Part shown: positions 1 to 48,088 of the stretch, one piece after another
Layout of the letters: each line of letters begins with the position of its first letter
How positions within the stretch are numbered: position 1 is the stretch's first letter
DNA from: a virus
Length of the DNA: 48,088 nucleotides
IMG/VR virus record: IMGVR_UViG_3300031576_000078
Location: 1 to 48,088 of that record
Reading direction: 5' to 3' (one strand)
Made by a program: the position numbers and the translations under genes
Notes under the pieces: generated by a model
Told to the model about the DNA's origin: nothing
What the model saw: only the letters and a program-made list of their open reading frames with translations
The model's database searches: none

Positions 1-127
1 CCCGCCCAGAGGAACTACGCTACTCCAGGAGATGTGCCCCATGCGCACCCCGATGCTGGCCGCGCTCCTGACATTCGCCGCCTGCGGCGGCGACCAAGGA
101 ACCGCGCCGCCCCCTCCCCCCCCACCC
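1..127. repeat. Terminal redundancy, left copy
   Basis: These 127 bases are identical to positions 47962-48088. The repeat runs from just upstream of the lipoprotein gene into its proline-rich spacer. The length 127 equals a common maximum k-mer of short-read assemblers, so it most likely marks a circular contig that was cut arbitrarily. A true short direct terminal repeat, as in T7-like podoviruses, is possible but less likely because the edges fall inside a gene rather than between operons. Confidence 0.95.
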
Positions 128-667
128 ACGCCCACCAACAGCGTGGCCTTCCCGCGTCGCGCGTTCGGCTACGACCTCAAGATCTATGGCGTCGGCCGGC
201 TCTACGCGATCGATTCTGCGTTGTATGGCGGCTCGGATACCGTCGTCTACGCAGGCGTCGACTCCACCTTCACGGGCGGCCCGGCGCGGATCGTGACCGT
301 GGGCGACACCGTCTGGGGCTCGTTCCGGCTGATCGACTCGACCGTGACGCCGGTGCGCGACACCGTGCTCCAGCTCTACGTCTGGACGCCCGGCCTCGAC
401 ACCTTCAGCTATTCGCGGGTCGCGGGCGAGGAGTTCCTGGCCGTGCGGCCGCCCAAGAATCCGATCCACGGGTTCTATTTCGGCATGTACCAGTTCTGGC
501 GCCTGCCGCTACAGGTCTCGATCTATGTCTATGACGAGCCGGGCGTCGGGCATCAGGATGTCTTCATGCGGTGGGGCGGGCCCGCGCTGCCGGTCTCGGC
601 CGCGATGACCGCGCCGATCGCGCGCGGCGGGTCCCTGGAAGACGCCGTGCACCGACTCGTCCCATGA
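41..667 (+). CDS. Probable phage-encoded lipoprotein
   Basis: 208 residues from the ATG at 41. That start is preferred over the ATG at 32 because AGGAG at 27-31 lies nine bases upstream of 41 but directly abuts 32. The N-terminus is a short lipoprotein signal (hydrophobic LAALLTFAA then Cys15; lipobox F-A-A-C), followed by a Gly-Gly-Asp and poly-Pro spacer. The body is probably beta-rich, with many V-x-V and D-T-V strands, and matches no family I recognise. The product should be anchored in the outer or inner membrane. It opens the rightward operon that later encodes a transglycosylase, so an outer spanin or superinfection-exclusion role is possible but unproven. It ends in an ATGA overlap with the next gene. 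Lipoprotein assignment is strong; function is unknown. Confidence 0.75.
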   Translation: MRTPMLAALLTFAACGGDQGTAPPPPPPPTPTNSVAFPRRAFGYDLKIYGVGRLYAIDSALYGGSDTVVYAGVDSTFTGGPARIVTVGDTVWGSFRLIDSTVTPVRDTVLQLYVWTPGLDTFSYSRVAGEEFLAVRPPKNPIHGFYFGMYQFWRLPLQVSIYVYDEPGVGHQDVFMRWGGPALPVSAAMTAPIARGGSLEDAVHRLVP

Positions 668-804
668 GGTTCCTGCGGTTCCTCATGTACCACCCGTGGG
701 CACCGTGGATCGTAGGCGGCGTGGCGCTCGGCGAATCCCTGTTCTTCCCTACACGGTTCGCGCTGGGCGTCCTGATCGCCATGGCATGGTACTCCCGCTG
801 CTGA
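664..804 (+). CDS. Small two-helix membrane protein
   Basis: 46 residues, starting in the ATGA overlap with the lipoprotein stop. Two hydrophobic stretches are visible: roughly residues 13-29 (WAPWIVGGVALGE) and 31-44 (FALGVLIAMAWY). The N-terminus carries Arg and His. Such short two-helix proteins next to lysis genes are often holins, and a transglycosylase lies 1.6 kb downstream in the same operon. The size is small for a holin and no family is recognisable, so the role is a suggestion only. Confidence 0.6.
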   Translation: MRFLRFLMYHPWAPWIVGGVALGESLFFPTRFALGVLIAMAWYSRC

Positions 805-823
805 CAACAGCGCAGACCCACGG

Positions 824-991
824 ATGCGCTCACACGAGGTGTTGGGCTTCCCCCTCGTCCACCGCATGCCGTGCTCGGCGTGTTGGCGCATGGCCCTGTG
901 TACCATCTTCGGACGGTACCGCGACATCCCGCTCGGCCTCTGCCGGGAGTGCGACCGCGAGCCCGTCATCATACGGAGGAAGCAGCCATGA
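824..991 (+). CDS. Small protein with two CxxC knuckles
   Basis: 55 residues. The pairs CSAC and CREC, about 22 residues apart, suggest a structural zinc site; the tail is basic (IIRRKQP). There is no clear Shine-Dalgarno at the start, but the end overlaps the next ATG (ATGA at 988-991), as do most junctions in this operon. No family recognised. The reading frame is supported mainly by the overlap and the paired cysteines. Confidence 0.5.
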   Translation: MRSHEVLGFPLVHRMPCSACWRMALCTIFGRYRDIPLGLCRECDREPVIIRRKQP

Positions 992-1227
992 CGGATACGT
1001 CGGCGTTGCTGCGGGCGGAATGGGAAGAGTGCGCGGACTTCAGTAGCGTGCCCGCGGCCATGTCGCCCGTGGGTGATGCGGTGAGACACGACTGGACGCC
1101 GTGGTGGCCGGATGGATGGGGATGGTCCCGCCAATGCCTGTTGTGCTTACGCCGGCAATGGAAGCGCGTTCTCTCGCGCACCATCAGCAGGAGCAGAGCA
1201 TCGCGCGTTGCGCGTAGAGGGTCATGA
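988..1227 (+). CDS. Small Trp-rich hypothetical protein
   Basis: 79 residues. GGAGG at 975-979 is well placed before the ATG at 988. The centre is Trp-rich (WTPWWPDGWGW) and is followed by a CLLC pair and an Arg-rich tail. A treble-clef or single CxxC zinc site is possible, and the basic tail could bind nucleic acid. No family recognised. It overlaps its predecessor by four bases. Confidence 0.5.
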   Translation: MTDTSALLRAEWEECADFSSVPAAMSPVGDAVRHDWTPWWPDGWGWSRQCLLCLRRQWKRVLSRTISRSRASRVARRGS

Positions 1228-1228
1228 G

Positions 1229-1531
1229 GTGAAAGGAGAATTGCAGATCCTGCAACTCACGCTCGACGAGGACGAGGCCTACGCCCTGCTGGCCGTGCTG
1301 AATCTCGGTGCCTACTGCGCCGCCGCGCACCCCGATCAGAATCTGCTGCTGCGGCTCCTCTACCTGTTCTCCACGACCCCGGGCGACCCCATCCCCTCGG
1401 GCGCGGGCCGCGCCATCAATGCCAGCGCCGCTGGCACCATCCGAGGGCATCTCCTCGCCTTCGTCCTCGCCAGCGGAGACCGGCGGGTGCAGGAACTCGA
1501 CACCACCCCGCCGGCCGATGCTGCCCACTGA
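1229..1531 (+). CDS. Hypothetical protein, GTG start
   Basis: 100 residues if started at the GTG at 1229, with AGAGGG at 1216-1221 as the likely ribosome site; a TTG at 1241 is the alternative. The N-terminal half resembles a small beta plus helix fold (LQILQLTLDEDEAYALLAVL) and the rest is helical and Leu/Ala-rich. This style recurs in phage operons, but I cannot name the family. The 3' end overlaps the DUF5664 gene by 14 bases, so translation is probably coupled. Confidence 0.55.
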   Translation: MKGELQILQLTLDEDEAYALLAVLNLGAYCAAAHPDQNLLLRLLYLFSTTPGDPIPSGAGRAINASAAGTIRGHLLAFVLASGDRRVQELDTTPPADAAH

Positions 1532-1817
1532 CGCCGCGGCGCGCAAAGCCATCCCGATCACGACCGGCGTCCTGGACTACTTTCCAGACGCCTTGGCGGC
1601 CGTCGCCATCGTCTCACGCCTCGGCAACGACCAGCACAATCCCGGCCAGCCACTGCAGTGGAGCCGCGGGAAATCCGACGACCATGCGGATTGCATCGCC
1701 CGCCATCTGCTCGCCCGGGGCACGAGGGATGCCGATGGCAGCCGGCATTCGGCCAAGTTGGCCTGGCGGGCGCTGGCGCTCTTGCAGATCGAGATCGAAA
1801 CCGCAGGCCCCTCATGA
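1518..1817 (+). CDS. DUF5664 family (dATP/dGTP diphosphohydrolase-like)
   Basis: 99 residues. The text matches the DUF5664 pattern known from many phages: a K-A-I-P start, L-D-Y-F-P-D-A-L-A helix, N-D-Q-H-N-P-G loop, a W-S-R-G-K-S-x-D-H-x-D-C-I-x-R-H segment with acidic and His residues, then a D-G-x-R-H-x-A-K-x-A-W-R-A helix. The family is annotated as a dATP/dGTP diphosphohydrolase-related domain, related to proteins that shape dNTP pools. I see no PurZ or DatZ partner, so there is no support for a 2-aminoadenine genome. It ends in an ATGA overlap with the first tetrapeptide-repeat gene. Confidence 0.7.
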   Translation: MLPTDAAARKAIPITTGVLDYFPDALAAVAIVSRLGNDQHNPGQPLQWSRGKSDDHADCIARHLLARGTRDADGSRHSAKLAWRALALLQIEIETAGPS

Positions 1818-1993
1818 CCCACCCCCGGCCCCGCGTCCGGCACCGCGTCTGGGACTCGGCCTGGGACCGCGTCTATATCCACGTCACGAACCACGTCCGG
1901 GCCCGCGTCGAGGAACGCGTCTGGCTCCGCGTCTGGCACCGCGTCTGGGAACGCGTCTGGGAACGCATCCAACACCGCGTCCGAAATGCGTAG
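1814..1993 (+). CDS. R-V-x-x tetrapeptide-repeat protein A
   Basis: 59 residues, almost wholly tetrads of the form R/H-V-x-x (for example RVWH RVWE RVWE). Val recurs every four residues, with Trp, Arg, Tyr or Glu next and an acidic or polar residue fourth. The codon pair CGC GTC is used nearly throughout, giving a 12-bp periodicity in the DNA. The ATG sits in an ATGA overlap with the DUF5664 stop, and the 3' end overlaps the next small ORF. About 90 bp are nearly identical to two segments of the gene at 2108, so this is a recent duplication. I do not recognise a function. Six other genes in this genome share the repeat. Confidence 0.65.
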   Translation: MTHPRPRVRHRVWDSAWDRVYIHVTNHVRARVEERVWLRVWHRVWERVWERIQHRVRNA

Positions 1994-2111
1994 GGCGGTG
2001 CTGCACTGCGGGCACGCGCTGACCATGCTGGCGACGCTGCCGGCCGAGTCCGTGCCATCCTCCCTCGAGCTGGCCCGGCACCGCATCGGCCCCCTGCTCT
2101 GTACCCCATGA
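1986..2111 (+). CDS. 41-residue hypothetical protein between repeat genes
   Basis: This short ORF overlaps the 3' end of repeat gene A by eight bases and the start of repeat gene B by four (ATGA). The tidy overlaps at both ends are the main support. The product is mixed hydrophobic with two cysteines and no recognisable domain. It could be a real small protein or simply keep translation coupled between A and B. Confidence 0.45.
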   Translation: MRRAVLHCGHALTMLATLPAESVPSSLELARHRIGPLLCTP

Positions 2112-2407
2112 CCCAACCCTGGCTCCGCGTCTGGGACTCGGCCTGGGACCGCGTCTCTATCCACGTCACGAACCACGTCCGGGCCCGCGTCGAGGAACGC
2201 GTCTGGCTCCGCGTCCGGGCCCGCGTCGAGGAACGCGTCTGGCTCCGCGTCCGGGACTCGGCCTGGGACCGCGTCTCTATCCACGTCACGAACCACGTCC
2301 GGGCCCGCGTCGAGGAACGCGTCTGGCTCCGCGTCCGGGACTCGGCCTGGGACCGCGCCGGGGACCGCATCCGGAGCATCATCACCCACACCCCGCCCAC
2401 CCCATGA
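2108..2407 (+). CDS. R-V-x-x tetrapeptide-repeat protein B
   Basis: 99 residues of R-V-x-x tetrads. It contains an internal duplication: the block running D-S-A-W-D-R-V-S-I-H-V through E-E-R-V-W-L-R-V occurs twice with essentially identical DNA (around 2135-2218 and 2255-2338) and a third time in gene A with one or two changes. Additional copies of R-A-R-V-E-E-R-V-W-L show expansion by unequal exchange. Codon use is uniform (CGC GTC). It ends in an ATGA overlap with the transglycosylase gene, so the repeat protein is translated directly before it. Structure and function are unknown; the period of four does not fit a canonical heptad coiled coil. Confidence 0.65.
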   Translation: MTQPWLRVWDSAWDRVSIHVTNHVRARVEERVWLRVRARVEERVWLRVRDSAWDRVSIHVTNHVRARVEERVWLRVRDSAWDRAGDRIRSIITHTPPTP

Positions 2408-2991
2408 TCCCCTCAGCCGACGCCTCCGCACTCGCACGCTTTTGCTCACTGCTGTGCGTGTTTTTACTCACCCTCTCGAGCTATCGGCCGCCGCTGCCCG
2501 TCGCGGCGCCGATCCTCGCCCGCCGCCTGGGCCCCTCCGAAGAACGCGACAGCATCGTGGCGCAGGAAGCGCGGCGGGCCGGCATGCCCGTCGCCTTGGC
2601 CATCAGCATCTCCCACGTCGAGAACTGGTCGGGCGACTCGACCGCCCGCCACCCCAGCTCCGGCGCCACCGGCCTCATGCAAGTCATGCCACGCTACTGG
2701 AACGATTCGTTCCCAGTCCAGTGCGGCACCGCCCCCCTCACCAACCGGCGACGCAACGCCTGTGTCGGCGTCCAGATCGCCTTGCGGTATTACCGGGACC
2801 TCGGCAACTGGGAAGACGCCCTCCGCGCCTACGTGGGCGGCATCTGCCGAGACACGGATACCCCCGCCCGGTGCCAGCGAAAGACCGCCACCGCCGATGG
2901 CTACCTGTTCGCCGTCCTGCACTCGATCTACCGCACCGACATCAGTCCCTGGCGCGATGACCAGACGCTCGCCCGCGCGACCACCCCATGA
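2404..2991 (+). CDS. Lytic transglycosylase (SLT fold), likely endolysin
   Basis: 195 residues. An N-terminal hydrophobic segment (about residues 10-27) is a signal or signal-anchor. It is followed by a soluble transglycosylase domain: helix with S-H-V-E-N-W (catalytic Glu73), then G-A-T-G-L-M-Q-V-M-P (87-96), and a C-terminal helix pair with A-L-R-Y-Y and L-R-A-Y-V-G-G. These are the classic SLT motifs of enzymes that cleave the MurNAc-GlcNAc bond of peptidoglycan. A Sec signal would give a SAR-type or exported endolysin. It overlaps repeat genes on both sides by ATGA. No other endolysin is visible, so this is the best lysis enzyme candidate, although virion-borne use is possible. Confidence 0.85.
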   Translation: MIPSADASALARFCSLLCVFLLTLSSYRPPLPVAAPILARRLGPSEERDSIVAQEARRAGMPVALAISISHVENWSGDSTARHPSSGATGLMQVMPRYWNDSFPVQCGTAPLTNRRRNACVGVQIALRYYRDLGNWEDALRAYVGGICRDTDTPARCQRKTATADGYLFAVLHSIYRTDISPWRDDQTLARATTP

Positions 2992-3179
2992 TCCGCGTCC
3001 GAGACGTCGTCGTGGCCAGCGCCCGGGAGCGTGCCTGGACCCGCGTCCGCGAGTGCGTCAGGGCGCGCGTCAGGGAGCGCGTCAATGTGCGCATCTGGGA
3101 CCGCGCCTGGGATCGCGTCTGGACCCGCGTCTATGCCCGCCTCGTGAACCGCGTCGGGGGGCGCGTCTGGATCGGGTAA
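2988..3179 (+). CDS. R-V-x-x tetrapeptide-repeat protein C
   Basis: 63 residues, starting in the ATGA overlap with the transglycosylase stop. The pattern is the same as genes A and B (RVRE RVNV RIWD RAWD RVWT RVYA) but the DNA is diverged, so this copy is older. The N-terminus has a less regular stretch (V-V-V-A-S-A). It lies in the same operon as A and B, flanking the transglycosylase. Function unknown. Confidence 0.6.
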   Translation: MIRVRDVVVASARERAWTRVRECVRARVRERVNVRIWDRAWDRVWTRVYARLVNRVGGRVWIG

Positions 3180-3182
3180 GCC

Positions 3183-3437
3183 ATGACGACACTCCCTCCC
3201 CCCTACTACGCGCAGGACGGCATCACCATCGGTAAAGTTGTCAACTCACCCATTCCCCCAAAATATATTCCTGAGAGTACCTTCAACGTAGCAAGAGGAC
3301 CCACGTCCGATCCTGTTGAGGCCCCCCCCCCCCTCTCCACCCCCCCCACCCCGAGGGGATCGTGCGTTGGAGGGCAGCCTACTTGCGTTGTGAGGGGGTG
3401 TGGTGTAGGTTGGGCATGCAATGCATGGCGAGGCTAG
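3183..3437 (+). CDS. Possible Pro-rich hypothetical protein at operon end
   Basis: 84 residues if real. The first 35 codons look plausible (P-P-P-Y-Y-A-Q-D-G-I-T-I-G), while the rest is low-complexity: a poly-C tract gives poly-Pro, then Gly/Cys-rich text that runs into the pentamer array. There is no good ribosome site; it starts three bases after the stop of repeat gene C. It may be a short real gene whose tail has been eroded, or non-coding leader to the array. Confidence 0.3.
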   Translation: MTTLPPPYYAQDGITIGKVVNSPIPPKYIPESTFNVARGPTSDPVEAPPPLSTPPTPRGSCVGGQPTCVVRGCGVGWACNAWRG

Positions 3438-3508
3438 GCATGGCGAGGCCGGGCTAGGCGTGGCTTGGCATGGCTAGGCTAGGCAGGGCATGGCAAGGCT
3501 AGGGGAGG
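3424..3508 (+). repeat. CNNGG pentamer array, 16 units
   Basis: Sixteen consecutive five-base units fit C-N-N-G-G without a break (CATGG, CGAGG, CTAGG, CATGG, CGAGG, CCGGG and so on), capped by GGAGG. On this strand the array reads as GG every five bases (GG-N3 repeated). It lies just after the last gene of the rightward operon and 19 bases before a strong hairpin. Similar arrays occur at 18385-18439 and, on the other strand, 26140-26189. Confidence 0.9.
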
Positions 3509-3526
3509 GCGAGGACAACACCGGGG

Positions 3527-3555
3527 AAGGGCAGGGGAAGGGATTCCCTGCCCTT
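3527..3555. terminator. Hairpin between convergent operons
   Basis: A perfect 10-bp stem: AAGGGCAGGG at 3527-3536 pairs with CCCTGCCCTT at 3546-3555 across a nine-base loop. It sits between the rightward operon (ends about 3437) and the leftward gene ending at 3613. The outer A-A/T-T pairs give it some bidirectional terminator character, but there is no long U-tract. A related GGGCAGGG hairpin is at 26102-26125, the other convergent junction. Confidence 0.6.
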
Positions 3556-3581
3556 ACTCGTGCACTGCCCAGCCGGTATTT

Positions 3582-3604
3582 ACTGTACAGTGCATTGTGT
3601 ACAG
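3582..3604. promoter_or_regulatory. TGTACAG direct repeats and palindrome
   Basis: ACTGTACAGT (3582-3591) is a perfect palindrome, and TGTACAG recurs at 3598-3604, 14 bp downstream. The region is unusually AT-rich for this genome. It lies right after the leftward gene ending at 3613. It may be a protein binding site or part of the terminator; no function can be assigned. Confidence 0.35.
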
Positions 3605-3612
3605 GAAACTGT

Positions 3613-4020
3613 TTACTCGCCTTCGGGTGCCACCGCCCGGGTCAGCCCCAGCACGATCGGGGCGACGATGACCTGCCCCACCCCCTCCAGCTCCACCGTC
3701 TGCTTCACTGGCCCGTAGGCCCTGTCGGCCGCATGGTCCCGCGCCCGCATAAAGTGCGAGCTCTCCCGATCCCGCAGCACCGCCACAAACTCCGCAAGCG
3801 CCTCAGGATCCTCCGCGAGCTCCTGCATCAGCCGCCGATAATGATTCGTGGGACTGCCACCACCGCGGTTGCCCGGCATTCCCCCCGCCCGCAATGACCC
3901 GCCATTCTCCTGAAGAATCATTGGCGCGTCTGCATGACACGGTGGGGATTGTAGGTCACCTGGACGCACTGCTTTCGTTGTTCGGGGGAGATCAGGGTCT
4001 GGCAAGTAAGGGTTAGTCAT
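3613..4020 (-). CDS. Terminase small subunit-like protein
   Basis: 135 residues from the ATG at 4020, which has no convincing ribosome site; an internal ATG at 3921 begins closer to the conserved part. The body has a Gly-rich segment (G-M-P-G-N-R-G-G-G-S-P-T-N) then helices containing R-R-L-M-Q-E-L-A, R-D-R-E-S-S-H-F-M-R-A-R-D-H-A-A-D-R-A-Y-G-P-V-K-Q-T-V-E-L. That pattern is common in phage proteins encoded beside the large terminase and often annotated as small terminase or DNA-binding. It lies downstream of the large terminase but is separated from it by a rightward gene island. Role inferred from pattern and place only. Confidence 0.5.
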   Translation of the reverse strand: MTNPYLPDPDLPRTTKAVRPGDLQSPPCHADAPMILQENGGSLRAGGMPGNRGGGSPTNHYRRLMQELAEDPEALAEFVAVLRDRESSHFMRARDHAADRAYGPVKQTVELEGVGQVIVAPIVLGLTRAVAPEGE

Positions 4021-4080
4021 GAAAGCAAACTAAGGAGGGGGTGGGAGGAAGGGAAGTGGGGTGTTCGGGGTTTCTTCGTC

Positions 4081-4108
4081 TTGACAGGGGTTGGCGGGCA
4101 TGTATGTT
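4081..4108 (+). promoter_or_regulatory. Sigma70-type promoter for a rightward island
   Basis: TTGACA at 4081-4086, a 16-base spacer, then TATGTT at 4103-4108. The expected start of transcription (about 4115) is one base before an ATG at 4116, so the first ORF could be translated from a leaderless mRNA. It stands inside an otherwise leftward region and reads toward the genes at 4116-4653. About 95 bp of purine-rich non-coding DNA (4021-4115) surrounds it. Confidence 0.55.
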
Positions 4109-4115
4109 GGCGCTC

Positions 4116-4205
4116 ATGAGATTCTACTTCATCGCCGTGTCGGCGCGCTACTGGAACAAGACGCGGCGCGGCGGACTGAGGATGTTCTACAAGGGGGGGG
4201 TATGA
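4116..4205 (+). CDS. 29-residue basic peptide, possibly leaderless
   Basis: A short ORF that begins at the predicted transcription start of the 4081 promoter and ends in an ATGA overlap with the next gene. It is aromatic and basic (R-F-Y-F-I-A-V, then W-N-K-T-R-R). Its position suggests a leader peptide or small protein, but composition alone cannot prove it is translated. Confidence 0.4.
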   Translation: MRFYFIAVSARYWNKTRRGGLRMFYKGGV

Positions 4206-4585
4206 ACAACGCGCAATTGCAGGGGATGCGGGGGTGGGCGGATCTGTTGTTGGGGTCGGCGCCGAGGGATTGGCACTCGTGGGTGGATCCGTGGAGGGAT
4301 TGGCACTCGTGGGTGGGTCCGTGGGAGTCGCAACGGATGTTTGGGATCACTGGGGAGCGGGCCAGGGAGTATGCGAGGCTGTATGGTGGGACGGCAACCC
4401 GGAGGTGCATGCGGTGGCGGGTCTCGGGCTGGCACAAGTGGGCAGTGCCGGCGCGGCGGATGGTGCGGGTGGTGGTGGCCACGACGCCGGTGGAGGCGGT
4501 GGCGGAGGTGGAGCGGTGGTACGGGGTGTTGGATGCGGGGCGTCGGGTGGTCGTGACGCGGGTGGGGGACGAGGGCGGGGAATGA
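4202..4585 (+). CDS. Trp-rich hypothetical protein with internal duplication
   Basis: 127 residues. A ten-residue segment (R-D-W-H-S-W-V-D-P-W) is repeated directly, encoded by a 30-bp tandem duplication. The C-terminal half (ARRMVRVVVATTPVEAVAEV) looks like a small alpha/beta domain. G/C-ending codons support this frame over the long antisense ORF. It is flanked by four-base overlaps with the 29-residue ORF and with repeat gene D, making a three-gene rightward unit. No family recognised. Confidence 0.5.
   Translation: MNNAQLQGMRGWADLLLGSAPRDWHSWVDPWRDWHSWVGPWESQRMFGITGERAREYARLYGGTATRRCMRWRVSGWHKWAVPARRMVRVVVATTPVEAVAEVERWYGVLDAGRRVVVTRVGDEGGE
4264..4323 (+). repeat. 30-bp tandem duplication
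   Basis: Two adjacent 30-bp copies (4264-4293 and 4294-4323) differ at one base. They keep the reading frame of the gene at 4202 and duplicate the motif R-D-W-H-S-W-V in its product. The near identity points to a recent event. Confidence 0.9.
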
Positions 4586-4653
4586 GTCATCGGGTCTGGG
4601 AACGGGTTCGGGTCAGGGCTCGGGTCAGGGTGGAGGTGAGGAAGGGGCCATGA
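4582..4653 (+). CDS. R-V-x-x tetrapeptide-repeat protein D (mini)
   Basis: 23 residues (H-R-V-W-E-R-V-R-V-R-A-R-V-R-V), starting in the ATGA overlap with the Trp-rich gene. It is the only copy on this strand inside the leftward region and uses CGG GTC rather than CGC GTC, so it is diverged. Its 3' end overlaps the 3' end of leftward repeat gene E by 29 bases. Function unknown. Confidence 0.45.
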   Translation: MSHRVWERVRVRARVRVEVRKGP

Positions 4654-4786
4654 CGCGGTCTCGGACGCGGTCTCGGAGGCCGCGCCAGACCGAGCCACAG
4701 ACGCGTCGCCAGACGCGGTCCCAGATGCGGTCCTCGACGCGGTGCCAGGCGCGGGCAGAGACCGTGTCCTGGACAGGGTTAGACAC
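4625..4786 (-). CDS. R-V-x-x tetrapeptide-repeat protein E
   Basis: 53 residues if started at the GTG (4786-4784) that overlaps the terminase stop codon in the order G-GTG-TCTAA; an upstream in-frame ATG at 4828 lies inside the terminase. The repeat (H-R-V-E-D-R-I-W-D-R-V-W-R-R-V) is followed by a short Pro/Ser tail. Its place directly after the large terminase mirrors genes F and G directly before it. Confidence 0.55.
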   Translation of the reverse strand: MSNPVQDTVSARAWHRVEDRIWDRVWRRVCGSVWRGLRDRVRDRVMAPSSPPP

Positions 4787-6899
4787 CGCCGATTTCCTCG
4801 AAGCCCGGGCGGGGGGGGAGCGTGCCACCGCGGGGTTTGCGAGAGAGTCCCGTGTCGCCCACGAGGAATCCCGGGTGGCGGTCGGGGTCGGGGGGCGGGG
4901 GAGGGGCGAGGCCGGCCACGGGGTTCGAGGTCAGCCAGCAGCACAGCGCGTCGTAGCAGTTATGGGCTACAAACCCACCCGCTGCGACAAAGCCGTGGAA
5001 GTCGTGCTCCACACCCACATCCCACGCCATGGCCAACTTTCCACCGCTTCCAACCTTCCGTAGCCGCACGACTGCGTTGTGCGCGAGTGAGGCGGCGATT
5101 GCCATCTCTACAGGGTCCCTTTGCATTGCGGCTTCTGGCGGCTCGAGCGCGTGGCGAGGGACGAGCACCGTGGAAGGCAATATGTCGTCCCTGCTCGACA
5201 AGGTCGAGGTTGGCCAACCCGTTGTCAAGCGGATCTCCGTTGCGGTGGTGTATATGGTAGCCTGCTGGAATTGGGCCGAAGGCGTCACTCCATACCCATC
5301 GGTGGAGATATCCGAGACGGGCAGGGGGCCGCGTGCCGCGTGTTCTGACCATGTACGGCCGGGGGGACGAACGGAGATACCAGTGAAGCCCCCCATAGGC
5401 TTGCACCGAAGGGGAGACCACCACAGGATCTGCTGGCCGGCCCGGAGTTGGCTCGCTGGGCACCACCCATCCGGCGTCAGCACAAGGTGGTCTGGTGTAC
5501 ACTGGAGTTGCCATTCGTTCGCCTCGAGGATAACCGTCTCGGCATCATAACGAGTGACCCTCGCCGCGTCAAGCGAGGCGATAGGCACCCATCCACGGTC
5601 CGTTAAGATGGGAGTGTGCCCCGCTAGACAGTGATTGTCTCCGTTGCGGTCCACGTCCTCGAGCTTGATCTTGTCGTAGCCTAGGGCGGGCAGGGTACGG
5701 ATCAGGTTTTTGCACCGTGGGTGGACCCGCAGGCGTGGGGGCACGGTGGTGCCGTCCGGGCCTTGCGACCACGCCAGGGCGTAGTGCGCGAGGTTGAGCT
5801 TGGGCAGCCTCGAGTGTGGGCCGTGGGTGGCAGGCACCAAGGACCACGTGGATTGCGCGTCGGCTAATCCTGCTTGGAACTCATCGGCGATCGTGTGTTC
5901 GTAGAGGCCGGTGTTGTACCACATCTGTTCATCCCCGTAGATCAGGGCGCGCGGGTAGGGGCGCAGCATCGTCCCGATGCGTGCGCCCGCGTCTCGGCCC
6001 GTCCAGCCCGTGAAGTAGAGCTCGTCGGTGGCCACGAGATCCCCTTTGGGGGACTGCGCGAGGACGAGGAGGCAGGAGGGGTTGCGGTAGCCCCAGTCCA
6101 AGCCGCAGGAGACGGCCCAGTGGCCGGGCAGGGTCCAGTCTTCGGGCAGGACGTGGACCGTGGGGTTCCATTCCCGGAACACTTGGCCGACGAAGGCATT
6201 CCAGTCCCCCTCGAAGTAGGCTTTCCGTTCCGCCTCGGGCAAGGCCTTGAGGCGGTCCACGTACCAGGCGGGCAGGTGCGGGTTGTCGCCGACGACGGCC
6301 GGCAGGAAGGCGTACGCATGGCGTTGGTAGGTATCGCCCGGCCAGTCTTTGTCGATGAAATGGCTTTTGAGCCAATGGTGGCCGATGCCGCCGGGGTTGG
6401 AGGCGAGGACGTATTGCGGCAGGACCGCGCGGTCGGTGGACCGGAGGCGGGAGGGCAGCATCTCGAGCATCCAGGCGGTGAAGTCGCCGGCCTCATCGAC
6501 GGCAATCAGGCCCCATTCCGTCGAGAGGTACTGGCGGAAGTCGTCATCGGTCGAGCAGTGGCCCATTTGGAGGATGGAACCGTTCTTAAACAGGACGCGG
6601 TGACGCGAGGGCTCGTAGCGGGCCACGGCTTTGGGGAGCTCGGTGCGCAGGGCCAGGATATGCGTGGTCTCGAGCTCGATGAACTGGCGGCGCAAGAGCA
6701 GGGCGCGGAAGTTGGGGTGTTGGAGGCAGGCCAGGACGCAGTGCCAGCGCAAACTATGGGACTTGCCAGGCCCGGCCGCGCCTCCGTAGAACACGTTCGG
6801 GGCGGGGCAGGTATGGAGGGCGAGCTGGCGGTCCGTCGGGGTGTAGAGGGCGACGACCTCGCCTGCGTCGTTGGTATAGGCGACGAGCGGGTCAGGCAT
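4779..6899 (-). CDS. terL: Terminase large subunit containing an intein
   Basis: 706 residues in the precursor. The ATPase domain shows Walker A Y-G-G-A-A-G-P-G-K-S (38-47), Walker B L-I-A-V-D-E-A (131-137) and the S-N-P-G-G coupling motif (about 167-171). The nuclease domain begins at S-C-G-L-D-W-G-Y (catalytic Asp268), continues with Y-G-D-E-Q-M-W (321-327) and ends with C-Y-D-A-L (648-652, Asp650). An intein of 224 residues (424-647) interrupts it immediately before C-Y-D-A-L, so splicing is needed to form the nuclease site. The mature protein would be about 482 residues, a normal size. It packages DNA into the prohead by ATP hydrolysis and cuts it. Two repeat genes lie just upstream and one overlaps its stop. 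Confidence 0.95.
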   Translation of the reverse strand: MPDPLVAYTNDAGEVVALYTPTDRQLALHTCPAPNVFYGGAAGPGKSHSLRWHCVLACLQHPNFRALLLRRQFIELETTHILALRTELPKAVARYEPSRHRVLFKNGSILQMGHCSTDDDFRQYLSTEWGLIAVDEAGDFTAWMLEMLPSRLRSTDRAVLPQYVLASNPGGIGHHWLKSHFIDKDWPGDTYQRHAYAFLPAVVGDNPHLPAWYVDRLKALPEAERKAYFEGDWNAFVGQVFREWNPTVHVLPEDWTLPGHWAVSCGLDWGYRNPSCLLVLAQSPKGDLVATDELYFTGWTGRDAGARIGTMLRPYPRALIYGDEQMWYNTGLYEHTIADEFQAGLADAQSTWSLVPATHGPHSRLPKLNLAHYALAWSQGPDGTTVPPRLRVHPRCKNLIRTLPALGYDKIKLEDVDRNGDNHCLAGHTPILTDRGWVPIASLDAARVTRYDAETVILEANEWQLQCTPDHLVLTPDGWCPASQLRAGQQILWWSPLRCKPMGGFTGISVRPPGRTWSEHAARGPLPVSDISTDGYGVTPSAQFQQATIYTTATEIRLTTGWPTSTLSSRDDILPSTVLVPRHALEPPEAAMQRDPVEMAIAASLAHNAVVRLRKVGSGGKLAMAWDVGVEHDFHGFVAAGGFVAHNCYDALCCWLTSNPVAGLAPPPPPDPDRHPGFLVGDTGLSRKPRGGTLPPRPGFEEIGGV
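4959..5630 (-). mobile_element. Intein in the terminase nuclease domain
   Basis: Residues 424-647 of the terminase ORF have all splicing motifs: Cys1 in C-L-A-G-H-T-P-I-L-T-D-R-G-W-V-P-I (block A), T-P-D-H at 468-471 in Q-C-T-P-D-H-L-V-L-T-P-D-G-W (block B), a block F D-V-G-V-E-H-D-F-H-G-F, terminal His646-Asn647, and Cys648 as the first C-extein residue. The roughly 110-residue linker between blocks B and F is not a recognisable endonuclease in this frame. In another frame the same DNA encodes an HNH endonuclease (4960-5514). Insertion at a catalytic motif of an essential gene is typical of inteins. Confidence 0.9.
4960..5514 (-). CDS. HNH homing endonuclease nested in the intein, other frame
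   Basis: 184 residues in the -1 frame relative to the terminase ORF and wholly inside the intein. The motif L-H-R-W-V-W-S-D-A-F-G-P-I-P-A-G-Y-H-I-H-H (about residues 76-96) followed by R-N-G-D-P-L-D-N-G-L-A-N-L-D-L is a standard phage HNH nuclease core. The tail is basic. The start ATG has GAGG seven bases upstream. The stop codon TAA (4962-4960) lies in the last His-Asn codons of the intein. Both frames are open throughout. It presumably drives intein homing as a free-standing protein. Alternatives are paired frameshift errors or programmed frameshifting. Confidence 0.8.
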   Translation of the reverse strand: MATPVYTRPPCADAGWVVPSEPTPGRPADPVVVSPSVQAYGGLHWYLRSSPRPYMVRTRGTRPPARLGYLHRWVWSDAFGPIPAGYHIHHRNGDPLDNGLANLDLVEQGRHIAFHGARPSPRARAARSRNAKGPCRDGNRRLTRAQRSRAATEGWKRWKVGHGVGCGCGARLPRLCRSGWVCSP

Positions 6900-6908
6900 G
6901 GACGCGGG

Positions 6909-7103
6909 TCATGGGAGGGGGGCCACGGCTCCCAAGACGCGTGCCCAGACGTCGTCGTGGACGCGATGGAGGACGCTGGTCCCGAGGCGCTTCCAGGCGG
7001 GGAACCAGACGCGGTCCTCGACGCGCTCTCGGATGCGGGTACGGACGCAGGCCACGACGCGGGTATAGACCGCGTCATGGACGCGGGTCTCGATGCGGGT
7101 CAT
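6909..7103 (-). CDS. R-V-x-x tetrapeptide-repeat protein G
   Basis: 64 residues ending ten bases before the terminase start. The N-terminal half follows the tetrad rule (T-R-I-E-T-R-V-H-D-A-V-Y-T-R-V; R-E-R-V-E-D-R-V-W), while the C-terminal half is degenerate. It starts in an ATGA overlap with mini-gene F. It is clearly the same family as A, B and C on the other strand but is more diverged. Function unknown. Confidence 0.6.
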   Translation of the reverse strand: MTRIETRVHDAVYTRVVACVRTRIRERVEDRVWFPAWKRLGTSVLHRVHDDVWARVLGAVAPLP

Positions 7104-7171
7104 CGCAGGGAGTCCTGAATGCGGGCCCAGACGCGGTCCCGGACGCGGGGGATAACGCGGTGCAGAGGCAT
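7100..7171 (-). CDS. R-V-x-x tetrapeptide-repeat protein F (mini)
   Basis: 23 residues. It begins immediately after the upstream stop (TAA then ATG) and ends in an ATGA overlap with repeat gene G. Three to four tetrads are visible (P-R-V-R-D-R-V-W-A-R-I). With G it may once have been a single longer repeat gene split by a stop codon. Confidence 0.5.
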   Translation of the reverse strand: MPLHRVIPRVRDRVWARIQDSLR

Positions 7172-7564
7172 TTAGATGTCTAGGTCTTCACCGACCTGGA
7201 GGTCCACGGCGATGAGTGTGGGGCTGCGGCCTTCGGCGAGCGCGGTGCGGGCATAGACGAGCGACCGCGCGCGGGCGGGGGAGCCTTCCTTGGTCGTCTC
7301 TTCGATGACCGCCAGCACGGTCTCCGGCAGCATCGGCGGCAACGAGAGCAGCGCCGACTCGGGCGCGCTCGCGCTCGAGAGCCACGACCCCTCGATGGCT
7401 CGGGGCCGGGGAGCGGGGTCGCGGGTGGCCAAGGACTCCGCGAGGAGCTGGTAGGCGCGCTGCCAGCGCTCGACCTCACGGCGCAGGCGCTTCACTTCCC
7501 CGTCGAGCCGGGTCAGTTCTTGGGTGATGCTGAAGCTTTTCGGGCCAACCTGTTTACGTGGCAT
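7172..7564 (-). CDS. Hypothetical protein with N-terminal coiled coil
   Basis: 130 residues. Residues about 12-45 (I-T-Q-E-L-T-R-L-D-G-E-V-K-R-L-R-R-E-V) form a strong coiled coil, followed by a Pro/Ser-rich linker and a helical C-terminal domain (T-V-L-A-V-I-E-E-T-T-K-E). It lies two tiny genes upstream of the large terminase, where a small terminase subunit is common, but I see no clear HTH. Small terminase or virion accessory protein are both possible. Confidence 0.6.
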   Translation of the reverse strand: MPRKQVGPKSFSITQELTRLDGEVKRLRREVERWQRAYQLLAESLATRDPAPRPRAIEGSWLSSASAPESALLSLPPMLPETVLAVIEETTKEGSPARARSLVYARTALAEGRSPTLIAVDLQVGEDLDI

Positions 7565-7578
7565 GGGCAGGCCTCACG

Positions 7579-8034
7579 TTATAGGCTGTGTCGCGCCATC
7601 ATGAGAATGACTTGGAGCGCCGCTCGATTATAGCCCGAGACATCAGGCTCCGCAATCGGGGCCATTGGCGGCGGCGCTTGGCGGGCGGGCGCAGGGGAGA
7701 AGAGCGGCACCAACCCCGCGGGCGGGGGGCGCCACGGTTGCGGTGGCTCAAACCCCGGTTCGGGCGGCACGAATGCAGGCGCCACCTCCGGCGCGATGGG
7801 TGCCTCGACGGGGACACCGTCCCGGTACTCGACAAGGTACTCATCCCGCGCATCAGGGATAAACCGTCCATCCACATACCGCTGGCGGGCACCACGGTAG
7901 CGGGATGGGCCACGGGGGCGCGGGGAGCCGAGTCCGGTCGATCCCAGTTTCGCATCGACGGCGGCCGGCGGCGGGGCAGGCGCGGCGGCGACTTCGATGC
8001 TGTAAGCGGCTGGGTAGAGTGCGCCAAAGTACAT
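7579..8034 (-). CDS. Pro/Ala-rich hypothetical virion-region protein
   Basis: 151 residues, rich in Pro (P-P-E-P-G-F-E-P-P-Q-P-W-R-P-P-P). A central segment (R-Y-V-D-G-R-F-I-P-D-A-R-D-E-Y-L-V-E-Y-R-D-G-V-P-V) may form a beta hairpin. It lies between the DUF115-like gene and the coiled-coil gene. No family recognised. Confidence 0.5.
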   Translation of the reverse strand: MYFGALYPAAYSIEVAAAPAPPPAAVDAKLGSTGLGSPRPRGPSRYRGARQRYVDGRFIPDARDEYLVEYRDGVPVEAPIAPEVAPAFVPPEPGFEPPQPWRPPPAGLVPLFSPAPARQAPPPMAPIAEPDVSGYNRAALQVILMMARHSL

Positions 8035-8049
8035 AGCGGAAGATACACC

Positions 8050-8862
8050 TTACTTGGGGCCGGTGCGCACGAGCGCCACGACATTGGCCATCTTGGGCGA
8101 CCGCGCAGGGGGCTTCCACGAGCGCATCATGGCTTGCACTAAGCCGCGCCCATAGAACCGGACATCGAGCGCCGGTAGCATGTCGAGCTCATGGGCAAGC
8201 GTCTGTGCCGCCTGCAACATCCCTGGCGTCGTCAGGTAGGTCACGCCCTCATGGACATATTCGCGCGCCCTCCTGGCCTTCGGATGGTCCGCGGCATGAC
8301 TGTGCGTGGGCGTCATCGACCCATCCATGCCGAAGATGCCCACGGTGCGAAATCCCAGCATGGCGGCGATGACGAGTGCCCGTTGGCCCACGTCACACCC
8401 ACCTGTCAGTGCCCACTCTCCAACGGGCAGGTGGAGCATGTCCGGATCATCGGAGTGAAACGCATGCCACACCAAGACGCGCTGGTCCTGTAAATGATCG
8501 AAGTATGTCGGGTGACAGGCCGAGCACGGGAGGTAGGTCACCCGCAGATCGGGAGTCCCGAGCAACGTGATCTTGTGGGGCCGTGGATCGACGTCAACGT
8601 GCCACGTCGGGACGATGCCGCGATCCAAGAGGAAGCGATGCGAGCCCGAGCACGTGATCACATAGGGATAGCGCCGCACGTACTGCCAGGTGGTCCGCAG
8701 ACTCGGCCCATAGCAGACGAGGGCGATGGCCTCGGGCCGTCGCTCGGCCGGCTGCAATCGCCCCAGGCCGGGCCGCGCAATCGCTGAACGGACGTGCATC
8801 GCCCGCTGGGATTCTGAGATACAATATCGGAGCGTGGCCGTCCTGTCCCCGACTGCCGTCAT
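8050..8862 (-). CDS. DUF115-like (MAF flagellin-glycosylation-type) protein
   Basis: 270 residues. The core A-L-V-C-Y-G-P-S-L-R-T-T-W, then I-T-C-S-G-S-H-R-F-L-L-D-R-G-I-V-P-T-W-H-V-D-V-D-P-R-P-H-K, then G-G-C-D-V-G-Q-R-A and G-I-F-G-M-D-G-S fits the DUF115 / 6-hydroxymethylpterin pyrophosphokinase MptE-like family, also seen in motility accessory factors that act with nonulosonic acids. It is clearly paralogous to the N-terminal third of the protein at 44212-46371 (same V-D-P-R-P-H-K-I motif and order). It starts in an ATGA overlap with a lectin-like gene in the fibre region, which suggests a link to glycan decoration. Confidence 0.75.
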   Translation of the reverse strand: MTAVGDRTATLRYCISESQRAMHVRSAIARPGLGRLQPAERRPEAIALVCYGPSLRTTWQYVRRYPYVITCSGSHRFLLDRGIVPTWHVDVDPRPHKITLLGTPDLRVTYLPCSACHPTYFDHLQDQRVLVWHAFHSDDPDMLHLPVGEWALTGGCDVGQRALVIAAMLGFRTVGIFGMDGSMTPTHSHAADHPKARRAREYVHEGVTYLTTPGMLQAAQTLAHELDMLPALDVRFYGRGLVQAMMRSWKPPARSPKMANVVALVRTGPK

Positions 8863-9437
8863 GCGCCACGAAACATGGGGGAGCGCGTCGCGAAGTTTCC
8901 CCCTTCCCAGGCGTCGCCCTCCGCGTTCGCAAGCACGGCCGCGTAGAACGCTACCCCCGCGCGGCCAGACGCGAGATTGGTATCAGTGACTTGCATGAGG
9001 GTTGTACCGTTTCGCTGAAGGCGGATCGTCGTTCCTTCGGCCTCGGTACGGACGACGTCGCCCACAACGGGATCAGTAGGATCAGTCCCCAACAGTGTGA
9101 AGGTGCCCGATACGACGCGCCACAACTGGTAGTGCATGGCGCCGCCTGTATCGGTGTGGGCGAAGCCGAAATAGGCACTCGCAACTGTCGTGCTACACCG
9201 TACAGCCGTACCAACCTGCAGGTCAGTGCCCGTGAGCACCGCGACGGTGAGCTGCGCGTACTGGTCATCAGGCCACGTGACGCCGTTATAGGATTCGATG
9301 TCATCAGTGTTCGCCACGCCTGAGCGCACACGATTGCCCACAATTTGGCAGTTCGTCAGTCCGGGGACGACGTCCCACACGGCACCAAGATCGGTGCTGT
9401 CGGCTCGGTCGAAGGTATCAGTGGCCAAGATAGCCAT
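8859..9437 (-). CDS. Concanavalin/LamG-like virion protein
   Basis: 192 residues. The opening T-D-T-F-D-R-A-D-S-T-D-L-G-A-V-W-D is the signature of a jelly-roll (LamG or DUF1080-like) domain common in phage tail and fibre proteins; the rest is beta-rich with Y-F-G-F-A-H-T-D-T-G-G and T-I-R-L-Q-R-N-G-T-T-L. The start is the ATG at 9437, which forms a TAATG overlap with the upstream gene; earlier in-frame starts are less likely. It probably binds carbohydrate on the host or on the particle. Confidence 0.7.
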   Translation of the reverse strand: MAILATDTFDRADSTDLGAVWDVVPGLTNCQIVGNRVRSGVANTDDIESYNGVTWPDDQYAQLTVAVLTGTDLQVGTAVRCSTTVASAYFGFAHTDTGGAMHYQLWRVVSGTFTLLGTDPTDPVVGDVVRTEAEGTTIRLQRNGTTLMQVTDTNLASGRAGVAFYAAVLANAEGDAWEGGNFATRSPMFRGA

Positions 9438-10015
9438 TACACCCTCCCGGCGGTAAACACGATGGCCCGCGTGCCCCACGCATCCCCCATGTCGCGGAGG
9501 AGCGCGCGCAGCGTGCGACCACCGGCGAGATCAGGGTCGCTGTAGCCCAAGCTCCGTGCGGCCGCGAGCAGATGATCCTGGGTGGCGACGGGCAGGGTGG
9601 CGATCGCCGTGTCCAAGGTCACGCCCCCAGTAAACAATCGACCATGCCCCAGGCCGTGTACCCGTTGGAGATATTGCATGAGGCCGGCAATCGTTCGGAG
9701 TGCCTCGCGCCACCCCATCCGCGTGCTGACCCAATCCGTCGGGATCTGATGGGTCGCGAGGAAGGCGATGAACGCGCCGAGCGTCGGTCCGGTGAAGCGT
9801 GCGTCTAAGTCCACCGGCAGGGCAAAGACATCGGCCTGGCCGGCCAAGGACGCATCCGCCGCGGCCGACAGGTTGGCCCCCACAAGAAAGAGGGGCTCAG
9901 CGCCGTAGGTCATCCCGCTCCACGGCTCGCCGAGCGCTTGGAGATAGGTGGGGCGATGAGGGTCGGATCGTGTCCCCGTGCCCTCGGCGGGGACGAAGTA
10001 CAGCCGAAACGCCAT
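9437..10015 (-). CDS. Tail-fibre-associated structural protein
   Basis: 192 residues, started at the ATG of a TGATG overlap with the fibre gene. The sequence (F-R-L-Y-F-V-P-A-E-G-T-G-T, then Y-G-A-E-P-L-F-L-V-G-A-N-L) resembles a family found beside phage fibre genes, with no established function. The middle (I-P-T-D-W-V-S-T-R-M-G-W-R-E-A-L-R-T-I-A-G-L-M-Q) is a conserved-looking helical block. Confidence 0.65.
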   Translation of the reverse strand: MAFRLYFVPAEGTGTRSDPHRPTYLQALGEPWSGMTYGAEPLFLVGANLSAAADASLAGQADVFALPVDLDARFTGPTLGAFIAFLATHQIPTDWVSTRMGWREALRTIAGLMQYLQRVHGLGHGRLFTGGVTLDTAIATLPVATQDHLLAAARSLGYSDPDLAGGRTLRALLRDMGDAWGTRAIVFTAGRV

Positions 10016-11691
10016 CAGGCGATCCTGAGCGCGCGAATCCAGCCGCCCGTAATGAACAGTTGGTTGGTCGCAACGGACGTTCTGGCCAAGACATGGAACG
10101 ATCCGGCGGCGCTCACATTGGTAAACACGTCGAACGCGGCCGCGCGCATCGAGGCCCCGGCCGCAGAGACGGAGACGATGGCCGAGGAACCGGCCGCGAC
10201 CGCCGACAACTGCGTCTGCCCCATGGCGACCGCCGCCGCGGCCGCTTGGGATGGCACGCTCACCGCATCCATCCAAATCTGCGTCCCACCAGGGCCCAGC
10301 GCGGGCCAGTCCAAGCCGAAGGCGACCCCACCCGCCGCCGAGGTCTGCCAATTCACGTTCCCGTTGATCTTGTACCACCCCCCGGCGCCGACCGCGACGC
10401 TCAGGCTCGTGATCGTCAAGAGCGTGGTCGCGGACACGGTGAAGGTCGCTGTCCGCGTGCGAAACAGCGTCGACAGCCCCATGGCGGAAATCTTGTTCGA
10501 GATCACGTCGCCGGCCGAGAGGGCGTTGCTGACGACATTCGACAGCACGTTCAAGGCGGAGAGTCCTTGGGCAGACACCGCCGACAGTTCGGTGGACGTG
10601 ACCGACCCCGCTGCCACTGCCGAGATACGGTTGGACAGCGCATTGAAGGCCGACTGGAGTCCGTGCGTCGCGACCGCACCAACAGAGAGAGCGGAAACGG
10701 CGGAGAGGAGGGTCGAGATCACAGAGACGTTTTGCGACAGGACGGAATGCGCTTGAGACAGGACCGACATGTTCTGCGAGAGCAGGGACAGGCCTTGCGA
10801 CAGGACCGACACGCCCTGGGAGACGGTGTCGATCCGCACCGAGAGCGCGGCGTCGCGTACCGACAGATTCTGCGACAGCACCGAGAGACCCTGCGAGAGC
10901 ACCGACACGCCCTGGGAGACGGTGTCGATCCGCACCGAGAGCGCGGCGTCGCGTACCGACAGATTCTGCGACAGCACCGAGAGACCCTGCGACAACACGG
11001 AGACGCCCTGGGAAACGGTATCAATCCGCACCGAGAGCGCGGCGTCGCGTACCGACAGATTCTGCGACAGCACTGAGAGGCCCTGCGAGAGCACCGACAC
11101 GCCCTGGGAGACGGTATCAATCCGCACCGAGAGCGCCGCATTCCCGACTGAGACGTTTTGGGAGAGGACGGACTGGGCCTGGGAGAGGACAGACAGGCCC
11201 TGGGAGAGCACGGACACGCCCTGCGAGACCGTGTCGATGCGGACGGACAGGGCGGCATCCCCGGCGGATCGCACACTCAGTTCATTCGAGAGACTCGTCG
11301 AGAGGGCAGACACCGAGAGCGAGAGTAATGCCGCGGTCGCACTGACCACGGAGACCGCATTGGACACAGTGTCGATGGCCGATTGGACATCGTCGAACCG
11401 CAACTTGGTGATCGTGGCCGCGATCTGATCGGTCGCCAGCACGGAACGCGCCGTGGTCCCTTCCTGGGCGCGCGTGATCGTGAATTGGTCCACGAGAATG
11501 CCCGTGACGCGGACGATCTCGGCGTTCGCCGGGGTGGGCATCGCCGAAGAGGCCCAGATCGTGGCATTGAACGGGGTCGCCGGGAACCGGGTCGCCTGTC
11601 CCGAGGTGACCTCCAGGGTCGTCCCCGTCGTCGGCGGGGATGGGGCGGCCGAGAGGACGCTATAGGCTAAATTGGTGATCGCATCAGCCAT
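10015..11691 (-). CDS. Tail fibre with 32-residue coiled-coil repeats
   Basis: 558 residues. The N-terminal region (about 1-100, N-L-A-Y-S-V-L, then T-R-A-Q-E-G-T-T-A-R) is of the type that joins fibres to the particle. Residues about 140-310 contain a tandem 32-residue repeat (S-V-R-I-D-T-V-S-Q-G-V-S-V-L-S-Q-G-L-S-V), four copies in perfect 96-bp register plus a variant, expected to form a trimeric coiled coil. The C-terminal 150 residues are a beta-rich head domain likely to contact the host. It sits four bases downstream of the portal stop region in the leftward operon. Confidence 0.85.
   Translation of the reverse strand: MADAITNLAYSVLSAAPSPPTTGTTLEVTSGQATRFPATPFNATIWASSAMPTPANAEIVRVTGILVDQFTITRAQEGTTARSVLATDQIAATITKLRFDDVQSAIDTVSNAVSVVSATAALLSLSVSALSTSLSNELSVRSAGDAALSVRIDTVSQGVSVLSQGLSVLSQAQSVLSQNVSVGNAALSVRIDTVSQGVSVLSQGLSVLSQNLSVRDAALSVRIDTVSQGVSVLSQGLSVLSQNLSVRDAALSVRIDTVSQGVSVLSQGLSVLSQNLSVRDAALSVRIDTVSQGVSVLSQGLSLLSQNMSVLSQAHSVLSQNVSVISTLLSAVSALSVGAVATHGLQSAFNALSNRISAVAAGSVTSTELSAVSAQGLSALNVLSNVVSNALSAGDVISNKISAMGLSTLFRTRTATFTVSATTLLTITSLSVAVGAGGWYKINGNVNWQTSAAGGVAFGLDWPALGPGGTQIWMDAVSVPSQAAAAAVAMGQTQLSAVAAGSSAIVSVSAAGASMRAAAFDVFTNVSAAGSFHVLARTSVATNQLFITGGWIRALRIA
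10791..11260 (-). repeat. 96-bp tandem repeats in the fibre gene
   Basis: The marker CGCACCGAG recurs at 10835, 10931, 11027 and 11123, exactly 96 bp apart, with high identity between copies; a fifth diverged copy with extra sequence lies near 11239. Each copy encodes 32 residues. Copy number could change by recombination and alter fibre length. Confidence 0.9.
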
Positions 11692-11694
11692 GGG

Positions 11695-14277
11695 CTACTC
11701 TTTGCGTTGCTCGGACGGACGAACGAATGTCGCACCCGTGATCTTCCCGCTCTTGTCCGTCTGAATCTTGACCGCCTCCGGCCGCTCATCAGTCAACTGG
11801 GCAACCGCTTCGGACAACGCGGTCTGGGCCTCCAAGAGCGCTTGGAGCGCGTCCGTCGTTTGCTGCGGCGGTTGGACGGTGATGGTCGTCGGCGCTGGGG
11901 GTGCGGGCGCCTCCCGCTCCAGCATTTCCCGTTTGGCCTGCTCGATCTTGGCCTGGGACTGCGCCTTCAGGACCTCGAAGCCCGACTGGACCTTGGCGAT
12001 GTCCTGTTGGTGTTGATGCGTCTGGCTCGTGACGAGCTCTTGCACCTGTTGCACCACGCCCTGCAACTGACCCTCGAGGTCTGTGCCGACCTTTTGACGC
12101 TCAACATCGAGCTTCTGCTGCTCCAGAGCTTGCGATGCTTCCATCTCTTGGGCTTTGGCCGTACGCTCCGTTTCGGCTTGGGCCTCCGCTTGCTGCTGTT
12201 GCTGGGCGACGGCCTGTTCTTGGGCCTGTTGTTGCGCCTGGGCGGCCTGCTGCTGCTCGGCCACCGTTTGGATACCGGCCGCAATACGTGCCGCTTCATA
12301 GGCAAGTGCCAGCGCCTCTTGCCATTCCGGGGGCATCTCCTCGTAGCGGGCGCCCGACAGGGTGCGGCCCAGCTCGTCGGTGCGGACCATGGCGACATCC
12401 GGCTGTTGGTCCACGGGCCGCTCGTCGAAGATGGCGGCGGTCGCGGGGTCGGGCGTGGGCACGACCTGGCCGGTGGCGGGGTCCACGGCGGGCGGCGGGG
12501 GTGCCCAGTCCGGTGGCGGGCCATCGAGCCAGATGGCCAACTGGCGCCGCACCCGGAGCCGGTGGGGATTGTCTTGCAAGCCGACCAGGGGACCGAGGCG
12601 GGCGGCGATCAGGCGCTGCGCGTCGCCCGGCGCGATGAGCTGCTGCTGGGCGTAGGCCGAGACCACTTCCGCCTTGTCCATCACCGACATCTGGGTGAAG
12701 GAGCCCCGTTGGATGCGGACATCCGTCGAGGCCGAGAGGTCGGCGGCGAGCCAGCGCTTGATCTTGAAGGTCCCGTCCTCGTCCTGCCAGCGCACGAGCA
12801 GCGGGGCATCGACGAATGCGCGGATCTGTTGGAGGATCACCATCCAGCCGCGTTCCAGTCCGCGGGTGGTCGATTGCGCGAAGGCGGACATTCCGGCATT
12901 GACCTGGGAGACGATCTGCTCGGCGTGCTTGCCCGACTGCACGCTCGGCTGCTGGAGGCCTTGCCCCGCTTCCTGGAGTCCCGAGTCGTCGTCCATCTCG
13001 CGCGAGATGATGGAGTAGGACTCCATGAGGGCGCGGGGGAAGTCCGGGAGCTCCTCGTTGACGGGCGCCCCGTTGGGGACGATGGGCAGATAGGTGCGGG
13101 TCTCGGCCTGGAGCTGCTCGGGCTGAAGATTCGAGTGCAGGGGCACGAAGGTCTTGCGCGACGTGAAGCGGTCCAAGTGCTGTCCCATCGCGTTCTCGTA
13201 CTCGACCCGCGCCTCGTTCAAGGGGCCGAGCGTGGTCATCAGCCCCGAGCCGTAGGGGTTGTCGGCTTCCGGGTGCTGCTTGAACTGGGTGAGCGGCAGG
13301 TCGAGCTTGGTCTTGTTCGTCTTGTCGACCCACGGCTCGCGCGACAGGAAGAACTCGCCACCGGCGAGGACCAAGTAGGCGCCCTCGGGGTAGTCGGCGC
13401 TCTGCACCTCGTAGCGGGTCAGGACGAACACGAGGTTCTCGTCAGGGTTCGCGGCCGTCTTGATGTCGCGTTGCCCAGGGGGCAGGATGTCGGCCACCCG
13501 CGCCGGCCGATACGCAAGCATCTGCTGCACCTGCTCCGGCGTCATCTTGTCGATGGCCGGGCCGAACGGTCCCTTGAGGTAGCCCAAGGGGAGCAGGAGT
13601 CCGACGTAGCAGCCATGGGCTTCCCAGATGTCTTCGGCGGTGAAGGGGATCAGCCGCACGTTGCGGCCCGTGAGGAGTTCGCGGCGCACGCGGGGGCGCC
13701 ACTGGCCCTCGGCGTCCTGGCCCCCACCCATCAGATCGACCCAGAACCGCAGGAAGCCTGATCCGTGCGTGGACGCCAGATCCCACGCATCGCCGGCGGT
13801 GAGCGTATAGGCCAGTTCGTGGTTGCCGCACACGTCGTGTAAGATGCGGGTCGACGTCTGGGCGGCGTCGATGTCGCGTTCGTCGTCGGAGGTCGGCAGG
13901 ACCTCGGGGACGGGCGGGTCGTTGAACATGACGGAGCGGACGCGACGGCACAGGCGGACGGCCTTGTTGGTCGTGGCGGCGCCGGGCATCGAGCCGCGGG
14001 GGAAGAAGGCCCGGGCGTCGTCCTGATATTTGACCAGGCGGACGCCCGTGTAGCCGGCCCAGCGGGCGCGGTTGACCTTCCACTGGGCGAAGAGCACGCG
14101 CCAGTGGCGGGAGGAGTCTTCCCATTCCCGGATCATGCGATCGGCCGCGGCCTTGGGGGACTTGGCCGACAGGGTCAGGAGATTGGCGGTCGCTTCCCGG
14201 TCGCTCGGCCGGTCGGCGGCCGTCGGCGAGACGGGGTTCTCGAGTGCACTCGCATCGTATCTGGCGTCGTCAGCCAC
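11695..14277 (-). CDS. Portal protein (podovirus type)
   Basis: 860 residues. The N-terminal 550 follow the portal pattern of short-tailed phages: F-A-Q-W-K-V-N-R-A-R-W-A-G-Y, P-R-G-S-M-P-G-A-A-T-T-N-K, L-G-P-L-N-E-A-R-V-E-Y-E-N-A and Q-S-G-K-H-A-E-Q-I-V-S-Q. The C-terminal 250 residues are an unusually long Gln-rich coiled coil (many Q-A-Q-A-E runs), which could line the DNA channel or extend into the capsid as a barrel. It forms the dodecameric vertex ring through which DNA is packaged. It is nine bases downstream of the gene at 14286. Confidence 0.9.
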   Translation of the reverse strand: MADDARYDASALENPVSPTAADRPSDREATANLLTLSAKSPKAAADRMIREWEDSSRHWRVLFAQWKVNRARWAGYTGVRLVKYQDDARAFFPRGSMPGAATTNKAVRLCRRVRSVMFNDPPVPEVLPTSDDERDIDAAQTSTRILHDVCGNHELAYTLTAGDAWDLASTHGSGFLRFWVDLMGGGQDAEGQWRPRVRRELLTGRNVRLIPFTAEDIWEAHGCYVGLLLPLGYLKGPFGPAIDKMTPEQVQQMLAYRPARVADILPPGQRDIKTAANPDENLVFVLTRYEVQSADYPEGAYLVLAGGEFFLSREPWVDKTNKTKLDLPLTQFKQHPEADNPYGSGLMTTLGPLNEARVEYENAMGQHLDRFTSRKTFVPLHSNLQPEQLQAETRTYLPIVPNGAPVNEELPDFPRALMESYSIISREMDDDSGLQEAGQGLQQPSVQSGKHAEQIVSQVNAGMSAFAQSTTRGLERGWMVILQQIRAFVDAPLLVRWQDEDGTFKIKRWLAADLSASTDVRIQRGSFTQMSVMDKAEVVSAYAQQQLIAPGDAQRLIAARLGPLVGLQDNPHRLRVRRQLAIWLDGPPPDWAPPPPAVDPATGQVVPTPDPATAAIFDERPVDQQPDVAMVRTDELGRTLSGARYEEMPPEWQEALALAYEAARIAAGIQTVAEQQQAAQAQQQAQEQAVAQQQQQAEAQAETERTAKAQEMEASQALEQQKLDVERQKVGTDLEGQLQGVVQQVQELVTSQTHQHQQDIAKVQSGFEVLKAQSQAKIEQAKREMLEREAPAPPAPTTITVQPPQQTTDALQALLEAQTALSEAVAQLTDERPEAVKIQTDKSGKITGATFVRPSEQRKE

Positions 14278-14285
14278 AGCGTGTC

Positions 14286-14891
14286 CTAGTGGGGGGCCAC
14301 GGAGCGGCCGGCCTCACGCCGGGCCACTTCAATGAACCGGCGGCGCCCCGTGGCGTCGGGCGGCGTGTCGGTGTCGATCAAAAAGAGACAGCTGTACCCG
14401 GCCGCCGTGCTCACCATCTGCACGGGCCAGCCCAGCCGCACATCGTTCCCCCCAAAGGGGGCACCGTCGGGGTAGTGCGCTGGTCCCCCATACGCCCCGT
14501 GGCCGGAGAGGTAACACGCATACGCCGGCGACAGGGGCCCGCGGTCCGCTCCGGTCTTGGTGAAGTGTCGCGGCAGGTGATTGTGCCATATGCCCCAGAT
14601 GTAGCGACGCACGGTGCTCGTGTCCTGCATCCGACCGTACTTGGACAAGGCCAGCGACTCACAGTCGCCGGTGACCCCGGTGCGGCTGGCTGCCTGCACC
14701 TGAGGCTCGTAGAGCGAGTCGAGGACGAGGACGGCCATGTTGCCAGAGACGGCCAGGAGCCCACCGATGCAGCGCATGTGCTCGATGGTCGCGGTGTCGG
14801 CCACCGCCTCCAGCTCCTCGACGAGTTCGAGGGGGACAACGACGCTGACCTGGATCTGGAGCACGGCGAGCACGAGTGGCAGCATGAACAA
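14286..14891 (-). CDS. Possible JAB/MPN-like protein
   Basis: 201 residues. The N-terminus is hydrophobic (L-P-L-V-L-A-V-L-Q-I-Q-V-S-V-V-V-P) and probably the first strands of the fold rather than a signal. The middle has G-I-W-H-N-H-L-P followed by A-C-Y-L-S, which recalls the His-x-His and Ser of JAB metalloproteases, but the usual Asp after Ser is not evident. The protease assignment is weak. It is the first gene of the leftward portal-terminase operon, so a structural or maturation role is plausible. Confidence 0.5.
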   Translation of the reverse strand: MFMLPLVLAVLQIQVSVVVPLELVEELEAVADTATIEHMRCIGGLLAVSGNMAVLVLDSLYEPQVQAASRTGVTGDCESLALSKYGRMQDTSTVRRYIWGIWHNHLPRHFTKTGADRGPLSPAYACYLSGHGAYGGPAHYPDGAPFGGNDVRLGWPVQMVSTAAGYSCLFLIDTDTPPDATGRRRFIEVARREAGRSVAPH

Positions 14892-14928
14892 CCCCTGGCC
14901 GGGGAGTGTCCATGCAACTTAACGCCGT

Positions 14929-14967
14929 GCGTGAGAAAAACATAGCGGGCGGGGATTTTTTTCACGC
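14929..14967. promoter_or_regulatory. Inverted repeat in the divergent region
   Basis: GCGTGAGAAAAA (14929-14940) and TTTTTTTCACGC (14956-14967) pair over 12 bases with one mismatch, with a 15-base GC-rich loop. It lies 38 bases upstream of the leftward gene at 14891. The T-rich arm could terminate rightward transcripts, or the site could be an operator. Confidence 0.5.
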
Positions 14968-15331
14968 CTGCCTGGTTTCCGTAGGACTCCCTGCACTCCA
15001 GTGCTTGAGAGTTCTCGAATGTCTCGTTCCAGGTCTTTCCTAGCCCTTCTTGGCTAGACCAGCCCTTGGTTCGGGGACCTTGGCTGGCAAGGCCTGACCT
15101 TTCCCTGGGGAGCCCAGGCTGTTTTCATTAGCCCCCGCCTGAGCGCTTATAGGCGTGCGGCATCGTCCTCGTGCAATGGACGAAGAGTGCATCCGCCTCC
15201 TGTGGAGCGTCATCGGGAGGGACGAAACCCTCGGGCGGCTAGCCGGCCGCTGACGGACCATGCATCCATCCACAGGACCCCGCGAGAGCGGGAGGCCTAT
15301 GATAATGGGTTCCCCCCCGCGCGCGCAAGTG
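14968..15331. other. Divergent intergenic region
   Basis: About 360 bp without a convincing gene, between leftward and rightward operons. It contains degenerate repeats such as AGCCCTT-n-n-TTGG and CCTTG-GCTGG-CAAGG (15040-15110), which loosely recall the pentamer arrays but are not in strict register. A 25-codon ORF at 15176-15253 (M-D-E-E-C-I-R-L-L-W) is possible but unsupported. Nothing else recognised. Confidence 0.5.
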
Positions 15332-15360
15332 TTGACAAGGCATGAGTTTCCCCGTACCTT
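15332..15360 (+). promoter_or_regulatory. Sigma70-type promoter of the rightward early operon
   Basis: TTGACA at 15332-15337, a 17-base spacer, then TACCTT at 15355-15360. Transcription would begin about 30 bases before the ATG at 15398. TTGACAAG also appears at 18350 and 20602. Confidence 0.6.
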
Positions 15361-15397
15361 CTGGGGAGAAAATCTCGCCCTCCGGAGCACGTCCCAC

Positions 15398-15640
15398 ATG
15401 CAGCTGCCAACGATCTCGGCGGTGTTCGACTTGGGGGGAAGTGACGGCCGGCACTCGCACGCCAAGATGATGGGGTTCACCATCACCGCGGCCGCCATCG
15501 TTCGACTCTTCACCAGCGGCACCAATGACCGGGAGCTCATCCTCTGGCTCCTGCTGTTCAGCGCCTCGCATGGACTCGCTGGGCTCCGCTACCTGATGCA
15601 GGGGGTGACCGCCTGGCTCGGAAGAAAGGGGGGGCAATGA
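15398..15640 (+). CDS. Small membrane protein
   Basis: 80 residues from the ATG at 15398, the first good start after the predicted transcription start. Two hydrophobic segments are visible: about 24-37 (M-M-G-F-T-I-T-A-A-A-I-V-R-L) and 46-64 (L-I-L-W-L-L-L-F-S-A-S-H-G-L-A-G-L). It ends in an ATGA overlap with the next gene. It could be a holin-like or host-modulating membrane protein; early position argues against lysis. Confidence 0.6.
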   Translation: MQLPTISAVFDLGGSDGRHSHAKMMGFTITAAAIVRLFTSGTNDRELILWLLLFSASHGLAGLRYLMQGVTAWLGRKGGQ

Positions 15641-15873
15641 AGTGTCCGGATTGCGGTGCTCCCACCATGTGGGATGTTGGCGTGGGCGGGACGTGCTACG
15701 TCGACTACCTCCGCTGCCCAGACGAGGCGTGTGGATGGTACTCTCATCGTGACGACGACGACCTGGCTGCTGACGGTACGGTCGGCATATGGAACAAAGC
15801 CATTGTCGTGCTCAGTATACTCGGTGTCGTCGTCATCATCATGGCGATCATCATCAAGTCTTCGATGGCGTAG
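15637..15873 (+). CDS. Zinc-ribbon plus membrane-anchor protein
   Basis: 78 residues. An N-terminal zinc ribbon (K-C-P-D-C-G at 2-7 and R-C-P-D-E-A-C-G) is followed by an acidic D-D-D-D loop and a C-terminal transmembrane helix (A-I-V-V-L-S-I-L-G-V-V-V-I-I-M-A-I-I-I). The ribbon would face the cytoplasm. It overlaps its predecessor by ATGA. No family recognised. Confidence 0.65.
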   Translation: MKCPDCGAPTMWDVGVGGTCYVDYLRCPDEACGWYSHRDDDDLAADGTVGIWNKAIVVLSILGVVVIIMAIIIKSSMA

Positions 15874-15874
15874 C

Positions 15875-16138
15875 ATGGCTCGGAAGAACAGCGCCGCCCG
15901 ACTGACGGAGCTGCCGATCGTGGAAGTCGTGTGGCTCGATGCGGCCACGCGCACCCAGTGGGCCAAACGCAAGGTCCACCTCCACAGCGGCCTCGTCGAA
16001 TGTGCGAGCGTGGGCTACCTGCTCGCCGCCGACCCGCAGGTGGTCGTCCTCGCGCAGAGCCGCAACAGTGAATGGCAAGTGGGGGAGAGCCTGACGATCC
16101 CGCGCGGCTCGGTGGTCTCGATGCGCCGCCGCCGGTGA
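15875..16138 (+). CDS. Conserved-looking small phage protein
   Basis: 87 residues. The body P-I-V-E-V-V-W-L-D-A and L-L-A-A-D-P-Q-V-V-V-L-A-Q-S-R-N-S, ending I-P-R-G-S-V-V-S-M-R-R-R, looks like a small all-beta protein of a type common in phage early regions. Start is the ATG just after the upstream TAG. It overlaps the vestigial methyltransferase start by one base (TGATG). Function unknown. Confidence 0.6.
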   Translation: MARKNSAARLTELPIVEVVWLDAATRTQWAKRKVHLHSGLVECASVGYLLAADPQVVVLAQSRNSEWQVGESLTIPRGSVVSMRRRR

Positions 16139-16261
16139 TGGCGCGCGCGTGGTACAACGACACCGATAGATTCGTTGCCGAATGGCTCCGCACCCTGATC
16201 GCCGCGGGCCGCCTGCCAGCAGGCGACGTGGACGAGCGCCCCATTCAGGGGGTGCAGCCTG
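16138..16261 (+). pseudogene. Remnant N-terminus of a cytosine methyltransferase
   Basis: The first 41 codons (W-Y-N-D-T-D-R-F-V-A-E-W-L-R-T-L-I-A-A-G, then D-V-D-E-R-P-I) align with the N-terminus of the intact methyltransferase at 16698 ([20 protein letters not shown]). The homology stops at the HNH start at 16262. It looks like the beginning of an earlier methyltransferase gene cut off by insertion or replacement. The frame stays open by chance to 16701. Confidence 0.6.
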
Positions 16262-16843
16262 ATGAGCAAATACGATTCATGCTACCAGCGGCCAATGCTG
16301 ACGATTCGTTGCGCCTGCGGGGCTACTCGAGTGATTCGCAGAAGCAGTCGCAACAAGATCGACCGTTGCAGGGCGTGCGCACAAAAGCATGGTCGAGCCA
16401 AAAGTGCCGCTGCGCGAGTGACCTCAAAAGAAACCAAGGCACAAAGCGAAGCTTGGTCGATCTATCGGTGCAATGCACGGGTCAAGGGGTTGCGCTTCGA
16501 ATTGTCAAGAGAACTGTTCCTGCGGCTGCGCGACCACGCCTGTCACTACTGCGGAAGCCTCCCACCCAATGGTCTCGATCGACGAGACAATGCCTTCGGG
16601 TACACAGTGGACAATGCGGTGCCGTGTTGTCGGCTCTGCAATTATGCCAAAAGAGATATGCCCGAGACCGATTTTTTGGCTTGGGTGGAGCGCGCCCATG
16701 AGTATCAAGATCGCATACAACGAGATCGACCCGTTCTGCTGCGCCTGGCTGAGCAACCTGATGGATGCCGGACACATCAGGCCGGGGACAATCATTCAGA
16801 AGTCGATCTGCGACTTGGCGGTGGACGAGGTGGCCCCGTATGA
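16262..16843 (+). CDS. HNH endonuclease inserted at the methyltransferase start
   Basis: 193 residues. An N-terminal C-A-C-G plus C-R-A-C ribbon precedes the HNH core: [21 protein letters not shown], then [13 protein letters not shown]. This is the familiar free-standing phage HNH type. The last 48 codons run over the start of the methyltransferase in another frame and are probably fortuitous extension. The DNA is visibly less GC-rich than its neighbours, which fits recent arrival. It separates a methyltransferase remnant from the intact gene. Confidence 0.8.
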
Positions 16844-17552
16844 GCTCCTCCACTTCTTCGCCGGGATTGGAGGCTGGGACTATGCTCTCACTCTGGCCGA
16901 CTGGCAATCCGACGGACGGGTCACATGGACCGGCTCCTGTCCCTGCCAGCCGCTTTCGGGCGCGGGACGCCGACAAGGCCATGCCGACGAACGACACCTG
17001 TGGCCCGCTTTTCACCGCCTCATCGCCGAGTGCCGCCCTCCAGTGGTCTGTGGAGAGCAGGTTGCGAGCCGTCTTGGACGTGAATGGCTCGCCGGAGTAC
17101 GCGCTGACTTGGAAGCAGTGGGATATGCCGTCGGGGCCGCCGATCTGTGCGCTGCGGGGGTCGGGGCGCCGCACATCCGCCAGCGCCTGTTCTGGGTGGC
17201 CGACGCCCAAGGTGGCAACCGGCAAGTATCAGTCCGCGGGCGGCGACCACAGCAAGAAAGTGCTCAACCTCGAGGGTGCGGTGGAACTGGTGGGCTGGCC
17301 AACGCCGACGACGCGGGACCACAAGGACGGGGACGCGGAGAGCTGCAAGAACGTCCCGGACAAAGCACTCCTTGGGCGCGTGGCACACCACTCCCCTGCC
17401 GCGACGGAAAGGCCCGGCGCGCTGAACCCGGCGTTTTCCCGCTGGCTCATGGGGTTTCCGGCCGCGTGGGACGACTGCGCGCCTACGGGAACGCAATCGT
17501 CCCCCAGGCCGCCGCGGCCTTCATCCGCGCCTACCTAGACATTCAATGCTAG
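16698..17552 (+). CDS. DNA cytosine-5 methyltransferase
   Basis: 284 residues. Motif I F-F-A-G-I-G-G (53-59), motif IV C-P-C-Q (81-84, catalytic Cys83), E-Q-V (motif VI), an R-Q-R-L-F-W-V-A-D segment (motif VIII) and the C-terminal Y-G-N-A-I-V-P (motif X region) are all present in order. It transfers a methyl group from S-adenosylmethionine to cytosine, probably to protect phage DNA from host restriction. Its start region is overlapped by the HNH gene. From 16981 a second frame resembles another phage protein family. The stop TAG overlaps a vestigial ATG of a nucleotidase gene. Confidence 0.85.
16981..17538 (+). CDS. Overprinted ORF within the methyltransferase gene
   Basis: 185 residues in the +1 frame. 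Its text ([23 protein letters not shown], repeated G-W-P-T-P, then [18 protein letters not shown]) closely matches a protein pattern I know from phage methylase-like annotations. The methyltransferase frame over the same DNA also keeps its own conserved end. So both frames look selected or one was recently derived from the other by frameshift. Translation is not shown; no good ribosome site is seen. Confidence 0.45.
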
Positions 17553-17569
17553 TTGCCTGCGATTTCGAC
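17546..17569 (+). pseudogene. Vestigial start of the nucleotidase gene
   Basis: The ATG overlapping the methyltransferase stop opens M-L-V-A-C-D-F-D, almost the same as the true nucleotidase start I-A-C-D-F-D-G at 17787. Thirteen bases (TGCGATTTCGACG) are identical. The frame then departs from the family. This is the expected scar of an insertion just after codon eight. Confidence 0.6.
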
Positions 17570-17796
17570 GCGCCGCTGACTTCCGCACAAGCCCGCTGCT
17601 GGAGGCACAGGACGGTGTTTGTGCAATGTGCGGCCGCAGCCGCGCCAAGGGTGAACGACGCTTGGCCGTGGACCATAACCACATGACCGGCAAAGTCCGA
17701 GGTCTGTTGTGCCGCGATTGTAATATCTGCATTGGCTGGCTCGAAAAGCGCGGGACCCTTGCGCGTGCTTATTCAGAGGTGACAACTTGGCTTTGA
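17570..17796 (+). pseudogene. Endonuclease VII-like fragment without a start codon
   Basis: In the frame ending at TGA 17794-17796 the text L-E-A-Q-D-G-V-C-A-M-C-G, then L-A-V-D-H-N-H-M-T-G-K-V-R-G-L-L-C-R-D-C-N is the core of phage endonuclease VII-type nucleases (two zinc knuckles and D-H-x-H). The usual N-terminal helices are missing and no ATG is in frame, so it is a truncated copy unless an unusual start is used. The stop overlaps the nucleotidase start. Confidence 0.65.
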
Positions 17797-18353
17797 TCGC
17801 GTGCGATTTCGACGGCGTCCTCGCCGACACCCACACCGCCGCCCTCCGAGTCTACAATCAGTGGTACGGCACGAGCCTGACTCCCGACGACTTGAAGGAC
17901 TACTATTTCCCGCACTGGGAACGCTTCGGCGCCATCTGGCATCACCCGACGTTCTACCAGTCAGAGGGCGTGCAGCCCATCCCCGGCGCGATTGAGGCCG
18001 TGCACCGCCTGCGGGCGGCCGGCCATCGGGTGGTGATCGTCAGCGCCTGCGCGCAGATGATGTCGGCCGGCAAGACCCAGTGGCTCGAGGCGCACGGACT
18101 TCGACCGTTCCGCACCGACGACCAGGACTTCATCGCCGCAAGCGACAAGACCCTCATTCGGGCCGCCCTGCTCATCGACGACGCGCCGCACCACGTCGCC
18201 GACTGGGCGCGCTCGGGCCGGCGGGCAATCCTCTTCGACCAGCCCTGGAACCGACGGGCCGACCTCACCAGCGTCCTCTGGTCCTGGATCGAGCGCGCCC
18301 AGGGCTGGCCCGACGTGCTGCGCGCGATCTCGGGCGACGCGCAGGCTACTTGA
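17787..18353 (+). CDS. HAD-family 5'-nucleotidase-like phosphatase
   Basis: 188 residues with a TTG start at 17787. HAD motif I D-F-D-G-V-L-A-D-T (7-15), motif II V-I-V-S-A, and motif IV I-D-D-A-P-H-H are present, and the layout fits deoxyribonucleotidase-type enzymes that dephosphorylate nucleotides. A vestigial better start (ATG at 17546) lies upstream, beyond an endonuclease VII fragment. The stop codon overlaps the -35 box of the next promoter. Confidence 0.75.
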   Translation: MALIACDFDGVLADTHTAALRVYNQWYGTSLTPDDLKDYYFPHWERFGAIWHHPTFYQSEGVQPIPGAIEAVHRLRAAGHRVVIVSACAQMMSAGKTQWLEAHGLRPFRTDDQDFIAASDKTLIRAALLIDDAPHHVADWARSGRRAILFDQPWNRRADLTSVLWSWIERAQGWPDVLRAISGDAQAT

Positions 18354-18377
18354 CAAGTAGTCGCATGACGGTATCTT
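18350..18377 (+). promoter_or_regulatory. Sigma70-type promoter
   Basis: TTGACA at 18350-18355, a 16-base spacer, TATCTT at 18372-18377. It overlaps the stop of the nucleotidase gene and lies just before a pentamer array, so the array would be at the 5' end of the transcript that carries the gene at 18490. Confidence 0.6.
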
Positions 18378-18384
18378 GGGGGCT

Positions 18385-18439
18385 CAAGGCACGGCACGGC
18401 GCGGCGAGGCACGGCAGGGCAGGGCACGGCACGGGTAGG
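18385..18439 (+). repeat. CNNGG pentamer array, 10 units plus GTAGG
   Basis: Ten units in strict five-base register (CAAGG, CACGG, CACGG, CGCGG, CGAGG, CACGG, CAGGG, CAGGG, CACGG, CACGG) end with GTAGG. The array at 26140-26189 on the other strand has the same design: ten units and a GTAGG cap. A short stem GGAGGC/GCCTCC follows within about 10 bases. It lies in the 136-bp gap between operons. Confidence 0.9.
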
Positions 18440-18489
18440 ACTGGGGGAGGCGCCTGCCAGGGCCTCCACACCACATCTCCGGGGGGAGC

Positions 18490-19026
18490 ATGCTCCAGAC
18501 ATCACGATTCCGCATCGACGGTCTGACTCCACTCCTGATGAATCGCTACATGGGCCAGCAGTCGCCGAAGAGTTTCGAGCTGCTGAGCCCCGAGGAACGG
18601 CTGGCGTGGGCCCGCGGGGCCGCCTACCTCACCCCTGAGGGCACCCCCTACATCCCCAATGGCAATTTTCAACAGTGCCTGATTGCCGCGGGTGGATACC
18701 TCAAGGGCAAGGGCCGCCGGAACCTCTCGCGCACCGTGGCCGCCGGGGTGCAGGTCGCTGAGGCTGAGCTGTCCATCACGTCCGCTGCGCCAACGCTCTT
18801 TAGCGCCATGCGGAAGAACCCTGCGACCGGCGGTCGCATGTTGGGCTACCGACTCATGATCGGCGTGCCATGGACGGCCACCGTCAGCGTCCATTGGGAC
18901 GACGAGCTCCTCCAGAGCGAGCAGGTCGTGGAGCTCCTCCGCAACGCTGGGATCCGCATCGGGATCATGGACTGGCGACCCGAGAAGCGCGGCCCCTACG
19001 GCCAGTTTCGGGCCACCCTGCTGTGA
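18490..19026 (+). CDS. Conserved phage protein of unknown function
   Basis: 178 residues. The sequence (F-R-I-D-G-L-T-P-L-L-M-N, then P-Y-I-P-N-G-N-F-Q-Q-C-L-I-A-A-G, and G-I-M-D-W-R-P-E-K-R-G-P-Y-G-Q-F) follows a recurrent phage early-protein pattern with the 'pLLmn' start, a helix of AENIxxCL type and a final beta hairpin. No activity is established to my knowledge. GGGGGGAGC at 18480 provides a ribosome site. It ends in an overlap with a GTG start. Confidence 0.65.
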   Translation: MLQTSRFRIDGLTPLLMNRYMGQQSPKSFELLSPEERLAWARGAAYLTPEGTPYIPNGNFQQCLIAAGGYLKGKGRRNLSRTVAAGVQVAEAELSITSAAPTLFSAMRKNPATGGRMLGYRLMIGVPWTATVSVHWDDELLQSEQVVELLRNAGIRIGIMDWRPEKRGPYGQFRATLL

Positions 19027-19988
19027 AAGCCAAGGACCGCTTTGGGAGCCGCCCGCGTCGCGCGACGCTCGAACCGCCTCCACCGCCTCCGAGGACTGCG
19101 GATGCCGGATGGCAGGCCAACCCCTACGACGCGCTGCTCCAGTCCCCCAACTGGCTCGATGCGATTCGCGCAACGATGTCGCCGCCCGTCACGACGATCA
19201 CGCGGTTTGCGGGGTCGGAATTCCCCGAAGCGCTCATCCGGATTCCCGACGACTGGTCGTCGGTCGTGCTCGCCCCGCTGTACGACGCGCACGTCGGCTC
19301 CAAGCACCACGACGGCGCCCTCTTCCAGGAACACCTCGCGTGGATTGCCGGGACACCGAACGTCCTGAGTTGGAGCGGCGGGGACCTGTTGGAAAATGCG
19401 AGCAAGGTGTCCCCGGGCAGTGGCGTCTATGAGCAGATCCCGCCGCACGAGCAGATCAAGCACGCCCTCGCCCATGTGGCCACGGTGCGCCACAAACTGA
19501 TCGCACTGCTCGCTGGGAATCACGAGGATCGCCTGCTCCAGCTCGGGGTGGACGTGTCCGAATGGCTGGCGCAGGTCCTTGGGGTCCCCTACTTCCCAGG
19601 CTACGCGATGCTGCGCCTCCTATGGCGCGGCCAAGCCCTCAACGTCTTTGCCCATCACGGCGCCGGAAGCGCCCAGACCGCGGGCGCCCAGATGCTGAAC
19701 ATCCGCAGGGAATTGCCCTGGGCGCACGGGTTCGACCTGTACTGGTTCGGACACCTGCACCGCTCGCTGCACGCGAAGGAAATGCGCGTGATGCACGACC
19801 CGGAGACCAATCGGGTCGTCGCCCGCGAGGCCTACGTGATCATGAGCCCCAGCTACCTGAAGTCGTTCGGCGGCTCGTATGCGGAACGCAAACGCTTGGC
19901 CCCCACCACCCGCGGCATGGTGATCGTTGAATGGCAGCCGAGCGGCCGCCTGGATCTCCAGGAACACGCCGCCGGGAAACGCTTCTAG
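19023..19988 (+). CDS. Calcineurin-like metallophosphoesterase
   Basis: 321 residues from the GTG that overlaps the upstream TGA. Metal-binding motifs are in order: D-A-H-V-G-S (D88, H90), G-G-D-L-L-E-N (119-125), G-N-H-E-D-R (165-170), A-H-H-G-A-G and G-H-L-H-R near the C-terminus. The family hydrolyses phosphomono- or diesters with two metal ions; phage members are often linked to DNA processing. A Pro-rich linker precedes the catalytic domain. Substrate is unknown. Confidence 0.85.
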   Translation: MKAKDRFGSRPRRATLEPPPPPPRTADAGWQANPYDALLQSPNWLDAIRATMSPPVTTITRFAGSEFPEALIRIPDDWSSVVLAPLYDAHVGSKHHDGALFQEHLAWIAGTPNVLSWSGGDLLENASKVSPGSGVYEQIPPHEQIKHALAHVATVRHKLIALLAGNHEDRLLQLGVDVSEWLAQVLGVPYFPGYAMLRLLWRGQALNVFAHHGAGSAQTAGAQMLNIRRELPWAHGFDLYWFGHLHRSLHAKEMRVMHDPETNRVVAREAYVIMSPSYLKSFGGSYAERKRLAPTTRGMVIVEWQPSGRLDLQEHAAGKRF

Positions 19989-19997
19989 GAGCGACCC

Positions 19998-20594
19998 ATG
20001 AAATTCGGACCCACCATCGCGCTCGTGGCGCTCGTCCTCCTCATGGCGGGCGTGCTGTGGCGCGAGAATAGCGCCCTCGTCTCCATCGAGATGTCCCGCG
20101 ACAGCCTCCTGCGCGCGTCCACGGAATACGCGCTGCGAGAGGCCCTGTGGCAGGCGCAAGACCTGGCTCGCCAGGACTCGCTCGCCGCCGAGGAGCGGCT
20201 CGTGACTCGCGCCGTCGCCCGCGAACGCTCGAGCCGCCGCATCGCCGACTCGTTGCGCGCCGCCCTAGACACCTTCGGGGCAACGGTGCCGCGGCCCGTG
20301 GTCGATACCCTGCTCGCCGCCCGGGACTCCGTGGAGGACGCCCTGGACCAGGAGATCCGGTCCCTGCGCCGCGTCGCCGACATCCAGGCCGGGATGATCG
20401 TCCAACGCGACTCGTCCATCAAGATTCTCCATGCGATGTTTCACGCGACCCAGGACTTGGCCGAGCGGTGGCGCCGCGCCGCCAAGCCGCCAGTGTTCAG
20501 CCTCCAGCGCCCCCGGCTCCGTCCCATCGTGGGCTGCGGCGTGACCGTAGGCCCGCAAGGGGCTTGTATCATTGGACTTGGACTGAGCTTCTAG
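19998..20594 (+). CDS. Membrane-anchored coiled-coil protein, spanin-like
   Basis: 198 residues. One N-terminal transmembrane helix (I-A-L-V-A-L-V-L-L-M-A-G-V-L-W) is followed by long helices (40-160) with heptad character and a C-terminal segment with two cysteines (G-C-G-V-T-V, G-A-C-I-I-G-L-G). This is the plan of an inner-membrane spanin, with the lipoprotein at 41 a possible outer partner. Its place among early genes is unusual for a spanin, so the role is tentative. GAGCGACCC precedes the start. Confidence 0.55.
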   Translation: MKFGPTIALVALVLLMAGVLWRENSALVSIEMSRDSLLRASTEYALREALWQAQDLARQDSLAAEERLVTRAVARERSSRRIADSLRAALDTFGATVPRPVVDTLLAARDSVEDALDQEIRSLRRVADIQAGMIVQRDSSIKILHAMFHATQDLAERWRRAAKPPVFSLQRPRLRPIVGCGVTVGPQGACIIGLGLSF

Positions 20595-20601
20595 GGGCCA
20601 C

Positions 20602-20620
20602 TTGACAAGCATACTATATT
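20602..20620 (+). promoter_or_regulatory. Possible promoter or operator before yqaJ-like gene
   Basis: TTGACAAG at 20602-20609 and TATATT at 20615-20620 lie only seven bases apart, too close for a normal -35/-10 pair. The -10 box alone would place transcription at the ATG (20628). It may be a regulator site that reuses the TTGACAAG word seen at 15332 and 18350. Confidence 0.3.
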
Positions 20621-20627
20621 CTCGCCC

Positions 20628-21527
20628 ATGACCCTGACACCTGCACAACTCGCCCTGCGCCGCACCGGCATCGGCGCCTCGGAAATCGGCGCCGTGGCGG
20701 GCCTGGACCCGTGGCGGTCGCCCGTGGACGTGTACCTGCGGAAGGTCGACGAGGCCGCGTCACCGACCAGCGGCCCCCAAGCGTGGGGGAACATCCTCGA
20801 GCCGATCATCGGGGAATACTACGCCTTCCAGAACGCGGTCACGCTCGTGGGCTCCGACACCCGGCGCCATCCCACAGTCACGTGGGCGCTCGCCACGCCG
20901 GACTATCTCGTGCCCCCGGAGCGCTACGGCCTCGAAATCAAGGTGCGCGGCCGGTCAGACCGCTGGGATGGCGTGCCCCCCTTGGAAGTGCAGGCCCAAG
21001 CCCAGTGGTCGATGTTCGTCGTCGGCTACGATCGCTGGGATGTCGCCGCGCTGTTGGGGGGCACGGAGTACCGGCAATACCGCGTTGACCGCGACGACGC
21101 CTTCATCACCCAACTCACGGAAGCCGGGGAGCGGTTCTGGACGCAACATGTCGTGCCGCGCGTCCCGCCCCCCGCGCGCACCACCGAGGACGCCAAGGCC
21201 CTCTATCCCCGCGTCCTGGCCAAGAACTATGCCCGCGCGACCGAGGACGAGGAGGACGACCTGGCCCTCTACGGGAAGCTCCGGGACGCTGACCGGCTCC
21301 TCGGCAAGCAGCTCGACGAGGTGAAGGCGCGACTCATGGATGGGATCAAGGATCAAGCCGGCCTCATCGGGACCGCCGGCTCCGTGTCGTGGTCCCAAGT
21401 CCGGGCGGGCGTCGACTGGGAAGCCTGGGCGCGCTCGCTCGGCGCCTCGGACAAGGATCAGGAGCAGTATCGCAAGGCGCCGTTCCGGCGGTTCACATTC
21501 CAGCCGACCAAGGAGCCACGGTCATGA
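20628..21527 (+). CDS. YqaJ-family exonuclease
   Basis: 299 residues. The lambda-exonuclease-like fold is shown by R-R-T-G-I-G-A-S-E-I (11-20), W-G-N-I-L-E-P (53-59), T-P-D-Y-L-V with Asp92, and L-E-I-K-V with Glu103 and Lys105, followed by Q-A-Q-A-Q-W-S-M. It would resect double-stranded DNA ends for single-strand annealing recombination. No obvious annealase of Redbeta/RecT type is adjacent; the zinc protein with an SSB-like tail two genes downstream is the nearest candidate partner. The end overlaps the next gene (ATGA). Confidence 0.9.
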   Translation: MTLTPAQLALRRTGIGASEIGAVAGLDPWRSPVDVYLRKVDEAASPTSGPQAWGNILEPIIGEYYAFQNAVTLVGSDTRRHPTVTWALATPDYLVPPERYGLEIKVRGRSDRWDGVPPLEVQAQAQWSMFVVGYDRWDVAALLGGTEYRQYRVDRDDAFITQLTEAGERFWTQHVVPRVPPPARTTEDAKALYPRVLAKNYARATEDEEDDLALYGKLRDADRLLGKQLDEVKARLMDGIKDQAGLIGTAGSVSWSQVRAGVDWEAWARSLGASDKDQEQYRKAPFRRFTFQPTKEPRS

Positions 21528-21700
21528 CCCCGCATGTCATTCGCTGGCGGGCCAAGCGCCACTGGCTTTCGCGGTGGCACCGGGGCACCGGGACGACGCG
21601 AGTCGCCTGCGGCCTGCCCGTCCGCCTGAGGGGACGTCAGGTCCAGGTCGAGACGTTGCAGCGCCCCACCTGCCGCACCTGTCTCAAGGTGGCCCCATGA
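21524..21700 (+). CDS. Small basic protein with cysteines
   Basis: 58 residues. It is rich in Arg, His and Trp at the N-terminus and ends with C-R-T-C-L-K, with a single earlier Cys, so a zinc site with one Cys-x-x-Cys pair plus Cys/His is possible. Four-base overlaps on both sides place it firmly in the operon. Probably nucleic-acid binding; no family recognised. Confidence 0.55.
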   Translation: MTPHVIRWRAKRHWLSRWHRGTGTTRVACGLPVRLRGRQVQVETLQRPTCRTCLKVAP

Positions 21701-22233
21701 ACTGCCCACTGTGTAGCGGCGAGATGTGGGACAACCGAGCGAAGAAGGCCGCCGGGACCTACAAGCCCGGCGCCCCGGCGTTCGCGTGCCGGGACAAGGA
21801 CTGCAAGGGGCGGATCTGGGACGACCCGCCTCCGGCGCGGGCCAAGATGCCCCCGCCCCCGACTCCAGTCCCGGCGGCCACCAAGCCCGCCGCGACGGGA
21901 GCGCCCGCGAAGGTGGCGCCCGTCGACGTGTTGGACTGGGGGCTCCTCGCGCTGCACTATCAAAAGGCCACCGCGGCCGTCGTCGTGGGCCTGACGCGCG
22001 CCCTGGGGTGCCAAGCCAACGACTTAGACCAGCAGGCCGTGCAGGCCGGGGCCGCCACGTTGCTCATTCGCTCGGACCTGGGGATGTACCGGAAGGCGGC
22101 GCCCCCGCCCCCCCCCGCCCCCAAGCCGCGGGTGGTGCCACCCGCGCCACGCCCCGTCCCGCCGGAATCGTCCGATGATTTCGAGACGTTCCCGGCTACT
22201 CTTGGCCCAGACTCGGACGATTTGCCCTTCTAA
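21697..22233 (+). CDS. Zinc-finger protein with SSB-like C-terminal tail
   Basis: 178 residues. An N-terminal finger (C-P-L-C-S-G, then C-R-D-K-D-C-K-G-R-I-W) is followed by two Pro/Ala-rich linkers around a central helical block (L-A-L-H-Y-Q-K-A-T-A-A-V-V-V-G-L-T-R-A-L). It ends in an acidic tail finishing D-S-D-D-L-P-F. That ending is what SSB proteins use to recruit host recombination and replication enzymes. No OB fold is evident. Next to the YqaJ exonuclease it may be a recombination mediator or ssDNA binder. Confidence 0.6.
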   Translation: MNCPLCSGEMWDNRAKKAAGTYKPGAPAFACRDKDCKGRIWDDPPPARAKMPPPPTPVPAATKPAATGAPAKVAPVDVLDWGLLALHYQKATAAVVVGLTRALGCQANDLDQQAVQAGAATLLIRSDLGMYRKAAPPPPPAPKPRVVPPAPRPVPPESSDDFETFPATLGPDSDDLPF

Positions 22234-22235
22234 CC

Positions 22236-22409
22236 ATGACTATCATCGCGTGCTTGTGGTTCGGCGGCAGTCTCGCCCTGTGTCTCTACGACCTGATCGA
22301 GGACATCGGATTGGGGGCAGTCACGCTCATCAACGCGGCCTTCTGGCTGTTCTGGCCGGTGGTGTTCATCGTTGCCGCCGTGGATTCCCTCAGGTGGAGG
22401 AACCGCTGA
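22236..22409 (+). CDS. 57-residue membrane protein
   Basis: Two hydrophobic stretches (I-I-A-C-L-W-F-G-G-S-L-A-L-C-L-Y and A-F-W-L-F-W-P-V-V-F-I-V-A-A-V) separated by a short acidic loop. It starts two bases after the upstream stop and ends in a TGATG overlap. The role is unknown; such mini membrane proteins are frequent in phage early operons. Confidence 0.55.
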   Translation: MTIIACLWFGGSLALCLYDLIEDIGLGAVTLINAAFWLFWPVVFIVAAVDSLRWRNR

Positions 22410-22669
22410 TGATGCGCGGCACCGTGACCGAGGTGTGGCCAGCGCCGCACGGCGTGAGCCTCATGATCCGCACGAAGACGACCGACATGCGGCTCGAGGT
22501 CCACCGCTCTGCCGCCAGCATGATCATGAAGGTGTTCCCCGCGGGACTCAAGGGCCTGACGGTCGAGGTCGGGCAGGACCTGCTCATCGTCGGGCCCTAT
22601 ATCTTTCCCCTGGCGCCGGCCGCCCCCGCGCTGCCGGACACGCCGGTCGCATGGCTGGCGCTCGCATGA
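22409..22669 (+). CDS. Small beta-rich hypothetical protein
   Basis: 86 residues, starting in the TGATG overlap (two ATGs in a row). The first 65 residues look like a small beta barrel (R-G-T-V-T-E-V-W-P, S-L-M-I-R-T-K-T-T-D-M-R-L-E-V), with a hydrophobic tail. An OB-like fold is possible but cannot be shown. It overlaps the next gene by ATGA. Confidence 0.5.
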   Translation: MMRGTVTEVWPAPHGVSLMIRTKTTDMRLEVHRSAASMIMKVFPAGLKGLTVEVGQDLLIVGPYIFPLAPAAPALPDTPVAWLALA

Positions 22670-22875
22670 GGCTGTCCGACGAGCGAGCGGCGACGGTGCG
22701 CCTCCAAGAGGGCCGGCGGATGGTGCGGTTCTACGACCGCCTCCTCCGGGACAGCATGGACGCAGGCGCTTCCGAGACCTGTCTGTCGTCGCTCAAGCGG
22801 CGCCAGCGGGATTATGCCCGCCGCGTGCAGCCAGTGTATCGGTACTTGGCGCAGCATTCCACTTCCAGGAGGTAG
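22666..22875 (+). CDS. Small helical basic protein
   Basis: 69 residues, two Arg-rich helices (V-R-L-Q-E-G-R-R-M-V-R-F-Y-D-R-L and S-S-L-K-R-R-Q-R-D-Y-A-R-R). It could bind nucleic acid. Start is in an ATGA overlap; an in-frame ATG at 22651 is an alternative. No family recognised. Confidence 0.5.
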   Translation: MRLSDERAATVRLQEGRRMVRFYDRLLRDSMDAGASETCLSSLKRRQRDYARRVQPVYRYLAQHSTSRR

Positions 22876-22879
22876 GACC

Positions 22880-23236
22880 ATGCAGGAGCAGAAGGGTATT
22901 CCCGGCCAAGTCGCCCAGGGAGACCTCTTGTTCACCCCCGTGGCGGCGCTTCCCAAGGATCAGCGGCCCAAGGGCAAGTTGACGCCCCGTCCGGCCATCA
23001 ATGGCGCGATGGTCTTGGCCATGGGAGAGGTCACCGGCCACACGCACGCCGTGCGCGGTGGCAGCTCCACCCTGGCGGTAGACGAGGGGGGGGTCATGTG
23101 GCTCACCGTCGAAGAGCTCACCGAGGTCAAGCACCCGGAACACGAGCCCGCCATCCTCACGCCGGAGCATCGGACGTACCGGGTGGACCGGCAGCAGGAA
23201 ATGGGCTGGACCGGCTGGCGGCAGGTCACGGACTAA
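22880..23236 (+). CDS. Conserved phage protein, partner of DUF6745
   Basis: 118 residues with a strong AGGAGG site just upstream. The pattern Q-G-D-L-L-F-T-P-V-A-A-L-P, then V-L-A-M-G-E-V-T-G-H-T-H-A-V and E-H-R-T-Y-R-V-D-R-Q-Q-E belongs to a small beta family that is widely encoded beside DUF6745 genes in phages and bacteria. That pairing is repeated here with seven bases between the genes. Function is not known. Confidence 0.65.
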   Translation: MQEQKGIPGQVAQGDLLFTPVAALPKDQRPKGKLTPRPAINGAMVLAMGEVTGHTHAVRGGSSTLAVDEGGVMWLTVEELTEVKHPEHEPAILTPEHRTYRVDRQQEMGWTGWRQVTD

Positions 23237-23242
23237 CGGCCC

Positions 23243-24091
23243 ATGGCCGCGCGCAAGACGATCACGCGGCTCACCCCCGAGCAAGAGGCGCAGCTCGACG
23301 GATGGGCCCAGAAGTACATTGAGATCGGGCTCCGGACCGGGCCGCCCACCGACCGGCCCGCGCTCGAGGCGGCCATCGCCCAGATGTACCGGAATGCGGA
23401 ACTTCCGGCGCCGAAGATCAGCTACGTGCGGTCGCCCGTGGTGCTGTTGAAGCGCAACGGTGATTCCAGTGAGGGCATCTGCTGGGGACAGCACGACGCG
23501 GAGTGGGTGGGGTTCTACTCGTTCTTCCGCCGGGTGGTCGGGGTCAAGGGGCTGGACGCGATCATCCCGTTCGAGACCATCGCCGAGCAAGCATGCTGGT
23601 TCCTGCCGCTCGACGACGAGTGCATCGTCTGCGAACGGGCGGACGCCCTGCACGTCGATGATGCCGGGGAAATGCACAGCGAAGGGGGGCGAGCCGCCAT
23701 CGCATGGGGAGACGGCGCCCTCATGCTCTACTTCTGGCATGGCATCCCCGTGCCTCCCGAGGCCTTCCGGCCAGGGTGGCTCACGATGGCTCGCCTGCGC
23801 AAGGAGCCGAACGTCGAGATCCGCCGGGCATTGCTCGAAATCGCTGGCCCAGGGTTCATCGAGCGCACGCAGAAGCCGGTGCAGCGAGATGACGCCGGGG
23901 CCCTCTACAAGTTCAAGGTCGCCGACCGGGACCTGGCGGTGGTCGTGGTGACGAACGGGACACAGGAACCAGATGGGTCGTACCGCCAGTACATGCTCGC
24001 GGTGCCGCCCGAGACCGAAACCGCATGGGCGGGCGTGGCCGCCACCTACGGCAAGGACGTGGCCCACTATGCCCCGCAGTTCAGGACGTAG
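23243..24091 (+). CDS. DUF6745-like protein
   Basis: 282 residues. The opening L-T-P-E-Q-E-A-Q-L-D-G-W-A-Q-K-Y-I-E-I-G-L, the central W-G-Q-H-D-A-E-W-V-G-F-Y-S-F-F, I-V-C-E-R-A-D-A-L-H-V-D-D-A-G-E-M-H and Y-F-W-H-G-I-P-V, and the end V-T-N-G-T-Q-E-P-D-G-S-Y-R-Q-Y-M-L-A-V-P-P-E fit DUF6745. The family is known mainly from co-occurrence with small QGD-type proteins; biochemistry is unknown. It follows its usual partner directly. Confidence 0.7.
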   Translation: MAARKTITRLTPEQEAQLDGWAQKYIEIGLRTGPPTDRPALEAAIAQMYRNAELPAPKISYVRSPVVLLKRNGDSSEGICWGQHDAEWVGFYSFFRRVVGVKGLDAIIPFETIAEQACWFLPLDDECIVCERADALHVDDAGEMHSEGGRAAIAWGDGALMLYFWHGIPVPPEAFRPGWLTMARLRKEPNVEIRRALLEIAGPGFIERTQKPVQRDDAGALYKFKVADRDLAVVVVTNGTQEPDGSYRQYMLAVPPETETAWAGVAATYGKDVAHYAPQFRT

Positions 24092-24092
24092 C

Positions 24093-24254
24093 GTGCCCGT
24101 GCGCGTCTGGGCCGAGGCGGCCCCCGCTGGGCCGCTCCACGCGCGGGTCGATCCTGCAGTCATTGCCACGGTGCGCCGCCGAGCGCTGGCCAGCACCTGG
24201 CGCCGCATCTTGCCGGTGTGGCACAAATGCTGGCGCACACTGGAGGGCGCATGA
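24093..24254 (+). CDS. 53-residue hypothetical protein, GTG start
   Basis: A short basic, helical ORF (V-I-A-T-V-R-R-R-A-L-A-S-T-W-R-R-I-L) that starts at GTG one base after the DUF6745 stop and ends in an ATGA overlap. The overlaps are the main support; no family recognised. Confidence 0.4.
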   Translation: MPVRVWAEAAPAGPLHARVDPAVIATVRRRALASTWRRILPVWHKCWRTLEGA

Positions 24255-24436
24255 CCTACTCCGTCTCGTACCAGGACCGCGGGGGCGACCTGTACCAGTT
24301 TAAGAGGGTCCGCGCCCCGACCCATCAAGCCGCGCTCCACTTCATGCGGGCGGCGCTGCTGCGCTCCGGCCGGGTGACGGCCAGCCCCCAGGAGCTGTTC
24401 CCTGGCGCATGGACGGTCCGGGAGCTGGTCCCATGA
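24251..24436 (+). CDS. 61-residue alpha/beta hypothetical protein
   Basis: The text Y-S-V-S-Y-Q-D-R-G-G-D-L-Y-Q-F-K-R-V-R-A-P-T-H-Q-A-A-L-H-F-M suggests a small double-stranded RNA-binding-like or ferredoxin-like beta-alpha unit, but this is only a look-alike. It is joined to neighbours by ATGA overlaps on both sides. Confidence 0.5.
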   Translation: MTYSVSYQDRGGDLYQFKRVRAPTHQAALHFMRAALLRSGRVTASPQELFPGAWTVRELVP

Positions 24437-24507
24437 AGACCATCGCCTTCGCGGTGATGGTCCCATTGGGGCTCTTCATTGGCGCGATGTCTCGTGATAT
24501 CATCTAG
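24433..24507 (+). CDS. 24-residue hydrophobic mini-protein
   Basis: Begins in an ATGA overlap and encodes one short hydrophobic helix (F-A-V-M-V-P-L-G-L-F-I-G-A-M). The downstream nuclease gene starts inside it in another frame. It may be translated to couple the two or be a real membrane micro-protein. Confidence 0.35.
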   Translation: MKTIAFAVMVPLGLFIGAMSRDII

Positions 24508-24847
24508 TGGGAGTGCGGGCCGCCGCTCGCGGCGCAAGGGCAAGGCCTGGGAACGCGCCCTGGTCCGGCGGCTCCAGCCGTTTTGGCCCAGTGCGCGCCG
24601 GGGGTGGTGGCAGGCCAGGGGGGGGGATGTCGTGCCGGACATCGACCAAGTCCCGTACTGGATCGAGGCCACCCACAGCGCCCGGCCGAACATCCGCGCG
24701 AAGATGCGGCAGGCCGTCGGCTACCTCCAGCCCGGCGACCCGCGGCTCCCGGTCGTCATCTCGAAGCGGGACCAAGAGGATGCCCTCGTGACCATGCGGC
24801 TGGACGATTGGCTCTTGATTGCGACTGAGCCGGACAAGCCGACATGA
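24494..24847 (+). CDS. Resolvase-like (Hjc-type) nuclease
   Basis: 117 residues from the GTG at 24494; a TTG at 24479 is also in frame. R-R-K-G-K-A-W-E-R-A-L-V-R-R-L, then G-G-D-V-V-P-D-I-D-Q-V-P-Y-W-I-E-A-T-H, and R-Q-A-V-G-Y-L-Q-P-G-D-P-R-L-P-V-V-I-S-K-R fit the PD-(D/E)xK plan of small phage Hjc-like nucleases: Glu in helix 1, Asp, then E-x-(T/K). The usual second-site Lys is replaced by Thr in E-A-T, which could lower activity. It probably resolves branched DNA before packaging. It overlaps the next gene by ATGA. Confidence 0.65.
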   Translation: MISSSGSAGRRSRRKGKAWERALVRRLQPFWPSARRGWWQARGGDVVPDIDQVPYWIEATHSARPNIRAKMRQAVGYLQPGDPRLPVVISKRDQEDALVTMRLDDWLLIATEPDKPT

Positions 24848-25083
24848 CCATCACCGTCTCAACGCGCCGCCGTCGCCGCCGCCTGGGGAAGGGCGTGCAT
24901 CGCAAGACCACGGCCCGCAAGATCATCTCCATGGCCCAGCTGTACGAGCTCGGCTACACGCTCCGAGAGATCGGCGAATACTTCGGCTGTAGCCATGAGT
25001 GGGTGCGCCAGCTCCTCATTACCCGGTCCACCATTTCCTTGCGGGCCCCTGGGAGCACCCAGACCCCGCGGGCGAGGCCCTGA
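24844..25083 (+). CDS. Helix-turn-helix protein
   Basis: 79 residues. An Arg-rich N-terminus is followed by A-Q-L-Y-E-L-G-Y-T-L-R-E-I-G-E-Y-F-G-C-S-H-E-W-V-R-Q-L-L, a sigma-region-4-like HTH with a clear turn at F-G-C-S. It is the only clear DNA-binding regulator in the genome. It could control phage promoters or act in packaging. Overlaps its predecessor by ATGA. Confidence 0.7.
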   Translation: MTITVSTRRRRRRLGKGVHRKTTARKIISMAQLYELGYTLREIGEYFGCSHEWVRQLLITRSTISLRAPGSTQTPRARP

Positions 25084-25085
25084 CC

Positions 25086-25343
25086 ATGACGTTCTACCAT
25101 TGGGACGGCCGCCCCACAGATCGAGTGATGCTGATTGCCACGGCCATCGTCGTTCCCATCTTGATACTGATCGCGCTGCTTTGGCCAGTGCACCAGACTG
25201 CCGCGAGTCAGGGCGCGGCCTATGATGAGTGGGTGGTCGGTCCCAACTTTCACATATACGAGTTTCAGACAAGTCGGGGGGATCGTTGCCTGTTGGCAAT
25301 CACCCAGTGGGGCTTCAGGAGCATCGCCCTGACATGCCCATGA
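25086..25343 (+). CDS. Membrane-anchored small protein
   Basis: 85 residues. One transmembrane helix (V-M-L-I-A-T-A-I-V-V-P-I-L-I-L-I-A-L-L-W) is followed by a soluble domain of about 45 residues with two cysteines (R-C-L-L-A-I, A-L-T-C-P) that may form a disulphide outside the cytoplasm. Function unknown. Confidence 0.55.
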   Translation: MTFYHWDGRPTDRVMLIATAIVVPILILIALLWPVHQTAASQGAAYDEWVVGPNFHIYEFQTSRGDRCLLAITQWGFRSIALTCP

Positions 25344-25365
25344 TTGCCCTGGACGGAGGAACCCG

Positions 25366-25446
25366 ATGATCTGCCAGCGACGAGGCGGCCGCCACATCCT
25401 TGAATCATTCGTGGGGCGCGCGGATCGCGTTCTAGGGGCCCTATGA
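25366..25446 (+). CDS. 26-residue ORF with strong ribosome site
   Basis: GGACGGAGGA ends just upstream of the ATG, the best Shine-Dalgarno in this stretch, and the stop forms an ATGA overlap with the next gene. The peptide is basic (I-C-Q-R-R-G-G-R-H). It may be real or serve to load ribosomes for the following gene. Confidence 0.4.
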   Translation: MICQRRGGRHILESFVGRADRVLGAL

Positions 25447-25703
25447 CACGAGCCTTCAACCGGCTGGGCGAGATCAGCAACTACTCCTGCCACCCGTCCG
25501 TCCTCGACGGGCTCCGGTGGGACAGTCCGCCGCCCGAGCCCACGGCCTGCGAGAGTTGTGGAGGGCTGCGACCACGCCTGTTCCCCTATACGAGCCTGAC
25601 CCGCAAGGACACGCAACGCGTCGGCCTCTGTTGCCTGCCACCGGAGGACGAGGGCGAGAAGCCACTGTTGCGGTTGGGGGGGGCGCTGGCGAGGCGGCGC
25701 TAG
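25443..25703 (+). CDS. Small zinc-type protein
   Basis: 86 residues with C-E-S-C-G-G in the middle and a C-C pair near the end (V-G-L-C-C-L-P), spaced as in a zinc ribbon. Starts in an ATGA overlap. No family recognised. Confidence 0.5.
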   Translation: MTRAFNRLGEISNYSCHPSVLDGLRWDSPPPEPTACESCGGLRPRLFPYTSLTRKDTQRVGLCCLPPEDEGEKPLLRLGGALARRR

Positions 25704-25705
25704 CC

Positions 25706-26098
25706 GTGGCAACCTGCATGATCTGTGGTGGACCGGTGCCCATCCGCCGCGGCCGGCCCACCAAAACCTGTTCCCGCCCCTGCTATCTCACCTACCAGTC
25801 CCGCCATTCGACGCACGGGAGCCAAAAGTTCTGCGCCTTCTGTGATGTGCTCTTGCCCCCCCACTGGCCGCGCCGGTACTGTTCCCGCAAACCCTGCCGC
25901 TGTGCCGAACGCGACGGCCTGCCGCACAGTACCCACGCCCTCTCCCTGAGGCCCGTCCAGCGCGTCGGCATCGAGCTGGACAGCCTCTGCGCCCAGGGAC
26001 ATCGGCTGACGTTCGGGACTGATCTGGATGGCCGCTGTGTGGAGAGTTGCCCCTGCGGGGACCGCCTCCAGCGGGTGCTCCGGATTGCAGCGAAATGA
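25706..26098 (+). CDS. Multi-knuckle zinc protein
   Basis: 130 residues from a GTG. It has several Cys pairs (C-M-I-C-G, C-S-R-P-C, C-A-F-C, C-S-R-K-P-C-R-C, C-P-C-G), so it likely folds round two or three zinc ions. The first part resembles the zinc-binding front ends of the HNH proteins at 35899 and 42644, without an HNH core. It is the last gene of the rightward operon. It could be the leftover DNA-binding half of a homing endonuclease. Confidence 0.55.
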   Translation: MATCMICGGPVPIRRGRPTKTCSRPCYLTYQSRHSTHGSQKFCAFCDVLLPPHWPRRYCSRKPCRCAERDGLPHSTHALSLRPVQRVGIELDSLCAQGHRLTFGTDLDGRCVESCPCGDRLQRVLRIAAK

Positions 26099-26101
26099 GA
26101 A

Positions 26102-26125
26102 GGGCAGGGAAGCCTCCCCCTGCCC
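26102..26125. terminator. Hairpin at the convergent junction
   Basis: GGGCAGGG (26102-26109) pairs with CCCTGCCC (26118-26125) over eight bases with an eight-base loop, four bases after the last rightward stop codon. The same arm word forms the hairpin at 3527-3555. There is no U-tract. Confidence 0.55.
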
Positions 26126-26139
26126 CTACTGGGCCCTAC

Positions 26140-26189
26140 CCTTGCCTTGCCCTGCCGTGCCTCGCCGCGCCGTGCCGCGCCGTGCCGCG
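26140..26189 (-). repeat. CNNGG pentamer array on the minus strand, 10 units
   Basis: On the plus strand ten units fit C-C-N-N-G in strict register; on the minus strand they read CNNGG (CGCGG, CACGG, CGCGG, CACGG, CGCGG, CGAGG, CACGG, CAGGG, CAAGG, CAAGG) followed by GTAGG at 26139-26135. The design matches 18385-18439. The G-rich strand is the sense strand of the leftward operon that ends at 26232. Confidence 0.9.
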
Positions 26190-26231
26190 TGCAACCCAAT
26201 ATGTCTCCCGCCTATCCGCCACACAAGCCCG

Positions 26232-26462
26232 TTAGTCCACCGGCAGCCTGACCAAACAGGCCACGTCCTGAATGCTCAACTGTTGCTCGATCAAGCAGAG
26301 CCGGTGCTCGATCTGCGTGAGGATTGCCGTATTGGTCCGATGCTCGGCCAGGTGTTGGGCAGCCATATGGCCCGCCCTCCACCCCACGCCAATCAGGCTC
26401 GCCACCAGGGCGGCGGCGAGAAAGGCCCAGCGGGGAATGACGAGCGCGCGTCCATTGATCAT
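26232..26462 (-). CDS. Membrane protein with short coiled coil
   Basis: 76 residues, one N-terminal transmembrane helix (A-F-L-A-A-A-L-V-A-S-L-I-G-V-G-W) followed by a helical segment (I-L-T-Q-I-E-H-R-L-C-L-I-E-Q-Q-L). It starts in an ATGA overlap with the ejection-protein gene and is the last gene of the leftward structural operon. It could be a holin or inner spanin; the plan does not distinguish them. Confidence 0.55.
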   Translation of the reverse strand: MINGRALVIPRWAFLAAALVASLIGVGWRAGHMAAQHLAEHRTNTAILTQIEHRLCLIEQQLSIQDVACLVRLPVD

Positions 26463-29400
26463 GGTGCGCTCCGTTGTTCGGTAGCGGCGCGCCGCGCCGT
26501 GGCGTCCCGCACCTCGTCCAGCAGGCGCCGGGTCAGCAGGCGGCGGAGATCGTCGTCCGCCCGTTGATAGGCCCCCGAGTGCTGGAGCCGGTCCAGTTGC
26601 TCATGGAAGCGCGTGCCAGTCTCTGCCTGCCGGCGCCGGAACGCCTCCACCGATTCCCCGGGGCGCCGGCGCTGGGTGTGGATGGCCGCGTCGATGCGTG
26701 CCAGCTCCTGGGCCACGGGATCGCGGGTGATCTCCATGGGCCGCGTGGGCGAGAATTGGGCAAGCCCCCCGGGCCGCGGCACCGTTGCGCCGAGCACATC
26801 ACGCCGCGGCGGGAGCGCGCGCGACAAACCGGGCACCCTGCCTTGGATGGCCTCCACTGGTCCGCTCACTTCTCGTTGCGTCGGATCGATGGCGCGGGCC
26901 GTCGCCGCCACCCCGGCGGGGACGAGGGACCCGGCGAGCTGCTCCACAAACTGCGCACCACGACGCTCAGGTTCCTTCAAGGCCCCCAGAGCGACATCGA
27001 CGCCTGACACGAATGGCTGGTCGAGAATGGTGCGACTCGTCAGCGCCGCCCACTGTCCCAATCGCTGCCCGGGCGTCGCCTCCGTGTCCTGTTCCAGCTG
27101 ATGGAGCGAGGCCCCGATGATGAGGGCGGGCGCCATGGGCGTCAGTCGCATGATCTGATACCACGTTCCTTCCACGCGCATGGACCCCGCCTGCCGGCCC
27201 TCGACCGTCCAACGATTGCGATCCGCCTCGTTTGTGGGCGCGACACCCGTCAGGAGGTCCCGTTCCGCCAACTGGTACCCCAGCCACATCAGCCCACTGC
27301 CCGTCACCCCGCGCCCGAAGAGATCGGCCACCTGACGCTGCAAGGCCAGCCGTTCGGCAGGCGGGCGCTCTTTCGTGAGCAACTTCGTCAAGGCGACGGC
27401 CGCCCGCGCCAATCCGATGGGAGAATACTCGAAGACCCGTGCCGCGACAGCGGACGGCGTCCGGCGGAATGGGATGATGAGCTCAAGTGCCGGGATGCGG
27501 CGCACGACGGCGCCCGCCGCCTCCGAGAGCCGGGTCACGTCACGGAAGGTGGCGACCTCCGCATCCATGATCGCCTGGCTGACCTGTATGTCCGTCGGCG
27601 TCGCTGCGATCTGGGCTGCGCGGGCATCACGCGCAGGGCCGCGCAGGCCCTCCTGGCGCGCCTGGAGCAGCGCCTGCTCGCGCAAGGCGCCTCGATAGGC
27701 CGTGGTGCGAAACACGCGGTCCTCGGCGTTCAGCAGCCGAAACACCACCTGCTCATAGAGACTGCCAGCGGTGCCCCCAACCTCCAGCCGCGCCGCCTCC
27801 TCCGGCGTGACCCCAGTCCGCAAGACCTCGCGCGCTTCTCGCACCCCTTCCCCCGCGCCCCGTGCCATGGCCCGGAGGCGCGCGCCCCCCACCGGCAGCC
27901 GGGTGCGTACCCCGGTATGCAGGGCGATGAGGCGATCCACCAGAGCGCCCGGGTAGGACTTCATGGCTTCCATCAGCCCATTGGTCATCGTTGACGCGAC
28001 GTTGACGAAATGGGTGACGGGGTTGGTGAGTAGTCCGGCTTTCCACTTGTTCACCAGCGACTGCCAGGGCGTCGGCTGCATGGCCTCGCGCATGAGTTGC
28101 ACGACTGCGACACGATCTCCCTTCTCGATCGCCTGGACCAAGCGTTCCCGGAAGCCGGGCTTTGTAAATGCCTGTTCGCCCACCAGTTGCCGGGCCATGG
28201 CGAGCGCGGCGGTGGGATCGAGGCCCCGCGTGGCGCGCGTGGCCACCACTCGCAGGAACCGCAAGGTGCGACCGGCCTCTGCCCGCGCTTGGACATGCGC
28301 GCCCAACAAGCGGTCGATGTCCGCCATCATCCGATGCGTGGTGGCCTCAATCGCTGGCCGGGCCTCCGGCGTGGCGGTCTCCAGTTCCCGCAGTCGCTCC
28401 GTCAATCGCGTAAACGTATCGTTGACGGTGTTCCGAATCGCCAGCAACTCGACGCCGTTCAAGCGTTTCGCGGCCGGCCCCGTGAGATCGTCGGGCGTGA
28501 GACCGATGTCTTGGGCGGCGATGCGTAATTGCTCGACGGTCACACGACCACGAGCGGAGGCCGGCGCCTGCTCGAAGGCACGCTCCGCGTGCCCCTTCAG
28601 GGCCGCGGTCATTTCCGGCGAGAGGCCCATTGTGGGCAACTGCTCGATGAGCCGCTCCCCCTTGCGCGCGACTTCGCCGGGCCGCAGGGTGACGCGTGGG
28701 CTCGGCGCCGTCCCCTCGACAAACGCGCGGCTCAGCGCATTCTCGACGACGCTCCGTCGCACTTCCGGCGCTTGCTGGGCGAGACCCGGGAACCGGGACG
28801 CCTCGTCCTCGACGGCGCGCAGGATCTCCGCGGCGCGTTCCGGGGCCACACCCGCCAACGATTCCCGCAGGTGCTGGCGCGGACGCGGCGCCGCTGGCTC
28901 CCCGGCCCCGCGCAGCGACTGATAGCCTTCTGGCGTTCGCTCCGCGAGGCCTTCAAGCCCGGGGAACTCGGTGATCCCGATACTCTCGGTCGGTGGGAAC
29001 GACGCGGGTGCTTGGGCGGGACGAGGGGTTGCCGGTGCCGGTCGAACCCGGGCCCGGACGGCCTCACCGATCCCAGGAGCGATGGCGAGCAGGCCACCCC
29101 CAACACGCCGGCCAACCTCCCGTTCCCGGCCCGCGAACTCCCCGGGACTGGCGATGACCTCGCCAATCCCCTTCCCAGCCTCGTAGGGGAACGTCACGGC
29201 ACCACGGATCAGCTCGACGCCAGACCGAGCCGCCGAGGTGACATCTTCTGGCGATGGCTCAGGAATGGTCCGCGGCATGATTCTGGACCCAAGCTGCTGG
29301 TATCCGCGGCCAGCAACCCGACCAGCCTCTACGAAGAACTGCGGGATCGACTTGGCGACATCGCCCAGACCGGCCAGGAGCCCGCCTGACTCGGCTTCAT

Positions 29401-29542
29401 CGGCTTCAAGAAACTGCTGGAATGCGGCACGAGTGGAGTCGTCAAGCGTTGGGACAGGCGCCACAGGCTCACTGCTGGCGAGGAACCTACGGAACTCGTC
29501 CCGGAGGGTATCGGATGCTACGGGCTGAACGCTGGTGCCCAT
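26459..29542 (-). CDS. Large internal virion / ejection protein
   Basis: 1,027 residues, Ala/Arg-rich and helical. A conserved-looking core (about 500-640) contains L-V-N-K-W-K-A-G-L-L-T-N-P-V-T-H-F-V-N-V-A-S-T-M-T-N-G, a motif seen in very large phage 'polyvalent' or internal core proteins, and later R-V-F-R-T-T-A-Y-R-G-A-L-R-E-Q. Short hydrophobic helices (L-E-L-I-I-P-F-R-R-T-P-S-A-V) could insert in the host membrane. It likely leaves the capsid with DNA and helps to build the transit channel, as in short-tailed phages. Role inferred from size, composition and position after two other Ala-rich virion genes. Confidence 0.7.
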   Translation of the reverse strand: MGTSVQPVASDTLRDEFRRFLASSEPVAPVPTLDDSTRAAFQQFLEADEAESGGLLAGLGDVAKSIPQFFVEAGRVAGRGYQQLGSRIMPRTIPEPSPEDVTSAARSGVELIRGAVTFPYEAGKGIGEVIASPGEFAGREREVGRRVGGGLLAIAPGIGEAVRARVRPAPATPRPAQAPASFPPTESIGITEFPGLEGLAERTPEGYQSLRGAGEPAAPRPRQHLRESLAGVAPERAAEILRAVEDEASRFPGLAQQAPEVRRSVVENALSRAFVEGTAPSPRVTLRPGEVARKGERLIEQLPTMGLSPEMTAALKGHAERAFEQAPASARGRVTVEQLRIAAQDIGLTPDDLTGPAAKRLNGVELLAIRNTVNDTFTRLTERLRELETATPEARPAIEATTHRMMADIDRLLGAHVQARAEAGRTLRFLRVVATRATRGLDPTAALAMARQLVGEQAFTKPGFRERLVQAIEKGDRVAVVQLMREAMQPTPWQSLVNKWKAGLLTNPVTHFVNVASTMTNGLMEAMKSYPGALVDRLIALHTGVRTRLPVGGARLRAMARGAGEGVREAREVLRTGVTPEEAARLEVGGTAGSLYEQVVFRLLNAEDRVFRTTAYRGALREQALLQARQEGLRGPARDARAAQIAATPTDIQVSQAIMDAEVATFRDVTRLSEAAGAVVRRIPALELIIPFRRTPSAVAARVFEYSPIGLARAAVALTKLLTKERPPAERLALQRQVADLFGRGVTGSGLMWLGYQLAERDLLTGVAPTNEADRNRWTVEGRQAGSMRVEGTWYQIMRLTPMAPALIIGASLHQLEQDTEATPGQRLGQWAALTSRTILDQPFVSGVDVALGALKEPERRGAQFVEQLAGSLVPAGVAATARAIDPTQREVSGPVEAIQGRVPGLSRALPPRRDVLGATVPRPGGLAQFSPTRPMEITRDPVAQELARIDAAIHTQRRRPGESVEAFRRRQAETGTRFHEQLDRLQHSGAYQRADDDLRRLLTRRLLDEVRDATARRAATEQRSAP

Positions 29543-29551
29543 GGGCGGGGC

Positions 29552-30295
29552 CTAGCGCTTACTGCGAAGGAACGCCTCGACCTGGGCCTCCGCCTCCTCC
29601 CGCGACAGCCCTGCTCGCAGCGCGTCCCCGATCAAGCTCTCCCGCAGGACACTGGCGGCGCCAGGATCGCCCAGCGCGTCGGTATCGGTGACCCGGCCGG
29701 ATTCCGTCACATTCGCCCGGATGGACGGATTCTGGGCAGGTGCCCGTGGCGTCGGGGCATTTTGCCGAGCCCCGCCGGCTGGTGGAGGCACTCGCAGCGG
29801 AGGCGCCACGGGCAACGGCGCCCCAGGAACCGCGAATCCCGTGTGCTCGTCGATCCGCCGCTCGAACTCTGTGATGCGACGACGCAGGGCCGCCACCCGC
29901 TCATCGTCTATGCCAATGACGGACCCAAGCTCGGTCGTCAATTGCTGCCGCGTTTCCGTCAATCCACGGTGGAGCTCATCGAGCGTGGTATCCCGGGTGG
30001 AACGTCCCCCGCCCCGGGGCCGACGTTCCAAGGCACGGTGATGGAGTGCCGTCTCCGCCAGCGCTCGCTCGGCCCGTTCTCCGGACCGCTGCTGGTGTTC
30101 CATAGAGGCGCGACCTTGGGCGGTCTCTTGGAGCCGGCGGGCGAGAATGCTCTTGTGCCGCTCCAAGCCCCGGCGGTCCTGTTCCGCTTGCCGCTCGGCG
30201 GACGCCGCCTGCGCGGCCCGTGCCTGTGCCTGACGATTGCGCTCCCCGAGCACAGTCGAGGTCGTTTGCACCAGATGCCTGAAACTCAGTGGCAT
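29552..30295 (-). CDS. Coiled-coil internal virion protein
   Basis: 247 residues. Residues about 15-150 are long Arg/Glu/Ala helices (R-N-R-Q-A-Q-A-R-A-A-Q-A-A-S-A-E-R-Q-A-E-Q), then a Pro-rich linker and a C-terminal helix pair (L-S-R-E-E-A-E-A-Q-V-E-A-F-L). It lies between two proteins of similar style and is probably part of the ejection core. Confidence 0.6.
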   Translation of the reverse strand: MPLSFRHLVQTTSTVLGERNRQAQARAAQAASAERQAEQDRRGLERHKSILARRLQETAQGRASMEHQQRSGERAERALAETALHHRALERRPRGGGRSTRDTTLDELHRGLTETRQQLTTELGSVIGIDDERVAALRRRITEFERRIDEHTGFAVPGAPLPVAPPLRVPPPAGGARQNAPTPRAPAQNPSIRANVTESGRVTDTDALGDPGAASVLRESLIGDALRAGLSREEAEAQVEAFLRSKR

Positions 30296-30304
30296 CGCTT
30301 CCCC

Positions 30305-31330
30305 TTAGTAGATGGTGCGATCTTGGCTGAAGCGGTCCCCAATACGCTTGAGGACTGGCTGCACCGACGGCGGCACCCGCTGCGGCACCTGCTGGATAGG
30401 CGCCCGCACATTCGATCCGATGCCCGTCGCGGCTGGCGCAGGCGCAGGTGCCTGGCTCGCAAACATCCCCTGCACCGCTTGCTGTGACCGATCCGCCTCT
30501 TGGCGCTCGTAGCCGCCACGCAACAGCGCATCTTCCATGGCCCGGCGGGCCAGCAGATCCTGGTACGCGCGTTCCTCGCGCAACTCGTCCCGGCCTTGCC
30601 CGCCCTGCCCATACAGTTGGCGCTCGATGTCCGCGGCCGTACCGACGTTGGCGCGGCGCTCTTGGCCTTCCTGGCTGGCGAGCTCGCCGGCAATGAGACG
30701 GCGATTCCGAGACAGGTCCGCTTCCCGCTCGTTCAGGGCACGCCCCAGCTCGACCTCGTTCTGCCCGGACCCGATCCGGCCCAGCGCGGCAAACCGCTGC
30801 CCCAAGCCACGGAGGCGCTCCTGAAACGGGCGCTCGCTCTCCTCCTCGAAGACCCGCATCCGCTCAAGCCCCGCCTGCGTCAGGTCCGGGGCGCCCGTCA
30901 ACCTGTTCCGCAGGATGTCCACCTGCGACTGCACGTCCTGGAGGCGCGGGTTCGCCGCGGGGTTGATCTGGGTGCCCCGCAAATCGTTCCCGGGCCCGAA
31001 GTCCGAGAAGGGCTCTTGGGCCCCCGGTGGTGTCGGGGGTTGGGTCCCTGGAACACCGGGGATGTTCGCGGCCGTGAGCGTCGAGCCGGCACCGGGCGGG
31101 ACCATCGCGGTCGAGCCCGGTCTCGCCAGTTGCGTCCCCGCACCCTGCGCCGGCGCTGCGGTGGCAAGGCGGAGAATGTCGGTGAGCGACCGAGCGCCTG
31201 ATGGCTGGGGGGTTGGCGCCGGCGCACCCGGAGCCGGTGCGGGCGAGAGCGTCGGCACCGGCGCCACGGCCTGGGGCACGGGGAGCGCGGTGCGCGGACG
31301 ATACTGTGTGGCGTCGCCCAAGATAGCCAT
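30305..31330 (-). CDS. Internal virion protein, Pro-rich then helical
   Basis: 341 residues. The first 110 are Pro/Ala-rich and probably disordered; residues 125-280 are long charged helices (L-Q-D-V-Q-S-Q-V-D-I-L-R-N-R-L, then E-L-G-R-A-L-N-E-R-E-A-D-L-S-R-N). The start ATG follows a TAACG word shared by other structural gene starts. Likely a companion of the ejection proteins. Confidence 0.6.
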   Translation of the reverse strand: MAILGDATQYRPRTALPVPQAVAPVPTLSPAPAPGAPAPTPQPSGARSLTDILRLATAAPAQGAGTQLARPGSTAMVPPGAGSTLTAANIPGVPGTQPPTPPGAQEPFSDFGPGNDLRGTQINPAANPRLQDVQSQVDILRNRLTGAPDLTQAGLERMRVFEEESERPFQERLRGLGQRFAALGRIGSGQNEVELGRALNEREADLSRNRRLIAGELASQEGQERRANVGTAADIERQLYGQGGQGRDELREERAYQDLLARRAMEDALLRGGYERQEADRSQQAVQGMFASQAPAPAPAATGIGSNVRAPIQQVPQRVPPSVQPVLKRIGDRFSQDRTIY

Positions 31331-31334
31331 ATCG

Positions 31335-31856
31335 TTAGAATCCTAGAGAGCGGCCGGCCGCGCGCCGCGCGGCAGCACCACCGCCGCGGTACACGCTGCC
31401 CATGCCATAGGGGTTCCCGGGGTCTGTGGTGCCGAGGCGTTCGGCGCGTTCCGCCCGACCCGCTGACTGTGCGCCTTGATAGGCGCCGAGCAGTCCGAGT
31501 CCCGTCTGGAGCCATTCCCCACCAGTGCCCCCTCCCCCTCCACCCCCCCCAGCGCCGAGGCTGTAGTTTCCTGCACCGATTTGCGAGAGGGCTCGGGCGA
31601 AGATCGACTTTGACTTCGAGGTAGCCGAAGACGTTGCCCCATGCTGCAATGCGGCGATGGCGGACTCGTCCCCCTGCTGGGCGCGGGCCACGAGGCCCGG
31701 GATGTCCCGTTCCGCCCGCTTGTGGGCCGGCGTGCGGAAGGCCTTTTTCAGCCGTCCACCGATGCCCGGAATGCGCCCCAAGACATTGCCGGCGATGTCG
31801 CCTACCCCGCCCAACTGGGACCCAATCGCCGCCAAGCCCGCCAACGGTAGTGGCAT
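31335..31856 (-). CDS. Gly-rich internal or connector protein
   Basis: 173 residues. The N-terminal G-L-A-A-I-G-S-Q-L-G-G-V-G-D-I-A-G-N-V-L-G is amphipathic and membrane-active in style, as in the first ejection protein of several podoviruses. A poly-Gly loop follows at about 105. Ends four bases before the next start. Confidence 0.55.
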   Translation of the reverse strand: MPLPLAGLAAIGSQLGGVGDIAGNVLGRIPGIGGRLKKAFRTPAHKRAERDIPGLVARAQQGDESAIAALQHGATSSATSKSKSIFARALSQIGAGNYSLGAGGGGGGGGTGGEWLQTGLGLLGAYQGAQSAGRAERAERLGTTDPGNPYGMGSVYRGGGAAARRAAGRSLGF

Positions 31857-31884
31857 TTTGCAACACCTCTCGCGTTCTGCAAAC

Positions 31885-33504
31885 CTAGCCTAACGTAATG
31901 ACACGCACAAGCCCGCGGCCACCAGCACCGCCGTTCCCGCCACGCAGGGCAACACCTGTGAGCACTCTCCGGTGTGCTCCACCCCCACCACCCCCACCAC
32001 CCGGCACGCCGCCAGCCCCGCCATCAAACGGTCCTATGCCCGCGTCCGATGCTCCGCCACCACCGCCGCCACCCTGACCGGAGCGAAAGAAATCGCCATC
32101 GGCACCCGCCGCACCAGCGGAAGTGTCCAAGGCGCCTCCAGCGCCACCACCGCCAGCGACCCCTACGTCGTTGTCTCCCCCATCGCCCCCGTTCGATCCC
32201 GTGTTCCCGCCAGCGCCACCACCACCACCACCCCATTGGGCCACACCACCGAAAAGTCCGGCTGTCCCTGCTGCGGAGGTAACGCCGCCGCCGCCACCGC
32301 CACCCCATTCAGCGGCCCGGCCATTGGCCGCCGACAGGGCTGCCCCACCTCCCCCACCACAGCCGTCAGCGCCGGCGATACGTCCCGGTGCTCCACCCAG
32401 GGCACTCGTGAGTGCGGCTTGGCCACCAGCGGCCATCGTGCCTCCCCCACCGCCACCACTGGACGGGCCCGATCCCGCTCCCGCCGCGCCTCCACCACCA
32501 CCAAAGGCGAAGAGATACGCCCCGAAATGCGCATCCTGTCCAGTCGTCCCGGCGCTGGCCACGCTCGTTGCCAAGACGCCCCCTTCGCCACCGGCCCCAC
32601 CAGTGCCAACACTCGTGGCGACGGTCGCCGAGACATCGGCCGCGCGAAAGAACCCACGGCTCCGGGCCCCACCCCCCCCACCCGAGCCACCGCAGGCGGA
32701 CGCCACCGAGACACCGAAGCCTCCGCCCCCACCACCGCCCGCAGCCACCACGTCGATCACGAGCATTTTGGCGCCCGCGATCTTTGTCCACGTCGAGAGA
32801 CCGGCCGCGCTGTGAACAAATGTTTCTAGGACCGACAGTCCGCCAGCGGCGGCACTGACCGCCATCGTAATGTCGATCCGGGTGCCCGTGTCCACGGCCG
32901 CGAGCGATAGCGCCGTCGTGGTTGCACTGAAGTTCAGGGTAGGCCGAGCGGTTGTGGCCGTGCCCCCAGCAATCTGCACGGCAATCGGTTGGCCGGATAC
33001 AAGGGAGAGGGCGTGGCCCTTGAGCGTGGCCCCCGCCACGATGTTTGTACCGGCGGATAGACCACCCGTGACGTGCGCAATCGAAACCCACATTTCACGG
33101 GGGATGATCGAGGTACACCACACCTGGGCAGCGGAGGTGACTCCAGCGACCGACAGGTTTCCCTTGAAGCCAGCCGCGCCAGAGACCAAGAGGGCGCGAT
33201 CGGCAGAGACATCGGAGGTGACATGCAGGTGGTCGAAGGCCCCATGGGTCGCCGAGACCGACGTGACGTTCAACGCCGAGACGACCACGAGATTCGGCAC
33301 GGAGAGAATCTGGCCGACGCTCGTCCAGTGGAGGGCCGAGACGCCCGAGACCCCGGCCGCCCCGTCATGCCATTGCAGGTCGCCGACCTTGCCCTTGGGC
33401 CAGGCGTTCAGCGTGGCCTCGAGGTCCTGCAGTTCTTGGGTCAGCTTGGTGACGAGATCGGGAACGGCGGTCGCCTTGCCGAGCCCGCGCGGGTGCCAAC
33501 GCAT
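31885..33504 (-). CDS. Tail fibre/adhesin with glycine-rich tip
   Basis: 539 residues. The first 250 are a beta-rich shaft (repeated L-N-V-T-S-V-S-A, L-S-V-A-G-V-T-S) with a short coiled coil near the N-terminus. From about residue 255 to the end the chain is dominated by runs of five to nine Gly separated by short variable loops (for example A-C-G-G-S, F-A-F-G-G-G). This is the pattern of polyglycine-II tip domains in phage adhesins, where loops read host receptors. It would determine host range together with the fibre at 10015. Confidence 0.8.
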   Translation of the reverse strand: MRWHPRGLGKATAVPDLVTKLTQELQDLEATLNAWPKGKVGDLQWHDGAAGVSGVSALHWTSVGQILSVPNLVVVSALNVTSVSATHGAFDHLHVTSDVSADRALLVSGAAGFKGNLSVAGVTSAAQVWCTSIIPREMWVSIAHVTGGLSAGTNIVAGATLKGHALSLVSGQPIAVQIAGGTATTARPTLNFSATTTALSLAAVDTGTRIDITMAVSAAAGGLSVLETFVHSAAGLSTWTKIAGAKMLVIDVVAAGGGGGGGFGVSVASACGGSGGGGGARSRGFFRAADVSATVATSVGTGGAGGEGGVLATSVASAGTTGQDAHFGAYLFAFGGGGGAAGAGSGPSSGGGGGGTMAAGGQAALTSALGGAPGRIAGADGCGGGGGAALSAANGRAAEWGGGGGGGVTSAAGTAGLFGGVAQWGGGGGGAGGNTGSNGGDGGDNDVGVAGGGGAGGALDTSAGAAGADGDFFRSGQGGGGGGGASDAGIGPFDGGAGGVPGGGGGGGGAHRRVLTGVALRGGNGGAGGRGLVRVITLG

Positions 33505-33570
33505 AGGCTAAGTCGTCCTACCGAGATGCGACGGGTCGGGAGAGCCTAGCATCGCCAGACGTTTCGGCAC

Positions 33571-35169
33571 TCACACCTCATCCGTTGCCGCAGGATGCAC
33601 CGGCGCAGGGTAGCCCTCCAGCTCGACCGACCGAAGAGCCAGATTGCCAGTGAGTCCCGCCGACAAGCAGACTTGCAGCCATGGCTGGCGCCTTTTAATG
33701 CCCCACGTCAGCGTCACATCTTGTGGCTTGCTGGCCGGACTGGAAATCACCTTCACGCCAGGCACAATGCTCAGGCTCGACAGATGCAGCCCGTCGGTCG
33801 CCTTGAGCTCAACGCTCGTCAGGGGCGCAAGAACGCCAGTCGGCGCTTTGATCCGCACCCGCCGCCAGTAGGAGTTCTCCGCGCCCGGCAATTCGAGCGG
33901 CCCCGTCGTGAACACCGCCCTTCGGGGGGTTGCCGCCGCACTCGTCGGACATGTGAAGACCGCGTTTGCACTCGCAGATTGTGGATTGAGGCCGTAAAAC
34001 GAGAACCCCGGGTGGGCGCTTTCCCCATACACTTCCCCGGCGCCAATCAGGTGGGTCAGGAACGCGGCTCCGGATGCGTCCGCGAAGGGATTAAGCTCAC
34101 ACACAGCCTGGCCCGACTTGGCGTCGAAGGCAAAAATTTTTTTCATCGATAGGACCTGATTGTCGAAAAATCCTATCGCCACCAAGCCGTGGTGATGGAA
34201 GGGCGCAGCGACCGTCTTGGGAATGGCCGACGTATCCAGGGCAATCACGAGGCCACTGTTCGCGGCGCCTGGCGCGAGGCCCGGGAAAATGGCGGCGATG
34301 TTCTGCCACACGGGCTCAGGATCTGCACCGGGCCGGAACCGCCACGGCAACCCGCGGGCGTCCGTGAACCAGACCCATTCTCCAACCTCAATTACCGACA
34401 ACGGGGCCGTCGTCCCTAGTTCCGTGGAAACGTCGCTATGGGTGCCTGCGGCCGTGAAATCCGGGCCTACGGCGCCGCGGATAATCCCGATGCTCGTGGC
34501 GCGGAAGTAGTACAGCCCCTCGTTGGACCCCCAGATGCGCGTTAGTGTCCCGCCGCCAGTCTGCCGGAGTTGCCAGGCGTTCGAGAAACCTCCCGCCTCG
34601 TAGCCCGTGTTTGCGGTCCCCTCCTCCGACCACACGATGGTGTCCCGGTTCGCGTTCTTGACGAGAAACACCTTGGCGTAATAGACCGTCGGCGGACCAT
34701 AGGCCACTGGCGCATTGGTCAAGCTGGTCAGGCCGCCATTGGTGGTGCCATTCCATTGAAACGGCGTGTTTGTTCCATCGCTGATGATGACCACCAGAGA
34801 AAACGGCACGGCGTACACGCGGCCTGAGGTGGCAAGTGTGATGCTGGCCGTCGTCAGGTTGGCGGATGTGATGACCTTGGTCCACGCATTGGCGGGCCCG
34901 CGGGTATAAATCTCCCCGCCCGCGACCATGAGGTCGATGGAATTCCCAGTGGCGGTGCGAAACTGCGCGACACCTTGCGGCGGCACGTTCACCCCAGCGC
35001 CGGTGGCCACACCTAGGTCTCCCGCCCGGGGCTGGTAAATACCGTTCACCGGCAGGGCATCAAGGGCGTGCCAGAGATAGTCTCGGTCCCACGGCGTTTG
35101 GGGAATGACGTAGCGCATCCCTCGAAACCCGGTGTCGGGCGAGCGAACCTTGAGATTAGGGGGTGACAT
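33571..35169 (-). CDS. Structural protein, probable head-tail or tail knob
   Basis: 532 residues, all-beta (repeated short strands such as V-Y-A-V-P-F-S-L-V-V-I-I-S-D-G-T-N and V-W-F-T-D-A-R-G-L-P-W-R-F), consistent with a beta-propeller tail-needle or stabilisation protein of the P22 gp10 type. Its position between the 35194 connector and the fibre gene supports a tail-hub role. Confidence 0.65.
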   Translation of the reverse strand: MSPPNLKVRSPDTGFRGMRYVIPQTPWDRDYLWHALDALPVNGIYQPRAGDLGVATGAGVNVPPQGVAQFRTATGNSIDLMVAGGEIYTRGPANAWTKVITSANLTTASITLATSGRVYAVPFSLVVIISDGTNTPFQWNGTTNGGLTSLTNAPVAYGPPTVYYAKVFLVKNANRDTIVWSEEGTANTGYEAGGFSNAWQLRQTGGGTLTRIWGSNEGLYYFRATSIGIIRGAVGPDFTAAGTHSDVSTELGTTAPLSVIEVGEWVWFTDARGLPWRFRPGADPEPVWQNIAAIFPGLAPGAANSGLVIALDTSAIPKTVAAPFHHHGLVAIGFFDNQVLSMKKIFAFDAKSGQAVCELNPFADASGAAFLTHLIGAGEVYGESAHPGFSFYGLNPQSASANAVFTCPTSAAATPRRAVFTTGPLELPGAENSYWRRVRIKAPTGVLAPLTSVELKATDGLHLSSLSIVPGVKVISSPASKPQDVTLTWGIKRRQPWLQVCLSAGLTGNLALRSVELEGYPAPVHPAATDEV

Positions 35170-35193
35170 GCACGTATCCCTCCTGTCGAGCCC

Positions 35194-35889
35194 CTACAAC
35201 GGCGAGTAGGAGCTGTTGACGTTCAGGAAGTCGAGCCCGTAGAGATCCCGGTTATGCGCATAGGCGGCCGCCCCGTAGAAGGGATTCAGCATCTTGAGCT
35301 GCCCCATGACGCCCAGGTCACCCTTCTCCGGCTGCCCGTACCACGCCTTGTCCTCCTGGATCTGGTAGGGCGTGGGGTCCCGCAAGCCGCCGATGGTCGC
35401 ATACTTCACGAGCGAACGCCAGATCAGCAGGATGCGCGCCCAGTCCGGCTGGAGCGTAAAGGTGCCGGTCGTCGTGAGGACGGCGGTCGGGGCCGCGATG
35501 TAGCGCGCATAGGGCGCGCCATCGGGAAACGTGCGCGTGGCCCCACGCGGGATGCGGATGCGCTCGCCCTCCCAGACATAGCCGCCCGAGGGGTCCCAGT
35601 TGGTGCTCGGGAGCAGGAGCCGGCCATTCTTCGAGTCCATGATCTGGACGGCGAAGGGACGCACGGACGCAGAGAAAAAGTAGGTTTCCCCGCCATCCAC
35701 GGTGGACATGAGGGCGGGGGCGCCGAGCATGGCGTAGGGGTACTGGCCGGCAATCGTGGCCGTCCACTCGTACTGAGCCTCCGTTAAGATGCCCAGCCAT
35801 TGTGCATCGCTTACTTCCTCATCCGATGCCGGAGTCGCGGCATAGAATTTCGTCCTTGCAAGCACGTCGGAAACGTCAAAAATCGCCGT
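35194..35889 (-). CDS. Head-tail connector-like protein with non-ATG start
   Basis: 231 residues if begun at ACG (35889-35887), 223 if at GTG (35865). The reading T-A-I-F-D-V-S-D-V-L-A-R-T-K-F-Y-A-A-T is continuous upstream of the GTG and looks like the natural N-terminus with its ATG changed to ACG. AAGGCGG at 35900-35894 is a fair ribosome site for that codon. The HNH gene stop lies ten bases upstream. The body (E-Y-Y/W-T-A-T-I-A-G, N-P-F-Y-G-A-A-A-Y-A-H-N-R-D-L-Y-G-L-D-F-L-N) fits a podovirus head-completion protein. Confidence 0.6.
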   Translation of the reverse strand, partial: TAIFDVSDVLARTKFYAATPASDEEVSDAQWLGILTEAQYEWTATIAGQYPYAMLGAPALMSTVDGGETYFFSASVRPFAVQIMDSKNGRLLLPSTNWDPSGGYVWEGERIRIPRGATRTFPDGAPYARYIAAPTAVLTTTGTFTLQPDWARILLIWRSLVKYATIGGLRDPTPYQIQEDKAWYGQPEKGDLGVMGQLKMLNPFYGAAAYAHNRDLYGLDFLNVNSSYSPL

Positions 35890-35898
35890 ATCGCCGCC

Positions 35899-36453
35899 TT
35901 ACGCGAAATGCTCGCGCTGGTATAGGTAGCTCATCCTTGCGTGCAACCAGTTGTGGTAATCTCTAGTGCAAATGAGCAGGTTCTTCCGCCTGTTATCTGC
36001 CTTGTCGCCGTTGATGTGATGCACAACCTCTCCGCGCTTGAGCGGCCGTCTCAACACGGCCTCAGCAATGAGCACGTGTTCACGCATTGAATATGGTCGT
36101 CCTGGGGCACGCACCATCGTGTAACCCCTGGAGTCCACAAAGGTCGATCCATCCTTGCGTCCACGCCTCCAGCTCCCCTCCGTTCTGGGTTGACCACGTC
36201 GTGCCAGGCCGTGGCAACGGTGGCTACAATACTTGGCGGTACTGAAGTCTTGTGCGCCGCTTCTGCGAAACGGCTGGCCGCATTGTAGGCAGGGCTTTGT
36301 TCTGTTGATGAACGGTCGGCGCCGCAACGCCGCGGCGCAACGACAGCTACAGGTTTGCTGTCGTGCGAAGGCGCTGGGGCCGTAGTGGTGTTCGAAAACC
36401 CTGCGGCAGACGATACAGGGCTTTCTGCGAACCGTGTACTTGCAGACCGCCAT
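35899..36453 (-). CDS. HNH endonuclease with zinc knuckles
   Basis: 184 residues. Two N-terminal Cys clusters (P-C-I-V-C, C-S-C-R-C-A; then P-C-L-Q-C-G and Y-C-S-H-R-C) are followed by the HNH core R-E-H-V-L-I-A-E-A-V-L, V-V-H-H-I-N-G-D-K-A-D-N-R-R-K-N-L-L-I-C, ending in Y-H-N-W-L-H-A-R-M. GAGAGGAGC provides a strong ribosome site. The DNA is less GC-rich than its neighbours. It stands between structural genes and directly abuts a structural gene whose ATG appears lost. Confidence 0.85.
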   Translation of the reverse strand: MAVCKYTVRRKPCIVCRRVFEHHYGPSAFARQQTCSCRCAAALRRRPFINRTKPCLQCGQPFRRSGAQDFSTAKYCSHRCHGLARRGQPRTEGSWRRGRKDGSTFVDSRGYTMVRAPGRPYSMREHVLIAEAVLRRPLKRGEVVHHINGDKADNRRKNLLICTRDYHNWLHARMSYLYQREHFA

Positions 36454-36560
36454 GTGCTACTGCTCCTCTCAAGGACTGGGACTGCCTCGACGGTCTGTCA
36501 AGTGGCCACCACCGCCGAGGCTCGTGTGGCGCGAGGGGGGGCAGTCCCGTTCCCTGGAAT

Positions 36561-36908
36561 CTACAAAGAGCCTAGCACTCCCGGCGGAAGTGGCACTTGC
36601 CCCGGCGGCCGTGGACCTTGGGGCCCATACAAGACTGGTCCCGGGGCGCCACCAGGGAACTGGAGTGGCGAGAGCCCAGGTTGCAGTCCGGGTTGCAGCA
36701 CCGGCGGCGGGATCAGTCCCAGTCCCTGTGGCGGAACGCCACCGGGCTGAGGGATCTGGTTGACCGGACCCAGCCCCGCCTTGCCCATACTGCCCAACCG
36801 CTCGAGCATGCCGGCACCGGGCCTCGCCCCACCATAGGGGCCCCCCGTGGGATTCGCCCGCGACAAGAGCGACCGCCCGGATGCGACTGGCCGCGACAGG
36901 AACGGCAT
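36561..36908 (-). CDS. Pro/Gly-rich hypothetical structural protein
   Basis: 115 residues, Pro/Gly-rich from end to end (P-Q-P-G-G-V-P-P-Q-G-L-G-L-I-P-P-P), probably disordered. Two bases separate it from the upstream gene. No family recognised; the region 36454-36560 downstream holds only the HNH leader. Confidence 0.5.
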   Translation of the reverse strand: MPFLSRPVASGRSLLSRANPTGGPYGGARPGAGMLERLGSMGKAGLGPVNQIPQPGGVPPQGLGLIPPPVLQPGLQPGLSPLQFPGGAPGPVLYGPQGPRPPGQVPLPPGVLGSL

Positions 36909-36910
36909 GC

Positions 36911-37330
36911 CTACCGCCCGCCGGCGACGATGATCGGGCCCAACACCGCGCCCGATGACGCGCTCCGCACGATCGCCAGCTCGATGAACTCGTGGTTCAC
37001 CGCCACCGAGAGGATACCGTCCACGTCCACCGCCACCGAAGCCGTGCCCAAGGCGGCCGATTCCCGCGTCCCGTCACCACCCGCCGCCACCGTGAAATCG
37101 GTGGGCGGGATCATGCCCCAGATGCGGATGTCCGTGCCCTGCGCGGTCGCCGAAATCGCTGAGCAGCGCGCCACCACGCGCACGGACGAGAGGCCCGCGA
37201 CGTAGAACCGCTGGACGATGGCCACCGAGACGTTGGCCGACAGGCCCGAGGACATCAGACCCCCGACCCGCATCGGACCGCCGGGGCTCAGGTCGATGAC
37301 GCCAGGATTCGCGCTGGTGCTCTGTGCCAT
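36911..37330 (-). CDS. Beta-rich structural protein
   Basis: 139 residues with Ser/Val/Ala strands (S-V-A-I-V-Q-R-F-Y-V-A-G-L-S-S-V-R-V, V-D-V-D-G-I-L-S-V-A-V-N-H-E-F). Its composition matches the head-decoration-like proteins at 40019 and 40302. The start follows a TAACG word. Likely a minor capsid or decoration protein. Confidence 0.6.
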   Translation of the reverse strand: MAQSTSANPGVIDLSPGGPMRVGGLMSSGLSANVSVAIVQRFYVAGLSSVRVVARCSAISATAQGTDIRIWGMIPPTDFTVAAGGDGTRESAALGTASVAVDVDGILSVAVNHEFIELAIVRSASSGAVLGPIIVAGGR

Positions 37331-37333
37331 ACG

Positions 37334-37858
37334 TTACCCCTTGGTGCGCGGCCGCCCGACACGGACGGTGCCGCTGATCAATTCGTTCTCGGTCGGCCCC
37401 ACGGAGGCTGGCGCCATCTCGGGCACCGCCTCGTCCTCCACGCGCGGGAACTCGCCGCGCGCCGCCTGATCCAGCTCCTCCACCGTCGGCCGGGGCCGCG
37501 GTCCCACCAGGGCCATCAGGTAGTCGTCACCGGCCGCGGTCGTGGGGTCGAACTTCATCCCATAGACCTTGTTGCCGATCTTGTAGAGCTGGGTCTTCCA
37601 GTCGGTGTTCGCCCGCTCGACCTCGAGCCGCCATTCCGAGAAGGCGATTTCCAGCCTGCCCATCTTCGGCTGTCCATACTTGTCGCGCGGCACCCGCAAG
37701 AACTGCTGCGGGACATTGAGCGTGTCCGTCCATCCGGCCGGCGCGATGTGGGAGGTCGGGTCGCCCGTGGCGAGCTCGATGGCCACAAGCCACGGCCGCC
37801 CGAACTGGTCCTCGTACACCTGGTCCCGCCGCTGATCTGCTTGTGAACGGATCGCCAT
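37334..37858 (-). CDS. Conserved-looking head-region protein
   Basis: 174 residues. Y-E-D-Q-F-G-R-P-W-L-V-A-I-E, then T-L-N-V-P-Q-Q-F-L-R-V-P and I-A-F-S-E-W-R-L-E-V-E look like a compact beta domain, followed by an acidic, variable tail. No named family. It lies between head genes and is probably virion-associated. Confidence 0.55.
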   Translation of the reverse strand: MAIRSQADQRRDQVYEDQFGRPWLVAIELATGDPTSHIAPAGWTDTLNVPQQFLRVPRDKYGQPKMGRLEIAFSEWRLEVERANTDWKTQLYKIGNKVYGMKFDPTTAAGDDYLMALVGPRPRPTVEELDQAARGEFPRVEDEAVPEMAPASVGPTENELISGTVRVGRPRTKG

Positions 37859-37876
37859 ACTGTGCCTCCCCCTTGG

Positions 37877-38716
37877 CTAGGAATTCCCGTACGAGTACGT
37901 GCCCCATTCCGTGAAGCCCCGTTCGATGAGCTCCGCGTCCTTGTTGTAGGAGCCGTCCCCCACTGGTGCTTGCCCCATGATCTTCGCCGCGACCCTGCGC
38001 GGAATGTCGGAGACGGCCGCTCCGACTTGGGCATCCAGCCACTGCAACGTCTCGGCCGCATACTGGCGACGCAACGCATCCCGTTCCCGTTCGATGAACG
38101 CGGCGGCGCTATGCTTCGTGGCCTGCCGGTCATCCCAGGCGATCTGCTCGCGCCACTGGCGCAGCCGGTCCGCGCGGCCGATCTGTTCGGCCACCCGGTT
38201 GTCCCACTCGGCATAGGGCAGCGCGCCGGGCAAGGGGGTGTCGATCTCGTCGTCGTAGCCCTGCTGCGTCAAGAGCGCCTTTTCCAGGTGCGTCAGGCGC
38301 CACTTGTGGCCGCCGCGGTCGCCTTGGATGATCCACCACCGCTGTCCGAAGCAGCGGGTGTCCCGGTAGAGTTGCCACTGGGTCAGTGACACGAGCGAGT
38401 CGGTGATCCACCGTTTGCCCGTCGGGCTCTCGCGGTCCTTCGCCCAGTGGCCCCATTCCCTCGGATTCGGTCCCTGCAAGCTCTCCAAGATGCCGTCCGG
38501 CACGAAATCCAGCCGGGGTTGCATCTCGTAGAGCTCAAAGCGCTGCACCGGCTCATACTCGAGCCCCGCCTGCCAGACGATCTGGAGCCAGTTCACGCGG
38601 TCCGTGCGCGGTACGATGCGCTCGAGATCACGTTGCCACTCCTCCGGCACCGGGCGCGAGAGCCGGAACATGACATCTTGCGTGGCAGCCGATTGCGGGA
38701 CGGCTGTAACGCCCAT
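37877..38716 (-). CDS. Head-region hypothetical protein
   Basis: 279 residues, Trp/Arg-rich (W-G-H-W-A-K-D-R-E-S-P-T-G-K-R-W-I, Q-R-W-W-I-I-Q-G-D-R-G-G-H-K-W-R). Similar proteins are common in podovirus head operons without a known role. A TAACG word precedes the ATG. The C-terminal third is helical. Confidence 0.6.
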   Translation of the reverse strand: MGVTAVPQSAATQDVMFRLSRPVPEEWQRDLERIVPRTDRVNWLQIVWQAGLEYEPVQRFELYEMQPRLDFVPDGILESLQGPNPREWGHWAKDRESPTGKRWITDSLVSLTQWQLYRDTRCFGQRWWIIQGDRGGHKWRLTHLEKALLTQQGYDDEIDTPLPGALPYAEWDNRVAEQIGRADRLRQWREQIAWDDRQATKHSAAAFIERERDALRRQYAAETLQWLDAQVGAAVSDIPRRVAAKIMGQAPVGDGSYNKDAELIERGFTEWGTYSYGNS

Positions 38717-38718
38717 CG

Positions 38719-38976
38719 TTACGGTCCGACCGAGACCTTGAGCGTGTACAACGACGACGTCACCGAGATGGCGAAGTCGATGTTGGCGTTGGCGGACGCG
38801 CTGATCGGCGCACCCGCGCCGGCAACGGGCACCGTCCGCAAGCCACGCAGGAAGTCGCAGACCGCGCTGGCCAAGGTGATGTTCACCGCCAAGGCGCTGG
38901 CCACGACCGAAGCGGCATTGGCCCGCCCGGCCCCCTCCAGCTCCGCGAACTTGAGTGTCCCGCTGGTAAACGCCAT
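38719..38976 (-). CDS. Small beta-rich structural protein
   Basis: 85 residues (M-A-F-T-S-G-T-L-K-F-A-E-L-E-G, then a Ala/Ser/Val beta core). Its composition matches 39343 and 40019, which may be paralogs. Its start region, including the upstream stop, ribosome site and first eight codons, is duplicated at 39306-39346 on the far side of the gene at 38993. The intact copy here has ATG and GAAAGGATAAGGG as ribosome site. Confidence 0.65.
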   Translation of the reverse strand: MAFTSGTLKFAELEGAGRANAASVVASALAVNITLASAVCDFLRGLRTVPVAGAGAPISASANANIDFAISVTSSLYTLKVSVGP

Positions 38977-38996
38977 TGCCCTTATCCTTTCGTTAC
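38955..38996. repeat. Direct repeat flanking gene 38993-39304, right member in transcription
   Basis: About 42 bp covering the stop codon of the upstream gene, ribosome site, start codon and first eight codons of gene 38719. The other member is 39306-39346. Both contain TAACGA, AGGATA and codons for M-A-(F/Y)-T-S-G-T-L; roughly 36 of 42 positions agree. Confidence 0.8.
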
Positions 38997-39304
38997 CGCA
39001 TCGCCTTCACACGGCCAAGTATGCGCTTCGTCCGCACCCTGGTAGCATCGGCGCGCGCCCTGATGTCCGGGAGACCCGTCCGTGTGTCACGCCCCTCAAG
39101 CATGAGACGAGGATGGCCCAGACGCTTGAACTCACTTGGCCAATGTCCCGTACTGTCAGGCTCCGCGCCTGCTCGGTAGGCAGCACGGTAGTCGTAGAAA
39201 TGCTCGCGCGCGTCGGGGTCAGGATCGAGCCCGAGACGGTTGGCACGGTGACGATACCAAGCCCGAAAACGTGCCTCCTCATCGTCGGGACCACGGGCCG
39301 TCAC
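38993..39304 (-). CDS. Phage protein inserted between repeated gene starts
   Basis: 103 residues starting at a GTG that overlaps the stop of the vestigial ORF (GTGA). The text F-R-A-W-Y-R-H-R-A-N-R-L-G-L-D-P-D-P-D, F-Y-D-Y-R-A-A-Y-R-A-G-A-E-P, G-H-W-P-S-E-F-K-R-L-G-H-P-R follows a widespread small phage family of unknown role. Flanking direct repeats of a neighbouring gene's start show that it arrived as a unit. Whether the family is itself mobile is not known. Confidence 0.65.
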   Translation of the reverse strand: MTARGPDDEEARFRAWYRHRANRLGLDPDPDAREHFYDYRAAYRAGAEPDSTGHWPSEFKRLGHPRLMLEGRDTRTGLPDIRARADATRVRTKRILGRVKAMR

Positions 39305-39327
39305 AGGGTCCCGCTGGTATACGCCAT
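39301..39327 (-). pseudogene. Vestigial start of a structural gene
   Basis: Eight codons (M-A-Y-T-S-G-T-L) then TGA. They match the start of gene 38719 (M-A-F-T-S-G-T-L) with the same ribosome site. Translation of this stub would be coupled to the overlapping GTG of the next gene, so the inserted gene uses the captured start signals. Confidence 0.7.
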
Positions 39328-39346
39328 GACCCTATCCTCTCGTTAC
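39306..39346. repeat. Direct repeat flanking gene 38993-39304, left member in transcription
   Basis: Partner of 38955-38996. It begins in the stop codon of gene 39343 and carries ribosome site, ATG and eight codons. The distance between the two members equals the inserted gene. Confidence 0.8.
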
Positions 39347-39591
39347 AGAGCCGGCCGGAATTGCACTTGAATCGTCGCCAGACTCGTGGTCACGCTGATG
39401 CCAACCGACAGGACGGCGTCAATCGACACGCCCTCGGGATGCGTCCCCAGGGTCTTGATCAGCGCGACCAACCCGGCCGCCACGGCCCGGCCACCGGGCG
39501 CTGCCCCGATCGCCGACACGTAATCGACCTCCAGCTGCGTGTTCGGCGCGAAGGCCTCTCGGACGTGCGTGGTCTTGTTCGTGAAAGCGAT
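39343..39591 (-). CDS. Small structural protein with lost ATG
   Basis: 82 residues if read from ATC (39591-39589), which overlaps the HNH stop as TAATC; a TAATG overlap would be normal here. The reading I-A-F-T-N-K-T-T-H-V parallels M-A-F-T-S-G-T in gene 38719. AGAAGAGGG lies seven bases upstream. The next in-frame standard starts are an ATG at 39681, inside the HNH gene, and a GTG in D-Y-V-S-A-I-G. The beta-rich body (V-D-Y-V-S-A-I-G, S-V-G-I-S-V-T-T-S-L-A-T-I-Q-V-Q-F) is a decoration-like protein. Confidence 0.55.
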   Translation of the reverse strand: MAFTNKTTHVREAFAPNTQLEVDYVSAIGAAPGGRAVAAGLVALIKTLGTHPEGVSIDAVLSVGISVTTSLATIQVQFRPAL

Positions 39592-40010
39592 TAGGCTACC
39601 CTCTTCTGCCGCTGGTAGTATCTGGCCATGGTCGCAAGGGCGCAGACCCTGCAACGCCGCCAAGTCTTGTTCTGGCGCCACGGGTGATACACGGTATCTT
39701 CCGTGAGCGCATGCCCGTGCTTACAGTGCGTCCTCTGGGCATAATGTGCTGGCAACGTCTCACCCCGCAGTAGGTTTTCGCGCCGACTGACGGGCTCTAG
39801 GTGCTCAGGATTCACACAGAGCGGTTGACGACACAGATGATCGAGGTCGTACCCTCGTGGAATCGTTGCGCCAGAACGTTCGTAAGCGACACGATGAGCA
39901 GGCCGGCTTCGATAACTGCCATACCCATTGCCACTCATCCCACCAGCCCACAACCAGCATCCCGTATTCGGTTCAGGGCTGACAAAGTCATCGAACGTTC
40001 GTGCGGTCAC
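39591..40010 (-). CDS. HNH endonuclease, GTG start
   Basis: 139 residues. The core G-C-W-L-W-A-G, H-R-V-A-Y-E, I-P-R-G-Y-D-L-D-H-L-C-R-Q-P-L-C-V-N-P-E-H-L-E-P-V is a typical phage HNH_3-type nuclease; a C-K-H-G-H and C-R-V-C zinc site follows. AAGGGAG at 40020-40014 is the ribosome site. It lies between two beta-rich structural genes and its stop overlaps the altered start of the next. Lower GC than the neighbours. Confidence 0.85.
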   Translation of the reverse strand: MTARTFDDFVSPEPNTGCWLWAGGMSGNGYGSYRSRPAHRVAYERSGATIPRGYDLDHLCRQPLCVNPEHLEPVSRRENLLRGETLPAHYAQRTHCKHGHALTEDTVYHPWRQNKTWRRCRVCALATMARYYQRQKRVA

Positions 40011-40018
40011 AGTCTCCC

Positions 40019-40264
40019 TTACGTCGCCGACAGGGTATAGCTGGGCTCGAACGAGCCCGCCGCAGCGACCGAAAGCTTGATCTCAACCTGCCCGTCGGCG
40101 GACGCCGTCACGGCCCGCATGCGGGCGATGAAGGTCGCGGCATGTTGGTCCGACAACTTCGTCGCCACGCCCGACAAGACGCTGGCGATCTTCTCGAACG
40201 CTTCGAGCGCGCCATCATCGGTCTTGAACTCGCCGTAGCGAACGTTCGTGGATACTAGCGCCAT
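40019..40264 (-). CDS. Small structural protein
   Basis: 81 residues. A helix (G-A-L-E-A-F-E-K-I-A-S-V-L) precedes a beta core (V-E-I-K-L-S-V-A-A-A-G-S). Its neighbours are decoration-like proteins and HNH genes. Start follows a TAACGAAAT word 17 bases upstream. Confidence 0.55.
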   Translation of the reverse strand: MALVSTNVRYGEFKTDDGALEAFEKIASVLSGVATKLSDQHAATFIARMRAVTASADGQVEIKLSVAAAGSFEPSYTLSAT

Positions 40265-40301
40265 GTCCCGCTCTCCATTTCGTTAGTTGCTCGGCCGCCC
40301 C

Positions 40302-40739
40302 TTACGCGCTGATGCCGAAGCTCTGGTCGATCTGCCCGCCGTAGAGGCCGTCCCGCACATGCAGGGCGATCACCGCGACCCCAGGGCCCGTGCCCGCCGA
40401 CGCCGACGTGGCCGTCCAGTTCACCGTGAAGACATCCCCCGCGTTGAACTCTCGGTTCTCGACGGTTGCCGCCAGCGTGAAGTTCAGCGCCACCAACAGG
40501 GACAGCCCACTCGCCGAGAGCGCATCCGTGAGAAAGGGCGATGTCGCCTTGGTCACGTTCTTCAGCCGGATGGTCAGCGCCCCTTCCGCCGCCGTGCCCG
40601 GGTTCGGCACCACCGAGAGCTGCTGCGCGTAGGTCGCCCGCACTAGGAACCCAGGATAGGGTGCCACGAAGAACGGGATTTCCGAGGTCGAAGACACCGA
40701 CTGCCCGGTCAGGCGGATCGAGTATACATGTTCGGCCAT
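40302..40739 (-). CDS. Beta-rich head structural protein
   Basis: 145 residues (Y-S-I-R-L-T-G-Q-S-V, G-F-L-V-R-A-T-Y-A-Q-Q-L-S-V-V, V-F-T-V-N-W-T-A-T-S-A-S-A-G), compatible with a capsid decoration or head-fibre protein. It begins two bases after the endonuclease stop. Confidence 0.6.
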   Translation of the reverse strand: MAEHVYSIRLTGQSVSSTSEIPFFVAPYPGFLVRATYAQQLSVVPNPGTAAEGALTIRLKNVTKATSPFLTDALSASGLSLLVALNFTLAATVENREFNAGDVFTVNWTATSASAGTGPGVAVIALHVRDGLYGGQIDQSFGISA

Positions 40740-40740
40740 G

Positions 40741-41226
40741 TTAGTTCCCTTGCTCTAAGTATGCGACGGCCTGGAGTAGACGTCCAGTGTCATGATCGAA
40801 GATGCCTATCGCCAGGTTGCATCCGCTGCACAGTAGTCCTCGAACCCTGCCCGTGTTCTTGTCGTGATCCACGGAGAGCCGTACCCTCTTGGTTCCGTGA
40901 TGCTTCCGTTCAAGCTGGCCGCAAATCTTGCACCGCTCCTGCTGCGCCAGCATCATCGCTTCATACTGGGCGATGGTGAGCCCGTACTGCTTAAGATCGG
41001 CGGTGCGCTTGTATCCGCGGTGCAGCGCACGAGACCGCTCCCAGTCTTCGTAATACCGCGCCTTGTGCCGCGCGAGGACCTTCTCCCGATTCTCCAAGTA
41101 CCAGGTCCGGTGATACTCGCGCTGGTATTCTTTCCGCTGCGCAGTGTAGGCGCGAATCTTGTCCTTGTTCGCGGCCGACCACTTGGCCTGATACTGCCTC
41201 TGGTACTCCCTGCGATCCTTCGCCAT
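40741..41226 (-). CDS. Endonuclease VII-like homing nuclease
   Basis: 161 residues from the ATG at 41226; an upstream ATG at 41256 lies inside a hairpin and is disfavoured. A basic Tyr/Arg-rich N-terminus (R-E-Y-Q-R-Q-Y-Q-A-K-W) binds DNA; the C-terminus has K-Q-Y-G-L-T-I-A-Q-Y-E-A-M, C-K-I-C-G-Q, L-S-V-D-H-D-K-N-T-G-R-V-R-G-L-L-C-S-G-C-N, the His-Me core of endonuclease VII-type enzymes. Its ribosome site (AGCGAGG) is in the arm of the preceding hairpin. A truncated relative is at 17570-17796. Confidence 0.85.
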   Translation of the reverse strand: MAKDRREYQRQYQAKWSAANKDKIRAYTAQRKEYQREYHRTWYLENREKVLARHKARYYEDWERSRALHRGYKRTADLKQYGLTIAQYEAMMLAQQERCKICGQLERKHHGTKRVRLSVDHDKNTGRVRGLLCSGCNLAIGIFDHDTGRLLQAVAYLEQGN

Positions 41227-41233
41227 CTGGCCA

Positions 41234-41271
41234 CCTCGCTGTGTAGGGTCGTGCAATCTACACCAGCGAGG
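41234..41271 (-). promoter_or_regulatory. Hairpin covering the endonuclease ribosome site
   Basis: Arms 41234-41246 and 41258-41271 pair over 13 bp with one bulge and an 11-base loop. On the minus strand the 3' arm contains AGCGAGG, the ribosome site for the ATG at 41226. The 5' arm lies after the capsid gene stop. In long transcripts from upstream the hairpin would hide the site; it could also be a partial terminator after the capsid gene. Confidence 0.65.
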
Positions 41272-41289
41272 CAGCGTTAATCAATACCT

Positions 41290-42552
41290 CTAGAGCTGCG
41301 TAAGGCTTGAAAATAGGCCCATATTCTGCCTATTGGTATACACAAGTGCGGCGGGGTAGTCGATCGAGAACACGAGCCCCGAGTCATCCTGGAGCTTGTC
41401 GCCATCGGCGAAGCTCGGCGCATCCGGTTCCGGCAGCAGCGTCATGCGCTGGACGGAGTTGCTCTTGTCGAAGCCGAAGACGTAACCATCCGGCACCCGA
41501 CGCGACGTGTTGAAGGTCACGCCCTTGGAGACCGGCTTGCCGTCCATCTCGAGCGAGAAGGCATCGTCGAAGCGGAGACCCGCCTGGAGCTGCGCCACCA
41601 CGTCGTTCTCGACGCCGTTGGCCCACCAGATGGTATCCAGCTCGCCGCCACCCTTGTTCTGGATGTCCTGTTTCAGCTTCCGCAGCTTGATGCCGGTGAA
41701 CCGTCCGCCGGTCGCATCGTTGCGCGCCGCGGCCCAGCGGCCGTAGGTCGCGCTGGACACGCCGTGGAGCGACGTCGAGGTGATGGCGTCGAGCATGCCG
41801 ATCAGGTGCTGGTTGCGCTCGGTGCCGCCCGCGAGGGTGGTGTTCTCGAGGTTGTTGGCGAACACGATCAGGTCGGAGGCCACCACAGAGGCGTCCCCGA
41901 CGACCGACAGGAAGTTGGTGGACCGCACGACGCTCGTGACCTGGACCGGGGCCGCGCGCAGGGCGGGGCCGGTGGGGTTCAGTGCGGCGACGTAGTCACC
42001 GGGCACGAACAGGTCCGCCGCCCGGCGGTTGGCCGAAACGGAGCCCAGGTTGGCGAGGCCGTAGATATCCTTGATGGCGATGCCCGATGTGGCGGAGGCC
42101 GAGGCGATGGCCACGGTGCCCGTCGAGAAGCCGTAGAACATGTCGCCGAACTTCCGGCGGATGCCCTGGAGCGCCTTCCGGGCCTGGTAGCGGAGCTGAT
42201 CTTCCAGCATGGCCGCCGGGGTCCGCTGCGCGATGTACTGCGCGGTCTTGGACACGGTGAACCGCTTGTTGGCCAGCACCCAGGTCAGCGTGGCTTCGAC
42301 CGTGTTCGGGCTGGACGGCCGGCCTTCCTTGCCGCCCTCGGGAATCATGGCCGTGCCGTAGTCGTCGGTGATGTCGAGCTCCATGGAAATCTGGCGCGCC
42401 GACCAGTCGACGGTGAATCGCTTGGCCTTGAGGAGCGAGTTCCACTCCTCGACCCCGAACTGTGCGGCGACCACGACCCCCTTCTGGACCCGGCGCCAGA
42501 CGCCGGTCAAATCGGTGTCGCTGCGAGATGGGGTATATGTGGCAGTGGCCAC
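41290..42552 (-). CDS. Major capsid protein
   Basis: 420 residues from a GTG with AAGGAG eight bases upstream. The sequence has the style and length of podovirus/siphovirus HK97-fold capsid proteins with N-terminal S-R-S-D-T-D-L-T-G-V-W-R, a central Q-L-R-Y-Q-A-R-K-A-L-Q-G-I-R-R-K-F-G, an I-K-L-R-K-L-K-Q-D-I-Q-N-K-G-G helix, W-W-A-N-G-V-E-N-D-V and a final S-I-D-Y-P-A-A-L-V-Y-T-N. It follows the scaffold gene, with an HNH gene between them. Confidence 0.85.
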   Translation of the reverse strand: MATATYTPSRSDTDLTGVWRRVQKGVVVAAQFGVEEWNSLLKAKRFTVDWSARQISMELDITDDYGTAMIPEGGKEGRPSSPNTVEATLTWVLANKRFTVSKTAQYIAQRTPAAMLEDQLRYQARKALQGIRRKFGDMFYGFSTGTVAIASASATSGIAIKDIYGLANLGSVSANRRAADLFVPGDYVAALNPTGPALRAAPVQVTSVVRSTNFLSVVGDASVVASDLIVFANNLENTTLAGGTERNQHLIGMLDAITSTSLHGVSSATYGRWAAARNDATGGRFTGIKLRKLKQDIQNKGGGELDTIWWANGVENDVVAQLQAGLRFDDAFSLEMDGKPVSKGVTFNTSRRVPDGYVFGFDKSNSVQRMTLLPEPDAPSFADGDKLQDDSGLVFSIDYPAALVYTNRQNMGLFSSLTQL

Positions 42553-42564
42553 GGGGACAACTCC

Positions 42565-42624
42565 TTACTTCATGTGTTCGGCCATCCACGCCCGGGCCAT
42601 GCGTGAGTGCAAGATCCGGTGGTA
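42565..42624 (-). pseudogene. Remnant 3' end of an HNH gene
   Basis: The codons Y-H-R-I-L-H-S-R-M-A-R-A-W-M-A-E-H-M-K then TAA match the end of the intact HNH gene just upstream (Y-H-A-A-L-H-A-R-M-A-R-A-W-V-Q-E-H-F-G). In-frame upstream there is a TAG, and then the intact gene's stop, so only the tail remains. It is a leftover of an older HNH copy. Confidence 0.65.
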
Positions 42625-42643
42625 GCCGTTCTACTCCAAGTCG

Positions 42644-43075
42644 TTACCCAAAGTGTTCCTGCACCCAAGCCCGCGCCATGCGTGCATGTAGGGCCGCATG
42701 GTACGACCTTGTACAAATCACCAGATTGGAGCGTCGGTTGTCTAACCCATTACCATTGACGTGATGTACGCATTCACCACGCTTCAGGCATCGCCCCAAT
42801 GTCCGCTCGGCAATCAGGTTGTGCTCTCTGATGTACCGATTTGCGCCGCGGCTACCAGCTTTCGTCAGTTTGCACGTGTGCTGTGGCCTTGCCTCCCACG
42901 GCACCGAGACATACCAATAGCCGCGACTGATGTACCTACCACCGCGCCAGTTGTGATGCTTCTCGCCTCGTCCGGCTACGGCATGTCCACATGCACGCGA
43001 ACAACTCTGTTGTCGCGGGCCCCGCGGACGAAAGGCCATCCCACAATGCACACAGGCTCTTGGGCGGTATGCCAT
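42644..43075 (-). CDS. HNH endonuclease
   Basis: 143 residues. Zinc front end (C-V-H-C-G, C-S-R-A-C-G), then I-R-E-H-N-L-I-A-E-R-T-L-G-R, C-V-H-H-V-N-G-N-G-L-D-N-R-R-S-N-L-V-I-C-T-R and the tail L-H-A-R-M. It is related to the HNH at 35899. It lies four bases after the scaffold stop and upstream of the capsid gene, with an HNH tail remnant following it. Lower GC than the genes around it. Confidence 0.85.
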   Translation of the reverse strand: MAYRPRACVHCGMAFRPRGPRQQSCSRACGHAVAGRGEKHHNWRGGRYISRGYWYVSVPWEARPQHTCKLTKAGSRGANRYIREHNLIAERTLGRCLKRGECVHHVNGNGLDNRRSNLVICTRSYHAALHARMARAWVQEHFG

Positions 43076-43079
43076 GTGG

Positions 43080-44210
43080 TCAGTCGTCTAACTCGGCGTA
43101 GCCCCCAGAGCTGAACCACGCATCGACTTCCTTCGTGGTCTTGAAGGTCGGCACCTTCGGTTTCGCCTTCGTACTGGCCGCTCCCTTGGCACTGGCCACG
43201 GGGGGCGGGGTCTGCTTGGCCTGCGTGGCCGGCGCGGCTGGGGGCGGCGTCGCCGCTGCTGCTGGAGCCGCTGCGGGCGCCACCGACCGCCGGAGTTGCG
43301 CCTCGTAGCGCAGCTCGTTGGCCACGGCGTCGTAGTCAATGACCGCGTCGCCTTTCCGAATGCCGTACTCCGGGTAGTCCCGTTCCGCTTCCCGGAAGAT
43401 GCGGTCGAAGAACGAGCCCCAGAGCCGGTTGACCATCGCGTCCCGGTCCAGCCCGGCGAACTCCGGGGTGGCCAGGAACTGGGAGACCGTCGCGCCCAGG
43501 TGCTCTCGCATCACGGGCTCGAGCTGCGCCGCCTGCGCCGCTTCCGCGGCCTCCGCCTGCTCGGTCTGCTGCGAGGCCAGCTGGGCCTTGAGGCTGTCGG
43601 CCTCCGCTTGCGCTTCGAGCGTGGACCAGTTGCGGTCCAGGTCGTCGAAGAACTCGGCGAGCTTGCCGTCGCGGCGGAGCGTCGCCAGGCGCGTGAGCAT
43701 GGCGTCGGCGCGGGAGACCTTCTCTTGTCCCACGCGGCCAGCCTGCGAGAGCTGGGCTTCGTAGTCTGCGCGCTGCCGGTCGATGCGCGACTGCGCGCCA
43801 TGGCCAGTCGCTAAGAGCTGGCGCAGCGCGTTCGCGGCATCACTCGGGAAGAACACGCCATCGGCGCGTTCCACAGCCCCGGTAATCGGATGCTCGGCGT
43901 TATAGGCCCGGTACAGGAATGGCTTGTCGGGTGCGGGCGCTACGCCAGGGGGAACGTCCCCTGGAGGGGCGGCGGCGGGCGGCGCGACAGCCGCTGGTGC
44001 CGGTGCTACCTCGGCGTCCGGTGTGACGAATCTCCCTTGGGCGTCACGCAGTGGACCAGCCGCTTCAGCGTCCGGTGCCCCATCTGCTGGGGCCGGTGCG
44101 GAAACGTCCGGGGCCGCGTCTTCGACCTCGCCACCTAAGTACTCGACCAACTCCTTGTCGGCGTCGGTCTCCTCTACCTGATCGGTGGGCGGTGATTCGG
44201 CTGCTAGCAT
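43080..44210 (-). CDS. Probable scaffolding protein
   Basis: 376 residues from the ATG at 44210 with AAGGAG upstream. The N-terminal third is acidic and Pro/Ala-rich (V-E-Y-L-G-G-E-V-E-D-A-A-P-D), the centre is helical (D-A-N-A-L-R-Q-L-L, then S-L-K-A-Q-L-A-S-Q-Q-T-E-Q-A) and the C-terminus is basic with K-A-K-P-K-V-P-T-F-K-T. This acidic-helical-basic plan upstream of the capsid gene is typical of scaffold proteins, whose basic end binds capsid subunits. Confidence 0.75.
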   Translation of the reverse strand: MLAAESPPTDQVEETDADKELVEYLGGEVEDAAPDVSAPAPADGAPDAEAAGPLRDAQGRFVTPDAEVAPAPAAVAPPAAAPPGDVPPGVAPAPDKPFLYRAYNAEHPITGAVERADGVFFPSDAANALRQLLATGHGAQSRIDRQRADYEAQLSQAGRVGQEKVSRADAMLTRLATLRRDGKLAEFFDDLDRNWSTLEAQAEADSLKAQLASQQTEQAEAAEAAQAAQLEPVMREHLGATVSQFLATPEFAGLDRDAMVNRLWGSFFDRIFREAERDYPEYGIRKGDAVIDYDAVANELRYEAQLRRSVAPAAAPAAAATPPPAAPATQAKQTPPPVASAKGAASTKAKPKVPTFKTTKEVDAWFSSGGYAELDD

Positions 44211-44211
44211 A

Positions 44212-46371
44212 TTACGCTCCTTTTTCGCATTTTGCAAGGGGGTCTGGCAACGGGGTGGGGAGAGGCAGGTGGAGCCGAGCCTCCAGCTCCCCCTTGGGGG
44301 TGGTCGGGACGGACCGGAGTACGGTCGTTGCCGTGATCGCACGGTCGGCTTGGCCCTTGGGTGTGATGATGGCCAGGAATTGGTCCTGCCCCATGCACAG
44401 CGGGCCGACCTCGCAGAACGGCAGCATCCGGTCCCGCCACCACTCGGCGTCCCGCACGATCAGGTGGGCGTTCCGGCCGTCGGGCAGCTGCTTCATGGCC
44501 ACATTCGTCGCCACGATGACGAGGCCCACCTGCTTGACCTTCGACACCAAGTGCTTGAGCACCGCGTCCAGGCACTGGGGCTCAACGTGCTCTAAGACGT
44601 CGTTGCACACCACGAGATCGGCGGGCTCGGGGTCCAGCTCGTAGCCCTTGACCGCCGGGTCGTATTGGCGGACCTGCACGCCTTTGATCCGCAGAGCCTT
44701 GGCCAGCGTATGGCGGCCGCAGCCGTAGTCTAAGATCGAGCGCAGGCGGAACTCTTTGGCGAGCGCCCGGACTTGCGCGACATACCGCTTGCCCGAGGTC
44801 CCGTAGCCCTTGTACCGCGTGAACATCTCGCGCTGGATCGCGCGGTACTGCGGCGTAATCAGGAGGTCGGCCTGCTTCATGCCCTTGATGACCGCGTCGC
44901 GTGGCGTGATCGAGACCGCGCCCTCTTTCTGGCTGCCGTCCGGCCCGAGCCCCAAGACCCCCTGCTTGCCGGGCCGCATCCCCGCCTGGGGGCCGATGAC
45001 GCACTTGATGAGGCCGTCCTCGACCAGGAAGTCGCCGACCTGGAACTTGGCCGTCAACTTCTCTTTCCACCATGCGGCGTTCTGGACGATGAGGTGCGTG
45101 TTGCGCCCATCGGGGAGGCACTTCTGGGCCTCGTGCGTCGAGACGACAACCAACGCGAGGCTGCGGATGCAGCGGCGCAGATCGTCCAAGACGGCGTCCA
45201 GGCACTCGGGCTCGACGTGCTCCAAGACATGGGTACAGATGACCACGTCCGCGGTGCGCGGGGACTCCTCTTTGCCCGTGATGCCCGGATCGTATTCCCA
45301 GATCGGCCGGTTCAGGGCACGGCCGACGAGCCCTTTCCCGCAGCCATAGTCCAAGACCGAGATCGGCTTCACCTCGTTCAGGATGTAGAGGACGACATCC
45401 AGGTAGCGGATGCCCGTCGTGCCGTAGAGCGGCTCCTCGTCGTGCATCACCCGTTGCAGGGCTTGGTGCTCGGGCGTAAACAGGGGCTGTTTCGCCACGG
45501 CGAGCACCTGCTGATGATCGGCCCGCACGGGCATGAACTTCTTCGGCTGGTAGTAGCGGTGGATGTGCTGCACCAGCCCTTCCCCGTAGAACTGGACCTT
45601 GAGGTCGGCGAGCTGGTCTAAGGTTTGCCACGTTTCCTTGGCTTGCGCGAGCATGGCGGGCGTGGTGATGTACTCCACCCCATCATAGACCATCTTGCCC
45701 AGGGACTTGGCCTTCTGGATCGGGTGGTCGCCGGCATGGCTGCCGGCCTTGCCGTAGCAGCCGTCGTAGCCGAACATGTGCAAGTTGCGGTAGCCCATGA
45801 AGCGGGCGAGGACCATGGCCCGCACCCCGACGCCCGAGCCGCCCGCCAGCGACCACTCGCCCGGCGGCAAGAGGCGCAGCGCGTCCTCCGACGTGTGAAA
45901 CACATGCCAGACCCGCATCTCGACCTGCGCCTTGAGGAGATGGCGGAAGTAGTCGGGATGCACGCACGAGGCGGGCAGGTAGATCGTGCCGGGCTGCGGC
46001 GTCCCCATGAGGCCGATCTTATGGGGCCGCGGGTCCACCTCGACGTGATAGGTGGGACGAATGCCGTGCTCGTAGCAGAACTTGTGCGACCCCGACATGG
46101 TGAAGATGACCTTGAAGTCCTTCAGGGCCTCCCAGGTGTCCTGCAGGGACGGGCCAAACCCGACGATGGCCACCGGCTCGTCGGAGACTTTCTCGAGCTG
46201 CGGCACAAGCCGGGAATGCACGTGCTTCAAGCACCAGCGGATCTGCTCGTCCCGGCGCCACTCCTCGATACAGTACGAGGTCCCGAGTGGGGTATCGAGC
46301 GACAGCGGGGTGTAGGTCGTCGGCTCCGCGGCCTCCGGGGCGGCGACGACGGGCTCGGCCACGGCGGTCAT
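44212..46371 (-). CDS. DUF115-like and tandem methyltransferase fusion
   Basis: 719 residues from the ATG in the ATGA overlap with the glycosyltransferase. Residues about 65-275 are a DUF115-like domain (V-G-F-G-P-S-L-Q-D-T-W, V-E-V-D-P-R-P-H-K-I, G-G-S-G-V-G-V-R-A) paralogous to the protein at 8050. Two SAM-methyltransferase-like domains follow, with V-L-D-Y-G-C-G-K-G (339-347) and I-L-D-Y-G-C-G-R-H (546-554), each continuing H/D-V-L-E-H-V-E-P and L-P-D-G-R-N-x-H-L-I-V. They are an internal duplication. Substrate is probably a sugar or glycan; it acts with the adjacent glycosyltransferase. Confidence 0.8.
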   Translation of the reverse strand: MTAVAEPVVAAPEAAEPTTYTPLSLDTPLGTSYCIEEWRRDEQIRWCLKHVHSRLVPQLEKVSDEPVAIVGFGPSLQDTWEALKDFKVIFTMSGSHKFCYEHGIRPTYHVEVDPRPHKIGLMGTPQPGTIYLPASCVHPDYFRHLLKAQVEMRVWHVFHTSEDALRLLPPGEWSLAGGSGVGVRAMVLARFMGYRNLHMFGYDGCYGKAGSHAGDHPIQKAKSLGKMVYDGVEYITTPAMLAQAKETWQTLDQLADLKVQFYGEGLVQHIHRYYQPKKFMPVRADHQQVLAVAKQPLFTPEHQALQRVMHDEEPLYGTTGIRYLDVVLYILNEVKPISVLDYGCGKGLVGRALNRPIWEYDPGITGKEESPRTADVVICTHVLEHVEPECLDAVLDDLRRCIRSLALVVVSTHEAQKCLPDGRNTHLIVQNAAWWKEKLTAKFQVGDFLVEDGLIKCVIGPQAGMRPGKQGVLGLGPDGSQKEGAVSITPRDAVIKGMKQADLLITPQYRAIQREMFTRYKGYGTSGKRYVAQVRALAKEFRLRSILDYGCGRHTLAKALRIKGVQVRQYDPAVKGYELDPEPADLVVCNDVLEHVEPQCLDAVLKHLVSKVKQVGLVIVATNVAMKQLPDGRNAHLIVRDAEWWRDRMLPFCEVGPLCMGQDQFLAIITPKGQADRAITATTVLRSVPTTPKGELEARLHLPLPTPLPDPLAKCEKGA

Positions 46372-47114
46372 CGGACGGTCTCCGAAATCGTCGGCCGCCA
46401 GGTTTGCCCGGTCGTCTGGCGATACTCCTCGAGCCAGAGGTCGGCGTGATCGCAGTCCGCCGTGTTGGGAAACCAGGGGCCGCCCAGCGTGTAGTGCAGG
46501 ACCTTGGCGTCGGGATTCGGCGCGTACTCGCCGACCAGCCAGTTCCATTCCAGCGGCAACGCACTCACTTGGTCAGGTTCCAGCCACTGGAAGCGATGCA
46601 GGAACAACCCGGACTCGGTGTTCACGGCGTAGGGCGTCAGCGCGCGGCACTCGTGATTGTTGAACACCATGAGCGAGGACCAGTTTTTCCGCGGGTAGAC
46701 CGTCTGGACCTGGCCCTCCATCTTGAGCCCCGCGCGCGGCGTGTAGTCGTGCTGGCAGCAATAGACGGCATGCACGGGCCCGGTGCCCAGATAGGCGTGG
46801 CGGGCGCTGTTGGCGGCCAGCCGCTCCACGAGGCCCACGAGCTCGGCGATGTCGGCCCGGACCAGCATGTCGCAGTCCATGAACATCGACAGGCCCTGAT
46901 AGTCGCTCAGATAGGGCACGAGGAACCGCGTGAAGCTGAACTCCGTGGCCTCCAGGGACGTGCGCTCGCGCGTATACAGACTGCCCAGCAAGTTCCGGGT
47001 CAACGGCGTGATGGCCACCGGGGAGGTGGCCTGCCGGAGGATGGAGTTGGCCAGCACGTGATAGGCGACGGGCTCGCGGGAATCGTAGCCGATGAACAGG
47101 CGCAAGGCTTTCAT
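46368..47114 (-). CDS. Glycosyltransferase (GT8-like)
   Basis: 248 residues. L-F-I-G-Y-D-S-R-E at the start, F-S-F-T-R-F-L-V-P, M-F-M-D-C-D-M-L (the D-x-D metal and nucleotide-sugar motif, Asp80 and Asp82), then H-Y-T-L-G-G-P-W-F near the C-terminus with a late His are the features of GT8-type enzymes. It overlaps the adenine methyltransferase (ATGA) upstream and the DUF115-methyltransferase fusion downstream, forming a small glycan or DNA-modification cassette. The acceptor is not known. Confidence 0.8.
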   Translation of the reverse strand: MKALRLFIGYDSREPVAYHVLANSILRQATSPVAITPLTRNLLGSLYTRERTSLEATEFSFTRFLVPYLSDYQGLSMFMDCDMLVRADIAELVGLVERLAANSARHAYLGTGPVHAVYCCQHDYTPRAGLKMEGQVQTVYPRKNWSSLMVFNNHECRALTPYAVNTESGLFLHRFQWLEPDQVSALPLEWNWLVGEYAPNPDAKVLHYTLGGPWFPNTADCDHADLWLEEYRQTTGQTWRPTISETVR

Positions 47115-47614
47115 TGTGGTGGGCCTTCGGTTCGACATGGTGGGCCTCCTGGCCGGAACTCGGCCGCGACCACAGGGACGGGGGAGGGAATGCGGTCGCC
47201 TTGGCGGTTGACCCAGCACACGCGGCCGCGAAAGAAGTGGATGGCCGCAGACGGCATGACGATGTCGTGCCACCAGTCGGCATCGGTGATGGACGGCAAC
47301 AGGACGATGACGGTGGCACCGGCCACGGCGGCATCCCGCGCCTTCGCCAGCCACGTGCCGAGTGCCGCCCCATAGGGCGGATTCAGGAACACGATGTCTT
47401 GGCCCCAGTCCTGGGCCAAGCCGTCATCGGCGGGCGTGAAGTACCGGGCGCACTTGTGATTCCACTCTTCGGCCGCGGCATCCAGCGTGAAGTGGAAGAT
47501 CTGATCAAGATGGTCGAACACGGCGGGATCGGTGGCGAGATGCTCCTCGGTGGGCCCGCCATCGGATTCCGCGACGGACCACATCTTGGTGCCATCCGAG
47601 ACCTGCCAGGTCAT
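47111..47614 (-). CDS. dam: Phage N6-adenine DNA methyltransferase (Dam type)
   Basis: 167 residues. F-T-L-D-A-A-A, then D-I-V-F-L-N-P-P-Y-G (catalytic N-P-P-Y at 78-81), and H-F-F-R-G-R-V-C-W match the phage Dam family, which methylates adenine in short sites to evade restriction. Length is normal for the family. ATGA overlaps bind it to both neighbours. Confidence 0.85.
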   Translation of the reverse strand: MTWQVSDGTKMWSVAESDGGPTEEHLATDPAVFDHLDQIFHFTLDAAAEEWNHKCARYFTPADDGLAQDWGQDIVFLNPPYGAALGTWLAKARDAAVAGATVIVLLPSITDADWWHDIVMPSAAIHFFRGRVCWVNRQGDRIPSPVPVVAAEFRPGGPPCRTEGPPQ

Positions 47615-47841
47615 GGCGCCTCTCCCGGCGCCGCCGCCTCGAGGGCGTCCCGGTGCGCGGCGCCAAAGCCGTCTGTGACTGGCAGGCCTGTCGTGACGAT
47701 GCCCCAGGTGGCGTGGCCCAAGCCGGGCTTACAGCGCCACGGCTTCCACCTCGTCGTGGTGCCATAGGGCGGGAGCCGATTCAGTGCGGCGCAGGCGCGT
47801 TCCGCGATTTCCCAGGATCGTATCCAGACCATCCCGAACAA
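47611..47841 (-). CDS. Small hypothetical protein opening the leftward operon
   Basis: 76 residues from the ATG at 47841; an ATG at 47832 is also possible. A helical N-terminus (W-E-I-A-E-R-A-C-A-A-L-N-R-L) precedes a basic Trp-rich middle (T-T-R-W-K-P-W-R-C-K-P). It ends in an ATGA overlap with the dam gene. No family recognised. No clear promoter is visible upstream. Confidence 0.5.
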   Translation of the reverse strand: MFGMVWIRSWEIAERACAALNRLPPYGTTTRWKPWRCKPGLGHATWGIVTTGLPVTDGFGAAHRDALEAAAPGEAP

Positions 47842-47879
47842 ACCCCGAAAAGAGGCGCCCTATGGTACCTTGGAGCCTT

Positions 47880-47908
47880 GCAGGTTGCAAGGGGGTCGTG
47901 CAACCTGC
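47880..47908. promoter_or_regulatory. Perfect inverted repeat in the divergent region
   Basis: GCAGGTTGCA (47880-47889) and TGCAACCTGC (47899-47908) are perfect 10-bp arms around AGGGGGTCG. It lies between the leftward gene at 47841 and the rightward promoter at 47917, the right place for an operator of a dimeric regulator. A partial copy (TTGCAAGGGGGTC, two bases, GCAAC) is at 44232-44251, inside the end of the fusion gene. Confidence 0.6.
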
Positions 47909-47916
47909 GAGGGGGC

Positions 47917-47944
47917 TTGTCAACTGAGGGGGGACCACTAGATT
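47917..47944 (+). promoter_or_regulatory. Sigma70-type promoter of the lipoprotein-lysis operon
   Basis: TTGTCA at 47917-47922, a 16-base spacer, TAGATT at 47939-47944. Transcription would start near 47951 and read through the join into the lipoprotein gene (start at 48002, equal to 41). It lies nine bases after an operator-like inverted repeat. Confidence 0.55.
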
Positions 47945-47961
47945 GGTGGGCGCGGGGTTAC

Positions 47962-48088
47962 CCCGCCCAGAGGAACTACGCTACTCCAGGAGATGTGCCC
48001 CATGCGCACCCCGATGCTGGCCGCGCTCCTGACATTCGCCGCCTGCGGCGGCGACCAAGGAACCGCGCCGCCCCCTCCCCCCCCACCC
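47962..48088. repeat. Terminal redundancy, right copy
   Basis: Identical to positions 1-127. It contains the ribosome site and first codons of the lipoprotein gene, which is whole only after the ends are joined. Confidence 0.95.

What the first reader, a model, noticed from the sequence alone, without database searches (positions are those of the whole stretch)
4959..5630. HNH gene nested out of frame inside the terminase intein
The large terminase has a complete intein (Cys1, T-x-x-H, His-Asn, Cys+1) at its last nuclease motif. Its linker has no endonuclease in the splicing frame. The same DNA, one base out of frame, encodes a full HNH nuclease with its own ATG and GAGG site, and the nuclease stop codon lies in the intein's final His-Asn codons. 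Both frames are open over 555 bp. Known inteins carry their endonuclease in frame between splicing blocks; an overlapping, separately translated one would let splicing and homing evolve apart while keeping the endonuclease confined to the intein.
Basis: partly seen in the sequence, partly recalled or inferred. Interest (0 to 1): 0.85.

Follow-up and report, generated by a model that had tools for sequence, protein, structure and literature searches.

The report
Homing nuclease hidden inside intein, out-of-frame
A self-splicing insert (intein) in this phage's DNA-packaging gene carries, in a second overlapping reading frame with its own start site, the nuclease that probably spreads it; far from an oddity, this double-coded layout turns out to be the usual one in the phage inteins sampled here, although the textbook picture has the nuclease fused in frame.

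Summary
The terminase ORF (4779-6899, minus) holds a canonical intein (4959-5630: Cys1, TPDH, HN|Cys+1). Its splicing-frame linker has no nuclease domain and is predicted disordered. The -1 frame of the same DNA encodes an HNH nuclease (4960-5514; Pfam HNH_3, E=3e-13) with GAGG+ATG and a TAA made from the intein's last His-Asn codons. It is not an assembly error. In IMG/VR, 73 of the 80 closest matches to a query built from kindred nested HNHs sit out of frame inside terminase inteins; 4 are split-type, 3 free-standing, 0 in frame. Phages TJE1 and Highwayman have the same layout; so, with an unrelated nuclease, do polymerase inteins of SFCi1, GB2A and APSE-1. Holding the HNH protein fixed, synonymous recoding predicts 96 stops in the splicing frame over 37 loci; none occur, and the third frame matches expectation. 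Substitutions fall at HNH third positions. Start sites carry strong Shine-Dalgarno sequences. Best reading: two overlapping genes, a cis-splicing intein and an independently translated homing endonuclease. Splicing, cleavage and homing are inferred. [quoted passage not shown] one relevant preprint could not be read.

The parts
4779..6899 (-). Terminase large subunit ORF including the intein (706 aa)
   Evidence: PHROG phrog_979 E=1.2e-29, phrog_2 E=3.5e-21
5631..6899 (-). N-extein of the terminase, ending ...EDVDRNGDNH
   Evidence: homologous to intein-less terminases of Arthrobacter phage Jinkies and Pelagibacter phage HTVC115P
4959..5630 (-). Intein, 224 aa: Cys1, block B TPDH, C-terminal His-Asn
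   Evidence: AlphaFold model has HINT parts at high pLDDT, PDB matches are inteins
5421..5630 (-). N-terminal splicing half of the intein (residues 1-70)
   Evidence: block means of pLDDT 93-97
5091..5420 (-). Splicing-frame linker (residues 71-180): no domain, predicted disordered; overlies the folded HNH core
   Evidence: block means of pLDDT 36-68; no endonuclease family hit
4959..5090 (-). C-terminal splicing half of the intein (residues 181-224), ending HN|C
   Evidence: block means of pLDDT 79-91
4960..5514 (-). Out-of-frame (-1) HNH endonuclease ORF, 184 aa, ATG 5514-5512, stop TAA 4962-4960
5197..5310 (-). HNH_3 catalytic core (aa 69-106, HIHH...N...; last His follows)
   Evidence: Pfam PF13392 E=3.1e-13; catalytic columns invariant in alignment A1
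5035..5427 (-). Predicted folded part of the HNH protein (aa 30-160)
   Evidence: AlphaFold
5522..5525 (-). GAGG Shine-Dalgarno-like site, 7 nt before the HNH ATG
   Evidence: duplex energy -7.9 kcal/mol, against a control median of -3.1
4779..4958 (-). C-extein, CYDALCCW... (rest of the last nuclease motif)

Best explanation
It is a phage terminase intein that carries its homing endonuclease as a second, overlapping gene. Ribosomes that start at the terminase start read straight through the region and make the terminase-intein precursor; the two halves of the splicing domain fold together across a disordered linker and excise, restoring terminase. Other ribosomes start inside the intein at the GAGG-ATG site and read the same bases one frame off, making a free HNH endonuclease. 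That enzyme cleaves intein-less terminase genes near the conserved D-x-H motif, and repair from the intein-bearing copy spreads intein and nuclease together. Shown here: both frames, both domains, selection on both frames, the internal start signals, recurrence. Inferred: splicing, independent translation, DNA cleavage and homing.
For: Anatomy. Recurrence: at this terminase site, 52 distinct IMG/VR loci by my tally: 35 HNH out of frame (32 at +2, 3 at +1), 2 in frame, 7 split with HNH between, 1 split without, 3 mini-inteins, 4 partial. Survey chosen only by HNH protein similarity: 73 of 80 out of frame, 4 split-type, 3 free, 0 in frame. Named phages TJE1 and Highwayman. Splicing frame kept open: 37 loci, 96.4 stops expected, 0 seen, third frame 488 vs 495.9+-13.4; in the survey 54 of 56 distinct loci open against 7.9 expected, third frame 581 vs 605+-15. 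HNH frame is the conserved one: substitutions pile up at its third positions, and its amino-acid identity exceeds the splicing frame's in 542 of 542 pairs, 0.39 vs 0.20. Start sites: Shine-Dalgarno pairing median -7.4 vs -3.1 kcal/mol for other out-of-frame ATGs, p=2e-6. Complementary predicted folds: linker disordered where HNH is folded, HNH ends disordered where the splicing blocks lie. Profile and fold nearest to I-HmuI, an HNH homing endonuclease.
Against: No expression, splicing or cleavage data. The window's HNH is divergent (41% to its closest relative) and lacks the zinc-finger tail most relatives have. Not every locus has a strong Shine-Dalgarno sequence (L056, L039 and L015 do not). 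The fold match to I-HmuI is weak (Foldseek E=0.2). For the window alone the stop-free splicing frame could be chance (P=0.19). The first recoding set was drawn from loci where an in-frame C-terminal junction was found, so split loci were excluded there (the set avoids this). The start-site comparison took the best of on average 1.3 ATGs per locus against single control ATGs.
Confidence: 0.88

Rival explanations
1. Sequencing or assembly indels at about 5515 and 4965 shifted an in-frame HNH out of frame.
For: The record is a virus contig from a metagenome collection; two indels would be enough for one locus.
Against: The same layout in 70-odd other contigs and in named phage genomes, with both frames open each time; the splicing-frame sequence under the HNH matched no endonuclease family.
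Confidence: 0.02
2. The HNH is made by programmed -1 ribosomal frameshifting from the terminase frame, as a terminase-intein-HNH fusion.
For: The -1 relation prevails for this HNH family (71 of 84 distinct cis loci in the tree set).
Against: 13 loci of this family, and part of the polymerase/helicase family, use +1 instead; in about a dozen loci the nuclease frame opens only 3-12 nt before its start codon; start codons carry Shine-Dalgarno sequences; the -1 bias is what stop-codon density predicts, because that offset has far fewer stops under the HNH code (mostly about 1-4 expected against 7-12 for +1).
Confidence: 0.05
3. The element is a group I intron or other RNA-level intron carrying an HNH ORF, and the open 'intein' frame is accidental.
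For: HNH homing endonucleases often live in group I introns (established knowledge).
Against: Canonical intein residues and a HINT fold; mini-intein and split relatives at the same site; no Rfam intron; strong selection for an open splicing frame.
Confidence: 0.02
4. The nested HNH is a decaying passenger: once mobile, now only the splicing frame matters.
For: The window HNH is short and divergent, without the zinc-finger tail; partly deleted copies exist (L027, L042).
Against: Catalytic columns are invariant, including in the window; its frame is intact over 184 codons; the family shows purifying selection.
Confidence: 0.15

Closest known systems
ShiLan domain (Arsenault, Gosselin, Gogarten 2025, PMC11855218)
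   Same: An HNH endonuclease out of frame in a stop-free insertion in a phage gene (DNA methylase); the stop codon lies at the end of the insertion; thought to home.
   Different: The authors find no intein splicing motifs or structure; start GTG without a Shine-Dalgarno sequence, leaderless initiation proposed. Here the surrounding frame is a canonical intein and starts have Shine-Dalgarno sites.
APSE-1 DNA polymerase P45 with overlapping ORF P46 (NC_000935 / AF157835)
   Same: A polymerase-A intein with a nuclease ORF in the +1 frame; the overlap stands in the deposited annotation.
   Different: Different nuclease family and host gene; I found no paper that interprets it as an intein with an out-of-frame endonuclease.
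Mycobacteriophage TerL inteins (Kelley et al. 2016, PMC5050341)
   Same: Inteins in phage terminases; splicing and, for two, endonuclease activity measured.
   Different: All lie in the ATPase domain; ours lies at the last nuclease motif with a separate HNH frame.
Split inteins of 'fractured genes' with free endonucleases (from memory); natural split TerL inteins AceL-TerL and GOS-TerL (PMC11766414)
   Same: The nuclease is encoded apart from the splicing domain; several relatives here are split with the same HNH between the halves.
   Different: In the window the splicing frame is unbroken, so splicing would be in cis.
I-HmuI, HNH homing endonuclease (PDB 1u3e)
   Same: Best solved-structure match to the HNH profile and top Foldseek hit.
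   Different: Encoded in a group I intron (from memory); match weak.

Membership tests
Class 1 intein | Nucleophile at residue 1, T-x-x-H in block B, His-Asn at the C-terminus, Cys/Ser/Thr +1 | tested here: met
   Cys1, TPDH, HN|C
Class 1 intein | HINT fold | tested here: met
   AlphaFold splicing halves at high pLDDT; the best PDB hits are inteins, Foldseek probability 1.00. Pfam Intein_splicing only weak, E=0.033, below its cut-off
Class 1 intein | Excises and ligates the exteins | not testable with these tools
   needs expression
Canonical mobile intein with in-frame endonuclease domain | Endonuclease domain in the splicing frame between blocks B and F | tested here: not met
   No endonuclease family in that frame; HNH is in the -1 frame
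HNH endonuclease (Pfam HNH_3) | Profile above the gathering score, catalytic His/Asn/His present | tested here: met
   49.5 bits against 24.8; invariant columns H, H, N, H shared with 31 relatives
Homing endonuclease | Cleaves the intein-less allele and promotes its own transfer | not testable with these tools
   Only indirect: patchy presence, free-standing kin next to terL
ShiLan-type hidden HNH insertion | Out-of-frame HNH in a stop-free insertion | tested here: met
ShiLan-type hidden HNH insertion | No splicing domain in the host frame | tested here: not met
   An intein is present
Split intein | Stop in the N half, C half on its own ORF | tested here: not met
   The terminase frame is open throughout in the window; met in relatives L006, L017, L018, L054, L069

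The most novel reading that the evidence does not exclude
Dual-frame inteins are a large, largely unrecognised class of phage mobile elements and, in the families sampled, the prevailing one: unrelated nuclease families (HNH_3 type, the YGGRGI...DRIDN type) have independently become overlapping genes inside inteins of terminase, DNA polymerase A and an SNF2-type helicase, in several polymerase cases with the Shine-Dalgarno sequence and start codon written inside the codons of splicing block B, and this state is a source of natural split inteins with free endonucleases.
Probability: 0.6. Interest if true: 0.88.

Novelty: new variant of a known kind. Interest (0 to 1): 0.8.

Why it matters
Textbooks describe the homing endonuclease of an intein as a domain fused in frame with the splicing domain. 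Here it is a separate overlapping gene, and in the phage families sampled that is the rule, not the exception. Annotation that reads only the terminase or polymerase frame sees such inteins as lacking an endonuclease, so intein mobility in phages is probably undercounted. It offers many natural two-frame overlaps in which one frame is nearly free of protein constraint, a possible route from cis to split inteins (useful in protein engineering), and a source of new HNH nucleases. Several members are in published phage genomes, so it can be tested at once.

Tried and rejected
Assembly error: rejected by recurrence and named phages. Programmed frameshifting: rejected as the main route (frame +1 loci, frames opening just before the start, Shine-Dalgarno sites). 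RNA intron: no Rfam match. Close relatives by single-protein searches of IMG/VR with the HNH or the whole terminase: none; solved with a DNA pattern for the extein-intein junction. The first HNH alignment (A1) was too diverse for the search for related loci. The same pattern in GTDB genomes gave 11 hits, mostly chance; the real ones (L070, L072, L080) repeat inteins already seen (L064, L017, L033) in metagenome-assembled genomes, so no prophage in a cultured host was found. Vibrio phage VPMCC14 RNR and E. coli phage KMB36 minor-head inteins showed no nested ORF of 110 aa or more. The tree's deep branches are weakly supported, so the direction of frame change and of cis-to-split change is not resolved. 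My script called the C-terminal junction of L016 too early, which shortens its tested region. Preprint 10.1101/2025.01.02.630785 (no bioRxiv held) and Gorbalenya 1998 (PMC147447) could not be read for priority.

Full report
OBSERVATION. The terminase large-subunit ORF runs 4779-6899 on the minus strand without a stop (PHROG terminase E=1.2e-29). Against intein-less terminases (Arthrobacter phage Jinkies, Pelagibacter phage HTVC115P) it has an insertion between ...EDVDRNGDNH and CYDALCCW, the last conserved nuclease motif. The insert, 4959-5630, has Cys1, T-P-D-H and a C-terminal His-Asn followed by Cys. Its weak Pfam match to Intein_splicing (E=0.033) is backed by an AlphaFold model made with 32 related inteins: residues 1-70 (block means 93-97) and 181-224 (79-91) are confident, residues 71-180 are low (36-68), and the best PDB matches are inteins. 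No endonuclease family matches this frame.

The -1 frame encodes 184 aa from ATG 5514 to TAA 4962-4960 with HNH_3 at E=3e-13. GAGG lies at 5525-5522, 7 nt before the ATG; the stop uses the T of the His codon and the AA of the Asn codon. The HNH model is mostly confident over aa 30-160 (5427-5035) and disordered at both ends, so the folded nuclease lies almost exactly over the disordered linker, and the splicing blocks lie over the disordered ends of the nuclease. Nearest solved structure by profile and by fold is I-HmuI, an HNH homing endonuclease (1u3e; the fold match is weak).

RELATIVES AT THE SAME SITE. Single-protein searches of IMG/VR found nothing. A DNA pattern for D-V-D-x3-[DE]-[DN]-H|C-x4-T, which does not involve the nuclease, gave 64 contigs, by my tally 52 distinct. 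HNH out of frame in an unbroken intein: 35 (32 in frame +2, i.e. -1; 3 in +1), counting two (L011, L045) placed by eye, L045 being cut by a contig end. HNH in frame: 2 (L021/L053 and L025). Split, TerL-IntN stop / HNH ORF / IntC-TerL: 7; split without HNH: 1 (L069). Mini-inteins: 3. Remnant or cut by the contig end: 4. The same layout occurs in Rhodobacteraceae phage LS06-2018-MD07, in Tetrasphaera phage TJE1 and in Acinetobacter phage Highwayman, the last two at slightly different terminase positions.

SURVEY CHOSEN BY THE NUCLEASE ALONE. The 80 best IMG/VR matches to an alignment of seven nested HNHs: 73 out of frame within a cis intein (55 at +2, 18 at +1), 4 with both intein halves but no single open frame, 3 free-standing, none in frame. 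All flanks with clear junctions look like terminase, at several points of the same motif (DH|C, DHA|C, DHLMD|C, DHAADE|C). The query set was itself nested, which may favour nested relatives, and only the best 80 of at least 452 were kept.

SELECTION TESTS. (a) Is the splicing frame kept open? Keeping each HNH protein and its exact codon set, I shuffled synonymous codons and counted stops in the splicing frame: 37 distinct loci, 96.4 expected, 0 observed; the third frame, under no constraint, had 488 against 495.9+-13.4. That set required an in-frame C junction. The survey set did not: of 56 distinct loci with both blocks, 54 are open against 7.9 expected; third frame 581 against 605+-15. (b) The reverse test, fixing the splicing-frame protein, expects 225 stops in the HNH frame and finds 0 (loci were chosen for an open HNH frame). 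(c) Between relatives, substitutions in the overlap concentrate at HNH third codon positions, which in the +2 loci are second positions of the splicing frame, and HNH-frame identity exceeds splicing-frame identity in all 542 pairs, 0.39 against 0.20. So the nuclease frame carries the protein constraint, and the splicing frame mainly needs to stay open. (d) The excess of -1 over +1 needs no special mechanism: under the HNH code the -1 arrangement leaves mostly 1-4 expected stops in the splicing frame, the +1 arrangement 7-12.

TRANSLATION. Start codons near the beginning of the HNH domain pair better with anti-Shine-Dalgarno than other out-of-frame ATGs (median -7.4 vs -3.1 kcal/mol, p=2e-6; window ATG -7.9). 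In about a dozen loci the nuclease frame opens only 3-12 nt before its start, leaving little room for a frameshift site. Independent initiation is therefore favoured; it is not shown.

EVOLUTION. In a tree of 106 HNHs (71 cis +2, 13 cis +1, 9 split, 2 in frame, 11 free) the +1/+2 label needs at least 5 changes and free/nested at least 8; the split ones form one group (SH-aLRT 87); deep branches are weak. Free-standing relatives in named phages sit beside terL or in the terminase region (PAE1, SN1, FBPa53, Poludnitsa, CL2, EauM-23, PhiSTP1, BP10). A plausible history, inferred: HNH genes that target terL moved into terL inteins, more than once, in whatever frame left the splicing frame open.

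A SECOND, UNRELATED CASE. Searching by the splicing domain of the window and L014 brought 18 further loci: 16 have a nuclease ORF out of frame, none in frame, one is split around a GIY-YIG-like ORF (L187), one is a mini-intein (L191). Hosts include DNA polymerase A and an SNF2-type helicase (Pfam); one of the 16 (L177) has a shortened nuclease. Except for L180 (HNH_3), the nuclease is a different family (YGGRGI...LDRIDN...ENCRW). The same arrangement is in Shewanella phage SFCi1, Caulobacter phage GB2A and Hamiltonella phage APSE-1, where P46 is annotated inside P45. Recoding test: 16 loci, 76 stops expected, 0 seen; third frame 193 vs 185. In L174, L179, L181 and SFCi1 a GAGG and the ATG lie in the codons of block B (SFCi1: CAC GAG GTA CTA ACA AAT G.., H-E-V-L-T-N-D).

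MECHANISM. Shown: overlapping frames, both domains, selection on both frames, start signals, recurrence. Inferred: cis splicing, separate translation of the HNH, cleavage of intein-less terL and homing. Confidence 0.88 for the overlapping-gene reading, about 0.75 that the window's HNH is or recently was an active homing endonuclease.

PRIOR ART. The ShiLan domain (PMC11855218) is an out-of-frame HNH in an insertion that its authors find not to be an intein. That paper cites a preprint on actinobacteriophage inteins with 'non-canonical architecture' (10.1101/2025.01.02.630785) and Gorbalenya 1998 when stating that overlapping frames are frequent; neither could be read here, so some priority may lie there. 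Mycobacteriophage TerL inteins with measured activity are all in the ATPase domain (PMC5050341). Paper searches found no description of out-of-frame endonucleases within terminase inteins, but most subscription papers are not in the library.

VERDICT. Real, general, and testable in available phages; a new variant of a known kind (mobile inteins).

Noticed in passing
L174-L190; L192, L193, L196: DNA polymerase A and SNF2-type helicase inteins carry an unrelated nuclease (YGGRGI...DRIDN...ENCRW) out of frame; present in phages SFCi1, GB2A and APSE-1. Pfam has no gathering-level family for this nuclease.
   Followed up: partly
L006, L007, L009, L017, L018, L038, L054: Terminase split into three ORFs: TerL-IntN with stop, HNH gene, IntC-TerL; looks like natural trans-splicing TerL inteins.
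   Followed up: partly
L069, nt 0-588 after Cys1: Split terminase intein without an endonuclease: IntN of 95 aa, IntC ORF directly after it.
   Followed up: no
L187: Polymerase-like intein split around a GIY-YIG-like nuclease ORF.
   Followed up: no
window 1831-1981, 2119-2374, 3042-3170, 4592-4754: Degenerate 12-bp tandem repeats (CGCGTCTGGGAC type) at several separate places; in one frame they read like RVWDRVRE; function unknown.
   Followed up: no
window 10763-11205: 96-bp repeats, 91% alike, inside a tail-fibre-like ORF.
   Followed up: no
TerL neighbourhood in PAE1, SN1, FBPa53, Poludnitsa, CL2, EauM-23: Free-standing HNH genes of the same family lie directly next to terL; in Poludnitsa the gene is not annotated.
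   Followed up: partly
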